A DNA stretch of 49,232 bases from Parafrankia sp. EUN1f (lineage in GTDB: Bacteria > Actinomycetota > Actinomycetes > Frankiales > Frankiaceae): NCBI RefSeq assembly GCF_000177675.1, contig NZ_ADGX01000058.1, positions 1 through 49,232 on the forward strand, read 5' to 3'. The position numbers and the translations under genes are program-made. Shown piece after piece: positions 1 to 49,232 of this stretch. Below the pieces are notes generated by a model. The model saw nothing but the letters and a program-made list of their open reading frames with translations, did no database searches and was not told the origin of the DNA. Position 1 is the stretch's first letter, and every line of letters starts with the position of its first letter.

Positions 1-475
1 GCCGCCGGCGCAGTTGGTGAGGGGTTCCGGCCAGGCTGACGTACTCGCGGACCCGGTTGCCCTTCCGGTCGACCTCGATGTTGGTGGTTCCGCCGGGGGC
101 GCCCGGGTCGTAGGTGTAGTCCGCGATGTGCGGCACCGGGTTGGCCGCGGCGCCGCTGAGCTCGTGGTTGTTGACCAGCACCGAGCCGCCGTTGCGGGTG
201 GGGAAGGAGGCGGTGCCGTCCGGGGCGCCCGGGGTCGGCTCACCCGACTCGAGCGTCGTCACGCCGGTCTGGGCGATGATCTTGTAGGAGAAGCCGTCGG
301 GCAGCGCGAGCAGGCCCGCCGGGTCGGCGATGACGGCGCCGTAGCCGGCCGCGGAGCGGGACGTGGCCTGCGCGGCGGTGCCGGCGAGAACGTCCATGCT
401 GCCGGCGGCAACCAGGCCGAGGCCGCCCACCGCACCGGTGCGCATCAGGTTACGGCGGGAAATGGAAGAAGTCAC
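1..475 (-). CDS. PhoX-like (DUF839) secreted phosphatase, 5' part, apparent frameshift
   Basis: Partial gene running off the left edge. The GTG at 475 lies 7 nt behind a GGAGG box. The N terminus has a twin-arginine signal (SRRNLM, residues 6-11) followed by an Ala/Gly-rich hydrophobic stretch, so the product is expected to be exported folded by Tat. The mature part (LPDGFSYKIIAQTG, then a TASFPTRNGGSVLVNNHEL stretch) resembles PhoX/DUF839 alkaline phosphatases, calcium/iron metalloenzymes that release phosphate from organic esters. Near the window edge the family motif LTNCAGG is readable only after dropping one base from the run of four G at 21-24 (plus strand); as written the frame breaks there. 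This may be a sequencing slip or a real mutation. Family assignment rests on about 150 residues. Confidence 0.8.
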   Translation of the reverse strand, partial: MTSSISRRNLMRTGAVGGLGLVAAGSMDVLAGTAAQATSRSAAGYGAVIADPAGLLALPDGFSYKIIAQTGVTTLESGEPTPGAPDGTASFPTRNGGSVLVNNHELSGAAANPVPHIADYTYDPGAPGGTTNIEVDRKGNRVREYVSLAGTPHQLRRR

Positions 476-761
476 CGGCGTGCCTCCACGATCATTATTA
501 ACTGGGACGCCATGGACATTGTCGGGTCGACCTGACACCTCGTTTGTCGGTATGTGGCCGGACGGCCAACAGCTGGGAAACGATTGCTACGTGCGCGCAG
601 GTTGGGCCCCCGGTCACCAGCAGGTCCGTGTCTGTTGGGGCAGGCATTCCCGGGCCGGGAAAAGCCGTGTACGCGGGGTCCCCGCAATGAATACCGAGCG
701 TCGCCGATTCGGGTGCCGAATCCGCGAAAAAGGCTTCCGCTCTTGTTTGGTAAGCCTAAGT
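476..761. promoter_or_regulatory. Upstream region of the PhoX-like gene with a possible iron box
   Basis: No gene is visible. It should hold the promoter of the phosphatase gene transcribed leftwards from 475. At 746-764, abutting the stop codon of the TetR gene, a 19-base stretch matches the IdeR/DmdR iron-box consensus (TTAGGTTAGGCTAACCTAA) at 13 of 19 positions by eye. Half-site symmetry is imperfect, so this is a weak call. Confidence 0.25.
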
Positions 762-1358
762 TTAGTTTGAAGCTCGCCGTGCGAGCGGCAGGAAGATCGT
801 ATCGACGATCTCGGTGAGGACGTCCTCGGGTACCGGCGCGAGAGTCATCAGGACCTCGTGGTGCAGGAGGTCGAACGGCAGCGACCTCACCCGGTCGGGC
901 AGAGGTGTGGGGCCGATCTCGCCCCGCTGGGCGGCGCGGGCGTACAGGGCGTCGAGCCCGTCCTTGCGGTCCCCTCGCAGAACACGGCGCAGGTCCGCGG
1001 GGCTGGTGCCGGTCTCCTGGTAGTAGCCGGCCAGGTGGACGCTCACCAGCGTGACGAGCTGGATTCGGGTGGCGTTGACCTGCCGCATGAGCGTGAGGAC
1101 GTCACCGCGCAGGCTGCCCGTGTCGGGGACGGTGATCTCGTCCCGTTCGAGGGCGCGGATGATCGTGGCGCGGACGAGCTCGTGCCGGTCGGACCAGCGG
1201 CGGTAGAGGACGGGGCGGCTGGTTCCGGCGCGCTGGACGACGGCATCCATCGTGAAGTTGGCATAGCCGTGCTCGGTCAGCTCCGCCCAGGCCGCGTCGA
1301 GCAGTGCTGCCTCCAGCGCGGCCCCGCGACGACGCTCCGTCATCTTCCCTTCGACCAC
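762..1358 (-). CDS. TetR/AcrR-family transcriptional regulator
   Basis: A 198-aa protein of typical TetR length. Residues about 12-60 form the DNA-binding domain (ALLDAAWAELTEHGYANFTM, then the helix-turn-helix AGTSRPVLYRRWSDR); the remainder is a helical ligand-binding domain with no recognisable ligand signature. The start may be the GTG at 1358 or the in-frame ATG at 1343 (MTERRRG); the latter has a GAAGGGA box but very short spacing. It is divergent from the MFS transporter at 1459, and the gap contains a 10-bp perfect inverted repeat. By analogy with TetR/efflux pairs it probably represses itself and the transporter and is released by a transported compound. Confidence 0.9.
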   Translation of the reverse strand: MVEGKMTERRRGAALEAALLDAAWAELTEHGYANFTMDAVVQRAGTSRPVLYRRWSDRHELVRATIIRALERDEITVPDTGSLRGDVLTLMRQVNATRIQLVTLVSVHLAGYYQETGTSPADLRRVLRGDRKDGLDALYARAAQRGEIGPTPLPDRVRSLPFDLLHHEVLMTLAPVPEDVLTEIVDTIFLPLARRASN

Positions 1359-1393
1359 TGTCTACCCATTTCGCGTTAGACACACTTGCGTAT

Positions 1394-1427
1394 CTTACCG
1401 GGGACGCCTACGATCGCCCCCGGTAAG
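1394..1427. promoter_or_regulatory. Inverted repeat in the TetR/MFS divergent promoter (probable operator)
   Basis: Two perfect 10-bp arms, CTTACCGGGG (1394-1403) and CCCCGGTAAG (1418-1427), are separated by 14 bp. A related half site (GTATCTTA) recurs at 1439-1446 just before the transporter start. The position between a TetR gene and a transporter fits an operator; no T-tract follows, so a terminator is less likely. Confidence 0.6.
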
Positions 1428-1458
1428 AAACGCCGATGTATCTTAGGTGGTCGTTCAT

Positions 1459-2949
1459 TTGAGTACCTCCGACCGGACCGCAACCGCTGCGCAGCAGGGC
1501 CAAGCCGACCCCGACCGCATCGACCCGGTGGTGTGGCGCATGGCGATCACCGTCATCGTGGGTGCGCTGGCCGTCATCTTCGACACCACGATCGTCAGCG
1601 TCGCCATCAATGATCTCACCCGCGAGCTGGACACCTCGCTCTCCACCATCCAGTGGGTGAGCACCGGTTATCTGCTGGCCATGTTCGTCACGATCCCCGT
1701 CGCCGGGTGGGCGCAGTCCGTACTCGGCGGCAAACGGCTGTGGATCGCCGCCCTCGGTATCTTCCTGCTCGGTTCGGTCCTGTGTGCGGCTGCGTGGGAT
1801 GTGCACAGCCTCATCGTGTTCCGCGTCGCGCAGGGCATCGGCGGCGGGATCATGATGCCACTCATGATCACGTTGATCATGCAGGCGGCGCGGGGAAGCA
1901 ACATAGGCAAGGTCATGGCGACGATCTCGCTGCCGGCTGCCCTCGGGCCCATTCTCGGGCCGGTCCTGGGCGGCGTCATCCTGCACATCGGCGACTGGCG
2001 CTGGATGTTCCTGGTCAACATCCCCTTCTGCGTTGTCGGTGCCTGGCTCGCAGCCCGGAACCTGCCCGACGACCGGCCGCGGGGGGCCGCCCGAGCCCGC
2101 CTCGACGTCGTCGGCCTGCTGCTGGTCTCGCCGGGCGTCGCCGCCGTCATCTTCGGTCTCTCCCGGGTCGAGGGCAGCGCCGGTTTCGCCAGTGTGGAGG
2201 TCCTGCTGCCGCTGCTCGTCGGCCTCGCCCTGACCGCGGCGTTCGTGGGCTGGGCGCTGGCGCGCTCCACGACCGCGCTGGTCGACCTGCGCCTGTTCCG
2301 CCACCGCCCGCTGGCGTCATCCGCCGCCGTCGGCTTCGTTCTCGGTGGGGCCCTCTACGGCTCCATGCTGCTGCTGCCGCTGTTCTGGCAGCAGGCTCGC
2401 GGTGAGGATGCCCTTGGGGCGGGGCTGCTGCTGATCCCGCAGGGAGTCGGCACCCTGTTCTCCCGGAACCTCGCGGGCAGGTACACCGACCGGTACGGGC
2501 CCCGCTGGGTCGCGCTGACCGGATTCGCCCTCGCCTGCGTGGCCACCCTGCCGTTCGCGTTCGTCACGGCCGGCACGGGCGACGTGCCGCTGCTGGCCGC
2601 GCTCTTCGTGCGTGGGCTCGGCCTCGGCGCCGCCACCATCCCACTGGCCGGCGCCGCCTACATCGGCCTCGGCCATGCGGAGATCCCGCACGCCAGTGTC
2701 ATCACCCGAGTCGGCCAGCAGATCGGCGGCTCCCTGGGCACCGCGGTCCTTGCCGTGGTCCTCCAGCACACGGCCGGGGGAGCTCACACCCCCGAGGCAG
2801 TCGCCGCCGCCTTCGGCGAGGCCTTCTGGTGGTCGATCGCCTTCACCGCCGTCGCCGTCCCGCTCTGCCTGCTGCTGCCCGGCCGCCCCACCTCGGCGTT
2901 CGTTCCCGAGGCGGCCGACGTCAACGCGGAAGTCGCTGCGCCGGCGTAG
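1459..2949 (+). CDS. MFS drug-efflux transporter, DHA2 (EmrB/QacA) family
   Basis: About 496 aa, the usual length for a 14-helix DHA2 antiporter. Hydrophobic segments run the whole length. The first helix carries the family motif with acidic residue (IFDTTIVSVAIN), and later come the loop-2/3 stretch GGKRLWIAALG and a helix-5 motif with LGPILGPVLGGVI. I chose the TTG at 1459 (MSTSDRT) because an AGGTGG box lies 8 nt upstream; a GTG at 1447 overlaps that box. It probably exports a hydrophobic compound by proton antiport. The divergent TetR gene and the inverted repeat at 1394-1427 suggest ligand-induced expression. Substrate unknown. Confidence 0.9.
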   Translation: MSTSDRTATAAQQGQADPDRIDPVVWRMAITVIVGALAVIFDTTIVSVAINDLTRELDTSLSTIQWVSTGYLLAMFVTIPVAGWAQSVLGGKRLWIAALGIFLLGSVLCAAAWDVHSLIVFRVAQGIGGGIMMPLMITLIMQAARGSNIGKVMATISLPAALGPILGPVLGGVILHIGDWRWMFLVNIPFCVVGAWLAARNLPDDRPRGAARARLDVVGLLLVSPGVAAVIFGLSRVEGSAGFASVEVLLPLLVGLALTAAFVGWALARSTTALVDLRLFRHRPLASSAAVGFVLGGALYGSMLLLPLFWQQARGEDALGAGLLLIPQGVGTLFSRNLAGRYTDRYGPRWVALTGFALACVATLPFAFVTAGTGDVPLLAALFVRGLGLGAATIPLAGAAYIGLGHAEIPHASVITRVGQQIGGSLGTAVLAVVLQHTAGGAHTPEAVAAAFGEAFWWSIAFTAVAVPLCLLLPGRPTSAFVPEAADVNAEVAAPA

Positions 2950-2989
2950 GACGGAAGCCGCCGTGCCGGCGCAGGGCAGACAAACGTCT

Positions 2990-3823
2990 TCAGGGCTTGC
3001 GGGCCACGCCTGCGAACAGCCAGTCGGTGCGCGGGCTGTCATCGTCCCCCGGGTTCCACTGCCACGGCCGGACAATTCCGGGTTCGACCGGGTCGAGGCC
3101 GGAGAAGAAATCCTCAATGGCGGCCCGTGGCCGGAAGATTATCGGCGATGTCGCGTTCTTGTAGGCTGCCTCCGTCCGGGCCACGCCCTCGGCCGGAGGC
3201 CCGTCCGTCGTCAGGTGCGAAAGCGTCAGGAAGGATCCGGCGGGAACCGCGCTCATGAACTCGGTGAGCAGCTCATGGGGTCGCTCGTCGTCCTGGATGA
3301 AGTGGAACAGGGCCACGGAGAGAACGGCCACGGGCCGGGAGAAATCGATGAGGGCGCCCGCGTCCGGATGGTCGAGGATCGACCGGGGCTCGCGTGCGTC
3401 CGCAGTGATTATTGTTGTCGTCTTGTTCGTCGCGAGCAGCGCGCGGCCGTGTGCCAGGACGATCGGGTCGTTGTCCACATAGACGACCCGGGCATCCGGG
3501 TTCACCTGCTGGGCGATCTCGTGCACGTTCCCCTGCGTCGGCAGGCCGGTCCCGATGTCGAGGAACTGGTCTATACCGGCGTTCGCGAGCCAGCGGGTCG
3601 CCCGCTGCAGGAAACGGCGGTTCTCCCAGACGATGTCGAACGTCATCGTCTTGCCCAGGGCGGCGTCGACCGCGGCGGCAGCCGTCCGGTCGACCTCGAA
3701 GTTGTCCTTGCCTCCGAGGAAGAAGTCGTACATGCGGGCCGGGGTCGGCCGGTCCGTCCGAAGATCGGCGTTGGGGTCACCGCCGTCCGCCTCGGACACC
3801 GCTGATTTGAAGTTCCAGCCCAT
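2990..3823 (-). CDS. SAM-dependent methyltransferase, DUF574 / Methyltransf_19 family
   Basis: 277 aa from the ATG at 3823 (MGWNFKSAVSE), preceded by a GCGAGGCGGG purine-rich stretch. The N-terminal signature TPARMYDFFLGGKDNFEVDR and the motif FLDIGTGLPTQGNVHE (SAM-binding) are typical of this actinobacterial family, usually 260-280 aa. An acidic residue after the second strand (VVYVDNDPIV) would bind the ribose of SAM. Family members are abundant in Frankia and Streptomyces, and their substrates are mostly unknown. It lies 3' to mftR on the same strand, about 100 bp away; a functional tie to mycofactocin is not evident. Confidence 0.9.
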   Translation of the reverse strand: MGWNFKSAVSEADGGDPNADLRTDRPTPARMYDFFLGGKDNFEVDRTAAAAVDAALGKTMTFDIVWENRRFLQRATRWLANAGIDQFLDIGTGLPTQGNVHEIAQQVNPDARVVYVDNDPIVLAHGRALLATNKTTTIITADAREPRSILDHPDAGALIDFSRPVAVLSVALFHFIQDDERPHELLTEFMSAVPAGSFLTLSHLTTDGPPAEGVARTEAAYKNATSPIIFRPRAAIEDFFSGLDPVEPGIVRPWQWNPGDDDSPRTDWLFAGVARKP

Positions 3824-3919
3824 CAGCCCGCCTCGCCAGCTGTCTCGTCGAATCCGGCGACCTCGATGACGCCGGTGAATGTGCATTGCGGAGCGTATCG
3901 CCTGGGATGTCCCCTCGAC

Positions 3920-4582
3920 CTACCCGAGGTAGGTCCGCAGCGCGCCCAGTGCCTCGTCGAGGATCTCCTCAATCGTGCGCTGCTCGTCGTCCAGCCACTG
4001 CTCGTAGGCGGAAACCGCGATTGCCAGGGCAACATGACCGACGGTGCGCGGCAACAGGTCCTCAGGTGTCAGCCCGTGGCGTTCGGCGACATAGGAGGCG
4101 ATGACCCGGCGCCACTGCCGGTACTTCAGCGCGGAATGGGCCATCAGCGTCGGAGTTCTCAGCAGCAGGGTCATCCGTTGCCGGTGCTGGGCCACGGCCG
4201 CCGCGTCGACATGGTTGAACGCGAGCACCGCCCGATGCACCGCCTCGTGGACGGGAATGTCCCTCGGCATGGCGGCGAGGGTCTTCTGCAGTCCGACCAG
4301 GCTCTCGTCGAACTGTCCCCATGGGATGTCGTTCTTGGACGGGTAGTACCGCAGCAGCGTCCGGCGCCCGACCCCGGCCGCCGCGGCGATCGCGTCCAGG
4401 GTGGTGGCATCGAAGCCGTGCTCGGTGAACACCGCGAAGGCGGCCCGCTCGATCGAGGCATGATCAGTGACGGGCGGGCGCCCTTTCGGCCGGCGGGCCG
4501 GGGCGTCCAGCGCGCCTGGGATGTCCGAGATGTTCGAGATGTCGGGGGTGCCCGAGGTGTCTGGGGTGTCCAGGCTGTTCAC
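3920..4582 (-). CDS. mftR: Mycofactocin-type TetR regulator MftR
   Basis: A 220-aa TetR protein. The helix-turn-helix (about residues 58-83) reads through GVGRRTLLRYYPSKNDIPWG; the FFRY(F/Y)PSKND(I/V)PWG pattern is what I recognise from MftR, the regulator of mycofactocin loci. MftR is reported in mycobacteria to bind acyl-CoA and control the mft genes. The first 30 residues are a low-complexity Asp/Ser/Pro stretch encoded by imperfect GGTGTC/GAGATGTC repeats, not part of the fold. The start is a GTG at 4582 with a weak ribosome-binding site, and an internal start is possible. The usual place of mftR is divergent from mftA; here it follows mftF on the same strand, behind two hairpin repeats. 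Confidence 0.8.
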   Translation of the reverse strand: MNSLDTPDTSGTPDISNISDIPGALDAPARRPKGRPPVTDHASIERAAFAVFTEHGFDATTLDAIAAAAGVGRRTLLRYYPSKNDIPWGQFDESLVGLQKTLAAMPRDIPVHEAVHRAVLAFNHVDAAAVAQHRQRMTLLLRTPTLMAHSALKYRQWRRVIASYVAERHGLTPEDLLPRTVGHVALAIAVSAYEQWLDDEQRTIEEILDEALGALRTYLG

Positions 4583-4594
4583 CGAAGCTCGTCA

Positions 4595-4742
4595 CTCGAG
4601 GAGTTGAGGATTTTGGTCGTTCCCGTGACCAAGATCCTCAGATCTTGTCCAGCAGCAACTCCAGCCGCGCCAGCGGCTCGAAGCCGCGGCTCGAGGAGTT
4701 GAGGATTGCGGTTGTTCCCGCGACCAAGATCCTCAGGTCTTG
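4595..4742. repeat. Two tandem copies of a dispersed hairpin repeat (GAGGATTTyGGTCG family)
   Basis: Copies lie at 4595-4647 and 4690-4742, about 53 bp each and nearly identical, both starting CTCGAGGAGTTGAGGATT and ending in CTCAgrTCTTG. In the first copy GAGGATTTTGGTC (4606-4618) pairs with GACCAAGATCCTC (4627-4639), with one G-T wobble; the alternative stem CAAGATC/GATCTTG also forms. The same core recurs at 20637-20672 and 24962-25013. The pair lies after the mftF stop and before mftR, so it may end transcription or attenuate read-through into mftR. Confidence 0.8.
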
Positions 4743-4795
4743 CTCGGCAGCAGCGGTCATGCTCGCGGAGATCGAGCGCGGCGATGGCGCTCCTG

Positions 4796-6406
4796 TCAGC
4801 GCGGCGCGCCCGTGGGGTGCCACCGGGCATGGCGGAACTCTGCTGGGTGCCCAGGAGCAGGGCGAGGTCCGCGCGCATGACCCGATTCTTCCCTACCCGC
4901 GGGGCGCGATCGTGCTCGCGACCCGGGCGGTCGGGCTGGGAGCAGCGGTCGAAGGGCCCGGCCGCGCAGCGCGCCGGCCCACAGCCCGGTGCCGTAGGCG
5001 AGGTCGTCGAGGCGGCGGGCGAGCAGGAACCTGGCCGGATCAAGCCGTGGGGTGCACCGGCGGTAGTCGACCATCCCGTCGACGACCGCGGCGGCCAGCA
5101 CGGCGCGGCGCAGGCGGCGGGAGACCAGGCAGCCGGCCAGGCTCAACGGCCACCAGTGACGCAGCAGCAGGCCGCTGGTCTGGCTGGCATTCGCGGCCAG
5201 TCCGTGGCGGGCGACACCAGGTGAGATCCCCGCGCGGGCGAGACGCACGGACTGGGCGGTGAGGATGGCCGCCGCGGCCGGCAGCGACCATCGTCGCTGG
5301 GCGAGCAGGGCGACGGCGACGCCCGCGCTCCACGGCGCGAAGACCGCAGGTGCCACCGCGTCGCCGTGCCGGCTGGCGAGGACGGTCGCTCCGGTGCCGT
5401 AGAACGCCTTGCGGCCCAGCCAGGCGGTGAGGCCGGTGCGGTGATCGTGCCGGGCGGTCACGGCGGGCTCGTGCCGCACCTGCCAGCCGGCGGCGGCCAG
5501 CCGCCAGACCAGGTCGACGTCCTCGGCGACCCGTTGGCCGTCGGTGAAGGTGAAACCGGCGCCGAGCGTGGCGACCCGGGCCATCAGGCACGCGGCGGGC
5601 ACCCAGCCGACCGCGGAGCGAGGATGCACCAGCGCGGCCACGGGGCCCATGTCGAGTGAGGAGCGGGCATCCTCGTAGCGCCCGATCCAGTTCGTGCCGC
5701 CCGGCTCGGCCAGACCGAGGACGCGGGGTGCCACGGCGGCGACCTGAGGCTGGTGGAAGTGGCGGGCCAGCATGGCGAGCGCCGCCGGCTCGACGACGAC
5801 ATCCGAGTCGACGAAGACGACCAGCGGTGTGGTCACCTGCGCGAGCCCGGCGTTGCGGGCCGTCGCCGGGCCGCGGTTGGCTGGCAGGGCGACGAGCTCC
5901 GCACCATGCCGGTCGGCCACCCGCGCGATGGGCGCCGGGTCACGTGAGCAGTCGTCGACGACGATCACCCTGAGCTGTCCGGCGAGGCCGGACAGCAGGC
6001 GGTCGAGCGGCCCGTCCCGGTCGCGGACCGGGACGACCACCGTGACCGCGGACAGCTCGGCCGGTGGCAGCTCGTCGAGCACCGGGTTCGCCACGCCGCT
6101 GGCGAGCAGCCGGTCGGCGAGCTGCGCGGACGTCGCGTCGACCACCCGCAGCCGGCGTCCGTCCAGGTAGCGTGCCGCGCGTTCGTTGAGGCGGAGCAGC
6201 CGCATCGGCGCACCGCCGACCAGCACCCGGCCGCCGTCGGAGACCCGGACGCGCTCCCCGAGCTCGACGACGAGCCCCAGGCCGACACCGGGATCCCTGT
6301 CGACACCGGTGCCAACGCCGGTACCGACACCAGTGCCAGTGCCAGTGCCAGTGCCAGTTCCAGTGCCAGTGCCAGTTCCAGTTCCAGTGCCGGTGCCGGT
6401 GCTCAT
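4796..6406 (-). CDS. mftF: Mycofactocin glycosyltransferase MftF
   Basis: 536 aa from the ATG at 6406, whose ATGA overlaps the stop of the upstream SDR. MftF is a family-2 glycosyltransferase that adds beta-1,4-glucose units to the mycofactocin core. Visible parts: an N-terminal MftF-type region (SDGGRVLVGGAPMRLLRL, about residues 55-75), a GT-A domain starting AVTVVVPVRDRDGPLDRLL, the strand-end VDDCSRD, the DxD-like VDSDVVVEP, the acceptor-side EDVDLVWRLAAAGW, then C-terminal hydrophobic helices. Odd: the first 36 residues are an almost pure Thr-Gly repeat encoded by a hexanucleotide array, probably a disordered and length-variable tail. The C-terminal 50 residues are Arg/Pro-rich. Confidence 0.9.
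   Translation of the reverse strand: MSTGTGTGTGTGTGTGTGTGTGTGTGVGTGVGTGVDRDPGVGLGLVVELGERVRVSDGGRVLVGGAPMRLLRLNERAARYLDGRRLRVVDATSAQLADRLLASGVANPVLDELPPAELSAVTVVVPVRDRDGPLDRLLSGLAGQLRVIVVDDCSRDPAPIARVADRHGAELVALPANRGPATARNAGLAQVTTPLVVFVDSDVVVEPAALAMLARHFHQPQVAAVAPRVLGLAEPGGTNWIGRYEDARSSLDMGPVAALVHPRSAVGWVPAACLMARVATLGAGFTFTDGQRVAEDVDLVWRLAAAGWQVRHEPAVTARHDHRTGLTAWLGRKAFYGTGATVLASRHGDAVAPAVFAPWSAGVAVALLAQRRWSLPAAAAILTAQSVRLARAGISPGVARHGLAANASQTSGLLLRHWWPLSLAGCLVSRRLRRAVLAAAVVDGMVDYRRCTPRLDPARFLLARRLDDLAYGTGLWAGALRGRALRPLLPARPPGSRARSRPAGREESGHARGPRPAPGHPAEFRHARWHPTGAPR
6302..6401 (-). repeat. Hexanucleotide (GGCACT-type) array encoding a Thr-Gly tail of MftF
   Basis: On the plus strand this reads as repeated CCAGTG/CCAGTT/CCGGTG hexamers, about 16 units, perfect in places and interrupted by TTCCAG variants. 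It is in frame and encodes (TG)n then (VG)n at the MftF N terminus. Because each unit adds two codons, slippage would change the length of the tail without breaking the frame. Confidence 0.9.
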
Positions 6407-7251
6407 CCGCGGAATCCGCCTTCGGCGCTGACGACGGAGCCGGTCAGCACCCCTCCGGCGACCGAACAGCAGAAGGCGATGGTCTCGGCGATCTCGCCGG
6501 GGTCGATCAGCCGGCCGGTGAGCTGCCCGGAGGCGAAGGACTCGACGCCGTCCAGGTCGTACAGCGCCGCGGTGGCGGCCAGCATCGCGGTGCGGGTCGA
6601 ACCGGGTGAGACCGCCACCGCGGTGACACCCGTACCGACGAGATCGGCGGCGAGGCCGCGGACGAGGCCGATGACGGCGTGCTTGGCCATGCTGTAACCG
6701 GCCAGGTGGAACAGCCCGCGGGTGCCGGCGGCGGAGGCGACGGCGGTGAAGCGACAACCGCCCGGGTCGGGCCCGGCCAGCATGTGCGGCACGCAGGCGG
6801 CGGCGGTGTTCCACACCCCCAGGACGTCGACATCCCACAGGGTCTGCACGTGCGTGGCCGGGGTCTCCCACAGCGGCTGGCCGCCGACCATCACGGCGGC
6901 GGCGGCGACCGCCGCGTCGAGACGGCCGAAACGCTCGACGGCCGTGGCCGCCGCCGCGTCGAGGGCGGCGCGGTCACGCACGTCGGCGAGCACGGTGTGG
7001 ATCTGGTCGGGGTGCGCGGCGCGCAGGGCCGCCAGCTGCTCGCGGCTCGCCAGCGGGTAGTCGACCCCGGGCAGGTCCGTGGCGGTGTCGCCGGCACCGC
7101 TGTCGACCGCGACGACCCGGTAGCCGCGCCGGCACAGGGCCCGGACGGTCTCGGCGCCGATTCCGCGGCCGGCGCCGGTGACCAGCGCGACCCGCCCGGT
7201 GTCGGGCGGTCCGGAGTCGACCCGCCCGGTGTCGGGCCGGTCGCCGCTCAC
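6403..7251 (-). CDS. Mycofactocin-coupled short-chain dehydrogenase/reductase
   Basis: 282-aa SDR starting at GTG 7251 (GTGA overlap with mftE) and overlapping mftF by ATGA. It has the Rossmann glycine motif TGAGRGIG (25-32), Ser in VASAAG (about 173) and the catalytic Tyr186/Lys190 (YSMAK). After the second beta strand it has an insertion containing YPLASREQL (65-73), as in mycofactocin-dependent SDRs (usual form YPLATPEDL); that loop is thought to lock NAD in place, so reoxidation needs mycofactocin. The NNAG motif is replaced by an Ala run (AAVAAAAV). Its place between mftE and mftF and its overlaps say it is made with the cofactor. Substrate, probably an alcohol, unknown. The N terminus holds a duplicated PDTGRV from a 20-bp direct repeat (7188-7207, 7218-7237). 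Confidence 0.9.
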   Translation of the reverse strand: MSGDRPDTGRVDSGPPDTGRVALVTGAGRGIGAETVRALCRRGYRVVAVDSGAGDTATDLPGVDYPLASREQLAALRAAHPDQIHTVLADVRDRAALDAAAATAVERFGRLDAAVAAAAVMVGGQPLWETPATHVQTLWDVDVLGVWNTAAACVPHMLAGPDPGGCRFTAVASAAGTRGLFHLAGYSMAKHAVIGLVRGLAADLVGTGVTAVAVSPGSTRTAMLAATAALYDLDGVESFASGQLTGRLIDPGEIAETIAFCCSVAGGVLTGSVVSAEGGFRG

Positions 7252-8093
7252 GGCTGACGCTCCGCGGTCAGCCGAGGACGCAGCCGGCCGTGCTGGTCCG
7301 GTTCGCCGTGGTCGATGAGGGCGGACACGTTCTCGATGATTGCCCGCAGCAGTTCCTCGCCGGCCCGGGCGCTGGCCGCGGTCGGGTCACCGAGCACGCC
7401 GGACGGCGCTACGGCCGCCACCCCGCCGGCGGCGATGGCGGGCATCAGCTCGGCAAGCGGGGCGGTGTTGCCGGGCTGGGCCCGGCGCATCCGCACCTGT
7501 TCCGGCGCCAGGTGCAGCATGAGGGACGTCTCGGTGAACCCGGCATGTGAATCGGTCGCCGCGTCGCGGCCGGCGTCGTCGTGCCCGGCGTCGTCGTGCC
7601 CGGCACTGCCGCGGCTGGCACTGTCGCGACCGGCACCGCTGGCGAGCCAGGCCACGTCGTGGCCTTCGTGGCGCAGCTGGCTGACGGCCTCGGCGAGTCC
7701 GCGCAGGTTGCCGCCGTGCGCGTTGACGAACACGATCGGTCCGCTCCAGTCCCGCATCGAGCGGACCAGCTCGACCAGCAGCAGCCGCAGCGCCTGCGTG
7801 CCGATGGACATCGTGCCCGGAAACCCCTGGTGCTCCCCGCTGGCCGTGTAGATGACCGGCGGGGCGACCAGCACCGGCACGGCGGCGCCGTGCTGGCGCA
7901 GGTGCTGATGCTGGCGCAGGTGCTCGGCCGCGCCTTCGGCCACCGCCACCGCGATCGTGGTGTCGGTGGTCAACGGCAGGTGCGGCCCGTGCTGTTCGCA
8001 GGAGCCCACCGGGACCAGCACCAGCGGCGCCGTCGGCACGGCGGGCCACGCCCGCGCCGCCAGCGCCACCGGCGCTCCCGATGGCATCGTCAC
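7248..8093 (-). CDS. mftE: Mycofactocin precursor peptide peptidase MftE
   Basis: 281 aa from GTG 8093 (GTGA overlap with the mftD stop); an ATG at 8087 is the alternative. This creatininase-fold metalloprotease releases the modified C-terminal dipeptide from MftA. Metal-site motifs are present: EQHGPHLP (33-40), the acidic TTDTTIA that follows, NAHGGN (124-129) and FTETS (186-190). Between residues about 152 and 180 there is a hydrophilic insertion with GHDDAGHDDAG, encoded by an exact 15-bp duplication (7571-7600). It lies next to the DSHAGFTETS motif, so it is a loop addition near the active site; I do not know it from other MftE proteins. Length otherwise fits the family (about 240-260). 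Confidence 0.92.
   Translation of the reverse strand: MTMPSGAPVALAARAWPAVPTAPLVLVPVGSCEQHGPHLPLTTDTTIAVAVAEGAAEHLRQHQHLRQHGAAVPVLVAPPVIYTASGEHQGFPGTMSIGTQALRLLLVELVRSMRDWSGPIVFVNAHGGNLRGLAEAVSQLRHEGHDVAWLASGAGRDSASRGSAGHDDAGHDDAGRDAATDSHAGFTETSLMLHLAPEQVRMRRAQPGNTAPLAELMPAIAAGGVAAVAPSGVLGDPTAASARAGEELLRAIIENVSALIDHGEPDQHGRLRPRLTAERQP
7571..7600 (-). repeat. 15-bp duplication inside mftE
   Basis: CGGCGTCGTCGTGCC occurs twice back to back (7571-7585 and 7586-7600), giving a repeated Gly-His-Asp-Asp-Ala pentapeptide in the low-complexity loop of MftE. Confidence 0.9.
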
Positions 8094-9382
8094 TGCGCCG
8101 GCACCGACACCGGCTCTGGCGCGGACACCGACTCCGCTGCGGGCACCGGCTCTGGCGCGGACACCGACTCCGCTGCGGGCACCGACTCCGGCGACGATGT
8201 CGGCGCGGGCACGACGCCGAGCGTGCGGGAGAAGCCGCTGGGGATCAGGACGTCGTCCGGGGTCAGGTCGTGGATGGACGAGTGGCCGAGCGCGAGTAGC
8301 GCCGAGTCGATCCCGTTGCGCAGGACGTCCAGGACGTTCTCCACGCCGGCCTGCCCGTTCGCGGCCAGGGCCCACAGGTAGGCGCGGCCGATCATGACGG
8401 CCCGTGCGCCGAGCGCCAGGGCCTTCACGACGTCACCGCCGCGGCGGATGCCGCTGTCCATCACCACTTCGATGTCCCCGCCGACGGCCTCGACGACCGC
8501 GCGCAGGGCACGGATCGGGGCCGGGGTGCTGTCGAGGTTGTTGCCGCCGTGGTTGGAGACGGAGATCGCGCTGACACCGGCGTCGCGGGCACGCAGGGCG
8601 TCGTCCACCCGGCTGACGCCCTTGAGCATGAACGGCCCATCCCACTGCTGGCGCAGCCAGGCGATGTCGTCCCAGCTCGGCGGGGGTGTCTGCATCCATT
8701 CGCCGTAGGCGCCGAAGAAGGTGGGCACCGGCTGGCCGGGTTCGGCCAGGTTCGGCACCGACAGGTCGGGGAGCTTGCCGGTGCGCAGGTAGCTCGCCAG
8801 CCAGGCCGGCCGGGACAGGCCCTGCGGAGCCATCTTCACCATGGTCAACAGGTCGAGCCGTTCGGGGATCCAGGGGCTGCCCCAGTCGCGGCTGTGCGAG
8901 AACGACCAGTCGAGGGTCACGATGAGGCCGACCGCGCCGCCCTCGCGGGCGCGTTCGAGCCGGCGGACCATCGACTCCCGGGTGCCCATCCAGTAGATCT
9001 GGAAGAACGTGCGCGGGTTGGCGGCGACGACGTCCGCCAGCGGCTTGCTGGCGAACGAGCTCAGGCCCATCGCGGTGCCGCGGGCCGCGGCGGCCCGGGC
9101 GACGGCGACCTCCCCGTCGGGGTGGACGGCCTGGACACCGGTCGGGGAGATGATGACCGGCAGCGAGATCTCCTGGCCGAGGACGGTCGTCGCCAGCTCA
9201 CGCTTTTCCTTCAGCCCGGCCACGTGCGGGGCGAAACCGAGCTCGTCGAACGCGCCGGTGTTGTCGCGGTAGGTCACACCGGCTTCCGAACCGGCCAGCA
9301 GTGCGCTGTACACCGATTTCGGGAGCCGGCGCTGCGCGCGCCGCTGCGCTTCGGCGACTGATTCGAACCAAGCGTTACCCAT
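8090..9382 (-). CDS. mftD: Mycofactocin FMN-dependent oxidoreductase MftD
   Basis: 430 aa, ATG at 9382 with a GGTGGAGC box. MftD belongs to the L-lactate dehydrogenase/glycolate oxidase FMN family; in mycofactocin synthesis it oxidatively deaminates the AHDP intermediate to the redox-active pre-mycofactocin. FMN-barrel features are in order: LPVIISPTGVQ (74-84), LKG (253-255), SNHGGNNLD with the catalytic His (276-284), DSGIRRGGD (309-317) and IGRAYLWALA (331-340). The family normally ends near residue 395; here a further 35 residues rich in Pro, Ala, Glu and Ser are encoded by an exact 36-bp tandem duplication. It lies 31 nt after mftC and overlaps mftE. Confidence 0.93.
   Translation of the reverse strand: MGNAWFESVAEAQRRAQRRLPKSVYSALLAGSEAGVTYRDNTGAFDELGFAPHVAGLKEKRELATTVLGQEISLPVIISPTGVQAVHPDGEVAVARAAAARGTAMGLSSFASKPLADVVAANPRTFFQIYWMGTRESMVRRLERAREGGAVGLIVTLDWSFSHSRDWGSPWIPERLDLLTMVKMAPQGLSRPAWLASYLRTGKLPDLSVPNLAEPGQPVPTFFGAYGEWMQTPPPSWDDIAWLRQQWDGPFMLKGVSRVDDALRARDAGVSAISVSNHGGNNLDSTPAPIRALRAVVEAVGGDIEVVMDSGIRRGGDVVKALALGARAVMIGRAYLWALAANGQAGVENVLDVLRNGIDSALLALGHSSIHDLTPDDVLIPSGFSRTLGVVPAPTSSPESVPAAESVSAPEPVPAAESVSAPEPVSVPAQ
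8109..8180 (-). repeat. 36-bp tandem duplication at the 3' end of mftD
   Basis: Two exact 36-bp units (8109-8144, 8145-8180) plus partial flanking units. In frame they encode the duplicated AAESVSAPEPVP tail of MftD, ending about 20 bp before the stop codon. Confidence 0.92.
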
Positions 9383-9413
9383 GCTCCACCTTCTTGAATG
9401 TCCTGCCGGTGCT

Positions 9414-10697
9414 TCAGCGCGCCGGGGTGAATCCCGCCAGCGGGTTCTCGGCGCACGCGGAGACCGGCGGAGCCGCCGGAGCCGCCGGAGCCGCCGGGGT
9501 GGCCGCGTCCGGCCGGGTGCCGAGCTGGAGCAGCACCGGCTCGCGCCGTCCGGCGGGTTCCCGCCGGTGCGAGTGGTCGAGGCTCAGTGCCGGGACGGTC
9601 CGCTGCGGGTCGGCCAGCGCGGCCTGCCCGTAACCCTGGACGCATTCGGGATCCGGCCCGTCCAGGGGCAGGCCGGTGAAGAACTTCGCCGCCATGCAGC
9701 CGCCGCGGCACACGTCGTAGTGCTGGCACGCCGAACAGGCCCCGCCGCCCTGCGGTTCGCGCAGCCGGCCGAACAGCTCACTGGTTCGCCACACCTGGGC
9801 GAAACCGCCGTCGGTGACGATGTTCCCGGCACGGAACGTCTCGTGGATCGTGAATGGGCAGGCGTAGACGTCGCCGACCGGGTCGATGAGGCAGACCACT
9901 CGCCCCGCCCCGCACAGGTTCAGCCCGGGCAGTTTCTCGCCGAAGCCGGCGAGGTGGAAGAAGGAGTCGCCGGTGAGCACCTTCTCGCCGGCCCGTACCA
10001 GCCATTCGTAGAGGTCACGCTGCTGGTCGTGGGTGGGATGGAGCTCGTCCCACACGTCCGCGCCGCGCCCCGACGGGCGCAGCCGGGTGAGCCGCAGGGT
10101 CGCGCCGTGATCGTCCGCGATGCGCTTGAACTCGTCGAGCTGGTCGACGTTGTGCCGGGTGACGACAACCGAGATCTTCGCGTCCCGGAAACCGGCGGTG
10201 GTCAGGTTGTCCAGCGCCCGCAGCGCCATCGCGTACGAGCCCTCGCCGCGAACCTGGTCGTTCACCGCCGCGGTGGCGCCGTCGAGGGAGACCTGGACAT
10301 CCACGTAGTCGGTCGAGGCGAGGTAGCGGGCCCGAGCGGCGTCGATCCGCACGCCGTTGGTGGAGAACTTCACCCCGACCTGGTGGTTGACGGCGTATTC
10401 GAGCAGGTGCCAGAAGTCGGGGCGCACGGTCGGCTCGCCGCCGCCGACGTTGACGTAGAAGACCTGCATCGCCTGCAGCTCGTCGATGATCGACTCGCAC
10501 TGCTCGGTGCTGAGCTCCCGCGGGTCACGCCGGCCGGACGCCGACAGGCAGTGCACGCACGACAGGTTGCAGGCGTACGTCAGTTCCCAGGTCAGGCAGA
10601 TCGGTGCGGCCAGGCCGCGTTCGAACCGCGCCACCAGCGGCATCGCCCGCTCGGTCGCCGCGAGCCCGGTGCTCGCGGGCTCGGTCAGGAGGGTCAT
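9414..10697 (-). CDS. mftC: Mycofactocin radical SAM maturase MftC
   Basis: 427 aa from the ATG at 10697 (ATGA overlap with mftB). MftC uses radical SAM chemistry to decarboxylate the C-terminal Tyr of MftA and join it to the preceding Val. The cluster-binding CxxxCxxC is CNLSCVHC (Cys 43, 47, 50), and the SAM motif GGGEPT is at 85-90. A SPASM domain follows with Cys 262, 269, 280, 321, 324, 330, 334 and 352, enough for the two auxiliary 4Fe-4S clusters. After about residue 360 there is a variable tail with Ala-Ala-Pro repeats, encoded by 9-bp GAGCCGCCG repeats at 9468-9498. Upstream in-frame codons beyond 10697 would run into mftB and have no ribosome-binding site. Confidence 0.95.
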   Translation of the reverse strand: MTLLTEPASTGLAATERAMPLVARFERGLAAPICLTWELTYACNLSCVHCLSASGRRDPRELSTEQCESIIDELQAMQVFYVNVGGGEPTVRPDFWHLLEYAVNHQVGVKFSTNGVRIDAARARYLASTDYVDVQVSLDGATAAVNDQVRGEGSYAMALRALDNLTTAGFRDAKISVVVTRHNVDQLDEFKRIADDHGATLRLTRLRPSGRGADVWDELHPTHDQQRDLYEWLVRAGEKVLTGDSFFHLAGFGEKLPGLNLCGAGRVVCLIDPVGDVYACPFTIHETFRAGNIVTDGGFAQVWRTSELFGRLREPQGGGACSACQHYDVCRGGCMAAKFFTGLPLDGPDPECVQGYGQAALADPQRTVPALSLDHSHRREPAGRREPVLLQLGTRPDAATPAAPAAPAAPPVSACAENPLAGFTPAR

Positions 10698-11023
10698 CCG
10701 GGTTCTCCCTGTTCTCCCGCTGGCTGTTCCGCGGCTGGCTGTCGGGGACGGATCACGTCGGCGTCGGCCAGCCCGCGCAGCGCGGCGGCGAACGACGCCC
10801 ACTGTTCGGCGGGGACACCGGCTCGGCGCAGGGCGGTGCGGGCGTCGGGCGCGTCGCCGAGGCCTCGCACCACCTCGACCAGCTCCCTGCGCTTCAGGAA
10901 GATCAGGCGGCGGTTGCCGAAGTGGTACGCGAGCGCCCCGAACGACTCGGGGCGCAGCGCAACGGACCGGGACAGCTCCCAGGCCGCGTCGAGGGTTTGG
11001 TCCTCGAGGGTGTCAGTAGACAC
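10694..11023 (-). CDS. mftB: Mycofactocin peptide chaperone MftB
   Basis: 109 aa starting at GTG 11023, inside the last codons of mftA (11-bp overlap). MftB has a PqqD-like winged-helix fold (RiPP recognition element) that binds MftA and hands it to MftC. The recognisable core is the ALRPESFGALAYHFGNRRL stretch (22-40) followed by FLKRRELVEVVRGL; the C terminus (after about residue 95) is a short Gln/Glu/Pro tail. The overlap with both neighbours implies translational coupling, fitting a 1:1 complex role. Confidence 0.93.
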   Translation of the reverse strand: MSTDTLEDQTLDAAWELSRSVALRPESFGALAYHFGNRRLIFLKRRELVEVVRGLGDAPDARTALRRAGVPAEQWASFAAALRGLADADVIRPRQPAAEQPAGEQGEPG

Positions 11024-11183
11024 CGCACATCCCGTCGATCGAGACCTCCTCGATCAGGGTGTCCTCGACCAGCGGTGCCTCGGCGCCGTGGACGTGGTGG
11101 ATCTGCGCGGCGGGGCCGGTGGGGACGCCGGGGCCGGTGGTGCCGACCTGCTCCGCCTCGACCTGGGTGCTGGGCCTGCGCAT
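11013..11183 (-). CDS. mftA: Mycofactocin precursor peptide MftA
   Basis: A 56-aa peptide from the ATG at 11183, with a strong GAGGAGG box 5 nt upstream; a GTG at 11201 is in frame but badly placed. The C terminus is the invariant core ending IDGMCGVY, whose last Val-Tyr becomes mycofactocin. Ahead of it is the acidic recognition segment LVEDTLIEEVSIDG; the N-terminal half is variable, Gly/Pro/Thr-rich. It is the first gene of the operon mftABCDE-SDR-mftF. The stop codon overlaps the mftB start by 11 bp. Confidence 0.96.
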   Translation of the reverse strand: MRRPSTQVEAEQVGTTGPGVPTGPAAQIHHVHGAEAPLVEDTLIEEVSIDGMCGVY

Positions 11184-11398
11184 GTTGCCTCCTCGTGTCA
11201 CGTACCGGTGGTCACGGACCGGCCGGCAGCCGGCGCGCTCGGTGGTGTGTGGTCACATTAATGGCACCTGTGGCTAAAATAAAGCCCCATGAGGCCACCG
11301 CCCGGGTTGTTACCGCCGTTACCCGTCCTGTCCGCCCTGCCTGCCCTGCTGGCGCTGCTCGCCGACAGGGCCGCACCCCCGAGCCGTCGGGAGGGCCG
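11184..11398. promoter_or_regulatory. Divergent promoter region between mftA and the molybdenum hydroxylase
   Basis: This 215-bp gap carries both promoters. GTGGTCAC occurs at 11208-11215 and 11249-11256 (41 bp apart, about four helical turns), the second copy inside TGTGgtCACA. An AT-rich stretch (11257-11284) is unusual here and the likeliest place for a promoter of either strand. Whether MftR or another regulator binds the repeats cannot be said. Confidence 0.4.
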
Positions 11399-13795
11399 AT
11401 GAGCGGCTCCCAGCAGGCAACAGACACCGACCGCTACGCCGGCAGGCGGGTGAAACGGGTCGAGGACGCACGGCTTCTCACCGGGCGGGGCACCTTCGTC
11501 GACGACGTGGTGCGTCCCGGCATGCTGCACGTGAACTTCGTGCGCAGCCCGATCGCACGGGCCCGGATCACCGGCATCGACATCTCCGAGGCACTCGCCC
11601 TCGACGGCGTGTACGCGGTCCTCACCGCCGCCGACATCAACCCCTACGTCCACGAGCAGTGGTTCAGCCTGGAAGGGCGCCACGCGCCGGACACCCCCCG
11701 CCCGCCGCTGGCCGAGGGCGAGGTGCGCCACGTCGGTGACCCGGTGGCGATGATCATCGCGCAGGACCGCTACGTCGCCGAGGACGCCGCCGAGCTGGTG
11801 ATCGTCGACTACGACCCACTGCCGCCGGTGGTCGACTACGCCACCGCGTTCGATTCGTCCGAGCTGGTCCACGAGGCGTACCCGGGAAACCTCGTCGGGC
11901 AGATCGGTGGCCGGCCGATGGCCGACCTCGCGCCCACCTTCGACAACGCCCCGCACGTGGTGAGCGAGACGTACCACCAGCAAGCCTACTGCGCGATGCC
12001 GATGGAGACCCGCGGCATCGTCACCGAATGGTCGCCGTCCGACGGGACGATGACGATCTGGACGGCGACGCAGTCCCCGCACGAGGTGCGCGGGTTCTGC
12101 GCCCGCCTGCTCGCGATCCCCGAGCACTCGGTGCGGGTCGTCATGCGTGACACCGGCGGCGGTTTCGGGCAGAAGGTGCTGCCGCTGCGCGAGGACATGT
12201 GCCTGATGATCGCGGCGACGAAGGTGCCCGCCCCGCTGAAGTGGATCGAGGACAGGCAGGAGCACCTGCTCGCGGCCGGCCAGGCCCGCCACGAGCACGG
12301 CGAGGCGCGGATGGCCTTCGACGACGACGGCCGCATCCTCGCCGCCACCATCGACCACGTGCAGGACGCCGGCGCCTACCCGTCACCGAACCCGGTGGGC
12401 AGCGGCATCGCGGTCGGGCTGATCTTCCCCGGGCCGTACCGCATACCCGAGGGGACGTTCAACTCCCGGTTCGCCTTCTCCAACACCAGCGGGCGGGTCG
12501 CCTACCGTGGCCCGTGGCAGTTCGAGTCGGTCGCCCGTGAGTGCCTCCTCGACGTCGCCGCCCGCCAGATCGGCATCGACCCCGTCGAGCTGCGCCGCAA
12601 GAACATGCTGCGCCGCGACGAGCTGCCGACGGCGAACTGCAACGGCATGCCCTACAGCGACATCACGCCGCTGGAGACGTTCGAGCAGGCGCTGGAGATC
12701 CTCGACTACGACGCGTTCCGCCGCGAGCAGGAGCAGGCGCGGGCCGCCGGCCGCTACATCGGCGTCGGCACCTGCACCTACGTGGAGCCGACCGCGGGCG
12801 CGAGCGCGCTGTACGGCACCGAGGGCGCGACGATCCGGGTCGAGCCGTCCGGCAAGGTCAACGTGTACGTGGCCGGCGGCTCGTGCGGCAACAGCCTGGA
12901 GACCACGGTCATCCAGCTCACCGCCGACGCCCTCGGCGTCGACATCGCGGACGTCAGCAGCATCCAGGGGGACACCGCCGTCACCCCGTTCGGTGGCGGC
13001 ACGGGCGGCAGCCGCTCGGGCCCGATGACCGCCGGCGCGGTCAACCAGACCGCCACCGAGCTGCGCGGACGGATCCTGGCCCTGGCCGCCCACCTGCTCG
13101 GCGGCGTCCCGGTCGACGAGGTCGAGTTCACCCGCGGCGTCGCCTCGGTGAAGGGCAGCCCCGAGAAGCAGGTGACGCTGGCGGAGATCGCCGACACCGC
13201 CTACTTCAAGTCCGGCTCGCTGCCCGCGGAGCTGTCCGTGGGCCTGGAGGTCAGTGGACGGTTCCGGGCCCAGCACCTCATGCTGTGGGCCAACGCGACG
13301 CACGTGTGCACCTGCGAGGTCGACATCGTCACCGGCGAGGTGAAGCTGCTGCGCTACATCGTCAGTGAGGACTGCGGGCCTATGATCAACCCGAACGTCG
13401 TGGAGGGCCAGATCTTCGGCGGCACCGTCCAGGGCATCGGTGGCGCGCTCTACGAGGAGCTCGCCTACGACGATGCCGGCAACCCCGTCACCACCACGTT
13501 CATGGACTACCTGCTGCCGACCGCGGCGGAGGTGCCCACGATCGAGCTCGGGCACGTCGAGACACCCAGCATCGGCCCCGGCGGCTACAAGGGCGTCGGT
13601 GAGGGTGGCGCCATCGGGGCCCCACCCGCGGTGATCAACGCGGTCGCCGACGCGCTCGCGCCGTTCGGCGTGCGTATCTCCCGGCTGCCGCTGACCCCGG
13701 CGACGATCGTCAACCTGCTGGAGGAAGCGGCCCAGCGCGGCGCGGCCGGCGCGGCTGCCGCGGCCGGCGCGGCGCGGACGGCGGTGGCGGGATGA
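11399..13795 (+). CDS. Molybdenum hydroxylase large (molybdopterin-binding) subunit, xanthine dehydrogenase/CoxL superfamily
   Basis: 798 aa from the ATG at 11399, 4 nt after GGGAGG. This is the catalytic subunit of an aldehyde oxidase/CO dehydrogenase-type enzyme. Visible: the N-terminal VKRVEDARLLTGRGTFVDD, the cofactor motif TGGGFGQK (about residue 251) and the C-terminal GVGEGGAIGAPP (about 730), whose Glu is the general base in this family. The active-site loop reads AYRGPWQFE (about 367), not the AYxCSFR of form I CO dehydrogenase nor the AYRGAGR of form II. So CO oxidation is unlikely, and an aldehyde or N-heterocycle substrate is more plausible. The stop overlaps the next start (ATGA). 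It starts 215 bp from mftA, divergently. Confidence 0.92.
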   Translation: MSGSQQATDTDRYAGRRVKRVEDARLLTGRGTFVDDVVRPGMLHVNFVRSPIARARITGIDISEALALDGVYAVLTAADINPYVHEQWFSLEGRHAPDTPRPPLAEGEVRHVGDPVAMIIAQDRYVAEDAAELVIVDYDPLPPVVDYATAFDSSELVHEAYPGNLVGQIGGRPMADLAPTFDNAPHVVSETYHQQAYCAMPMETRGIVTEWSPSDGTMTIWTATQSPHEVRGFCARLLAIPEHSVRVVMRDTGGGFGQKVLPLREDMCLMIAATKVPAPLKWIEDRQEHLLAAGQARHEHGEARMAFDDDGRILAATIDHVQDAGAYPSPNPVGSGIAVGLIFPGPYRIPEGTFNSRFAFSNTSGRVAYRGPWQFESVARECLLDVAARQIGIDPVELRRKNMLRRDELPTANCNGMPYSDITPLETFEQALEILDYDAFRREQEQARAAGRYIGVGTCTYVEPTAGASALYGTEGATIRVEPSGKVNVYVAGGSCGNSLETTVIQLTADALGVDIADVSSIQGDTAVTPFGGGTGGSRSGPMTAGAVNQTATELRGRILALAAHLLGGVPVDEVEFTRGVASVKGSPEKQVTLAEIADTAYFKSGSLPAELSVGLEVSGRFRAQHLMLWANATHVCTCEVDIVTGEVKLLRYIVSEDCGPMINPNVVEGQIFGGTVQGIGGALYEELAYDDAGNPVTTTFMDYLLPTAAEVPTIELGHVETPSIGPGGYKGVGEGGAIGAPPAVINAVADALAPFGVRISRLPLTPATIVNLLEEAAQRGAAGAAAAAGAARTAVAG

Positions 13796-14664
13796 AGCCG
13801 GCGACGTTCGAATACCACGCGCCGACCAGCGCCGAGGAAGCCGTCGGCCTGCTCGCCGACCTGGACGACGCGAAGGCCCTCGCCGGCGGCCAGAGCCTGG
13901 TGCCGATGCTGGCCCTGCGGCTGGCGGTCTTCGAGAACCTCGTCGACCTGCGCCGCGTCGACGAGCTGCGCGGCATCGAGACGCGCGACGGGTCGGTGTG
14001 GATCGGTGCCGGCACCACCCAGGCGACCATCGGGCGCTCCGAGTCGATCGGCCTCAACGTGCCGCTGCTCGCCCGGGCCACCCCGCTGATCGGCCACCTC
14101 CAGATCCGCAGTCGCGGGACCATCGGCGGCTCCATCGCCCATGCCGACGCCTCCGCCGAATACCCGGCGGTCGCGCTCGCCCTGGACGTCGAGCTCGACG
14201 CACTGTCACCCCGCGGGCGCCGCACCATCCCCGCCGCCGAGTTCTTCACCGGCACGTGGAGCACCGAGCTGGAGGAAGACGAGCTGCTCACCGGCATCAC
14301 CTTCCCGGTCTGGCAGGGCCGCGCCGGGTTCGCCGTCGAGGAGTTCGCCCGTCGTCACGGCGACTTCGCGATGGCCGGTGCCTGCGTCGCCGTCGGTGTC
14401 GGCGCGGACGGGCGGATCGACCGGTGCGCCATCTCACTGTTCGGCCTGGGCCCGTGCGCCCGCCGGGCGACGGAGGTGGAGACGGAGCTGATCGGCACAT
14501 CACCCGCCGACAGCGACGCCGACGAGATCGGGCGGACCGCCATGGCCGGCCTCGACTCGGTTCCCACCGACCTGCACGGGTCGGCCAGCTATCGCAAGCG
14601 CGTGGGCGCGGCCATGGTGGCCCGGGCCTGGCGGCGGGCCTTACAGGAGGCGGTCGGTGACTGA
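13792..14664 (+). CDS. Molybdenum hydroxylase FAD-binding (medium) subunit
   Basis: 290 aa. It binds FAD and passes electrons from the iron-sulfur subunit to the acceptor. The two FAD motifs are present: AGGQSLVP (about 32-39) and TIGGSIAHADASAEYP (about 109-124). The C-terminal CO dehydrogenase flavoprotein domain follows (FAVEEFARRHGDFAMAG). The family is normally 280-300 aa. The ATG overlaps the large-subunit stop, and the 3' end overlaps the small subunit by 8 bp. Confidence 0.93.
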   Translation: MKPATFEYHAPTSAEEAVGLLADLDDAKALAGGQSLVPMLALRLAVFENLVDLRRVDELRGIETRDGSVWIGAGTTQATIGRSESIGLNVPLLARATPLIGHLQIRSRGTIGGSIAHADASAEYPAVALALDVELDALSPRGRRTIPAAEFFTGTWSTELEEDELLTGITFPVWQGRAGFAVEEFARRHGDFAMAGACVAVGVGADGRIDRCAISLFGLGPCARRATEVETELIGTSPADSDADEIGRTAMAGLDSVPTDLHGSASYRKRVGAAMVARAWRRALQEAVGD

Positions 14665-15178
14665 CGTCGACATCCAGGTACGGGTCAACGGGATCGCGCG
14701 GCGGGCCAGTGTGCCGCCGCGGCTCATCCTCGCCGACTTCCTCCGGGTCAACTGCGGGTTGACCGGCACGCATCTGGGCTGCGAGCACGGTGTCTGCGGC
14801 GCCTGCTCGGTGCTCCTCGACGGTGAGGCCGTCCGCGCCTGCCTGATCTTCGCCGTGCAGGCCGACGGCGCCGAGATCACGACCGTGGAGGGGCTGGCGG
14901 AACCCGACGGCGAGCTCTCCGTCGTCCAGGCCGCCTTCCGTGATCACCACGGCCTGCAGTGCGGGTTCTGCACACCGGGATTCGTCGTCTCGGTGACGGC
15001 CTTCCTCGAGGAGAACCCGAAGCCCACCGACGACGAGATCCGGGACGCGCTGTCCGGGAACCTCTGCCGCTGCACCGGGTACCAGGGAATCATCAACGCC
15101 GTCCGGGCCGCGGCGGAAGCCCTGGCCGAAAGCGGCGGCTCCGCCAGCCGTGACGCCACCGCGAAGGAAACCGAATGA
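14657..15178 (+). CDS. Molybdenum hydroxylase iron-sulfur (small) subunit
   Basis: 173 aa from the GTG at 14657, with an AGGAGG box 6-7 nt upstream inside the medium-subunit gene. It carries two 2Fe-2S clusters. The plant-ferredoxin type site is CEHGVCGAC (Cys 42, 47, 50) plus Cys 62; the second is CGFCTPG (102, 105) with NLCRCTGY (137, 139). The last 20 residues are a polar tail. Gene order L-M-S differs from the M-S-L order of classical form I cox operons, another sign that this is not CO dehydrogenase. Confidence 0.94.
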   Translation: MTDVDIQVRVNGIARRASVPPRLILADFLRVNCGLTGTHLGCEHGVCGACSVLLDGEAVRACLIFAVQADGAEITTVEGLAEPDGELSVVQAAFRDHHGLQCGFCTPGFVVSVTAFLEENPKPTDDEIRDALSGNLCRCTGYQGIINAVRAAAEALAESGGSASRDATAKETE

Positions 15179-16005
15179 AACTGGAGAACACGCTCAGTAT
15201 TCCCGTGCCGGCGGACGAGGCCTGGCGGGTGCTGCTGGACGTCGAACGCATCACGCCGTGCGTCCCCGGCGCGGTGCTCACGTCCAAGGACGGCGACAGC
15301 TACCAGGGCAAGATCAAGGTCAAGGTGGGCCCGGTCGGCCTGACCTACAACGGCACGATCAAGTTCGTCACGCAGGACGAGGTCGCCAAGGTCGCGGTGC
15401 TGGAAGCCAGCGGCCGGGAGCTGCGCGGGAACGGAACCGCCAAGGCGCTGGTCACCTGCCGGCTGGTGGACTCCGGTGACTCGTCCACCAACGTCGAGGT
15501 CGAGACCGACCTGGACATCACCGGAAAGCCCGCGCAGTTCGGCCGCGGGGTGCTCGCCGAGGTCGCCGGAACCCTGGTCGGAAAGTTCGCGACGAACCTC
15601 GCCAACGAGCTGACCGCGACCCCCGCCGCGAGCAGCGCGCCCGCCGAAACCCCGGCCGCCCCGGTCCCGGCCGCCGCGGTGCCGGCTGTACCGGCTGTAC
15701 CGGCTGTACCGACGGCGGCGGGCGGTTCCGCGGAACCGCCCGCCGCGGAACCGGAGGCGCCATCGGCGCCCGAGGCGCCGATGGCCGAGCCCCTCGACCT
15801 GCTGGCCGCGGCGAGTACCGGACTGCTCACCAAGCTCACGCCGCTGCTCATCCGCCTCGCGCCGCTCGCGCGCTATCTCCCGCTCGCGCGTTCCGCGGCG
15901 GCACCGGCCGGCGCGGTGCTGCTGGTCGTCGCACTGCTGCGACGCAAGCCGCGCCCCATCGTGGTCAACGTGGTGCTTCCGCCCGCCCCGGGCACGAAGC
16001 GCTGA
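15175..16005 (+). CDS. CoxG-like SRPBCC protein with C-terminal membrane anchor
   Basis: 276 aa, overlapping the small-subunit stop by ATGA. Residues 1-145 form a CoxG/SRPBCC domain (MKLENTLSIPVPADEAWRVL, then VGPVGLTYNGTIKF). A Pro/Ala-rich linker follows with VPAVPAVPAVP, encoded by 9-bp repeats. A hydrophobic C-terminal segment (APAGAVLLVVALL) precedes RRKPRP, so it is probably tethered to the inner face of the membrane. CoxG-type proteins accompany molybdenum hydroxylases and are linked to membrane attachment or electron delivery to quinone; the same is inferred here. The linker DNA contains a perfect 32-bp palindrome (15715-15746). Confidence 0.88.
   Translation: MKLENTLSIPVPADEAWRVLLDVERITPCVPGAVLTSKDGDSYQGKIKVKVGPVGLTYNGTIKFVTQDEVAKVAVLEASGRELRGNGTAKALVTCRLVDSGDSSTNVEVETDLDITGKPAQFGRGVLAEVAGTLVGKFATNLANELTATPAASSAPAETPAAPVPAAAVPAVPAVPAVPTAAGGSAEPPAAEPEAPSAPEAPMAEPLDLLAAASTGLLTKLTPLLIRLAPLARYLPLARSAAAPAGAVLLVVALLRRKPRPIVVNVVLPPAPGTKR
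15715..15746. repeat. 32-bp perfect palindrome inside the CoxG-like gene
   Basis: Arms of 16 bp (15715-15730 and 15731-15746) meet without a loop at TTCCGCGGAA. The core CGGTTCCGCGGAACCG is shared with a second palindrome 300 bp downstream (16043-16070). It encodes part of the disordered linker. Confidence 0.9.
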
Positions 16006-16042
16006 CATTGCCCGCGCGGCTCAGATAGTCCTGGGAGTCGTC

Positions 16043-16070
16043 GGCGGTCGGTTCCGCGGAACCGACCGCC
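16043..16070. terminator. 28-bp perfect palindrome between convergent genes (probable terminator)
   Basis: GGCGGTCGGTTCCG (16043-16056) is followed at once by its exact complement (16057-16070). It sits 38 bp after the CoxG-like stop and 22 bp before the 3' end of the convergent SnoaL-like gene. No T-tract follows, as is common in high-GC actinobacteria, so termination is inferred from position and symmetry. Confidence 0.65.
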
Positions 16071-16091
16071 GGCCTCCGACCGGCGCCGGCT

Positions 16092-16529
16092 CTAGCGGGC
16101 CGCGCCAGCCGCGGCCTGGAACCACACGTTCTCCTCGACCAGGCGCCGGCTCTTCCAGCCCTCGTCGGTCCGAACCATCTCGTGGTTGTAGAAGCCGCCG
16201 CAGTAGCTCAGCTCGGTCGTCCCCGGCAGGCGCATGGGGTTGTAGAACATGGCCAGCACCTTCGCGGTGTCGCCGGCAAGCTCGATCTCGATGTTGGTGA
16301 TGTAGTGCTGCGTCATCGGGAGCATGCCGACGCCGTTCTTCAGCCAGATCTCCATCTCGTCGCGTGAGCCGAAGCTGGTGTCCGACGAGCTGGCCGCGCG
16401 GAAATCAAGGAATGCGTCCTTGGTGAAAACCGTCCGCCACAGATCCCAGTCCTTGGTGTCGACACCCCGGGCGTACCGGGCCAACACCTCGTGAATCTCG
16501 ATCTTGTCGGCCAGGTCCTGTAAGGACAT
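16092..16529 (-). CDS. SnoaL/NTF2-like protein (nuclear transport factor 2 fold)
   Basis: 145 aa, the size of single-domain SnoaL-like proteins. The start ATG at 16529 has GAAAGGAG 5 nt upstream. The family start pattern is clear: DLADKIEIHEVLARYARGVD, then DWDLWRTVFTKDAFLDF, and TQHYITNIEIEL in the middle strand. Such proteins are small cone-shaped enzymes or subunits (hydratases, isomerases, limonene-epoxide-hydrolase-like) common in actinobacterial steroid and polycycle catabolism. No diagnostic catalytic residue can be assigned. It is convergent with the CoxG-like gene and alone on its strand. Confidence 0.85.
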   Translation of the reverse strand: MSLQDLADKIEIHEVLARYARGVDTKDWDLWRTVFTKDAFLDFRAASSSDTSFGSRDEMEIWLKNGVGMLPMTQHYITNIEIELAGDTAKVLAMFYNPMRLPGTTELSYCGGFYNHEMVRTDEGWKSRRLVEENVWFQAAAGAAR

Positions 16530-16790
16530 GAGGCTCCTTTCTCGAAAATCTTCAGTTCACGGGTAGCGCCTGGTGCGGACGATGGGTAACATACGCTCGC
16601 ACAGTGCGCCGCCGATCGGGCGCATGGCTACACGTGGGTATGCGGTTGTATGTGAGCGGTCGTATGTGAGCATGCGTGTAATGTCCGCAGGCCTGGCATG
16701 CAGGTATTCACGGCGTCACCTGATGCGACGTCGCGGCGCCGGGTTTTGCGGCGGAACGTCAGTTGTCTTACCACGCCCGGATGTGCGCAA

Positions 16791-17168
16791 TCAACTGGCG
16801 TCGGTGGCGGTGTCCGGATTTCCGCCGGTGATCCGCAGCTCCCAGAGGTTGGCGGCGGGGTCGGCACAGAACAGCACGGTCAGGCCGTCTCGGCCGGTGC
16901 CGCGGTAACCGATGCCGGCGGCGCGCAGTCGGGCCTCGACGTCGGCATCGACCTCCACGGCGGTGTGCGCCCGGGCGGCTGGCCGGTGGTCGGGATCAGT
17001 GCTGAGGTGGACCTGGCTGGCGTCATCCGCCTCGTACCAGCGGGCGATGCCGACCAGGTCGGCGGGTACGTCGATCCGGCGGTACCCGAGGATGTCGACG
17101 AGGAAGGCCCCCTCGGCCTCCTCAAGACCGGGCGGAACGCCGAGGTTGGCGTGGTGGAATCGTGGCAT
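16791..17168 (-). CDS. VOC-family (glyoxalase/bleomycin-resistance fold) protein
   Basis: 125 aa, one vicinal-oxygen-chelate module pair. The start MPRFHHANLGVPPG gives a metal-ligand His on the first strand (HHANLGV), AHTAVEVDADVEARLRAAG on the second module, and a Glu in ANLWELRI at the end, the usual fourth ligand. This fits a small metal-dependent lyase, isomerase or dioxygenase; substrate unknown. The ATG at 17168 is preceded by GTTGGGGGC. It is not close to its minus-strand neighbour (260 bp). Confidence 0.82.
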   Translation of the reverse strand: MPRFHHANLGVPPGLEEAEGAFLVDILGYRRIDVPADLVGIARWYEADDASQVHLSTDPDHRPAARAHTAVEVDADVEARLRAAGIGYRGTGRDGLTVLFCADPAANLWELRITGGNPDTATDAS

Positions 17169-17513
17169 GCCCCCAACGCTGACATCCGGCGCGGCCGAGT
17201 TCCAGCGGCTCGGGCGGACAATACGGCCTCTGGCGTCCGATGCGACGACCGGCGTAAAGTTCCCACCCGGCAGGGCGGCCCGTGCCGACGGTCTGAGCCG
17301 GGGAGGAATCCGAGTGGTGGAGCTGCTTAGTCCTGCCCGGCCGGAATGTCAATGAGTGGAAAGTCGGGGCCGGCGGCATAGGCCCCGGGTGGCGTTTTGA
17401 CACCAGGAACGTCCGGCCGCGGAGAGCGCGAAATGCCGCATGGTGCGAGAACCTCCGCGCGCCCGAAATAGGTGCGATCACGACTGGGATCCTGCGAGAA
17501 CGAAGGAGCTGGG
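17169..17513. other. Intergenic region upstream of the enoyl-CoA hydratase
   Basis: 345 bp without a clear gene. A 13-codon reading frame (GTG 17314 to TGA 17355) stands behind a very good GGGGAGG box, so a leader peptide is possible. Otherwise I see only the shared promoter area of the divergent VOC and hydratase genes. Confidence 0.35.
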
Positions 17514-18311
17514 ATGGCGGACGATCTGGGAGCGGCAGGCCTGCGATTCGAGCGTGAGGGCGTCATCGGCTGGTGCATCATCGACCGGCCGGCGGCCCGT
17601 AACGCGCTCACCCCGGCCATGTACTACGGGATCAAACGGGCTGTTCGCCTGGTCAACACGGACCCCGAGCTCTCCGCCCTGATCATCACCGGCACCGGTG
17701 ACGTGTTCGCCCCGGGTGGTGACCTCGGGAGCCGCTCCGAGCCGGGCGACTCCTACCCCACCGATCTCCGGAGCGAGGACATCCTGCCGTTCCTCACCGT
17801 CCGTGACAGCCGGGCGCCCGTCATCTCCGCGGTCAACGGCATCTGCCAGGCTGGCGGCCTGCTGATCGCGATGATGTCCGACATCGCGGTCGCCAGCGAC
17901 CGCGCCACCTTCCGGGTGCCCGAGCTGCTGCGCGGCATCCCCGACGCCACCTATGCCGCGGTGCTGCCCGCGCACGTCGGGCTCGCCGTGGCCCGTGATC
18001 TGCTGCTGTCCGCCCGCCGCTTCGACGCGGCCGAGGCACAGCGCCTAGGTGTCATCAGCCGGGTCGTCCCGCACGACCAGTTGCGTGAGGCCGCACTGCA
18101 GGCCGCGGGTGAGATCCTGCAGACCGCTCCGGAGGCCCGGATGCACGTCAAGCGCATGCTCAACGAGCGCTACGGTCTCATCGACTACCAGACGATGACC
18201 TGGTCGCTGGAGAACTCGCCGGAACCGCGCGAGGGAATGCGCGCCTTCATGGAGAAGCGCGCACCCGCCTGGATTCCCGAGGAGTTCGCGAACGGCGGCG
18301 GTCGTCGATGA
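17514..18311 (+). CDS. Enoyl-CoA hydratase/isomerase (crotonase) family protein
   Basis: 265 aa from the ATG at 17514, 6 nt after GAAGGAG. Crotonase signatures: the Arg-x-Asn-Ala-Leu-Thr stretch PAARNALTPAM, the first oxyanion-hole loop FAPGGDLGS, and the second, NGICQAGGLLIAMMSDIAVA. The position after FRVPELLRGIPD does not show the standard catalytic Glu pair, so hydratase, isomerase and hydrolase activity cannot be told apart. It hydrates or rearranges a CoA ester in beta-oxidation-like catabolism, cytoplasmic. It leads a plus-strand group with a decayed alcohol dehydrogenase, an SDR and a decayed hydrolase. Confidence 0.9.
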   Translation: MADDLGAAGLRFEREGVIGWCIIDRPAARNALTPAMYYGIKRAVRLVNTDPELSALIITGTGDVFAPGGDLGSRSEPGDSYPTDLRSEDILPFLTVRDSRAPVISAVNGICQAGGLLIAMMSDIAVASDRATFRVPELLRGIPDATYAAVLPAHVGLAVARDLLLSARRFDAAEAQRLGVISRVVPHDQLREAALQAAGEILQTAPEARMHVKRMLNERYGLIDYQTMTWSLENSPEPREGMRAFMEKRAPAWIPEEFANGGGRR

Positions 18312-18342
18312 CGCGGCGCGGCACCTTCCGCAGAGCCGTCCT

Positions 18343-18501
18343 GTGATCGCGGCCCGCTTACACGCCAACCGTGACGTGCGCATCGAGGAGGTTCCCGAAC
18401 CGGAGCCCGCCGCCGGGCAGGTGAAGATCGCAGTGGCCCACAACGAGCCGGAGACGATGTCGCTTGCCGAGAGCGCCCTGGTCGATATTCCGCCTGTCTG
18501 A
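18343..18501 (+). pseudogene. Remnant of a zinc-type alcohol dehydrogenase (N-terminal stub)
   Basis: From GTG 18343 the frame reads IAARLHANRDVRIEEVPEPE, then PAAGQVKIAVAH: the N terminus of 2,3-butanediol/threonine dehydrogenase-like medium-chain enzymes (pattern ARxHGxxDxRIExVPEPxPGPGQVxIxVAxCGICGTD). It then leaves the family just where the zinc-ligand Cys should be and stops at 18501 after 52 codons, against about 350 in a full gene. No ribosome-binding site is clear. It lies 31 bp after the crotonase gene. I read it as the leftover of a deletion. Confidence 0.7.
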
Positions 18502-18517
18502 GCCGCGGAGGCTTGTA

Positions 18518-19333
18518 ATGGAGACCGGACTCGGCGGTCGCACGGTGGTTGTCACCGGCGGGAACGCCAACATCGGGCGTGCGGTGGCGCTGGCCTTCGC
18601 CACTGAGAAGTGCAACGTCGTCATCGTGGGCCGGGACGAGAAGCAGGGCCGCCAGGTCTGCGAGGACCTGGTCAGCCAGGGGGCCCGGGGCGTGCTGTGG
18701 CAGGCCGCGGACGTCACGGACCGCGCCCAGGTCGCGGCGATGGCCGCCGCCGTGCACGCCCGGTTCGGCCCGGTGGACGTCCTCGTGAACAACGTGGGCG
18801 GCAACGTCGGCATGGACGCGTTCGCCGACTCCGACCCGGAGGCCTGGGAACGCGACATCGCGCTCAACTTCACCAGCACGCTGAACTGCACCCACGCTCT
18901 GCTGCCCCGAATGATCGAACAAGGCCGTGGACGGATCATCAACATCGGGTCGACGTCCGGAATAGTCGGCGACCCGCTGCTCGCCGTCTATTCGGCGATG
19001 AAGGGCGCGGTGCACACCTTCACCAAGGTGCTGGCCAAGGAGGTCGGGCGGCACGGCATCACCGTGAACGCCGTCGCGCCCTACGGCACGGTTCCGCAGG
19101 ATTTCGAGAAGGAGGTCAGCGCCGGCAGCCGCTGGCATCCACAGGGCGTCTTCGCGCGGCTGGCCGCGACCAGGGCCGAGGAGTTCCACTCGATCGGCCG
19201 CCGGACCGTGCTGACCCGCCAGACCGCCTTCCCCGCCGAGATCGGCGCCGCGGCCGTCTACCTCGCCTCCGACGGCGCCGCCTTCGTGACCGGCCAGGTG
19301 CTCTGCGTGGACGGCGGAACGCAGATCGCCTGA
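18518..19333 (+). CDS. Short-chain dehydrogenase/reductase
   Basis: 271 aa from ATG 18518 (METGLGGRTVVVTGG), with GGAGG 7 nt upstream. Classical SDR: TGGNANIG cofactor loop, ADVTD, NNVGG, Ser in IGSTSG and catalytic YSAMK, ending in the usual VDGGTQIA. A longer loop before the C terminus (about residues 190-230) probably forms the substrate lid. It lacks the mycofactocin-type insertion, so NAD(P)H would exchange freely. It is an oxidoreductase on alcohol or ketone intermediates of the surrounding pathway; exact substrate unknown. Confidence 0.92.
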   Translation: METGLGGRTVVVTGGNANIGRAVALAFATEKCNVVIVGRDEKQGRQVCEDLVSQGARGVLWQAADVTDRAQVAAMAAAVHARFGPVDVLVNNVGGNVGMDAFADSDPEAWERDIALNFTSTLNCTHALLPRMIEQGRGRIINIGSTSGIVGDPLLAVYSAMKGAVHTFTKVLAKEVGRHGITVNAVAPYGTVPQDFEKEVSAGSRWHPQGVFARLAATRAEEFHSIGRRTVLTRQTAFPAEIGAAAVYLASDGAAFVTGQVLCVDGGTQIA

Positions 19334-19358
19334 CGTCTCAGCGACAGTAGGGAAATCA

Positions 19359-19907
19359 GTGCAGGAATCAGGGCCATTACCGCCGTTGTGCCCGGTCGAA
19401 CTGGCCGTCGGTGTGCCCGCACCGGATGGAGCGTGGCAGATCGCGGTAAGCATCCATCTGCCGGCGGGGGAGCTGGCTTCGGCAGGCCCGCGGCCCGTTC
19501 TCGTCGCGCTTCCCGGCGGTGGATACAACCGGCGCTACTTCGACCTGCCGGCCGCCGGATTCAGCCAGGCGGAACACCATTGTCGGCGGGGCACGGTCGT
19601 CGTCGCGATCGACCATCTCGGGGTCGGTGACAGTACCGTTCCGCCGCCGGCGGTCACGCCCGGGGTGGTGAGCGCCCAGATCGCGTGCATCGACGTCCCT
19701 GTTCTGCTCGCGACCGGTGAACGGGACGTCTGCCGTCCGCTCACCGTGGAGCTCGCCGGCTTCGTCGCGGCCACCGATCTCGCGGGTTTCGTCGTGCCCA
19801 GGATGGCGCACATGCACAACTTCGCGGAAACCCGCACCCTGCTGTGGGAACGCCTCGACGACTTCATCGCCCACGTGGCCCGGACCGCAACCCGATCCGG
19901 GGGCTGA
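19359..19907 (+). pseudogene. Alpha/beta hydrolase with the nucleophile region deleted
   Basis: 182 aa from GTG 19359. Residues 1-98 look like the first third of an alpha/beta hydrolase, with the oxyanion loop LPGGGYNRRYF (51-61) and AIDHLGVGDSTVPP (84-96). From about residue 106 the sequence is the last third: IDVPVLLATGERDV (111-124, catalytic Asp region) and the His near MAHMHNF (149-155). The middle of about 100-140 residues, which would hold the GxSxG nucleophile elbow and cap, is missing without a frameshift. Without the nucleophile it should be inactive, so an in-frame deletion pseudogene is likeliest; a non-catalytic role cannot be excluded. Confidence 0.75.
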
Positions 19908-19957
19908 ACGAGGCCTCCCGGTCGGTTCGGGAATGGCCGCTTTGGGAGGATCAGCCC

Positions 19958-20548
19958 ATGCGAACGCGCCCGGCCCCGGATACGTCGACTTCGGCCCCGG
20001 ATACGTCGACTTCGGCCTCGAAGGCGCCGGCTTCGGCTTCGGAGGCGCCGGCTTCGGAGGCGCCAGCTCCTGATCCGGCTCCTGTTCCGGTTCCCGATCC
20101 GCCGGGTGCGGCATGGGCGCAGGCCGTTGCCAGCTGCCGCGGGATCGTCGACGCCGAGGTCCGTCCGCTGCGCGACCGGTACCGGCGGCGAGCGAGCCGA
20201 CATCAGCTCCTCTATCGCCTCAGCGGGTTGGCCACGTTGTTGCTGGCGGTCAGCCTGCCGCTGCTCGCCGGCTTGCGGTTCGACCACCGTGACGTGGCCC
20301 TGTCCGTCGTGGGCGTCTCCGTGGCGGTGCTCACCGGGCTGCGCGAGTTCTACCGGTGGGACGAGGTGGGGTCCCGACTGCGGCGGACCGAGAACGCGCT
20401 CTCCGACGCGCTCCTGCGCTGGGAACTGGCGGTCAGCGACGGCGCCCCGGCCGTCGACCCCGAGCAGGGCCCGCGTGCCTGCTACGCGGCGACGGAGGAG
20501 CTCCTCACCGCGGTCCGCGCGATCCGTGACGCCCAGGCCGCCTCGTAG
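19958..20548 (+). CDS. DUF4231/SLATT-like two-helix membrane protein
   Basis: 196 aa from ATG 19958, 8 nt after GGGAGG. Residues 1-48 are a disordered Pro/Ala/Ser/Thr stretch with APDTSTS repeated, from an exact 21-bp duplication (19972-19992, 19993-20013). The rest resembles DUF4231: an arginine-rich RDRYRRRASRHQLLYRLSG, two adjacent hydrophobic helices (LATLLLAVSLPLLAGL and VALSVVGVSVAVLTGL), then REFYRWDEVGSRLRRTENAL. SLATT-type proteins are proposed pore-forming or sensing partners in bacterial conflict and nucleotide-signalling systems; here no nucleotide cyclase neighbour is seen, so the role is open. Confidence 0.75.
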   Translation: MRTRPAPDTSTSAPDTSTSASKAPASASEAPASEAPAPDPAPVPVPDPPGAAWAQAVASCRGIVDAEVRPLRDRYRRRASRHQLLYRLSGLATLLLAVSLPLLAGLRFDHRDVALSVVGVSVAVLTGLREFYRWDEVGSRLRRTENALSDALLRWELAVSDGAPAVDPEQGPRACYAATEELLTAVRAIRDAQAAS

Positions 20549-21004
20549 CAGAACCGCCGGCCGCCGCCGGTCGAGGACCCGAGGATTCTGGCGGGGCACC
20601 TGAGCACGGTGGCCTCGTTGGGCGAGTCGCAAGAGTGGAGGATTTTGGTCGTTCCGACGACCGAAATCCTCCCTTTTTGCGGATTGCCAGGCGGTCGCAG
20701 GCCCGGTTTGCGGGCTTGTTTGAATTGTCGGCGCCGCACCCGCCGCGCAGCGGCGCGGTGAGTGGGGGATGCCTGGTGGGTGGCCGTGCGGCGGGCGGTC
20801 ATGGACCGCCTTCCTGGAATCTCTCCGGTCCTTCGGCCCGATGGTTGGGCGACCTTCTTCTCGCGGTGTCATTTCTCATCGGCGGCGGGTGCCGGCTGAT
20901 GCGTAGCATTTCTCCGGTACCCGCGCCTGCGGTCGCGGTGCGTGGGTGCGTGGGTGCGCGGAAATGGCATCTGTCCCGGGCGAGACGGTGAGAGGAAAAT
21001 ACCT
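20549..21004. other. Intergenic region with hairpin repeat and G-rich tandem stretch
   Basis: 456 bp without a gene. It holds the hairpin at 20637-20677, then a stretch shared with the region after the hairpin at 24962 (GATTG, CGGTTTGCGG, GAATTG, CGC blocks), and GTGCGTGG repeats near 20938-20959. The promoter of the acyltransferase gene must lie in its right half. Confidence 0.5.
20637..20677 (+). terminator. Hairpin of the GAGGATTTyGGTCG repeat family, followed by T-tract
   Basis: GGAGGATTTTGGTCGT (20637-20652) pairs with ACGACCGAAATCCTCC (20657-20672) around a TCCG loop, one G-T wobble, followed by CTTTTT. This is a good intrinsic terminator after the DUF4231-like gene and also one of four copies of a dispersed repeat. 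Confidence 0.8.
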
Positions 21005-22243
21005 GTGGCGGAGCCGGTGGGTAAGCCCGTCGAAGGTGAGCGCTACCACGATCTCGACGCGCTGCGTGGGGTCCTCATGCTGGTGGGCGTCTTCGTCCAC
21101 GTCTCGACCCTGGGGGTCGACCCGGTTTTCGACTTCATCGCCCGGGCCTCCGGTCTTTTCCGGATGGAGACCTTCTTCGTGGTCTCCGGATTTCTCTCCA
21201 CGATGCTCGTCGCGAAATACGGCGCGACTCGTGCCGTGCGTCGCAGGCTTGTCGCGGTCGGGGTTCCGCTGCTGGCCACCCAGCTGGTGTTCAACCCGCC
21301 GACGCTGTGGATGAGCAGTGTCTTCCACAGCGGTCACGAGATGTCCTTCGCCGAGTTCCTGCGTATCGGTTCCGGGGAGGCGCTCGCCGGTCGGCTCAAC
21401 TGGTACCTGCATCTGTGGTTCCTGTTGGTGCTGGTCGGTTATGTGCTGCTCACCCCCGCCGCGGTGGGTGCGCTGAGGGCGGTGGCCACGACCCGGGCCT
21501 ACCAGCTGGCCACCGCGGGGCGGCTGCGCGCCATGACCGCGATCACGTTGGTGGTCCTGGCCCTCATGGCCGCCGGGCGGGCCTGCTGGAGCGGCGCCCT
21601 CGAGCCCGTTCTCGGCTCGGGATTCCATGCCGACCTGCTCCGCCGCGTCCTGGAGTTCCTGCCCTTTTTTCTGCTCGGGGTGCTGCTTCACCTGGACCGC
21701 GCCCGGCTGCTGCCGCTTTTCAGCCGACCCGCGCCGGTGGTGCTGGTGGTATACGCGCTGCTTCTCGCGGTCTCCTGGGGTCGGTGGGTGAGCGTGCTGT
21801 CGGGCGGCACCGGCCGTGCTCTGGTCGAGACGTTGTTCGCGCTTCCGGTGATAGCCACTCTCTTCGCCGTGGCCAACCGTTTCGGGTCCCGACCGCGACC
21901 CGTCTTCCAGTACCTTTCGGACGCGTCCTACACGGTGTATCTTCTGCACTTCTTCTGGATCTTCGCCTTCGCGCGGCTGCTGGGAATGGACCCGAGTCTC
22001 GGGTTCGCGCAGATGGCGGTTCTCGTCGTGGCGACGTACGCCGCCACCTTCGCCTCCCACCATTTCGTGGTGCGGCGCTCCGTGTTGCTGCGCAGGATCT
22101 TCAACGGGAGATCGATACGTGGCTCAGCTGGCGCGCGCGAGATGCAGGGCGGCGCCGTGACGTCGATCGACCTGCCTGGGCGGCCGGCCGACACCGCAGG
22201 TCGCCCGGCCGCCCAGATCGAGCGTGTTTCTTCGGCCCGCTGA
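21005..22243 (+). CDS. Acyltransferase 3 (OpgC/OafA-like) integral membrane protein
   Basis: 412 aa from GTG 21005 with GAGAGGA 8 nt upstream. The N terminus YHDLDALRGVLMLVGVFVHVS is the acyltransferase-3 signature, with Arg in ALRG and His in the first helix. About ten hydrophobic helices follow, including FFVVSGFLSTML and WYLHLWFLLVLVGYVLL. The family moves acyl groups across or onto glycans at the membrane; the early WxLWFL pattern is closer to the OpgC type (glucan succinylation) than to OafA. The last 45 residues are a hydrophilic tail. Confidence 0.88.
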   Translation: MAEPVGKPVEGERYHDLDALRGVLMLVGVFVHVSTLGVDPVFDFIARASGLFRMETFFVVSGFLSTMLVAKYGATRAVRRRLVAVGVPLLATQLVFNPPTLWMSSVFHSGHEMSFAEFLRIGSGEALAGRLNWYLHLWFLLVLVGYVLLTPAAVGALRAVATTRAYQLATAGRLRAMTAITLVVLALMAAGRACWSGALEPVLGSGFHADLLRRVLEFLPFFLLGVLLHLDRARLLPLFSRPAPVVLVVYALLLAVSWGRWVSVLSGGTGRALVETLFALPVIATLFAVANRFGSRPRPVFQYLSDASYTVYLLHFFWIFAFARLLGMDPSLGFAQMAVLVVATYAATFASHHFVVRRSVLLRRIFNGRSIRGSAGAREMQGGAVTSIDLPGRPADTAGRPAAQIERVSSAR

Positions 22244-22625
22244 CAGAGCCCCGGCTCAGCTGGCCGCGGCGCCGCCGGCAATCGAGGCTGCCAGCGCCGC
22301 GAGCAGGGTCTGCCGGGCGGCAGCCACTGCAGGGGAACAAGGCGGAACTGGTCCGGGTCGCCCTGGAGCGGCAGCTGAGCCCGGTACCTATGCAGGGCCC
22401 GGTTGTGGTCAGTCCGCTGGCCAGGCCGGACACCGGCGAGCTGGCGAGATCATGGTCTGGTGCTGCCTGGTAGGGCCCATGTAGGCTTCCCGGAGGTGTG
22501 CCGGGAAGCCTGGTCGGCAGTTCAGTGCGTTGTGCCCGAAATCGTGAGGGCTCGAGGGTTCGTCTCAGTGGCCCCGCGGGGCCGCCGATGATCGGAATTT
22601 TCAGGTCATTTTTCGCGGTCCGGGC
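22244..22625. other. Intergenic region with an 11-bp stem hairpin
   Basis: 382 bp. A perfect stem, AGGCTTCCCGG (22483-22493) with CCGGGAAGCCT (22501-22511) and a 7-nt loop, is a possible terminator. A short frame ending at 22473 (ELVRVALERQL) faintly recalls a ribbon-helix-helix antitoxin but has no start and no fold-length sequence. I see no other gene. Confidence 0.5.
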
Positions 22626-24020
22626 ATGAGCGCGCTCCGTACCGACCGAGAAGAGCTGCCGATGCCCGTTCCGCCCCGCCGAGAGTCGCGTGGAAGTGCC
22701 GGACCCCAGCCGTCCGACCCTGCGCCGTCCCGGTCACGGTTGCTGGGCCTGCCGAGCTGGCCGCAGGCTCAGCACGTCGCGGGCATCCTGCGCGACGAGA
22801 CGGTGGGCGGCATCCTGCTGCTGGCCGGTGCCCTGATCGCGCTGATCTGGGCGAACTCGCCCTGGCGGGAGTCGTACCACTCGTTGATCGAGACCAGCGT
22901 CGGGCCCGGTTCGCTGCACCTGCATCTGAGCCTGGAGCAGTGGGCGGCGGACGGCCTGCTGGCGATCTTCTTCTTCGTGGTGGGGCTGGAGCTCAAGCGG
23001 GAGTTCCTGCTGGGGGACCTGAGGTCGGTGAGCCGGGCGGTGCTGCCCGTCGTCGCCGCGGTCGGTGGGATGGTGACCCCCGTCCTGATCTACCTGCTGG
23101 TCAACACGGTGAGCGCGGACGGATCATCCACCGGCTGGGCGGTGCCCACCGCGACGGACATCGCGTTCGCCGTGGCCGTGCTGGCGATCATCGGTACGTA
23201 CCTGCCGGCAGCGCTGCGGTCCTTCCTGCTCACGCTGGCGGTGGTCGACGACCTGCTGGCGATCGCGATCATCGCGCTGTTCTTCACCGATCATCTGAGC
23301 CCGGGCCCGGCGCTGGCCTCACTGGCTCTCATCGTCGTGTTCGGGCTCCTGGTGAACCGTTCTGTCACGCGGTGGTGGCTGCTGGTGCCGCTCGCGGTCG
23401 CCGCGTGGGCCTTCATGCACGCCTCGGGGATCCACGCGACCATCGCCGGGGTGCTCCTGGGCTTCACCGTCCCGGCTCGCCCCGGCCCCGGGGAGCAGGC
23501 GGGGATGTCGGAGCGCTTCGAACACTTCTGGCGCCCCGTCTCGGCGGGCGTGGCCGTGCCGCTCTTCGCGCTGATGGCTGCCGGTGTCTCCCTGCTCGAA
23601 GGCGGCATCGGCGGGGCGTTCACCGATCCGATCGCCATCGGGGTGGCGCTGGGTCTGCTGCTGGGCAAGCCGATCGGGGTGCTGGGGTCGACCTGGCTGC
23701 TGGCGCGGTTCACCCGGGCCGAGCTGGATTCGGAGCTTTCCTGGTGGGACGTGTTCGGCGTCGCGCTGCTCGCCGGAGTCGGCTTCACCGTCTGCCTGCT
23801 GCTCGGTGAGCTCGCGTTCGACGACGACGCGGGGCAGGTCAATCACGTCAAGATTGCGATCTTCGTCGGCTCGGTGGCCGCGGCGATGTTCGCCACGATC
23901 GTGCTGCGCGCGCGCAACCGGGTCTACCGTCGGCTGGCCGCCGAGGAGGCGGTCGACCTCGACGCCGACGGCATCCCCGACATCTACCAGACCTCCGAGG
24001 CCGACCGGCGGGGCCGGTGA
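22626..24020 (+). CDS. nhaA: Na+/H+ antiporter NhaA
   Basis: 464 aa; ATG 22626 or ATG 22662 (neither has a strong ribosome-binding site). NhaA exchanges cytoplasmic Na+ or Li+ for protons. Diagnostic features: ETVGGILLLAGALIALIWANS, FFFVVGLELKREFLLGDL, TATDIAFAVAVLAIIG (Asp of the unwound helix), and LTLAVVDDLLAIAIIALFF with the paired Asp of the transport site. Eleven to twelve hydrophobic helices are visible. The 40-residue N-terminal and 45-residue C-terminal polar ends are longer than in Escherichia coli NhaA (388 aa); the C-terminal DLDADGIPDIYQTSEAD looks acidic and disordered. Confidence 0.95.
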   Translation: MSALRTDREELPMPVPPRRESRGSAGPQPSDPAPSRSRLLGLPSWPQAQHVAGILRDETVGGILLLAGALIALIWANSPWRESYHSLIETSVGPGSLHLHLSLEQWAADGLLAIFFFVVGLELKREFLLGDLRSVSRAVLPVVAAVGGMVTPVLIYLLVNTVSADGSSTGWAVPTATDIAFAVAVLAIIGTYLPAALRSFLLTLAVVDDLLAIAIIALFFTDHLSPGPALASLALIVVFGLLVNRSVTRWWLLVPLAVAAWAFMHASGIHATIAGVLLGFTVPARPGPGEQAGMSERFEHFWRPVSAGVAVPLFALMAAGVSLLEGGIGGAFTDPIAIGVALGLLLGKPIGVLGSTWLLARFTRAELDSELSWWDVFGVALLAGVGFTVCLLLGELAFDDDAGQVNHVKIAIFVGSVAAAMFATIVLRARNRVYRRLAAEEAVDLDADGIPDIYQTSEADRRGR

Positions 24021-24126
24021 CCGGCCTGCCCCGGGCCACTGCCTGCCCGGTCGTCTTCTCCGTCGCCTGCTCCGCCGGTTTGTCGCTAAGACAGGTGTCT
24101 GCCAGGGCGAGGTAGGCGAGACTCGC

Positions 24127-24915
24127 ATGGTGACCGAAGACAAGATGAGTACACCTAGTCAGATGCTAGATCTCTCCGGTCGGGTGGCTGTCGTCACCGG
24201 CGGCAGCAGGGGAATCGGCCGGGCGGTCGCCGAGGGCTTCGCCGCGGCCGGCGCGGACGTCGTCGTCGCGAGCCGAAAGCTCGACGCCTGCAAGGCCGCG
24301 GCGGCCGAGATCGAGGCGGCAACCGGACGACGCGCCCTCCCCGTCGCCTGCCACGTCGGCCGGTGGGAAGACTGCGACAGCCTCGTGGACACGGTCTACG
24401 CCGAGTTCGGCCGCTGCGACGTGCTCGTGAACAACGCCGGAATGTCGCCCGTGTACGACGACCTGGCCTCGGTCAGCCAGGCACTGTACGACAAGGTGCA
24501 CGCGGTCAACGCGGGTGGGCCGTTCCGGCTGAGCGCCCTGATCGGCACGCGCATGGCGGCCGGCGACGGCGGCTCGATCATCAACGTGACGACGGCCGGC
24601 TCGCTGCGGCCGAACCCGAGCGACCTGCCCTACGCGATGGCGAAGGCGGCCCTCAACGCGCTGACCCTCGGCCTTGCCGGGGCCTGGGCGCCCAAGGTGC
24701 GGGCGAATCTGGTCCTGCCCGGGGCGTTCGACACCGACATCACCAACGCCTGGGGCCCGGACGCCAAGCGCCTCGCCGCCGAGATGAATCCGATGAAGCG
24801 GATCGGCGTGCCCGGCGACATGGTCGGCGTCTGCCTCTTCCTCGCGAGCGACGCCGCCGGCTACGTCAACGGCGCCCAGATCCTCGTCGACGGCGGCCTG
24901 TTCCGGACGCTCTGA
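24127..24915 (+). CDS. Short-chain dehydrogenase/reductase
   Basis: 262 aa from ATG 24127; a second ATG at 24145 (MSTPSQMLDLSGRVAVVTGG) is possible. Classical SDR: TGGSRGIG, Arg in the next loop (ASRKLDAC, favouring NADP), NNAGMS, the Ser position occupied by Thr (VTTAGS) and YAMAK. The replacement of the catalytic Ser by Thr is compatible with activity. It ends VDGGLFRTL. It lies 106 bp after nhaA and ends 47 bp before a long hairpin shared with the convergent crotonase gene. Substrate unknown. Confidence 0.92.
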   Translation: MVTEDKMSTPSQMLDLSGRVAVVTGGSRGIGRAVAEGFAAAGADVVVASRKLDACKAAAAEIEAATGRRALPVACHVGRWEDCDSLVDTVYAEFGRCDVLVNNAGMSPVYDDLASVSQALYDKVHAVNAGGPFRLSALIGTRMAAGDGGSIINVTTAGSLRPNPSDLPYAMAKAALNALTLGLAGAWAPKVRANLVLPGAFDTDITNAWGPDAKRLAAEMNPMKRIGVPGDMVGVCLFLASDAAGYVNGAQILVDGGLFRTL

Positions 24916-24961
24916 CCAGCCGGCCCGCTGATGTTGCGGCTTCTGATGCCGCTGCTTCTGA

Positions 24962-25013
24962 GCAAGAAGTGAGGATTTCGGCTGCGAAAACGACCGAAAT
25001 CCTCACTTCTTGC
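24962..25013. terminator. 20-bp perfect stem, dispersed-repeat family, bidirectional terminator
   Basis: GCAAGAAGTGAGGATTTCGG (24962-24981) pairs perfectly with 24994-25013; the 12-nt loop is CTGCGAAAACGA. It lies between the convergent SDR and crotonase genes and would end transcripts from both sides. The core is the same as at 4595-4742 and 20637-20672, and downstream blocks match those after the 20637 copy, so the repeated unit is longer than the hairpin. Confidence 0.85.
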
Positions 25014-25086
25014 TGATTGTCTAATCCGGTTTGCGGCTATTGGTGTGAATTGCGGGCGCGTGCACACACGATCCCGCCAGCCCTGA

Positions 25087-25863
25087 TCAGCTCTTGGCGG
25101 CGTTCTTGGCGGAGAGCCTCGCGACGATGGCGGCGAAGTCGTCGGTCTGGAAGGACTGCTCCTCGGCGGTGTTCGCGTAGTCGAGGCTGGCGAGCACAGC
25201 ACGCTCCTGGTGGATGTTGAGCAGCCGCTTGGTGGCCTCCACCGCCTGCCGGGGCAGCTCGGCGATGCGCTTCGCGCAGGCCACCGCCTCGGCCAGCGGG
25301 TCGGCGGCGATGTGGTTGGCCAGCCCCATCTGGATGGCGCGCTCGGCCGAGATGCGCGCGCCGGTGAACGCGTACTCCTTGGCCAGGTGCAGGCTGGTGT
25401 TCAGCGGCCAGGTGAGCGGGCCGCCGTCGGCGGCCACCAGCCCGACCTGGATGTGCGGGTCGGCGAGGAACGCCTTCTCGCCGATGTAGACGATGTCACT
25501 GAGGGCGACCAGGCTGCATCCGAGGCCGACCGCGGGGCCGTTCACCGCGGCGACGACCGGGATGCGGCACCGCACCATGTTGAGGACGATGTCACGCCCG
25601 TGCGCGATCGACTTGGCGCGCAGCTCCCGGTCCTGGAACAGTTCGTTCAGGTAGGTGAAGTCGCCGCCCGCGGAGAAGGCCCGGCCGGCGCCGGTGAGCA
25701 CGGCGGCCCGGACCTCGCGGTCCTCGTTCAGCTGCGGCCAGAGCTTCGCGAGCCCGGTGTGCAGGGCGTCGTTGACGGCGTTGAGCTCGTCGGGTCGGTT
25801 CAGAGTGATGATCCGCAGCGACCCGTCGGCGCGGACTTCGATCTCCTCCGGCATGTCGTACAC
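25087..25863 (-). CDS. Enoyl-CoA hydratase/isomerase (crotonase) family protein
   Basis: 258 aa from GTG 25863 (ATG 25854 is an alternative start). Crotonase features: LNRPDELNAVNDAL, first oxyanion loop FSAGGDFTYL, second NGPAVGLGCSLVALSDIVYI, then ADPHIQVGLVAADGG. At the usual catalytic Glu position it has Asp-Pro-His, a variant seen in actinobacterial crotonases of unclear reaction. C-terminal LANHIAADPLAEAVACAKRI is the trimerisation part. It is probably a cytoplasmic hydratase or isomerase on a CoA thioester. It stands alone, divergent from the kinase gene across about 400 bp. Confidence 0.9.
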   Translation of the reverse strand: MYDMPEEIEVRADGSLRIITLNRPDELNAVNDALHTGLAKLWPQLNEDREVRAAVLTGAGRAFSAGGDFTYLNELFQDRELRAKSIAHGRDIVLNMVRCRIPVVAAVNGPAVGLGCSLVALSDIVYIGEKAFLADPHIQVGLVAADGGPLTWPLNTSLHLAKEYAFTGARISAERAIQMGLANHIAADPLAEAVACAKRIAELPRQAVEATKRLLNIHQERAVLASLDYANTAEEQSFQTDDFAAIVARLSAKNAAKS

Positions 25864-26274
25864 GTCATACGTCCAATCCGCTGGTCCGGGTAGCGATGGT
25901 GTCGGTGGCCGGCCCCGGTGCGTGGCCCTCGACGATGCCCACCGGTCGTCGCGGAGTCACCGTGACGATCCGGAACCGTATCTTCTCGTCCCCAACGCTT
26001 GCAAACTACATTCTCGTTGAGAGCGAATCAACTTCTGTCCCCTGAGAATGATGTTGGTGACGCTCGGCATCGCCCGGCCGGGGCCGGGTGTCCCGTTGCG
26101 ACGCTCGAATGTCGGCTGACCTGGGCGGACACACATTTATGGCCGGATCGTCCGGATAGCCTCGACCGTGTTGTGCAGTCATCGGCTCTCGTCCCCTGGC
26201 GACTGTTAAGATCCCGTTCGACCTGCTTATTGTATTTTTCCTCGGTATCGGGATGCATGCACTACGGGGAGACG
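25864..26274. promoter_or_regulatory. Divergent region between crotonase and kinase genes
   Basis: 411 bp, more AT-rich than its surroundings near 26210-26240 (TTATTGTATTTTTCC), likely part of the kinase promoter or leader. The kinase frame stays open through it to 25999, but codon use is unlike a gene (Cys, Ser, His-rich), so I treat it as non-coding. Confidence 0.45.
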
Positions 26275-28074
26275 ATGATCAATACGCCATCGGGCGTGCC
26301 CATGGGTGAGCCAGGCAGGCCGGAGTCCGCACCAGGCACCGTTTTCTCGCCGCTGGCCCCACAGGATCCCCGGGTAGTCGGCGGATACCTGATCCGGGCC
26401 CGGATCGGCGAAGGTGGCATGGGGGCGGTGTTCCTTTCCTACACGCCTGGCGGGCGGCCGGTGGCGCTCAAGGTGGCGCGGCCGGAGTTCGCGGCCGATC
26501 CGGAGTTCCGGCGCCGATTCAGGACAGAAGTCGCTATCGCGCAGCGGGTGCAGGGCCTCTACACCGCCCCCGTCATCGACGCGGACCCCGAAGCCCCGCA
26601 GCCGTGGCTGGCCACGGCGTACGTTGCGGCGCCTTCGCTGGCGGTGACGGTCGGCCGCCAGGGTGCGTTGCCGGTGGAGACGGTCCTCGTCCTGATCGCC
26701 GGTGTGGCCGAGGCATTGCAATCGATTCACGCGGCCGAAATCATTCACCGCGACCTCAAACCAGGAAATGTCATCCTGGCTGCTGACGGCCCCCGGGTCA
26801 TCGACTTCGGAATATCCCGGGCCGTCGAGGCCTCCTCGGGGGCCATTACGCAGACCGGGGTACGGGTCGGTACCCCGGCCTTCATGTCTCCCGAACAGGT
26901 CCAGGGGGCACCCCTCGGCCCGGCCGTGGACGTTTTCGCCCTGGGTGCCACTGCCTACTACGCCGTCACCGGCGAGCTTCCGTTCGGGGCGGACGCCTCG
27001 GTTTTCTACCGCATCGAGAACAAGCCACCGGCCTGGGATCGTTGCCCGGACCAGATCCGCGGGCTCCTGGAAGTCTGTGTGGACAAGGATCCGGCGCGCC
27101 GGCCCACCCCGGCAGTGCTGATCGACATGTGCCGGGAGGCCTCCACCGACGAGCGACTGCGTATCGGTGAGGGCTGGCTACCGGCCACCGTGATCGCGGA
27201 TCTCACCCAGTACAGCCTCACCCCACCGCCGCCACCGCCGCTGCCACCGGGCGGCACCATCGGCCACGTTCCGACCGGCCCCATTCCGCCGGGTTCGTCG
27301 CAGTGGGGCCCGCCGTCGGTACCCCCAACCGCTGGACCTCCATCCGCTGGGTCTCCGCGTGGGAAACAGCTGGCCTGGGCGGTGGGTGGTCTGGGCGCGG
27401 CAGCGCTCGTGCTGGCAGTCGTGCTCGCGGCGCTGAACAACGACTCGCCAGACAAGGGGGCCACCGGTGATGGCCTGACCCCCCAGACCGTGAGTGCCAA
27501 CGAGTCCACCTTCTCCAGCGAGCCCACGTTTTCCAGCGAGCCCACGAGCTCCAGCAGGTCCACGGCGACTCGTGGCAGCAGTCCGTCGCCGGAGACGAGT
27601 TCAGGTCCCGTTTCCCAGGGCGTCGATCGTTACCTTTCCGAGTTCACGGCGCTGGAGAGCGCCGGGGCGGTGGAGACCGGAGCCGTGGCGGTGAACGGCC
27701 AGCAGCAGACGCGTAGCATTCTTATCCGGGCTGTGGGTGACAAGTATGCCGCAAACTACCGCGTCGGGAAGGTCGACTACGATCTCGGGCGTCATTTCCA
27801 GAGGTTCCAGGCGGTGGTCGGACTTGCGGATGATGCTCGTAGTACCGCGGTGTACCAGGTCAGTATCTACGGAGACAACCAACGACTGGCCGATCATACG
27901 ATCCGGCTCGGTGAATCCATCCCGATCGACATCGATGTAAGGGGAATCCTGCGACTCCGTCTCGAGATCACTCATACGGACGGAGACACCGGTGAGGGAT
28001 ATTCCAGGTATGACTCGCGGGTGGTTTTCGGGGAGGCGAAGGTGATCGGCTCCGCGGACGAGGTTCCCAGCTGA
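26275..28074 (+). CDS. Receptor-type Ser/Thr protein kinase with putative NPCBM-like extracellular domain
   Basis: 599 aa from ATG 26275, with GGGGAG just upstream. Kinase domain, residues 38-290: GEGGMGAVF loop (45-53), ALKVARPEF with Lys66, IHRDLKPGN (157-165), IDFGISR (176-182), GTPAFMSPEQ (199-208); all catalytic residues are intact. A Pro-rich juxtamembrane stretch (315-360) leads to one transmembrane helix (366-388) and a Ser/Thr linker with FSSEPT repeated. Outside, residues about 455-595 resemble the NPCBM/NEW2 jelly-roll module (YDLGRHFQRFQAVVGLADDA, then VSIYGDNQRLADHTI, IDIDVRGILRLRLEI), so it may sense a glycan or peptidoglycan fragment. The ligand is a guess; PASTA repeats are absent. 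Confidence 0.9.
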   Translation: MINTPSGVPMGEPGRPESAPGTVFSPLAPQDPRVVGGYLIRARIGEGGMGAVFLSYTPGGRPVALKVARPEFAADPEFRRRFRTEVAIAQRVQGLYTAPVIDADPEAPQPWLATAYVAAPSLAVTVGRQGALPVETVLVLIAGVAEALQSIHAAEIIHRDLKPGNVILAADGPRVIDFGISRAVEASSGAITQTGVRVGTPAFMSPEQVQGAPLGPAVDVFALGATAYYAVTGELPFGADASVFYRIENKPPAWDRCPDQIRGLLEVCVDKDPARRPTPAVLIDMCREASTDERLRIGEGWLPATVIADLTQYSLTPPPPPPLPPGGTIGHVPTGPIPPGSSQWGPPSVPPTAGPPSAGSPRGKQLAWAVGGLGAAALVLAVVLAALNNDSPDKGATGDGLTPQTVSANESTFSSEPTFSSEPTSSSRSTATRGSSPSPETSSGPVSQGVDRYLSEFTALESAGAVETGAVAVNGQQQTRSILIRAVGDKYAANYRVGKVDYDLGRHFQRFQAVVGLADDARSTAVYQVSIYGDNQRLADHTIRLGESIPIDIDVRGILRLRLEITHTDGDTGEGYSRYDSRVVFGEAKVIGSADEVPS

Positions 28075-28449
28075 ACCGCTACGTCACCTGAACCGTCAGG
28101 TCATCGGAGCCAGGAGTCATGGGCCGTTGGCTGCGGACGGGGGGCTCGGCTTGGCGCGCGGCGCGCGCGGGACCGAGCCTCCGGATAGCGGTGTGCCTCC
28201 ACCTCGGTCGGCGGAGGCGAGAGGACAGACGGTCCGGAGGGCATCGGGTCTGACTTCGCCGTGCCCGTGCTGCGGCGCCCGGGGTGGCGCGGTGCCGACC
28301 GCTGGCGCGTGGCGGCCTCGCCGTGTAGTCAGGATATGGGTGTTTATCGCGAACGGTCGGCCTGCGCCGACCGTCTTTGGCCTGCCCCGGCCGACTTCTG
28401 CGACCGACTACCCACGTCTACGGACCGACTACCCATGGGAGGGCGCCGC
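28075..28449. promoter_or_regulatory. Upstream region of the amidohydrolase with phased direct repeat
   Basis: 375 bp without a gene. GACCGACTACCCA occurs at 28402-28414 and 28423-28435, 21 bp apart (two helical turns), the second copy ending just before the GGGAGGG ribosome-binding site. This is an attractive operator pair for a repressor. Confidence 0.5.
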
Positions 28450-29640
28450 GTGCCCCGCTCAGACATTCCGGTGTTCGACGCCGATAATCACCTGTACGAG
28501 ACGCGTGAGGCGTTGACGAAATTTCTGCCCGACCGGTACAAGGGCGCGGTCGACTATGTCGAGGTCCGTGGTCGCACCAAGATCATGGTTCGTGGCCAGG
28601 TCAGCGAGTACATCCCGAACCCGACCTTCGACGTCGTGGCCCGGCCCGGTGCGCAGGAGGACTACTACCGGAAGGGAAACCCCGGCGGCCTGTCCCGGCG
28701 GGAGATTTTCGGCAAGCCGGTCAAGTGCATCGACGCCTGGCGAGAGCCGGCCTCTCGGCTCCAGCTGCTCGACGAGCAGGGGATCGAGCGCACCCTGATG
28801 TTCCCGACGCTGGCGAGCCTCATCGAGGAGCGCATGCGCGACGACCCGGATCTGGTGCACGCCGTCATCCACTCCCTGAACGAGTGGCTGTACGAGACCT
28901 GGCAGTTCAACTACGAGGGCCTGGACCGCATCTTCACCACTCCGGTGATCACCCTGCCGATCGTGGAGAAGGCGATCGAGGAGCTGGAGTGGGTGCTGGA
29001 GCGCGGCGCGCGCGCCGTTCTCATCCGGCCTGCGCCGGTCCCCGGCCTGCGCGGCCCGCGCTCGTTCGGCCTGCCGGAGTTCGACCCGTTCTGGGAGCGG
29101 GTTCAGGAGTCCGGCATCCTCGTCGCGATGCACTCGTCCGACAGCGGCTACTCGCGGTACCAGAGTGAGTGGATGGGCTCGAGCACCGAGATGCTGCCCT
29201 TCCAGCCGAACACGTTCCGCATGCTGCAGGCCTGGCGGCCGATCGAGGACGCGGTCTCGGCGCTGGTCTGCCACGGCGCGCTCTCCCGCTTCCCGGGCCT
29301 CAAGGTCGCGGTCATCGAGAACGGGATGAGCTGGGTCGCCCCGCTGCTCACCGCGATGAAGGCGCTCTACAAGAAGATGCCGCAGGACTTCCTGGAGAAC
29401 CCGGTCGAGGTCGTGAAGCGGAACATCTACGTGAGCCCGTTCTGGGAGGATGACCTCGGCGAGCTCGCGCAGCTGCTGGGCGAGGACAACGTCCTGTTCG
29501 GCTCGGACTATCCGCACCCGGAGGGCCTCGCCAACCCGGTGAGCTACATCGACGAGCTGTCCCACCTGCCCGAGGAGCTCGTCCGCAAGATCATGGGTGG
29601 CAACCTCGCCCAGCTCATGGGCGTCGGCGTGCCCGCCTGA
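28450..29640 (+). CDS. Amidohydrolase_2 family metal-dependent hydrolase/decarboxylase
   Basis: 396 aa from GTG 28450, chosen because GGGAGGG (28437-28443) is 6 nt upstream. ACMSD-like amidohydrolase barrel: metal-binding start VFDADNHLYE (8-16), a mid-barrel His in VAMHSSDSGYSRY, ICH-like ALVCHGALSRFPGLKVAVIENG, and the final metal Asp in GSDYPHPEG. Relatives include aromatic and 2-amino-muconate semialdehyde decarboxylases and polyketide or steroid catabolic hydrolases. It is next to the Rieske/TauD gene group but convergent with it, so a shared pathway is plausible but unproven. Confidence 0.9.
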   Translation: MPRSDIPVFDADNHLYETREALTKFLPDRYKGAVDYVEVRGRTKIMVRGQVSEYIPNPTFDVVARPGAQEDYYRKGNPGGLSRREIFGKPVKCIDAWREPASRLQLLDEQGIERTLMFPTLASLIEERMRDDPDLVHAVIHSLNEWLYETWQFNYEGLDRIFTTPVITLPIVEKAIEELEWVLERGARAVLIRPAPVPGLRGPRSFGLPEFDPFWERVQESGILVAMHSSDSGYSRYQSEWMGSSTEMLPFQPNTFRMLQAWRPIEDAVSALVCHGALSRFPGLKVAVIENGMSWVAPLLTAMKALYKKMPQDFLENPVEVVKRNIYVSPFWEDDLGELAQLLGEDNVLFGSDYPHPEGLANPVSYIDELSHLPEELVRKIMGGNLAQLMGVGVPA

Positions 29641-29652
29641 CGAGCTCGGCCG

Positions 29653-29688
29653 GGCCCGGCGCCGCATCGATGAGTGCGGCGCCGGGCC
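29653..29688. terminator. 14-bp stem hairpin between convergent genes
   Basis: GGCCCGGCGCCGCA (29653-29666) pairs perfectly with 29675-29688 around an 8-nt loop, 12 bp after the amidohydrolase stop. It is placed to end transcription of that gene. A short tandem array follows. Confidence 0.75.
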
Positions 29689-29742
29689 GCGGTGCTGACC
29701 GCGGCGGTGCCGACCGCGGCGGTGCTGACCGCGGTGCTGACA
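29689..29742. repeat. 12/15-bp tandem array (GCGGTGCTGACC)
   Basis: Four units of GCGGTGCTGACC or GCGGCGGTGCTGACC run from 29689 to 29742, between the hairpin and the SDR stop codon (minus strand, 29752). It lies outside both genes. Confidence 0.8.
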
Positions 29743-29751
29743 GCGGCTCGC

Positions 29752-30504
29752 TCAGGTGTTGCGGCCGCCGTTGACGCCGATGACCTGCCCGGTGATGTAG
29801 CCGGCCTCCTCGGAGATGAGGAAGGACGCGGCGGCGGCGATGTCCTCGGGCTTGCCGGGGCGCCGGACGGGGGTCAGGTCGGCGTGCTTGTCGACGCTTC
29901 CGCCGAGCAGGCCGCGCTCCTCGGACGCCCGCAGCATCGGGGTGTCGACGAAGCCCGGCGGAATCGTGTTGACCGTGATCCCCTTCGGGCCGAGCTCGAG
30001 GGCGAGCGACTTGGTCATGCCGATCAGGCCGGCCTTGGTCGACACGTAGTGCACCATGTACTGCTGCCCGGACTGGGCGCTGGACGACGAGATGTTGACG
30101 ATCCGCCCCCAGCCCGCCTCGATCATGTCCGGCACGGCGTTCTGGGTGCAGTAGAGCGGCCCGCTGAGGTTCACCGCGACGATCCGGTCCCAGACCGGGT
30201 CGGTGATCTTCAGGAACTCCTTGAAACCGGTGATCCCGGCGTTGTTGACGAGGACGAGGATGGGGCCGTAGGTCTCGCGCACCTTCTCGAGCGCGGCGTC
30301 GACCTTCGCGCGGTCGGAGACGTCGACAGCGAACGCGGTGGCCTCGCCGCCCTTCTGGCGGGCCTCCTCGGCCACGACCTGGGCGGCCTCCTCGTTGAGG
30401 TCGAGTACGGCGGTCGCGAAACCGTCCTCGGCCAGCCGGAGGCTGATGGCGCGCCCGATGCCCGAGCCACCCCCGGTGACGACTGCCGTGCGTCGTTCGG
30501 TCAC
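29752..30504 (-). CDS. Short-chain dehydrogenase/reductase
   Basis: 250 aa, the classical SDR length. Motifs: TGGGSGIG, Asp ending strand two (AVLDLNEEA, favouring NAD), DVSDR, NNAGI, Ser in ISSSSAQS, catalytic YVSTK, and VNGGRNT at the end. Similar to 3-oxoacyl-ACP/2,3-dihydro-diol-type dehydrogenases, so it might act on a product of the oxygenases encoded upstream on the same strand. It lies 112 bp after the TauD-type gene, probably as the last member of the same transcription unit. Confidence 0.92.
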   Translation of the reverse strand: MTERRTAVVTGGGSGIGRAISLRLAEDGFATAVLDLNEEAAQVVAEEARQKGGEATAFAVDVSDRAKVDAALEKVRETYGPILVLVNNAGITGFKEFLKITDPVWDRIVAVNLSGPLYCTQNAVPDMIEAGWGRIVNISSSSAQSGQQYMVHYVSTKAGLIGMTKSLALELGPKGITVNTIPPGFVDTPMLRASEERGLLGGSVDKHADLTPVRRPGKPEDIAAAASFLISEEAGYITGQVIGVNGGRNT

Positions 30505-30616
30505 TGTGCCGAACCTCCCTGTGGTAGCTGTTTGCTACGTCGCTGTGATCCCTCGAGGACGCGAGAGCGGGCGAACCGCCAGGCGGATGACCCACTCTCG
30601 CACCCTGCGAACAGCA

Positions 30617-31450
30617 TTACGCGACGGGCTCCTCGCCGGCCAGTGATGCGCGGTGCATAAGCCTGGAGGACGTCGGTCCGTAGGGCAGGGCCCGGTGCAG
30701 CATCCCGGTGTTGTCCCAGATCACCAGATCGCCCTGGGTCCAGCGGTGCCGGAGGACGAACTGCGGCTGGGTCGCCCAGTCCAGCAGGCGGTCGAGCAGC
30801 GCCCGGCCCTCGTCCGCGGGCAGGCCGACGACCTCGCCCGCCGTCGACCCGACCAGCAGCGACTTACGCCCGTTGCGGCGGGTCCACACCACCGGCTGCT
30901 CCCGGGTCGGGTTGCGGTCCCAGGCCGCCCGCTCCTCGGGCGAGGGGTCAGGGTTGGCCACGAGCTGGGAGGCGGTGAAGCTGTGCAGGGCGCGCACACC
31001 CTCCAGCGAGGCCTTGTCCTCGTCGGACAGGGCCTCGTACGCAGCGTAGGTGTTGGCGAACTCGGTGTCGCCCTCCGTGCTCCCCGAGATCTGGCGCGCC
31101 GTGAGCAGCGTGGCCTTGTCCGGCACCTCGCCGGTGGTCCCGTCGATGTGCCAGTAGAACGTGGCCTCGCGGTACGCCGCCAGTTTGCTCTGCGACGCGT
31201 CGCGGGTGATCCGCTGGATCTCCTTGAGCCGGTGGCCGCCCATCGGCAGCGGCAGGACATCTCCGAGCAGCCGGCCGAAGGCGACCAGGCTCTCGTCGTC
31301 GATGTCGGCCTCCCGGAAGACGACGACGCCGCTCTCCTCCAGAGCAGCGAGGGCGTCCGCGGCGACGCCCTTGTCGACGAGCTGGGTGCCCGTCAGCCCG
31401 CTGAACTCCGTCCCGGTGTTCGGGGTGATCTTCCTTGTGGTGATGCCCAT
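30617..31450 (-). CDS. TauD/TfdA-family Fe(II)/2-oxoglutarate dioxygenase
   Basis: 277 aa. Iron ligands: HxD in WHIDGT (His101, Asp103) and the distal His in GMLHRALPYGP (about 254); the Arg that binds 2-oxoglutarate is in SRLMHRASL near the C terminus. It hydroxylates an unactivated carbon using oxygen and 2-oxoglutarate, releasing CO2 and succinate. It is co-directional with, and 13 bp after, a 114-aa gene that itself follows the Rieske oxygenase by 14 bp, so the three are almost certainly one operon. Two different oxygenases side by side suggest successive hydroxylations of one substrate. Confidence 0.92.
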   Translation of the reverse strand: MGITTRKITPNTGTEFSGLTGTQLVDKGVAADALAALEESGVVVFREADIDDESLVAFGRLLGDVLPLPMGGHRLKEIQRITRDASQSKLAAYREATFYWHIDGTTGEVPDKATLLTARQISGSTEGDTEFANTYAAYEALSDEDKASLEGVRALHSFTASQLVANPDPSPEERAAWDRNPTREQPVVWTRRNGRKSLLVGSTAGEVVGLPADEGRALLDRLLDWATQPQFVLRHRWTQGDLVIWDNTGMLHRALPYGPTSSRLMHRASLAGEEPVA

Positions 31451-31463
31451 GGCGGTCGCCTTC

Positions 31464-31808
31464 TCAGAGGGCCGGTTCGACGGCGGTGTCGAAGTAGGCG
31501 GCGCCCGAGTCCGGGATCCGCGGCTGCTTGAAGATGTTGACCGGGTAGGACGTCATGATCATCGAATAGAGCAGGTGGAGCAGGCGGGTGTCCTGGTCGG
31601 ACAGGGCGTGCACGTCGCGGGTGTCGAGGTAGGCGATCGCGTCCTCGGCGAGTGGGGCGATCGCGTCGTAGAACGCCTGGAGCTCGTCGATGGTCTTGGA
31701 CAGCCGCTTCTGATAGCGCTCTTCGCGGGTGGCCAGGGCCCAGTCGGTGACCCAGGGCTCGAGGGCGCGGAACGGCTCGGGCAGCAGTCCCGTGGCAGTG
31801 GTGGTCAT
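31464..31808 (-). CDS. Unrecognised 114-aa protein between Rieske and TauD-type oxygenase genes
   Basis: 114 aa from ATG 31808, with AAAGGA about 10 nt upstream. I do not recognise a family. It is soluble and mostly helical: PEPFRALEPWVTDWALATRE, then KRLSKTIDELQAFYDAIAPL, then LLHLLYSMIMTSYPVNIFKQ, ending in a loop with PRIPDSGAAYF. It has no Cys, so no metal-sulfur site, and it does not look like the NTF2-fold beta subunit of ring-hydroxylating oxygenases. The tight packing (14 bp from the Rieske gene, 13 bp to the TauD-type gene) says it works with one of them, as a small subunit, a stabiliser or a carrier. Function open. Confidence 0.75.
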   Translation of the reverse strand: MTTTATGLLPEPFRALEPWVTDWALATREERYQKRLSKTIDELQAFYDAIAPLAEDAIAYLDTRDVHALSDQDTRLLHLLYSMIMTSYPVNIFKQPRIPDSGAAYFDTAVEPAL

Positions 31809-31822
31809 GGTCCCGGGGTCCT

Positions 31823-33118
31823 TTACTTCTCGCTGCCGGCCTGGTGCGCCGCGACGGCGTCCCGGACGACCTTGTGGAACTGGCGGATCATCAGTTCCAT
31901 GTCGGACAGGTGGAACGTCTGCAGCGCCCGGTTGTTGAGTTGTGACCAGGTCGCCTCGACCGTGTTCGTGTCCTGCATCGCGAACTCGATGGTGCTGTCG
32001 ACGACGAGTTCCTGCGCGAGCCGTTCGGAGGCGGTCCTCGGCTCGGGGAAGTAGATGTCGACCTCGTAGGCGTGGGTGCCGACCGTTTCCGGGATGTACT
32101 GGTAGGTGATGTAGTAGCCGCGGCCCCAGAGCTGGATCGACAGGTTCGGGAACAGCCAGTACTGGTCGTTGCTCCAGGCGCGGATCCCGCCCGGGTTGCG
32201 GTCGTCGGTGAGGTGGCCGAGGTCGGTGCGGATGTCGTCCGGGCCGAACAGGCCGGCGCGGAACAGCCGGTAGGCCCAGTTCATGTCGCGGGCGGCGGGG
32301 CCGACCGAGCCGGTCTTCTTCTTCAGGACGGGCGGGCCGGGTACCGAGGTCAGCATGTGCGGGGTGAACAGGTCGTAGTGGTAGGAGTCCATCGGCGGAA
32401 CGAGCTTCTCCGCCTCGGCCACGTTGGTGTTGAGGAACCGGCCATGGACGTATGCCGGGTGGTACCACTCCAGCAGCGCGTCGATGCCGATCTTCCAGTT
32501 GCCCTTGACCTTGGTCCGGAAGGACCAGTGGTTCGTGAACTTCTCGAACGGCCAGCTCTCCAGCTCGGCGGTCAGCTTCTCGCCGAGGAACTCACGCAGC
32601 GGCGGGGCGTCGGTGCTGAAGTTCACGAAGATGAACCCGGCGAAGACCTCGCAGCGCAGCTGCGGCATGGCGAGCTGGTCGTCGGGCAGCGACTCGAAGA
32701 ACTCGTCGCGCTTGGTGACGTAGCTGCACTTGCCGTCGAGGCCGTAGCGCCAGCCGTGGTATTTGCAGGCGAACTGCCGTGCGGTGCCCTGTGTCTCGTT
32801 GGTCGGGTGTTCCTGCCAGACGACCTTGTTCCCGCGGTGCGCGCAGATGTTGTGCAGCGCGTACACCTGTCCGTCGGTGTGCCGGGTGATCACGATGGAT
32901 CCCAGGCCGACGAGCTCGCGGGTGAAGAACGTGCCGTTACGTGGCAGTTGTTCGACCCTGCCGACCTTCAGCCAGGTCCGCTTGAAGATCGCTTCGCGCT
33001 CGGCCTGGAAGAACTCCTCGGAGATCGAGTCCTCATAGGACACCGGGCCGGTGTCGAGATCCGGATACCCCGGCGTGTACTTGCCACGGCCGGTCGCGAG
33101 TCGCTCCTGAATGGCCAT
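31823..33118 (-). CDS. Rieske non-haem iron oxygenase, alpha subunit
   Basis: 431 aa from ATG 33118, about 9 nt after GAGAGGGG; a TTG at 33127 is in frame. The Rieske 2Fe-2S ligands are CAHRGN (Cys92, His94) and CKYHGW (Cys118, His121). The mononuclear iron site shows GIDALLEWYHPAYVHG with His220 and His225; the usual Asn/Glu bridge positions vary (Asp213, Glu217). The length and the single-subunit context (no NTF2-like beta subunit or ferredoxin next to it) suggest an alpha-only oxygenase that takes electrons from partners encoded elsewhere. The substrate is probably an aromatic or alicyclic acid or amine. First gene of the Rieske / 114-aa / TauD operon. Confidence 0.93.
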   Translation of the reverse strand: MAIQERLATGRGKYTPGYPDLDTGPVSYEDSISEEFFQAEREAIFKRTWLKVGRVEQLPRNGTFFTRELVGLGSIVITRHTDGQVYALHNICAHRGNKVVWQEHPTNETQGTARQFACKYHGWRYGLDGKCSYVTKRDEFFESLPDDQLAMPQLRCEVFAGFIFVNFSTDAPPLREFLGEKLTAELESWPFEKFTNHWSFRTKVKGNWKIGIDALLEWYHPAYVHGRFLNTNVAEAEKLVPPMDSYHYDLFTPHMLTSVPGPPVLKKKTGSVGPAARDMNWAYRLFRAGLFGPDDIRTDLGHLTDDRNPGGIRAWSNDQYWLFPNLSIQLWGRGYYITYQYIPETVGTHAYEVDIYFPEPRTASERLAQELVVDSTIEFAMQDTNTVEATWSQLNNRALQTFHLSDMELMIRQFHKVVRDAVAAHQAGSEK

Positions 33119-33220
33119 CGGCTTCAACCCCTCTCACAGGATCATCTGGGTACGGACCGCCGATGGGCCCACACTGCCAAGGGCGGTTTTGGCTGGTTGT
33201 CAGGGTTCGACTGGCTCGGC

Positions 33221-34411
33221 TCAGATCACGCCGTCGGCGCGTAGCTGGCTGATCTCGGCCGGCTCTCGCCGGAGCAGCTCGGTGAGCACGGCGTCGGTGT
33301 GCGCCCCGAGCTCCGGCCCGAGCCAGCGGATCTCGCCCGGTGTGTCGGAGAGAGCGGGGATGACACCGGGCACGGCGAGTGGGCCGATGCGGGACTCCTC
33401 GACGGTGATGGTCTGCCGGTGCCGATACTGCGGATCATCGAAGATGTCGGCAATGGAGTAGAGCTGCCCGGCTGGGACCTGGGCCTGGCGGCACCGGGCC
33501 AGCACCTCCTCGCAGGGCAGCGAGCCGACCCATTCGCCCACCAGCGAGTTGACCAGGCCGCGGGCGGCGAGCCGGTTCGCCTTCGGGCCGAGCTGGTCGG
33601 CGTCGGCGAGCTCCGGCCGCTCCATGGCCCGGGCCAGCCGGGCGAACATGTCGTCGTTGGAGCAGGCGATCGCGATCCAGTGGTCGTCCTTGGTCTGGTA
33701 ATGGCTGTGCGGCAGCACGTTCACGGTGTCGGCGCCCATCCGCTCCCGGACGAAACCGAACTGCTGGTAGGCGGGCGCGATCTCGTCGAGTGCCCGGAAG
33801 ACCGACTCGTAGAGTGCCAGGTCGACGACCTGGCCCTTCCCGGTGCTCTCCCGTGCCCGCAGCGCCATCAGCACGCCGATGACCCCGTACAGCCCGGTCA
33901 TGTAGTCGGCGAGTGAGGTGGAACCGGGGGTCACCGGGGGCCCGTCCGGCATGCCGGCGAGGTAGGCGAGGCCGGAGAAGGCGTGCGCGATCCGGGCGAA
34001 GCCGGGGAGTTCCCGGTTCGGCCCCGACTGCCCGTAGGCCGAGACCCGCAGCAGCACCGCCCGCGGGTTCAGTTCGGCTATCTCCTCCGGGCCGAGCCCC
34101 CACCGCTCCATGACCCCGGGCCGGAAGTTCTCGATCACGACATCCACCGTCGTGATGAGCTCGCGGAGGATCTCGATGCCGCGGGGGTCGGCGAGGTTGA
34201 GCGTCACCGACCGCTTGTTGCGGCTCTCGCTGAGCCAGACCAGGGTGTCGCCGCAGTCCGTCTCGGTGCCGAACCGGCGCAGGTTGTCGCCCGTCCGTGG
34301 GCGCTCGACCTTGATGACGTCGGCGCCGAACTCACCCAGCACCGTGGCGCAGAACGGCCCGGCGAGGTAGGTGCCCAGATCGAGAACTCTCAGGCCCTGC
34401 AGTGCATGCAT
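33221..34411 (-). CDS. CaiB/BaiF-type CoA transferase (family III)
   Basis: 396 aa from ATG 34411 (MHALQGLRVLDLG), with CGGGAG upstream. The family III nucleophile Asp is at 169 in SLADYMTGLYG, the same number as in formyl-CoA transferase; CoA-binding VIKVERPRTGD and NKRSVTLNL are present. It moves CoA between organic acids, activating a catabolic substrate without ATP. It ends 102 bp before the Rieske gene and may be transcribed with it. Divergent from the LLM oxidoreductase gene across 229 bp. Confidence 0.93.
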   Translation of the reverse strand: MHALQGLRVLDLGTYLAGPFCATVLGEFGADVIKVERPRTGDNLRRFGTETDCGDTLVWLSESRNKRSVTLNLADPRGIEILRELITTVDVVIENFRPGVMERWGLGPEEIAELNPRAVLLRVSAYGQSGPNRELPGFARIAHAFSGLAYLAGMPDGPPVTPGSTSLADYMTGLYGVIGVLMALRARESTGKGQVVDLALYESVFRALDEIAPAYQQFGFVRERMGADTVNVLPHSHYQTKDDHWIAIACSNDDMFARLARAMERPELADADQLGPKANRLAARGLVNSLVGEWVGSLPCEEVLARCRQAQVPAGQLYSIADIFDDPQYRHRQTITVEESRIGPLAVPGVIPALSDTPGEIRWLGPELGAHTDAVLTELLRREPAEISQLRADGVI

Positions 34412-34640
34412 GCTGCTCAGCTCCCGGTGCGGCCGCAGTTGGACTGTGCGCCGATTGTCGGGTTGGCCGGGCGCCCTCGTCTCACGGTCCGCCCAGCTGC
34501 GGTGCCGGCCCTCGACCCCTTGACCATGGGCACGTCCTCTCGGAAGGTGGATGAGAACGGCGATCTTTGTGACCGGAAATGACGCTACCACGAGATGTGA
34601 GGTCGTCCTATAGTCGGACGGGCATGTTATTCTCCGACTT
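34412..34640. promoter_or_regulatory. Divergent promoter with inverted repeat
   Basis: Between the CoA-transferase and LLM oxidoreductase genes. AGTCGGA (34612-34618) and TCCGACT (34633-34639) form a perfect inverted repeat ending one base before the GTG start at 34641. A smaller CGTCC/GGACG pair flanks TATAGTC, a possible -10 element. Binding here would block transcription or translation of the LLM gene. Confidence 0.5.
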
Positions 34641-35618
34641 GTGACGAACGAGCGACCCTTCCGCTTCGCGGTCCAGGCCACGAAGGCGAAGTCGGCTGCC
34701 GAGTGGCGCGACCTGGCTCATCGGGTTGAGGATCTTGGGTTCTCCACCCTCTTCCTCGCCGACCACTACCTGGGGCCGGGGCCGGCGCAGCGCGAGGCCA
34801 GGTGGCCACCGCAGTACCTCGCTCCCATCGCGGCCATGGCCACCGCGGCCGCGGTGACGACCACCCTGCGCGTGGGTTGTCGGGTCTTCTGCGTCGACTA
34901 CCACGTGCCTGCCGTCCTCGCGAAGGAGGCGGCGACGATCGACCTGCTCTCCGACGGGCGCCTCGAGTTCGGTATCGGGGCGGGCTGGAGCGAGCCCGAG
35001 TACCGGGCCATGGGCGTGCCCTTCGACGCGCCGCCACACCGGATCAGCAAGCTCGCCGAGGCGGTCGCGTTGTTCAAGGCCCACTGGTCCGGGGAGGCCC
35101 TCGATCAGAAGGGCGAGTTCGTCAACGTCACGGGCTACGCGGGGCTGCCACTGCCGGTGCAGCGCCCGCACCCACCGATCATGATCGGTGGCGGCCGCCG
35201 GCGGGTGCTTTCCCTCGCCGGGCGTGAGGCCGACATCGTCAGCATCTCCAACGTGCCGTTCGTCCCGGTGAACTCCGACGGCCTGACGCCCGCCGAGGAG
35301 GCGGTGCGCCGGGTGGGGTATGTGCGGGACGCCGCGGGGGAGCGCTTCGGCGGCATCGACATCGAGAGCTCGCCGTTCTTCACCCGGGTGACCAAGGATG
35401 CCGAAGAGGCCGCGCAGGCCCTCGCCCGGGTCGCGGCGACGATGCAGGTCGACGCGGGCAGCCTGATGCGGCATCCGAACGTGCTGGTGGGGTCCGTCGA
35501 CGAGATCGTCGAGCGGCTACAGGAGCGTCGCGAGGCATTCGGGGTGAACTACGTCAGCATCCAGCAGTCGGAGGTCGGCGCCTTCGCCTCCGTGGTCGAG
35601 CAGCTGACCGGCCGGTGA
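34641..35618 (+). CDS. LLM-class (probably F420-dependent) oxidoreductase
   Basis: 325 aa from GTG 34641. Luciferase-like TIM barrel: FRFAVQATKAKSAAEWRDLA start, FLADHYLGPG, ATIDLLSDGRLEFGIGAGW and the late HPPIMIGGGRRRVLSLAGRE. This combination is typical of actinobacterial F420 enzymes of about 300-325 aa; F420 versus FMN cannot be settled from sequence by eye. No ribosome-binding site stands out and an inverted repeat abuts the start, so the transcript may be leaderless or nearly so. Probably a hydride-transfer step in the surrounding catabolism. Confidence 0.9.
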   Translation: MTNERPFRFAVQATKAKSAAEWRDLAHRVEDLGFSTLFLADHYLGPGPAQREARWPPQYLAPIAAMATAAAVTTTLRVGCRVFCVDYHVPAVLAKEAATIDLLSDGRLEFGIGAGWSEPEYRAMGVPFDAPPHRISKLAEAVALFKAHWSGEALDQKGEFVNVTGYAGLPLPVQRPHPPIMIGGGRRRVLSLAGREADIVSISNVPFVPVNSDGLTPAEEAVRRVGYVRDAAGERFGGIDIESSPFFTRVTKDAEEAAQALARVAATMQVDAGSLMRHPNVLVGSVDEIVERLQERREAFGVNYVSIQQSEVGAFASVVEQLTGR

Positions 35619-35652
35619 CGCTGACCGCGGCGGGCTCCGGCGCCGGTGGTCA

Positions 35653-35681
35653 GGGTGGCCGCCCGGGAACAGCGGCCACCC
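35653..35681. terminator. 10-bp stem hairpin between convergent genes
   Basis: GGGTGGCCGC (35653-35662) pairs with GCGGCCACCC (35672-35681), 9-nt loop, between the LLM gene stop and the end of the convergent SDR gene. Confidence 0.7.
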
Positions 35682-35689
35682 GGATGGGG

Positions 35690-36460
35690 TCAGCGGGCGA
35701 CGTAGCCGCCGTCGACCGGGATCGCCGTACCGGTGATGAACGAGGCCTCGTCGCTGGCGAGGAACAGCGCGGCCGCGGCCAGTTCCTGCGGCAGGCCCCA
35801 GCGCCGCATCGGCTGGGGCAGCTTGCTGCCGTCCGGCGGCTCGGAGTCGTCGGCCGCGTTGGCCAGGCCGGTCCAGGTCATGCCGGGGCAGATCGCGTTG
35901 ACCCGGATACGGCTCTCGGCGTAGTCCAGGGCGGCGGACTTGGTGAGCTGGATGACCCCGCCCTTCGCGGCCGAATATCCGGCCTTTCCCTTCCAGCCGA
36001 CGAGCCCGGCCGCTGACGCCGTGTTGATGATCGAGCCGCCGCCATGGCGCAGCATCGCGGCGATTCCGTATTTCATGCCGAGGAAGACGCCCTTGAGGTT
36101 GACCGCGACCAGAATGTCGAAGGTCTCTTCCTCGATTTCGGCGAGCGGCTTCGGTGGACCGCCGAAGCCGGCGTTGTTGAAGAGCACGTCGAGCCGGCCG
36201 AACTCGCGTTCGGCGGTGTCGATCATGTTTTTCGCGTCGGCGGCGACGGAGACGTCGGCGTGCACCGCGACCGCGCCGTCACCAATCGTCGTCGCGGTAT
36301 CTTTCTCGCGGCCGCTGATATCGGCGCAGACGACCCTGGCACCGGCCTGTGAGAAAAGCAGGGCGGTGGCCCGGCCGATTCCGGAGCCGGCACCGGTAAC
36401 CACCGCCACCTTCCCCGCCAAGCGGCGTGCCGCTAGAGAATCAGAAAGCTGCTCGACCAT
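35690..36460 (-). CDS. Short-chain dehydrogenase/reductase
   Basis: 256 aa. TGAGSGIG, Asp in CADISGRE (NAD preference), HADVS, NNAGFGG, Ser in NTASAAG, YSAAK and VDGGYVAR. An ordinary NAD-type classical SDR without the mycofactocin insertion. It is convergent with the LLM gene and follows the CitE-like gene on the same strand after 277 bp containing a terminator, so it is likely its own unit. Confidence 0.92.
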   Translation of the reverse strand: MVEQLSDSLAARRLAGKVAVVTGAGSGIGRATALLFSQAGARVVCADISGREKDTATTIGDGAVAVHADVSVAADAKNMIDTAEREFGRLDVLFNNAGFGGPPKPLAEIEEETFDILVAVNLKGVFLGMKYGIAAMLRHGGGSIINTASAAGLVGWKGKAGYSAAKGGVIQLTKSAALDYAESRIRVNAICPGMTWTGLANAADDSEPPDGSKLPQPMRRWGLPQELAAAALFLASDEASFITGTAIPVDGGYVAR

Positions 36461-36628
36461 GCCCTCAGTCTACACATCATGCGTTCGAGGTAAAGATGCC
36501 GAAATAGCAATCTTGAAGGGTTCCTAAGTCCGCCGCCTGGAAAGATTCCCGCTAAGCCGGGCAAGGCTGTGCGCCGCGGCTTGCGGGATTTTGTCGTGCG
36601 TGTTTTTGGTACCCGGGTGGATCTGGCT

Positions 36629-36668
36629 CGCCGGCTGCATCCCAGCTACGGCGGGGATGCAGCCGGCG
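36629..36668 (-). terminator. 15-bp perfect stem hairpin downstream of the CitE-like gene
   Basis: CGCCGGCTGCATCCC (36629-36643) pairs perfectly with 36654-36668 around a 10-nt loop. It lies 70 bp past the 3' end of the CitE-like gene and upstream of the next SDR gene, both minus strand. Confidence 0.75.
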
Positions 36669-36737
36669 ACAGCGCGGCGGAGCCTCCGTGTCCGCCTCCG
36701 TGGCCGCGACCGGAGGCCCTGCGTCGGGTGTCAGGTG

Positions 36738-37709
36738 TCAGGAGCCGGTGAGCGAGGCCTTGTACAGCGTGTTCGCGGCGAGGCGCATGTGCGCGGCGTC
36801 GACGAGGCGGCCGTCCCGGCCGATCGCGCCCACCCCCTCGGCCTCGGAGGCCCGGTAGATCGCCACCGCCTCGTGTGCCTCCGCGACCTCCTGCTCGGTC
36901 GGCGCGAACACCTCGTTGGCGACGGCGATCTGGGCGGGATGGATCGCCCATTTACCGTCGAATCCCAACAGGCTGGCGTGCGTGGCGGCACGCCGGTAAC
37001 CCTCGATGTCCTGGTACGCCGGGTAGGGCGCGTCGATCGCGTCGATGCCTGCCCCGCGCGCCGCGGCAAGCACCTGGACTCGTGCGAAATGCCAGAAATC
37101 CCCTGGATAGTCCCCTACCGGGTCGAAGTTTCCGTCCACCCGGGCCCGCAACGAGGCGGAGAGGTCTCCCGCGCCGAAGATGATCGCCTCCAGGCGGCTG
37201 CTGGCCCGGGCGATCTCGGCGGCGTTCGAGAGGCCCTCGGCCTCCTCGATGAGGACCTCCAGCGCGATCCGCCGGGTGAGCCCGAGCTTGTGCTCCAGCT
37301 GCGTGAGCAGGACGTCGACCCACCAGACATCCCGCGCGGACCGAGCCTTGGGCACGATGATCACGTCGAGCGCCTCGCGTGCGCCGGTGACGATCTCGAT
37401 GATGTCGTCGTGACACCACGGAGTGTCCAGGCCGTTCACCCTGACGGCGCGGATGGTCCGTCCCCATTCCAGACCCGTGAGCGCGGCTACGGCGATGCCC
37501 CGGGCCGCCTCCTTCGCAGCTGGCGCGCAGGCGTCCTCCAGGTCGAGAAAAACCAGGTCCGCGTCGGAGGCGGCGGCTTTCTCGCACATTTTCGCGCTGC
37601 TGGCCGGAGTGGCCAGCTCGGACCGGCGGGCGCGTGGCCGGCCAGCGCCGGCGGCCACCGTGGCCGGATCCGCCGAGGCCGGGGACTCGGGCACGTCTCG
37701 TGCGGGCAC
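36738..37709 (-). CDS. HpcH/HpaI aldolase / CitE-like CoA-ester lyase
   Basis: 323 aa from GTG 37709, 6 nt after GGGAGG. CitE-fold signatures: RRSELATPASSAKMCEKAAA at the barrel start, the magnesium-side DLVFLDLEDACAPAAKEAAR, the CoA-binding Arg in IRAVRVNG, Glu in LEVLIEEAEG (about 160), Asp in IIFGAGDLSASL, and WAIHPAQIAVANEVF at the end. The closest role is a malyl-CoA, beta-methylmalyl-CoA or citramalyl-CoA lyase (C-C cleavage releasing acetyl- or propionyl-CoA and an oxo acid). The first 28 residues are a disordered Ala/Pro/Arg tail. It fits the last steps of an acyl-CoA breakdown route. Confidence 0.9.
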   Translation of the reverse strand: MPARDVPESPASADPATVAAGAGRPRARRSELATPASSAKMCEKAAASDADLVFLDLEDACAPAAKEAARGIAVAALTGLEWGRTIRAVRVNGLDTPWCHDDIIEIVTGAREALDVIIVPKARSARDVWWVDVLLTQLEHKLGLTRRIALEVLIEEAEGLSNAAEIARASSRLEAIIFGAGDLSASLRARVDGNFDPVGDYPGDFWHFARVQVLAAARGAGIDAIDAPYPAYQDIEGYRRAATHASLLGFDGKWAIHPAQIAVANEVFAPTEQEVAEAHEAVAIYRASEAEGVGAIGRDGRLVDAAHMRLAANTLYKASLTGS

Positions 37710-38282
37710 AACTGCCTCCCTGTTCCTGCTCCGGCCGGGATTCCCGGTCAGATGACGGCAAATTCCGCGGCTGCTTCGGTGATCTCCTGAACGGGCCGGG
37801 AAGGCCCGTCCGAATCAGCTCGCGGGAAAGTTCTCGAAAGAGCTGTGATCCCACCGTGATGCTTCATCGAATGTTGTAGATCTGATCCGATTTCGATCCC
37901 GGGGATCGTGCGGGCATCGACTTCCGGTGTCGTGCTGTGCTGGTGGGTGGGTCGGCTGGGGTGGTGCCCGGAGGATCGCCCACTGATCACCCTCGGTGGG
38001 AACGCGTGCGAACGGCCTGGGCTCGCCCTGGCCGCGCGGCTGAATTTTCTCCGGGTGGATCACTTTCCCGCGGAGTGGGAGCGAGTTGGATTCGGTTGTT
38101 CGACTTTGTCTGCAACGTTAGTGTTGTCGCATGGCAACTGCAACTGTCGGCGGCTGCGCGGTGGGCGGGTCGTGGCACGGTGGGGTGCCGAGGGCGCGGT
38201 GGGGTGCCGGGATCGTCGGCATGCCCGGAGATGTTGCTCATCAATGACTGACCACTACTGCGGGCCGTGTCCGGAGGGACTC
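37710..38282. promoter_or_regulatory. Divergent region between CitE-like lyase and aldehyde dehydrogenase genes
   Basis: 573 bp without a gene. CGGTGGGGTGCCG is repeated at 38178-38190 and 38197-38209 (19 bp apart), about 75 bp before the dehydrogenase start, a possible regulator site. The remainder shows nothing I can name. Confidence 0.4.
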
Positions 38283-39740
38283 ATGCAGGAGCAAGAACAT
38301 CTGTACATCGGGGGCGAGTGGGTCGCGCCGGCGGGCACGGGCACCGGCGTGATCGAGGTCGTCTCGCCGCACAGCGAGCAGGTCATCGCCCGCATCGCGG
38401 CGGCCGGCAACGAGGACGTCGACCGGGCCGTGGCCGCGGCGCGCCAGGCGTTCGACGAAGGCCCCTGGCCGCGTCTCGACCCGGCGGAACGCGCCGAGGT
38501 CATCCGGCGGCTCGCCGGGCTGGTGAAGCCGCGCCGCAAGGAGCTCGCCGAGCTGATCAGCGCCGAGATGGGCGCGCCGATCTCGTTCGCGAAGCTGTCC
38601 CACGTGGCTCTGCCCTGGATGATGATGGGCGCCTTCGCCGACATCGCGGTGAACCTGGCGTGGGAGGAGCCTCGCAAGGGCTTCTACGGGCAGGACATCA
38701 TCGTCCGCAAGGAGCCGATCGGCGTCGTCGCCGCCATCGTCCCGTGGAACATGCCGCTGTTCCTGACCGTCGGGAAGCTGGTGCCGGCGCTGCTCGCCGG
38801 GTGCTCGGTGGTGCTGAAGCCGTCCCCGGAGACGCCGCTGGACGCCTACGTGCTGGCGGACCTGCTCACCGAGGCGGGGCTGCCGCCGGGGGTCGTCAGC
38901 GTGCTGCCCGGCGACCGGGACCTGGGCGAGTACCTCGTGTCACATCCGGGCGTGGACAAGGTGTCGTTCACCGGGTCGACGGCGGCCGGTCGCCTGGTCG
39001 CCGCCTCGTGCGGGTCGAACCTCAAGCGGGTCAGCCTGGAGCTCGGCGGCAAGTCCGCGGCCGTGGTGCTCGACGACGCCGACCCGGCCGCGGTGGCGGC
39101 AGGGGTGGAGATCGCCGGGCTGATGAACAGCGGGCAGGCGTGCGTCGCCCAGACCCGGATCCTCGTCCCCCGGTCGCGGTACAGCGAGTACCTCGACGCG
39201 CTGGTCTCGATGGTCGAGTCTCTGCCGGTGGGTGATCCGTCCGACCCCGCGACGAAGGTCGGCCCGATGGTCGCCCGGCGCCAGCAGGAGCGGGTGCGCG
39301 GCTACATCGAGGAGGGGCAGAAGGAAGGTGCCCGGCTGGTCACCGGCGGCAGTGATCTGCCGGCCGGTGTCGAGAGCGGCTGGTACGTGCGCCCGACCGT
39401 CTTCGCCGACGTCGACAGCGGCATGCGGGTCGCCAGGGAGGAGATCTTCGGCCCGGTCCTGACGGTTCTGCCGTACGGCGACGACGCCGAGGCGGTACGC
39501 ATCGCGGACGCCACCGAGTACGGGCTGTCCGGCTCGGTGTGGACGTCCGACATCGAGCGCGGGCTCGCGGTGGCGCGAAAGGTCCGCAGCGGCACCTTCG
39601 GCGTCAACCAGGCCTACAGCATGGACCCGAACGCCCCGTTTGGTGGGGTCAAGGCCAGCGGGATCGGGCGTGAGCTGGGCCGTGAGGGCATCGAGGGCTA
39701 CCTCGACGTGAAGTCGATCTCGGTGGCCCCGGCATCCTGA
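38283..39740 (+). CDS. Aldehyde dehydrogenase (NAD(P)-dependent)
   Basis: 485 aa from ATG 38283, 6 nt after GGAGG. Full aldehyde dehydrogenase: VPWNMPLFL (oxyanion Asn), VVLKPSPETP (cofactor Lys), FTGSTAAG (229-236), ELGGKS with general-base Glu253, NSGQACVAQ with nucleophile Cys287, EEIFGPVLTV and the C-terminal FGGVKASGIGRELG. It oxidises an aldehyde to its acid in the cytoplasm. Together with the SDRs and the mycofactocin system nearby it could finish alcohol oxidation, but substrate range is not predictable. Confidence 0.95.
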   Translation: MQEQEHLYIGGEWVAPAGTGTGVIEVVSPHSEQVIARIAAAGNEDVDRAVAAARQAFDEGPWPRLDPAERAEVIRRLAGLVKPRRKELAELISAEMGAPISFAKLSHVALPWMMMGAFADIAVNLAWEEPRKGFYGQDIIVRKEPIGVVAAIVPWNMPLFLTVGKLVPALLAGCSVVLKPSPETPLDAYVLADLLTEAGLPPGVVSVLPGDRDLGEYLVSHPGVDKVSFTGSTAAGRLVAASCGSNLKRVSLELGGKSAAVVLDDADPAAVAAGVEIAGLMNSGQACVAQTRILVPRSRYSEYLDALVSMVESLPVGDPSDPATKVGPMVARRQQERVRGYIEEGQKEGARLVTGGSDLPAGVESGWYVRPTVFADVDSGMRVAREEIFGPVLTVLPYGDDAEAVRIADATEYGLSGSVWTSDIERGLAVARKVRSGTFGVNQAYSMDPNAPFGGVKASGIGRELGREGIEGYLDVKSISVAPAS

Positions 39741-39981
39741 ACGTCGTCGGCTGGCCCGGTCACCGGGAACCGACCGGGTCCCGCCTGCCTCGGGGCCGTT
39801 GACGCGGCCCCCGGGCAGGCGCTGGAACCCAGTCCGTGGGTGGGCGCGAGCGTGCCGCGTGACCGGTCGCGACGACACCGCGTCCTGTGCCCTGCGTCCG
39901 CTCGCGGGCGAGCGGCGCGGTTATGGGGGAGCTCGGCGTTACCGGGAAGGCCGGCGTTGCCGGGAGCTCAGCAGTAGGGGG

Positions 39982-40344
39982 TCACAGCTGGTTGTGACCT
40001 GGCTGGCTGGGGCCGGAGCGATCACAGCCCGGCGCGGCGGGCGCGGCGGGGCTGGACGACGGGTCGACGGCGACCCAGCGACGAGCGTGGGAGAGGGCGG
40101 CACCGCTGTCCTGCAGCCTGCGCAGTCCGGCGGTCACCTCGGCGGCCGGGAGGCCGAGGTCGAGGGCGAGGACGCGCGCGCGTACCGGTCGGTCGGCCCG
40201 GGCCAGGGCGTCACGGACGGCGATGAGGGTTCGGTCGGCACGGCTCACCTTGTCCCGGTGCCGGCGCTGAGGCTGGCGCGGGACGTCACCGGCTAACCTG
40301 CTCTTCGCCTGCACCGCGGCCGTGGGGGAGGTCACAGAATGCAT
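39982..40344 (-). CDS. Small putative winged-helix-like protein
   Basis: 120 aa from ATG 40344 (MHSVTSPTAAV), 7 nt after GAAAGGTG; a longer frame from 40380 is possible. Residues about 35-90 (DRTLIAVRDALARADRPVRA, then EVTAGLRRLQDSGAALSHAR, ending RRWVAV) have the helix-helix-helix-strand pattern of a winged helix used for DNA binding, but no family is recognised. Both ends are basic or Pro/Ser-rich. It is preceded by palindromic direct repeats at 40549-40586 that might be its own operator. Confidence 0.55.
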   Translation of the reverse strand: MHSVTSPTAAVQAKSRLAGDVPRQPQRRHRDKVSRADRTLIAVRDALARADRPVRARVLALDLGLPAAEVTAGLRRLQDSGAALSHARRWVAVDPSSSPAAPAAPGCDRSGPSQPGHNQL

Positions 40345-40921
40345 TGCATCACCTTTCTCGATTTCGCTTAACTTCAACAATGCCTACTTTTGCGGCTGTC
40401 GTCATGGTGAGGTTCGCCGCGTTACGCTAAGTGTTTGCCAGAATACAGCCCGCCGAATGGTGTGTTCGCTGTAACAGGACGGGCTGTTCGGTGCCCGTCG
40501 GTCGGGTGACCCGTGCTACGTTGCCCGGCCGGTCCGTTGGTGCCACTGTGCCGACCGGCAGGTGTAATCCTGCCGATCGGCAGGTGCAAACGGGCGCACC
40601 GGCCACCGGCCTCGCGGGCCCCTGACCCGCGCAATCGCCCGGCGCCGCAGCGGCGGACCGGCCGGCGGCCAGCCGAACAGCCATGTTTTCTTGGGTTTTC
40701 ATGTTCATTCTATGAAGAATTTCTCAGTTGCTGTGACACGTGGTCGCCGTCCTGATTACGACACTTCCTCCGGTCGTCCGGGGATCACCGGAGCGAAACA
40801 TTCCATGACGCCCGGCTGGTCCGGCGGTCGCCCAAGGTGTTGTCCTGATCGTGTCTCCCTCCTCCTTCGGTGTGGGCAGGATCATGGCCGTGAGCTGGGC
40901 TTAGGCGCCCGTGAACGGGCG
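40345..40921. promoter_or_regulatory. 577-bp upstream region with phased palindromes
   Basis: No gene. TGCCGAyCGGCAGGTG occurs at 40549-40564 and 40571-40586, 22 bp apart; the second copy lies within the perfect 16-bp palindrome CCTGCCGATCGGCAGG (40569-40584). An 8-bp inverted repeat, ACAGCCCG (40445-40452) / CGGGCTGT (40480-40487), lies closer to the small gene. The rest is the area downstream of the glutamate decarboxylase gene. Confidence 0.6.
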
Positions 40922-42313
40922 CTAGTGATGGAACGAAGCCTGGTCTGCGGCGGACCACGCCGGCCGGGAGGCCTGGCCGCTCAGCCGGCCGACCACCCGC
41001 TGAAGGTCGTCGACCAGCAGATGCGCCAGCTCGCGGCTGAAGTCCGCGCGGATCACGATCCGCAGCACGGCCAGATCCGTCAGATCGGCGGGGAACCGGT
41101 AGGCGGGCACCAGCCAGCCCCGGGTCCGCAACGCCTCGGACACGTCGAAGACGCTGAAGTCCGTGCCAGCCCTCGTCGTGAAGGCGAACGCGGGGATGCC
41201 GGAGCCGTCCGAGACAAGCTCGAACGGCCCCAGCTTGGCGACCTCGTCCGCAAGCCATCGCGCATTGTCACGGCACGTGCGGGCGGTGAGCTGATAGCCG
41301 GCGTGGCCGAGTCGCAACATCGAGTAGTACTGCGCTACCACCTGTGACCCTGGTCGGGAGAAGTTCAGGGCGAACGTCGGCATCGTGCCGCCGAGATAGT
41401 CGACGTCGAACACCAGTTCGTCCGGAAGGTGCTCGGTGTCGCGCCACACAACCCAGCCGACGCTCGGATACACGAGCCCGTACTTGTGGCCTGAGGTGTT
41501 GATGGAGACGACGCGCCGCAGCCGGAAGTCCCAGTGCAGGTCCGGGTCGCAGAACGGCGCGATGAACCCGCCGGAGGCGGCATCGACGTGCACCGGGACG
41601 TCCGGGCCGCCGGTCTCGGCCAGCTGGTCCAGCGCCCGGGCGATCTGCTCCACGGGCTCGTAGGTCCCGTCGAAGGTCGAGCCGAGGACGGCCACCACCC
41701 CGATCGTGTTCTCGTCGCAGCGGGCGACCGCCTCGTCCGGCGTCAGATGGGTGCGCCCGGGAGCGAGTGGGACCAGCCGGGGCTCGACGTCCCAGTAGCG
41801 GGCGAACTTCTCCCAGCAGACCTGCACGTTCGCGCCCATGACGATGTTCGGCGCCGGAGCGTCGCGCGGGTCCCGGGCGCCACGCCACCGGCGCAGCATG
41901 GCGAGCCCGGCCAGCATGCAGGCTTCGGACGAACCCGTGGTCGAACAGCCGATCGTGTCGGCGGCGTCCGGGGCGTGCCACAGCCTGGCCAGGATGTTCA
42001 CGCAGCGTGCCTCCAGCTCGGCCGTCTGCGGGTACTCATCCTTGTCGATCATGTTCTTGGCCGCGCATTCCGCCATCAACCGGTCCGCGTGCTCGTCCAT
42101 CCAGGTGGTGACGAAGGTCGCGAGGTTGAGGCGGGCGTTCCCGTCGAGCATCAGCTCGTCGCGCACGACCTGGTAGGCCGTCGCCGCCGGCATCGACGAG
42201 CGGGGCAGCCGGAACCGGGGAACCGTGGTGTCGGCGTCCGGGACCGCCAGGTGTGGGCGTATCGCGACGGTCTGGTCACCGTGTTCGCCCTTCGCCCGAC
42301 CATGCAGGGCCAT
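40922..42313 (-). CDS. gadB: Glutamate decarboxylase (PLP-dependent, group II)
   Basis: 463 aa, ATG 42313 with GGAGGG 8 nt upstream. PLP enzyme of the glutamate decarboxylase type: NLATFVTTWMDEHADRLM near the start, GCSTTGSSEACMLAGLAML (cofactor phosphate), VHVDAASGGFIAPF (Asp of the pyridine N), and SINTSGHKYG with Schiff-base Lys277. It converts glutamate to GABA, consuming a proton; in other bacteria this aids acid resistance. The C-terminal region (after 430) is the short tail that can close the active site at neutral pH. No GABA antiporter is next to it. Confidence 0.95.
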   Translation of the reverse strand: MALHGRAKGEHGDQTVAIRPHLAVPDADTTVPRFRLPRSSMPAATAYQVVRDELMLDGNARLNLATFVTTWMDEHADRLMAECAAKNMIDKDEYPQTAELEARCVNILARLWHAPDAADTIGCSTTGSSEACMLAGLAMLRRWRGARDPRDAPAPNIVMGANVQVCWEKFARYWDVEPRLVPLAPGRTHLTPDEAVARCDENTIGVVAVLGSTFDGTYEPVEQIARALDQLAETGGPDVPVHVDAASGGFIAPFCDPDLHWDFRLRRVVSINTSGHKYGLVYPSVGWVVWRDTEHLPDELVFDVDYLGGTMPTFALNFSRPGSQVVAQYYSMLRLGHAGYQLTARTCRDNARWLADEVAKLGPFELVSDGSGIPAFAFTTRAGTDFSVFDVSEALRTRGWLVPAYRFPADLTDLAVLRIVIRADFSRELAHLLVDDLQRVVGRLSGQASRPAWSAADQASFHH

Positions 42314-42420
42314 TGGACGTCCCTCCCTCCCGCCGCCACCGGTGTCGCCAAGAGTCTGCGACCCAGCAATCGATTACGCCAGGTGACGTACCGAGCGGGG
42401 AGGGTGGTAGTCGTGGGCCC

Positions 42421-43593
42421 TCAGCGGGCGTCGGCCAGCGGGATGTCCGCTTGGGCACCGGTCTGGCCGCTCTGGCCGCCCGGGCCGCTCTGGCCGGTCG
42501 AGGCAGGCAGACCGGTCGACGCGGTCGAGCGGCTCCGAGGCTGCGGTGGGGCCGTTGCCAGCCGCTCGACCAGCAGCAGCGCCAGATCGTCGTGCAGGTT
42601 GCCACCGACATGGCTGGTGAGCGCGGCGGTGAGCTGATCGAGGGCGGCGCCCGGCGACACCTCCCGGAGCAGGTCGACGTGCCGGTCCAGCGGGAAGAAG
42701 GCGCGGTTGCCGTCACGCGCCTCGATCAGGCCGTCGGTGAACAGCAGCAGCCGGTCACCGATCTCCCAGTCCGTGACCGTCGTGGCGAACTGCTCACCGA
42801 GCCCGAGCGGCGGGCCGGACGGACAGGTCAGCGTGGTCGTGGTCGTGGTGCCGACGAGCAAGGGCGGATGATGACCCGCCGAGCACAGGCTGAGCTGGCC
42901 GTCCGGATGGATGTCGACCAGCAGTGCGGTCACGAAGTCCTCCGGATCCGCCTCGCGGCTCACCGACCGTGCGCAGGCGGCCGCGACCTGCCCCTGGTCG
43001 AGCCAGGTGACCGCGGCCTCGCGGAAGGCGCCGAGCACCACTGCCGCGAGCCGGACGGCGGGCAGCCCCTTGCCCCGCACGTCGCCGATGATGAGGCGGA
43101 TCGTGTGCGGCGTCGCCACGACTTCGTAGAGGTCGCCGCCGACCGACGCCTCCTTGGACGCCGAGAGGTACCGGGCGGCGAAGCCGGCACCGTGCAGCGT
43201 CTTCGGCACGTCCGGCAACAGGGCCCGTTGAGCGACCTCCGCGACCGCCCGGACCTGCCGCAGCTCGGAGCTCCGGCGGATCCGGTGGGCCGAGACGTAC
43301 ACCGCGACGGCCACCTGGGTGGCGACCAGCACACACGCGGCGATGTGCTGGCCGCTGCCGAAGCGGTGGTCCCACACCCCGGAGACCACCGCCACGACCT
43401 CGCAGCACAGACCCAGACCCAGCGTCACCAGGGGTGGACAGGTCACGGCCGCGACCAGCGCGCCGATACCGAAATAACCGGTCGTGGACAGATCCGTGGC
43501 CGCGCCGACGGCGATCCCGGCGGCGAGGACCAGCAGGGCGGCGGTGAGCGGGTCGGTGTGGGCCCTGACCCGGTGAACCACGCTGGTGAGCAT
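42421..43593 (-). CDS. Membrane-bound SpoIIE-type PP2C serine phosphatase
   Basis: 390 aa. Residues 1-105 contain three to four hydrophobic helices; the phosphatase domain follows: LPDVPKTLHGAGFAARYLSA, EASVGGDLYEVV (metal Asp), IIGDVRGKGLPAVRLAA, LLLFTDGLIEARD and HDDLALLLVERL. The type regulates anti-anti-sigma factors by removing phosphate from Ser, so it may control a stress sigma factor. No cytoplasmic GAF/PAS sensor is present; signal input would be through the membrane part. The C terminus is a disordered Gly/Gln/Ser tail with GQSGPGGQSGQTG. The ribosome-binding site is weak. Confidence 0.92.
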   Translation of the reverse strand: MLTSVVHRVRAHTDPLTAALLVLAAGIAVGAATDLSTTGYFGIGALVAAVTCPPLVTLGLGLCCEVVAVVSGVWDHRFGSGQHIAACVLVATQVAVAVYVSAHRIRRSSELRQVRAVAEVAQRALLPDVPKTLHGAGFAARYLSASKEASVGGDLYEVVATPHTIRLIIGDVRGKGLPAVRLAAVVLGAFREAAVTWLDQGQVAAACARSVSREADPEDFVTALLVDIHPDGQLSLCSAGHHPPLLVGTTTTTTLTCPSGPPLGLGEQFATTVTDWEIGDRLLLFTDGLIEARDGNRAFFPLDRHVDLLREVSPGAALDQLTAALTSHVGGNLHDDLALLLVERLATAPPQPRSRSTASTGLPASTGQSGPGGQSGQTGAQADIPLADAR

Positions 43594-43650
43594 GCGCCAT
43601 TGTCCCGGGCGGACGATGCCTGTCAGCCGGAGACCTTCATTTTCGCCTGT

Positions 43651-43731
43651 GATCGGAGGTTCGCCGGCGATCGGAGGTTCGCCGGAGTCGGATGTGCCGG
43701 AATCGGATGCGCCGGAATCGGGTTCGCCAAC
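43651..43731. repeat. 18/15-bp tandem array just after the amidase stop codon
   Basis: Two 18-bp units (GATCGGAGGTTCGCCGGm) then three 15-bp units (rTCGGATGyGCCGGA type) run from 43651 to 43731, ending 2 bp from the amidase stop at 43733. All unit lengths are multiples of three, and on the minus strand another frame reads a Pro-Ala-His-Pro-type peptide repeat, so it could be an old C-terminal extension cut off by the present stop. Confidence 0.8.
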
Positions 43732-43732
43732 G

Positions 43733-45187
43733 TCAGGCGGGTGCCGAGGTCTCCAGCCGCCCCGGCCGGCGGGTGTACCACCGTTCGACGTCCTCCAGCT
43801 CCGCGGCCAGGGAGATCAGCGGGCCCTCGCCACCAGCCGGCCCCATCAGCTGCGCACCGACCGGCAGGCCGGCCGCGGTCAGCCCCGCCGGGACGTTGAT
43901 CGCCGGCCAGCCGAGGACGTTCCACGGCCAGGTGTACGGAGCCGCCGCGATGATGGCCTGATCGGTCTCCCAGCTCGTCGGGCGGTTGAGCTCGCCGACC
44001 CGAGGTGGCGGCACCGCGGTCGTCGGTGCCAGCAGGACGTCCACCTGGCGGAAGACACGGCCGATGTACGCCCGGGCCGGAGCCTCGGCCGCCCTGGTCA
44101 GACCGAGCAGCGGCCGCAGCGCGCGCCCGTTGCGCGCGTTCGTCAGCGTCCTCGGGTCGAGCAGGCCGGGATCCGGAACCCGGCGGGACCAGTCCCGGAT
44201 GCCGTCCATCGACCGGGGGAGGAAGAGGAGACCGAGCAGCCCGTACGGCGGATCGAGCGGCACCACCTCGTGCCCGAGCCGGGCGAGCACCTCGGCGAGA
44301 CGTTCCACCGCGGAGCGGACAGCGGGATCAAGCGTGGCCGGCATCCCGCTGTACGGAATCCGCAACGACAGCCCGATCCGCAGCCGTGGCGGCGGGCGTT
44401 CGGCCGACCGCACGAACGACTCCATCGGTGGGGCGGCCCGGTCCCGGTCCACGGGGAGGCTGCCGGCCAGCAGATCCAGCAGCAGGGCGCCGTCGGCGAC
44501 GGTGCGGGTCAGCGGGCCGAAGGTGGTCAACCCGTTGAACTGCTCGGTCACCGGTGCGCTGGAGATCCGTCCGCGCTGGGGCTTGATGCCGACGAGGTGG
44601 GTCCAGGCGGCGGGGATGCGGACCGAGCCGGCCCCATCCGAGCCGATCGCGGCGGGCACCAGCCCGGCGGCGACCGCCGCGGCCGCGCCGCCCGAGGACC
44701 CACCGGGCGAGTAGTCGAGGTTCCAGGGGTTGCGGGTGCTGCCGAACGCGGGCCCCTCGGTGAACGGCCACTGCCCGAACTCGGGGGTGTTCGTCTTCCC
44801 CACGATGATCGCTCCGCTGGCGCGCAGCCGGTGGACCATCTCGCAGTCCTCGGTCGCGGGCGGAAAGTCACCGGCGGCGCCGAACGCGGTCGGAAGCCCG
44901 GCGATGTCGGTGTCGTCCTTGATGGCGATCGGAACGCCCAGCAGCGGCAGCCGCTCGCCGGCGTCGAGCCGCCGGTCCGCCTGCGCGGCCTCTCGCAGCG
45001 CCCCGTCCGCGCGCAGGACCCGGAAGGAGTTGAGGGTGGAGGCCGTCGCCTGGATGCGTTCCAGGCTGGCCGCTACGAGCTCCTGCGAGCTCATCATCCC
45101 GGCCGCGAGCTGCGCGGCGAGTTCCCGCAGGCCGTAGAGGCCGTCGGGTTGGCCATCGTCAGCCCACACAGCAGCGGTATCCGACAT
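43733..45187 (-). CDS. Amidase signature family hydrolase
   Basis: 484 aa from ATG 45187, 5 nt after AAGGAGG. Ser-Ser-Lys catalytic set: Lys90 in VPIAIKDD, Ser164/165 in SPGGSSGGAAAA and the nucleophile Ser188 in GSDGAGSVRIPAA. It hydrolyses a carboxamide (small amide, nitrile-derived amide, lactam or peptide-like); the C-terminal INVPAGLTAAGLPVGAQL closes the pocket. Length matches the family (460-500). Downstream, 139 bp separate it from the phosphatase gene, filled by a tandem array. Substrate unknown. Confidence 0.94.
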   Translation of the reverse strand: MSDTAAVWADDGQPDGLYGLRELAAQLAAGMMSSQELVAASLERIQATASTLNSFRVLRADGALREAAQADRRLDAGERLPLLGVPIAIKDDTDIAGLPTAFGAAGDFPPATEDCEMVHRLRASGAIIVGKTNTPEFGQWPFTEGPAFGSTRNPWNLDYSPGGSSGGAAAAVAAGLVPAAIGSDGAGSVRIPAAWTHLVGIKPQRGRISSAPVTEQFNGLTTFGPLTRTVADGALLLDLLAGSLPVDRDRAAPPMESFVRSAERPPPRLRIGLSLRIPYSGMPATLDPAVRSAVERLAEVLARLGHEVVPLDPPYGLLGLLFLPRSMDGIRDWSRRVPDPGLLDPRTLTNARNGRALRPLLGLTRAAEAPARAYIGRVFRQVDVLLAPTTAVPPPRVGELNRPTSWETDQAIIAAAPYTWPWNVLGWPAINVPAGLTAAGLPVGAQLMGPAGGEGPLISLAAELEDVERWYTRRPGRLETSAPA

Positions 45188-45602
45188 CAGGCACCTCCTT
45201 GGCGCGACAGGCGCGGCGGGAGCCGTGAAGGGAACGCTAGACGACTCCGCCCGGCCGCTGCGCTCCGTTGCCGGACATGGGACGTACGAGCCAGCGCGCG
45301 GCGTCCGACCGATCCGGCCGATCCGGCCGAACACGAGCGTGCCGGAGCTCTACGAAGCGCGAGCGTGCGGGAACTCCGACGGAGCGCGAGCCTGTCGGAA
45401 CCCCGACGGGCCGGGATGCGGGTCCAGGGGGGGTGGGGTGAAACGGACCTGGCGTGAGGTTCCGCCGCTGTCCCTTGAAACGGTGGGTTATCCGAAAATT
45501 CCATGGGTAGTCGGGAAGGGAGGGCAGCGCGTGCGGGCAACCGGGGAGTCCCCGCCAGCTCACCGTGCGCGAGAAGCGTGATCGACCGAGGAGGAGCGCG
45601 AG
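45188..45602. repeat. Divergent region with three 26-27 bp tandem repeats
   Basis: 415 bp without a gene. GATCCGGCC repeats (about 45309-45330) are followed by three imperfect units beginning CGAGCsTGyCGG (45334-45359, 45360-45386, 45387-45412). The right end holds the promoter of the 179-aa gene; nothing else is recognised. Confidence 0.6.
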
Positions 45603-46142
45603 ATGAATGAGGGTCCCAATACCGGAGGAAGCGCGGGATCGGGTACTGGCGGTGCCGTTTCCGTGGAAGCGGGTGGGCGCTCCGCGGACGCGGCCGAACA
45701 TCCCCTGGAGGCCACCGCGACGGACAGCGGTGTGAGCGCCGCCGACATTCGCCGGAAGTTCAACGACATGACCACCGGTCTCGTCCCGCATGTGGTTTCG
45801 GCTACAGAGAAGACGCGGGATGTCGCGGAGCGGGCGGCGGGTGCGGTCCGGGAGAAGGTGGCCCAGAACCCGACGGTCGCGACCGCGACGGAGCGGACGG
45901 TCGAGGCGAAGGACAAGGCTCTCAGCACTGTGCGGGACCAGCTCGACCAGCATCCGCAGGCGGTGGCAGCTGTCGAGCGAACCGCCGTGACCAGTGGAAA
46001 GGCCGCTCGAAGCGTGGGCGAGCAGGCGCGGCGCCGTCCTCGCGCCGCCGGCGGGGCGGCCTTCGGCGTGGCGGTGCTGCTGATCCTCCGGCGGACCGTG
46101 CACCGCCGGGGGGCGACACGGTCCGCCCGCTCCGGCGACTGA
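45603..46142 (+). CDS. Small amphipathic coiled-coil protein with C-terminal membrane helix
   Basis: 179 aa from ATG 45603 with GAGGAG upstream. It resembles DUF3618-like proteins but is not assigned firmly. Residues 1-45 are Gly/Ser/Ala-rich and disordered; 48-130 are a long amphipathic helix (SAADIRRKFNDMTTGLVPHV, SATEKTRDVAERAAGAVREK), with an 'AxNPTVATATERTVEAKDKA' type periodicity recalling apolipoprotein or plasma-membrane stress proteins. Near the end GGAAFGVAVLLILRR is one membrane helix followed by basic residues. Next to a GlsB/YeaQ-type stress protein, which supports an envelope-stress role; that is inference. Confidence 0.65.
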   Translation: MNEGPNTGGSAGSGTGGAVSVEAGGRSADAAEHPLEATATDSGVSAADIRRKFNDMTTGLVPHVVSATEKTRDVAERAAGAVREKVAQNPTVATATERTVEAKDKALSTVRDQLDQHPQAVAAVERTAVTSGKAARSVGEQARRRPRAAGGAAFGVAVLLILRRTVHRRGATRSARSGD

Positions 46143-46304
46143 CCTCGCCCGATCACCTGTCGCTTTGTCCGGGGCCCGCGGAAACCGGTAAATCTGCCAG
46201 ATCGTGAATTTTCAAGATAAATATGTTTGTGTCGGAACCGCCCGGGAACAATGATCTCAGTCGAACTTCGAAGGAAAAACATCTCGGTAAGGGAGAGCTC
46301 GCTG

Positions 46305-46610
46305 ATGGTCACCTTTCTCGTCGTCATGGTCCTGCTCGGTCTTGTCGCCGGCGCGGTTGCCCGCCTGGTTCTCCCGGGCCGGGACCCGATCGGAATTCTC
46401 GGCACGATTGGCGTCGGAATCGTCGGTTCCTTCGTCGGCGGCTTTCTCGGCTATGTTCTCTTCGGTAAGGATCTCGGCGAGGGCGCCCTCCAGCCGTCGG
46501 GCGTCATCGGCTCGATCATCGGAGCCATCATCGTGCTCGCCCTGTGGCGTTCCTTCAGTGGCCGTGGTGTCTCCCGGGCCCCGCACAGCCGCCGGTACGC
46601 CCGCCGGTAG
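46305..46610 (+). CDS. GlsB/YeaQ/YmgE-family stress-response membrane protein
   Basis: 101 aa from ATG 46305, 8 nt after GGGAGAG. Three hydrophobic helices with the family pattern: LVVMVLLGLVAGAVARLVLP, a GRDPIGILGTIGVGIVGSFV glycine-rich second helix, then GVIGSIIGAIIVLALWR. Members are 80-110 aa and are induced by general stress; biochemical role unknown. The basic C terminus (RAPHSRRYARR) probably faces the cytoplasm. It ends 52 bp before a strong terminator. Confidence 0.9.
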   Translation: MVTFLVVMVLLGLVAGAVARLVLPGRDPIGILGTIGVGIVGSFVGGFLGYVLFGKDLGEGALQPSGVIGSIIGAIIVLALWRSFSGRGVSRAPHSRRYARR

Positions 46611-47119
46611 GTAGGAGCTGGCGCCCGCCTCGCGCCGCAGCGGGGCGGAGCGCCCGGAACGAGAGACTCCGCAAGGGCCGGATCCGGCTCTTGCGGAGTC
46701 TCTTTTTGCCGGCTACCTTGGGCGAAGATCGTCTTATCGTGATGTTGATGTGGCGGCACCCAGACATTTGTCGAGATGTGCGTTTTGTTGCTTCTCAGCA
46801 GTCACTGTTCGGGTCCAGGTGGAATTGTGTCGGCTTCGAGTCATCCGTTTTACGGATAATGTGCAACCGCTGATGCATCCTGTCTGTATGCACCCGCACC
46901 ACGAGCCTTCACGCACGCCGCCGCCGGTCGACGGTGGTGAGCGCGGTACTGTTTGGAGCACGGCCTGGCGCCTGGGCGTGGCGCGCCGATTGCCGGAAAG
47001 CCGAGGGTGCCGTGGGTGTGCCGAGCGGTGGGTGAGCCGTTCCGGCAAGGCGGGTTCGCGTGGGTGTCGTCCATGGGCCGGTATGTCGAGATGGCAGGGA
47101 AGGCCGGGAGGGACGAGCC
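46611..47119. other. Intergenic region between stress protein and acetyltransferase
   Basis: 509 bp. Apart from the terminator at 46662-46708 I see no gene. The stretch 46735-46870 is less GC-rich than the rest and probably contains the acetyltransferase promoter. Confidence 0.5.
46662..46708 (+). terminator. Intrinsic terminator with T-tract
   Basis: AGAGACTCCGCAAG (46662-46675) pairs perfectly with 46690-46703; the stem continues through gGCCG/CGGCt to a GATC loop, and TTTT follows. This is the clearest classical terminator in the window, after the GlsB/YeaQ-type gene. Confidence 0.92.
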
Positions 47120-47626
47120 GTGGACGCGGTCATGGTGAGGTCGGTCAGGGCGGAGGACCTCTCCGGTCTCGAGCAGATCGACCAGAAGATCTTCGGTCAT
47201 CTCGCCTATCCCTACTTCGTCCTCCGGCAGTACTTCGATGTCCACCAGAGCGAGATCCTGGTGGCCGAGTGCGAGGACAGGCTGATCGGCTATTCCATCG
47301 CGGTGCGGTCCGGTGCGGACTCCCAGCGCGATCTAGCTCACTTCCTCGCACTCGGGGTGGACATCGCGCAACGTGGGCAGGGGCATGGGCGCACGCTGGC
47401 GGTGGAGACGCTGCGGAGCCTGGACCGACGCGGGGTGAAACGGGTGCGCCTGGCCGTCGAGCCCAGCAACAAACCCGCGATCACTCTTTACGAATCACTG
47501 GGATTCGTGCGGCTCAGGCGCGAGCAGGAGTATTACGGCCCGAACGAGCCGCGGTTTCTGTACGAGCTGATGCTCGCCGCGGCCGTGTATTCGAGAGATC
47601 GCTCGTCGAGCGCGGTTCCGCGCTGA
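47120..47626 (+). CDS. GNAT-family N-acetyltransferase (RimI-like)
   Basis: 168 aa from GTG 47120, chosen for the GGGAGGG box 6-7 nt upstream. GNAT fold: VRSVRAEDLSGLEQIDQKIF start, LVAECEDRLIGYSIAV (strand 4), the acetyl-CoA loop DIAQRGQGHGRTLAVETL (motif A, RGQGHG), and VEPSNKPAITLYESLGFVRL (motif B), which is close to RimI-type protein N-terminal acetyltransferases. The substrate is more likely a protein amino group than an antibiotic. A 15-bp tandem array starts at the stop codon. Confidence 0.88.
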   Translation: MDAVMVRSVRAEDLSGLEQIDQKIFGHLAYPYFVLRQYFDVHQSEILVAECEDRLIGYSIAVRSGADSQRDLAHFLALGVDIAQRGQGHGRTLAVETLRSLDRRGVKRVRLAVEPSNKPAITLYESLGFVRLRREQEYYGPNEPRFLYELMLAAAVYSRDRSSSAVPR

Positions 47627-47684
47627 CCTGGTCTGGTCCGACCTGCTCTGCTCTGACCTGCTCTGCTCTGACCTGCTCTGATCT
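47625..47684. repeat. Four 15-bp tandem units starting at the acetyltransferase stop codon
   Basis: GACCTGGTCTGGTCC (47625-47639), GACCTGCTCTGCTCT twice (47640-47654, 47655-47669) and GACCTGCTCTGATCT (47670-47684). The first unit overlaps the TGA stop at 47624-47626. Non-coding as read. Confidence 0.88.
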
Positions 47685-47864
47685 CAGAAAGCCATGCTGG
47701 GGCGGGCGGGCTCCTGTGCTGCCGCCCGCCTACCGGGGTGCTGTGTCCGCGAGGGCGCACAGTGTGACCGCGCGCGGCCAGCCCCACGTTTCGTCGTCTG
47801 TAGATGCCGGGCCAGCCGCTGGCCCGTTCCGAAACACTGACGTGCGCATTCCGTGGGAGCCGAT

Positions 47865-48683
47865 GTGGTGGAGCAAGAGCCCAGTGAATCCGGACCGGCC
47901 TGGACGGGGAACTCCAAGGGGCCATGGGACCTGTTCGACCCCAAGGAGTACCACGGGGACAACTACGCGGTCCTTCGCGACGACGACCGGGAGATCATCG
48001 AAGGCGTCCGGGACTTCTTCGTCACCTTCGCCGCGGAAGCGGCCGACGGCCCGACGCTGCGCGGCCTGGACGTCGGTAGCGGCAGCAACCTCTACCCCGC
48101 ACTGACCATGTTGCCCTGGTGCCGGCGGCTGACCCTGGTGGAGTTCTCGGCGAAGAACGTCGAGTGGCTCAGGGACGAGGTCCAGTCCTACGGAAGCTCC
48201 TGGGATCCGTTCTGGGATGTGCTGAGCAAGGAACGCGCATACGCCGATGCCGGCGACCCCCGGCGGGCGCTCGCGGAACGGACCGAAATCCGCCGGGGCA
48301 GCGTCTTCGATCTGCCCCGGGCCCGCTGGGACATCGGGACGATGTTCTTCGTCGCCTGCTCGATCTCCACGCTGAAGTCGGAGTCCGAGCGGGCGGCCCG
48401 GTGTTTCCTGGACGCCCTCGTGCCGGGCGCGCCGTTCGCAATGGCCTACATGGAGAAGTCCAGTGGGTACAGCATCGGGGGGGTCAGTTTCCCGGCGGTG
48501 CCCCTGAGCATGGCTGAGATCGGTGAAAGCATCGAAGGAATCGTCACGGACCTCGAGACGCATCGGATCGAGACCGAGGTGCTGCTACGCGAGGGTTACG
48601 AGGCGATGGTCCTGGTACGCGGCCGGACCAGGCGGGAACCGGTAGGACCCGAGGAGCCGAAGAAAGTCGCCGTCACGCCGTGA
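47865..48683 (+). CDS. SCO2525-like SAM-dependent methyltransferase (NNMT/PNMT/TEMT type)
   Basis: About 272 aa from GTG 47865, 5 nt after GGGAG; GTG 47853 is an alternative. The start PWDLFDPKEYHGDNYAVLRD, SAM motif LRGLDVGSGSNLYPALTMLP, LTLVEFSAKNVEWL and a MFFVACSISTLKSE stretch are the NNMT-like pattern. I recognise it from memory as the actinobacterial SCO2525 family, which lies with SCO2521-SCO2524 genes of unknown purpose. The next gene fits SCO2524, supporting this. Probably methylates a small amine or other nucleophile; the substrate is not known. Confidence 0.8.
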   Translation: MVEQEPSESGPAWTGNSKGPWDLFDPKEYHGDNYAVLRDDDREIIEGVRDFFVTFAAEAADGPTLRGLDVGSGSNLYPALTMLPWCRRLTLVEFSAKNVEWLRDEVQSYGSSWDPFWDVLSKERAYADAGDPRRALAERTEIRRGSVFDLPRARWDIGTMFFVACSISTLKSESERAARCFLDALVPGAPFAMAYMEKSSGYSIGGVSFPAVPLSMAEIGESIEGIVTDLETHRIETEVLLREGYEAMVLVRGRTRREPVGPEEPKKVAVTP

Positions 48684-48811
48684 TGCCACCGAACAGGGCC
48701 CCGGCAGATGCGGGTGCCAGCCGCGCTTCGAGCCAGGAGGGCTCGCTGCCTCGCCGGTGAGGCGGTGCGCATGCGTGCGGCTTCTGAACGTCAGGACAGG
48801 GGGAACAAGCG

Positions 48812-49232
48812 TTGGACATCCGACCGCGGCAGCTCCTGCTGGAGCTCTGGAAGGCAGCCGCCAGGTACTCGTTTCCCGACGAGGAATGGAATTTCGGTGG
48901 CCGTGACACTTCGAATTCGACCAGTGATGCCGAGCAGCTGCTCTGTATCATGTATCCCGCCTACCAGATGGCCGGTATGGGTTTCGTCCGACCGGACGAG
49001 ACGGCCGGCGACGTCGCCGAGGCCCTTTCGGAGCTCGGCGATCCCCGCCGGATCCCGCAGGTTCTGGTGCGGACTCTCCTGGCGTACATGGAGCGGTACT
49101 CCGACGAGGGCGGAAACCCAACCTTCGCCGGCGGCTCCTATTTCCGGGCCCAGCGCGAGGGCGACGAGCTGAAGCCGGACCAGCTCGGCCTGGACGTCGT
49201 CGACTCGTTCTCGATGTCCATCACGCTTTCGC
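48812..49232 (+). CDS. SCO2524-like protein of unknown function, 5' part
   Basis: Partial, running off the right edge; 140 codons are open from TTG 48812, 8 nt after AGGGGG. The unusual TTG start makes it easy to miss. The N terminus (RPRQLLLELWKAAARYSF, then GRDTSNSTSDAEQLLCIMYP) and VRPDETAGDVAEALSELGD match my memory of SCO2524-family proteins, which accompany the SCO2525 methyltransferase in actinobacteria. It is soluble in the visible part, with no membrane helix or catalytic motif. The cluster's function is undescribed as far as I know. Confidence 0.7.
   Translation, partial: MDIRPRQLLLELWKAAARYSFPDEEWNFGGRDTSNSTSDAEQLLCIMYPAYQMAGMGFVRPDETAGDVAEALSELGDPRRIPQVLVRTLLAYMERYSDEGGNPTFAGGSYFRAQREGDELKPDQLGLDVVDSFSMSITLS

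Follow-up and report, generated by a model that had tools for sequence, protein, structure and literature searches.

The small helical protein encoded between a Rieske oxygenase and a TauD-type oxygenase in Parafrankia sp. EUN1f accompanies a single branch of Rieske oxygenase alpha subunits, and it is probably a lasting accessory subunit of the alpha protein beside which it is encoded. The window, by which we mean the whole stretch of 49,232 nucleotides that was analyzed (NZ_ADGX01000058.1), is a single contig of a 9.35-Mb genome. Three minus-strand genes make up the core of the locus: the Rieske oxygenase alpha subunit (431 amino acids; positions 31823 to 33118), which matches PF00355 (58.5 bits) and PF00848 (90 bits), both above cut-off; the small protein (114 amino acids; 31464 to 31808), which contains no cysteine; and a TauD/TfdA 2-oxoglutarate Fe(II) oxygenase (277 amino acids; 30617 to 31450; PF02668, 196.6 bits, likewise well above cut-off). 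As an earlier note on this DNA had described, all three are intact open reading frames, and their coordinates give gaps of 14 bp between the alpha and small genes and 13 bp between the small and TauD genes. Conserved neighbors are a class III CoA-transferase (CaiB/BaiF) upstream (33221 to 34411, minus strand, with its start set at the methionine at residue 51 of the predicted ORF), an SDR dehydrogenase downstream (29752 to 30504, minus strand), and a divergent F420-dependent LLM oxidoreductase (34641 to 35618, plus strand; TIGR03621). The order CaiB, alpha, small, TauD, and SDR, together with the divergent LLM oxidoreductase, is kept in all seven Frankiaceae orthologue loci examined. The nearest named relatives within the Frankiaceae, two Parafrankia strains and Frankia sp. 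EI5c, encode alpha subunits that are 93 to 95% identical to that of the window. Elsewhere in the window, a mycofactocin cluster (4796 to 10799, minus strand) encodes MftF, a mycofactocin-coupled SDR, MftE, MftD, and the radical SAM protein MftC, each of the five scoring above its own NCBIfam cut-off; the cluster may serve dehydrogenases of the surrounding catabolic region.

No Pfam or NCBIfam profile names the small protein, either as a known unrelated family or otherwise, which agrees with the initial view that it belongs to no recognized family. A Pfam search with the window protein returned DUF2710 (PF10921) as its sole line (E value, 0.07; 14 bits against a cut-off of 29.6), NCBIfam returned no line at an E value of 1, and Pfam gave no line for seven divergent members. 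Membership in DUF2710 was rejected because the score falls below the cut-off and the line is present in just 1 of the 25 family members of alignment A1. It was judged to be a chance match, as were the VPDSG-CTERM, HHA, and BT4734-like lines, each seen in one or two of the 25 members with a best E value of 0.024. Sequence matches in the PDB were likewise attributed to chance (best E values of 0.069 for the window protein and 0.98 for the family profile).

Members of the family nevertheless share a clear pattern of conservation. The window genome itself holds four copies of the small gene, the other three being 49 to 53% identical and each lying directly 3′ of an alpha gene. When 25 diverse members are aligned together, W23, R31, and R35 are invariant, while L9, P10, F13, L16, F46, A49, and L76 are kept in at least 90%. 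Conservation is equal in the C-terminal tail and the core (mean top-residue share of 0.62 for both). The tail carries a motif that resembles QPRVPDSGA and, at its end, an EP. The protein had been described at the outset as free of cysteine, which is true of the window copy and does not extend to the family, since 61 of the 85 different members possess at least one cysteine (range, 0 to 4). No column is conserved as cysteine, which speaks against a redox role, and neither cysteine nor histidine reaches 80% conservation at any position. The family has no cofactor motif, and no carrier motif was recognized in it.

The small gene is linked to an alpha gene almost wherever it was found. The first scan of the genome collection yielded 25 small-gene loci, and in the first set of 29 loci the small gene comes immediately after alpha in 28; in the single exception (L017), only 29 bp of contig sequence precede the ATG of the small gene. 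With two more genome searches and five plasmids added, the count became 90 of 91 loci, a figure that includes repeats of the same place. In a set of 40 genomes, made up of the window genome and 39 relatives, 14 genomes together hold 47 copies, each of them no more than 1 kb 3′ of an alpha gene, so the small gene is not one that occurs mostly without either oxygenase. Larger draws of genomes gave a patchy distribution. The small gene is present in 37 of 201 genomes drawn from the family of genome G026, and an alpha gene was found upstream in all 29 newly opened loci among the many places listed for that draw, the alpha match being shorter in three. It is also present in at least 13 of 396 genomes drawn across the phylum, with at most 12 candidates scored per genome. 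A draw of 398 Pseudomonadota genomes around G433 found it in at least one, the center itself, which is a weak negative as at most 11 candidates per genome were scored in the first pass. Such patchiness (37 of 201 and at least 13 of 396) identifies the small gene as an accessory trait rather than a universal one. No in-frame fusion of the alpha and small genes occurs among the 91 loci. One record titled as a Bifidobacterium breve metagenome-assembled genome (L015) carries the pair, and its host label is doubtful for such genes.

The same linkage extends to plasmids. A tblastn search of plasmid records identified the small gene in 16 records at identities down to 27% (18 places matched; one per record was opened). 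The hosts include Sphingomonas, Novosphingobium, Sphingobium, Acinetobacter, Cupriavidus, Variovorax, Burkholderia, Paroceanicella, and one Rhodococcus; the family thus spans the Actinomycetota and the Pseudomonadota, with the plasmids mostly from the latter. Alpha adjoins the small gene in 15 of the 16 records, in one of which (L034) it is split into two frames. In the 16th, Cupriavidus necator C39 (L133, 8736 to 9276), the small gene stands directly after a C-terminal remnant of alpha that corresponds to positions 395 to 423 of the 429-position alpha profile. The small gene precedes alpha in four of the 16 records (L122, L123, L126, and L130). Since both gene orders occur, the bond between the two genes survives rearrangement, which makes operon inertia a harder explanation for it. 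A plasmid search with alpha matched 127 records, of which 40 were listed; among the rows inspected (H17 to H30, H31, and H33), the best 14 alpha places (H17 to H30) all have an adjoining small gene, and the two weaker ones (H31 and H33) have none alongside. The product of the small gene is annotated as "hypothetical protein" in the 12 opened plasmid records that carry annotation. The small gene of Azospirillum (L137), one of those beside the best 14 alphas, was caught solely by a broader profile. The Rhodococcus plasmid locus (L031) includes a VanB-type reductase of its own.

Viewed from the alpha subunit, the association is nearly confined to one branch. Scored against the window alpha, the alphas of the 40 genomes separate into a group of 56 (at least 320 bits) and a group of 60 (at most 152 bits), and the small gene follows 46 of the 56 alphas of the window's branch compared with 1 of the 60 others. 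A tree of 95 alphas placed the 86 with a small gene in one group, which also includes five without. This group as a whole has support of 91/84 with only four alphas outside it, and long branches lead to the Pseudomonadota rows, which leaves its exact shape unsure. The five small-less alphas (L116 to L120) form a single nested clade with support of 100/99, which reads as a single loss; for this clade the small protein is dispensable. In total, 10 alphas of the branch do without the small gene; for five of them, the most sensitive search did not find it in their 4.2-kb loci. These 10 are the main fact against the small protein being indispensable, and small-less alphas are also the natural comparison for what the subunit does.

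The alpha subunit itself appears fully equipped. Residues C92, H94, C118, H121, H220, H225, and D383, and likewise E217, are conserved in at least 99% (rounded) of 79 aligned alphas. We take the first four to be the ligands of the Rieske cluster and H220, H225, and D383 to be the iron site, by comparison with naphthalene dioxygenase and CntA; E217 is presumably the acid at the bridging position, where CntA has a glutamate as well. With its catalytic residues complete, alpha has no absent catalytic part for the small protein to mend. The alphas of two distant hosts (L011 and L066) end in near-identical tails, RISAVS and QISAVS, which could perhaps be a contact for the small protein.

Structure predictions were made for the small protein alone and joined to alpha. 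Modeled alone, the window protein is a helical bundle (helices at residues 11 to 23, 28 to 36, 40 to 62, and 71 to 84) with no strand. Block means are 88 to 97 over residues 11 to 80 and drop to 65, 53, 50, and 46 from residue 81. Disorder in isolation combined with core-like conservation is the pattern expected if the tail becomes ordered on contact with a partner. The alpha and small genes are in frame in 7 of 85 different pairs, and joined chains were produced by reading the stop between them as a residue; five of the seven were usable, and two (L025 and L026) were left out because of unreadable bases. After removal of near-duplicates, 54 alphas and 72 small proteins were kept, of which 44 and 60, the five joined chains included, make up alignment A4; this alignment is without plasmid loci, and L005 was left out of both A2 and A4 due to N in its DNA.

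The read-through chain of one relative (L057; 555 residues, 99-row alignment) was predicted with a mean pLDDT of 89.1 and a pTM of 0.90. The linker is disordered (block means of 39 and 57), while the small part has block means of 95 to 98 over residues 451 to 530 and of 92, 89, and 84 in the tail. A strand at residues 548 to 551 is the only one in the small part of the model; because strands form in pairs and this part contains no second one, it must pair with alpha in this prediction. By our own reasoning, a pTM of about 0.77, equal to alpha's share of the chain, would be expected if alpha alone were placed confidently. The docking model is one without a control, as the lone model was built for the window protein from 24 rows and the joined model for L057 from 99 rows; it treats alpha as a monomer rather than a trimer and does not name the contact residues. 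Its linker keeps the two parts close to each other, which does not in itself produce a confident interface. Foldseek returned 15 matches for the small protein alone at E values of ≤10, none at ≤0.001, and the best VIA match had a Z score of 3.4; such a lack of fold matches does not show that the fold is new. The alpha part of the L057 model has its best VIA match in CntA (6Y8J; Z score, 28.5; rmsd, 2.0; 321 aligned) and also matches terephthalate and naphthalene dioxygenases.

The model of this relative suggests that the helical core of the small protein (residues about 10 to 85) would dock on the alpha subunit and that the conserved C-terminal tail (about 86 to 114) would be clamped to it through an added short beta strand. 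The small protein would then most likely stabilize the oxygenase and shape the substrate tunnel or the reductase docking site, the kind of support that is attributed to beta subunits elsewhere among Rieske oxygenases. Linkage by itself does not prove binding; the role and the stoichiometry are what we infer from the observed family, linkage, catalytic residues, and absence of PF00866 within 5 kb, taken with the predicted docking. A new kind of oxygenase subunit, one of the two roles first considered for the protein, is thus the best reading and a likely one, tied to alpha by linkage.

A special form of this reading, in which each small protein takes the place of one beta subunit and occupies its site on alpha, seems possible but on balance unlikely. 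The beta subunit (PF00866), which has an alpha+beta cystatin-like fold, is likewise small, cofactor-free, and encoded beside alpha, whereas the small-protein model is helical with no strand, and the PF00866 profile fails to match, with no line at an E value of 1 for the window protein, the 25 members of A1, or the seven divergent members. Replacement would fit the distribution of PF00866, which matches in 22 of the 40 genomes (above the cut-off in 20) and lies within 5 kb of none of the 47 small genes compared with 8 of the 60 other alphas, contig ends limiting the view in both counts; the closest match to any small gene is 7.8 kb away and below the family cut-off. On the other hand, a SnoaL-type protein, not PF00866, also stands near the alpha-small pair in three Pseudomonadota operons, and CntA, the nearest solved fold to alpha, is listed as an alpha3 enzyme without a second subunit in the table of a 2025 review (PMC12445004), so that no beta site need exist on alpha.

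We regard as rather improbable that the small protein is an assembly chaperone, which would help alpha to fold or to load its iron or [2Fe-2S] cluster and then leave. The strict tie to one alpha branch, the lack of a cofactor motif, and the small size would all suit such a role, and the phenol hydroxylase factor DmpK is a precedent for a dedicated chaperone. However, the predicted strand-addition clamp, in the L057 model without a control, suggests a lasting contact, and metal or cluster loading finds no counterpart in a cysteine or histidine conserved in 80% of members.

The third gene of the trio, TauD, is a frequent yet optional neighbor. The window TauD is intact and has H101, D103, and H252, which we take to be the TauD facial triad (HxD...H iron site). 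Its best sequence match among solved structures is 2,4-dichlorophenoxyacetate dioxygenase (5BKE; E value, 3.8e-34); unlike that enzyme, it is encoded in a Rieske operon. A TauD gene on the same strand lies within 300 bp of 18 of the 47 small genes, compared with approximately 0.025 expected by chance, an expectation calculated from the 62 TauD rows kept (rows of <150 bits were dropped) with distances limited by contig ends. The remaining 29 have none within 300 bp, as far as contig ends allow the view; TauD is near the small gene in 2 of the 29 further loci of the G026 family draw, and no TauD match was found in the plasmid small-gene loci. TauD-linked copies occupy at least two places in the alpha tree, namely, the window's Frankiaceae orthologues and a clade containing copies of family f4 and L004, another alpha/small paralogue of the window genome. 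Among the loci of the G026 family draw, L148 unites alpha, small, and TauD at scores that resemble those of the window's type. The three-gene set, sought in other genomes as the earlier note had advised, is therefore a recurrent arrangement, and its TauD member is optional. In one of the seven Frankiaceae orthologue loci, that of Pseudofrankia sp. BMG5.36 (L008, 6340 to 6604), the middle of TauD is missing from a sequence that contains no N, and the neighboring alpha and small genes are intact; an assembly fault is a possible cause of the deletion. In another genome (G001:C146, 9827 to 10416), the TauD match is in two pieces and immediately follows an alpha without a small gene.

These counts bear on the proposal that the small protein joins the two oxygenases, which did not hold, as the bond is with the Rieske alpha. 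The related suggestion that substrate passes between the Rieske enzyme and TauD by way of the small protein, as a carrier or a channel, is very unlikely. The conserved order of alpha, small, and TauD and the excess of nearby TauD genes over chance would be compatible with a carrier, but no observation speaks for that role as such: most copies have no TauD close by, the plasmid loci gave no match, the broken TauD of Pseudofrankia accompanies an intact pair, and a carrier motif is not recognized. Hardly credible is a mere operon passenger with no part in the oxygenase, since a gene found in two phyla, in both orders, and nearly exclusively with one alpha branch does not behave as one, even if 10 of 56 branch alphas lack it and the link to alpha is known here from genes and models. 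With the small protein read as an accessory subunit of alpha, the best reading of TauD is another enzyme of alpha's pathway. The CoA-transferase and SDR in the operon make it look like one for catabolism of a compound, perhaps CoA-linked, and we infer that TauD, the CoA-transferase, and the SDR would work on one compound together with the Rieske enzyme, at steps that precede or follow its own.

The solved Rieske oxygenases tabulated in the 2025 review are of alpha3, alpha3beta3, alpha3alpha′3, and alpha3alpha3 forms only, and the review text gives these as the most common forms (PMC12445004). NdmA/NdmB (alpha3-alpha′3) and PDO (alpha3-alpha3) are likewise alternative quaternary designs, made, unlike the pair described here, of alpha-type chains only (PMC12445004). 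An evenly balanced proposition is that a further architecture exists, in which alpha3 is joined by a helical non-beta subunit in unrelated pathways of the Actinomycetota and the Pseudomonadota; this subunit would tune substrate access or electron delivery, with TauD coupled to it for two successive oxidations in the Frankiaceae and some other actinobacteria. The statement that no system of this composition has been described was borne out in the open-access literature, in which we found neither such a system nor a helical small Rieske oxygenase subunit; subscription papers and preprints were outside the scope of the search, so a description may exist there. If true, a helical subunit might explain failed lone expression of alphas of this branch, would provide a handle on uncharacterized Rieske enzymes annotated with an adjoining "hypothetical protein," and would allow a direct test of what noncatalytic Rieske subunits do.

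For the Acinetobacter operon, no paper was found that ties its gene set to work on indole or skatole. The operons of Paroceanicella (L128) and Azospirillum (L137) are alike, with alpha, the small gene, two cupins, an NTF2/SnoaL-type protein, a ferredoxin, and an asparaginase. In Variovorax sp. WDL1 (L129, 2206 to 7291), alpha and the small gene are followed by genes for a 2,5-dihydroxypyridine dioxygenase and an isochorismatase-family enzyme, a set hinting at a pyridine pathway.
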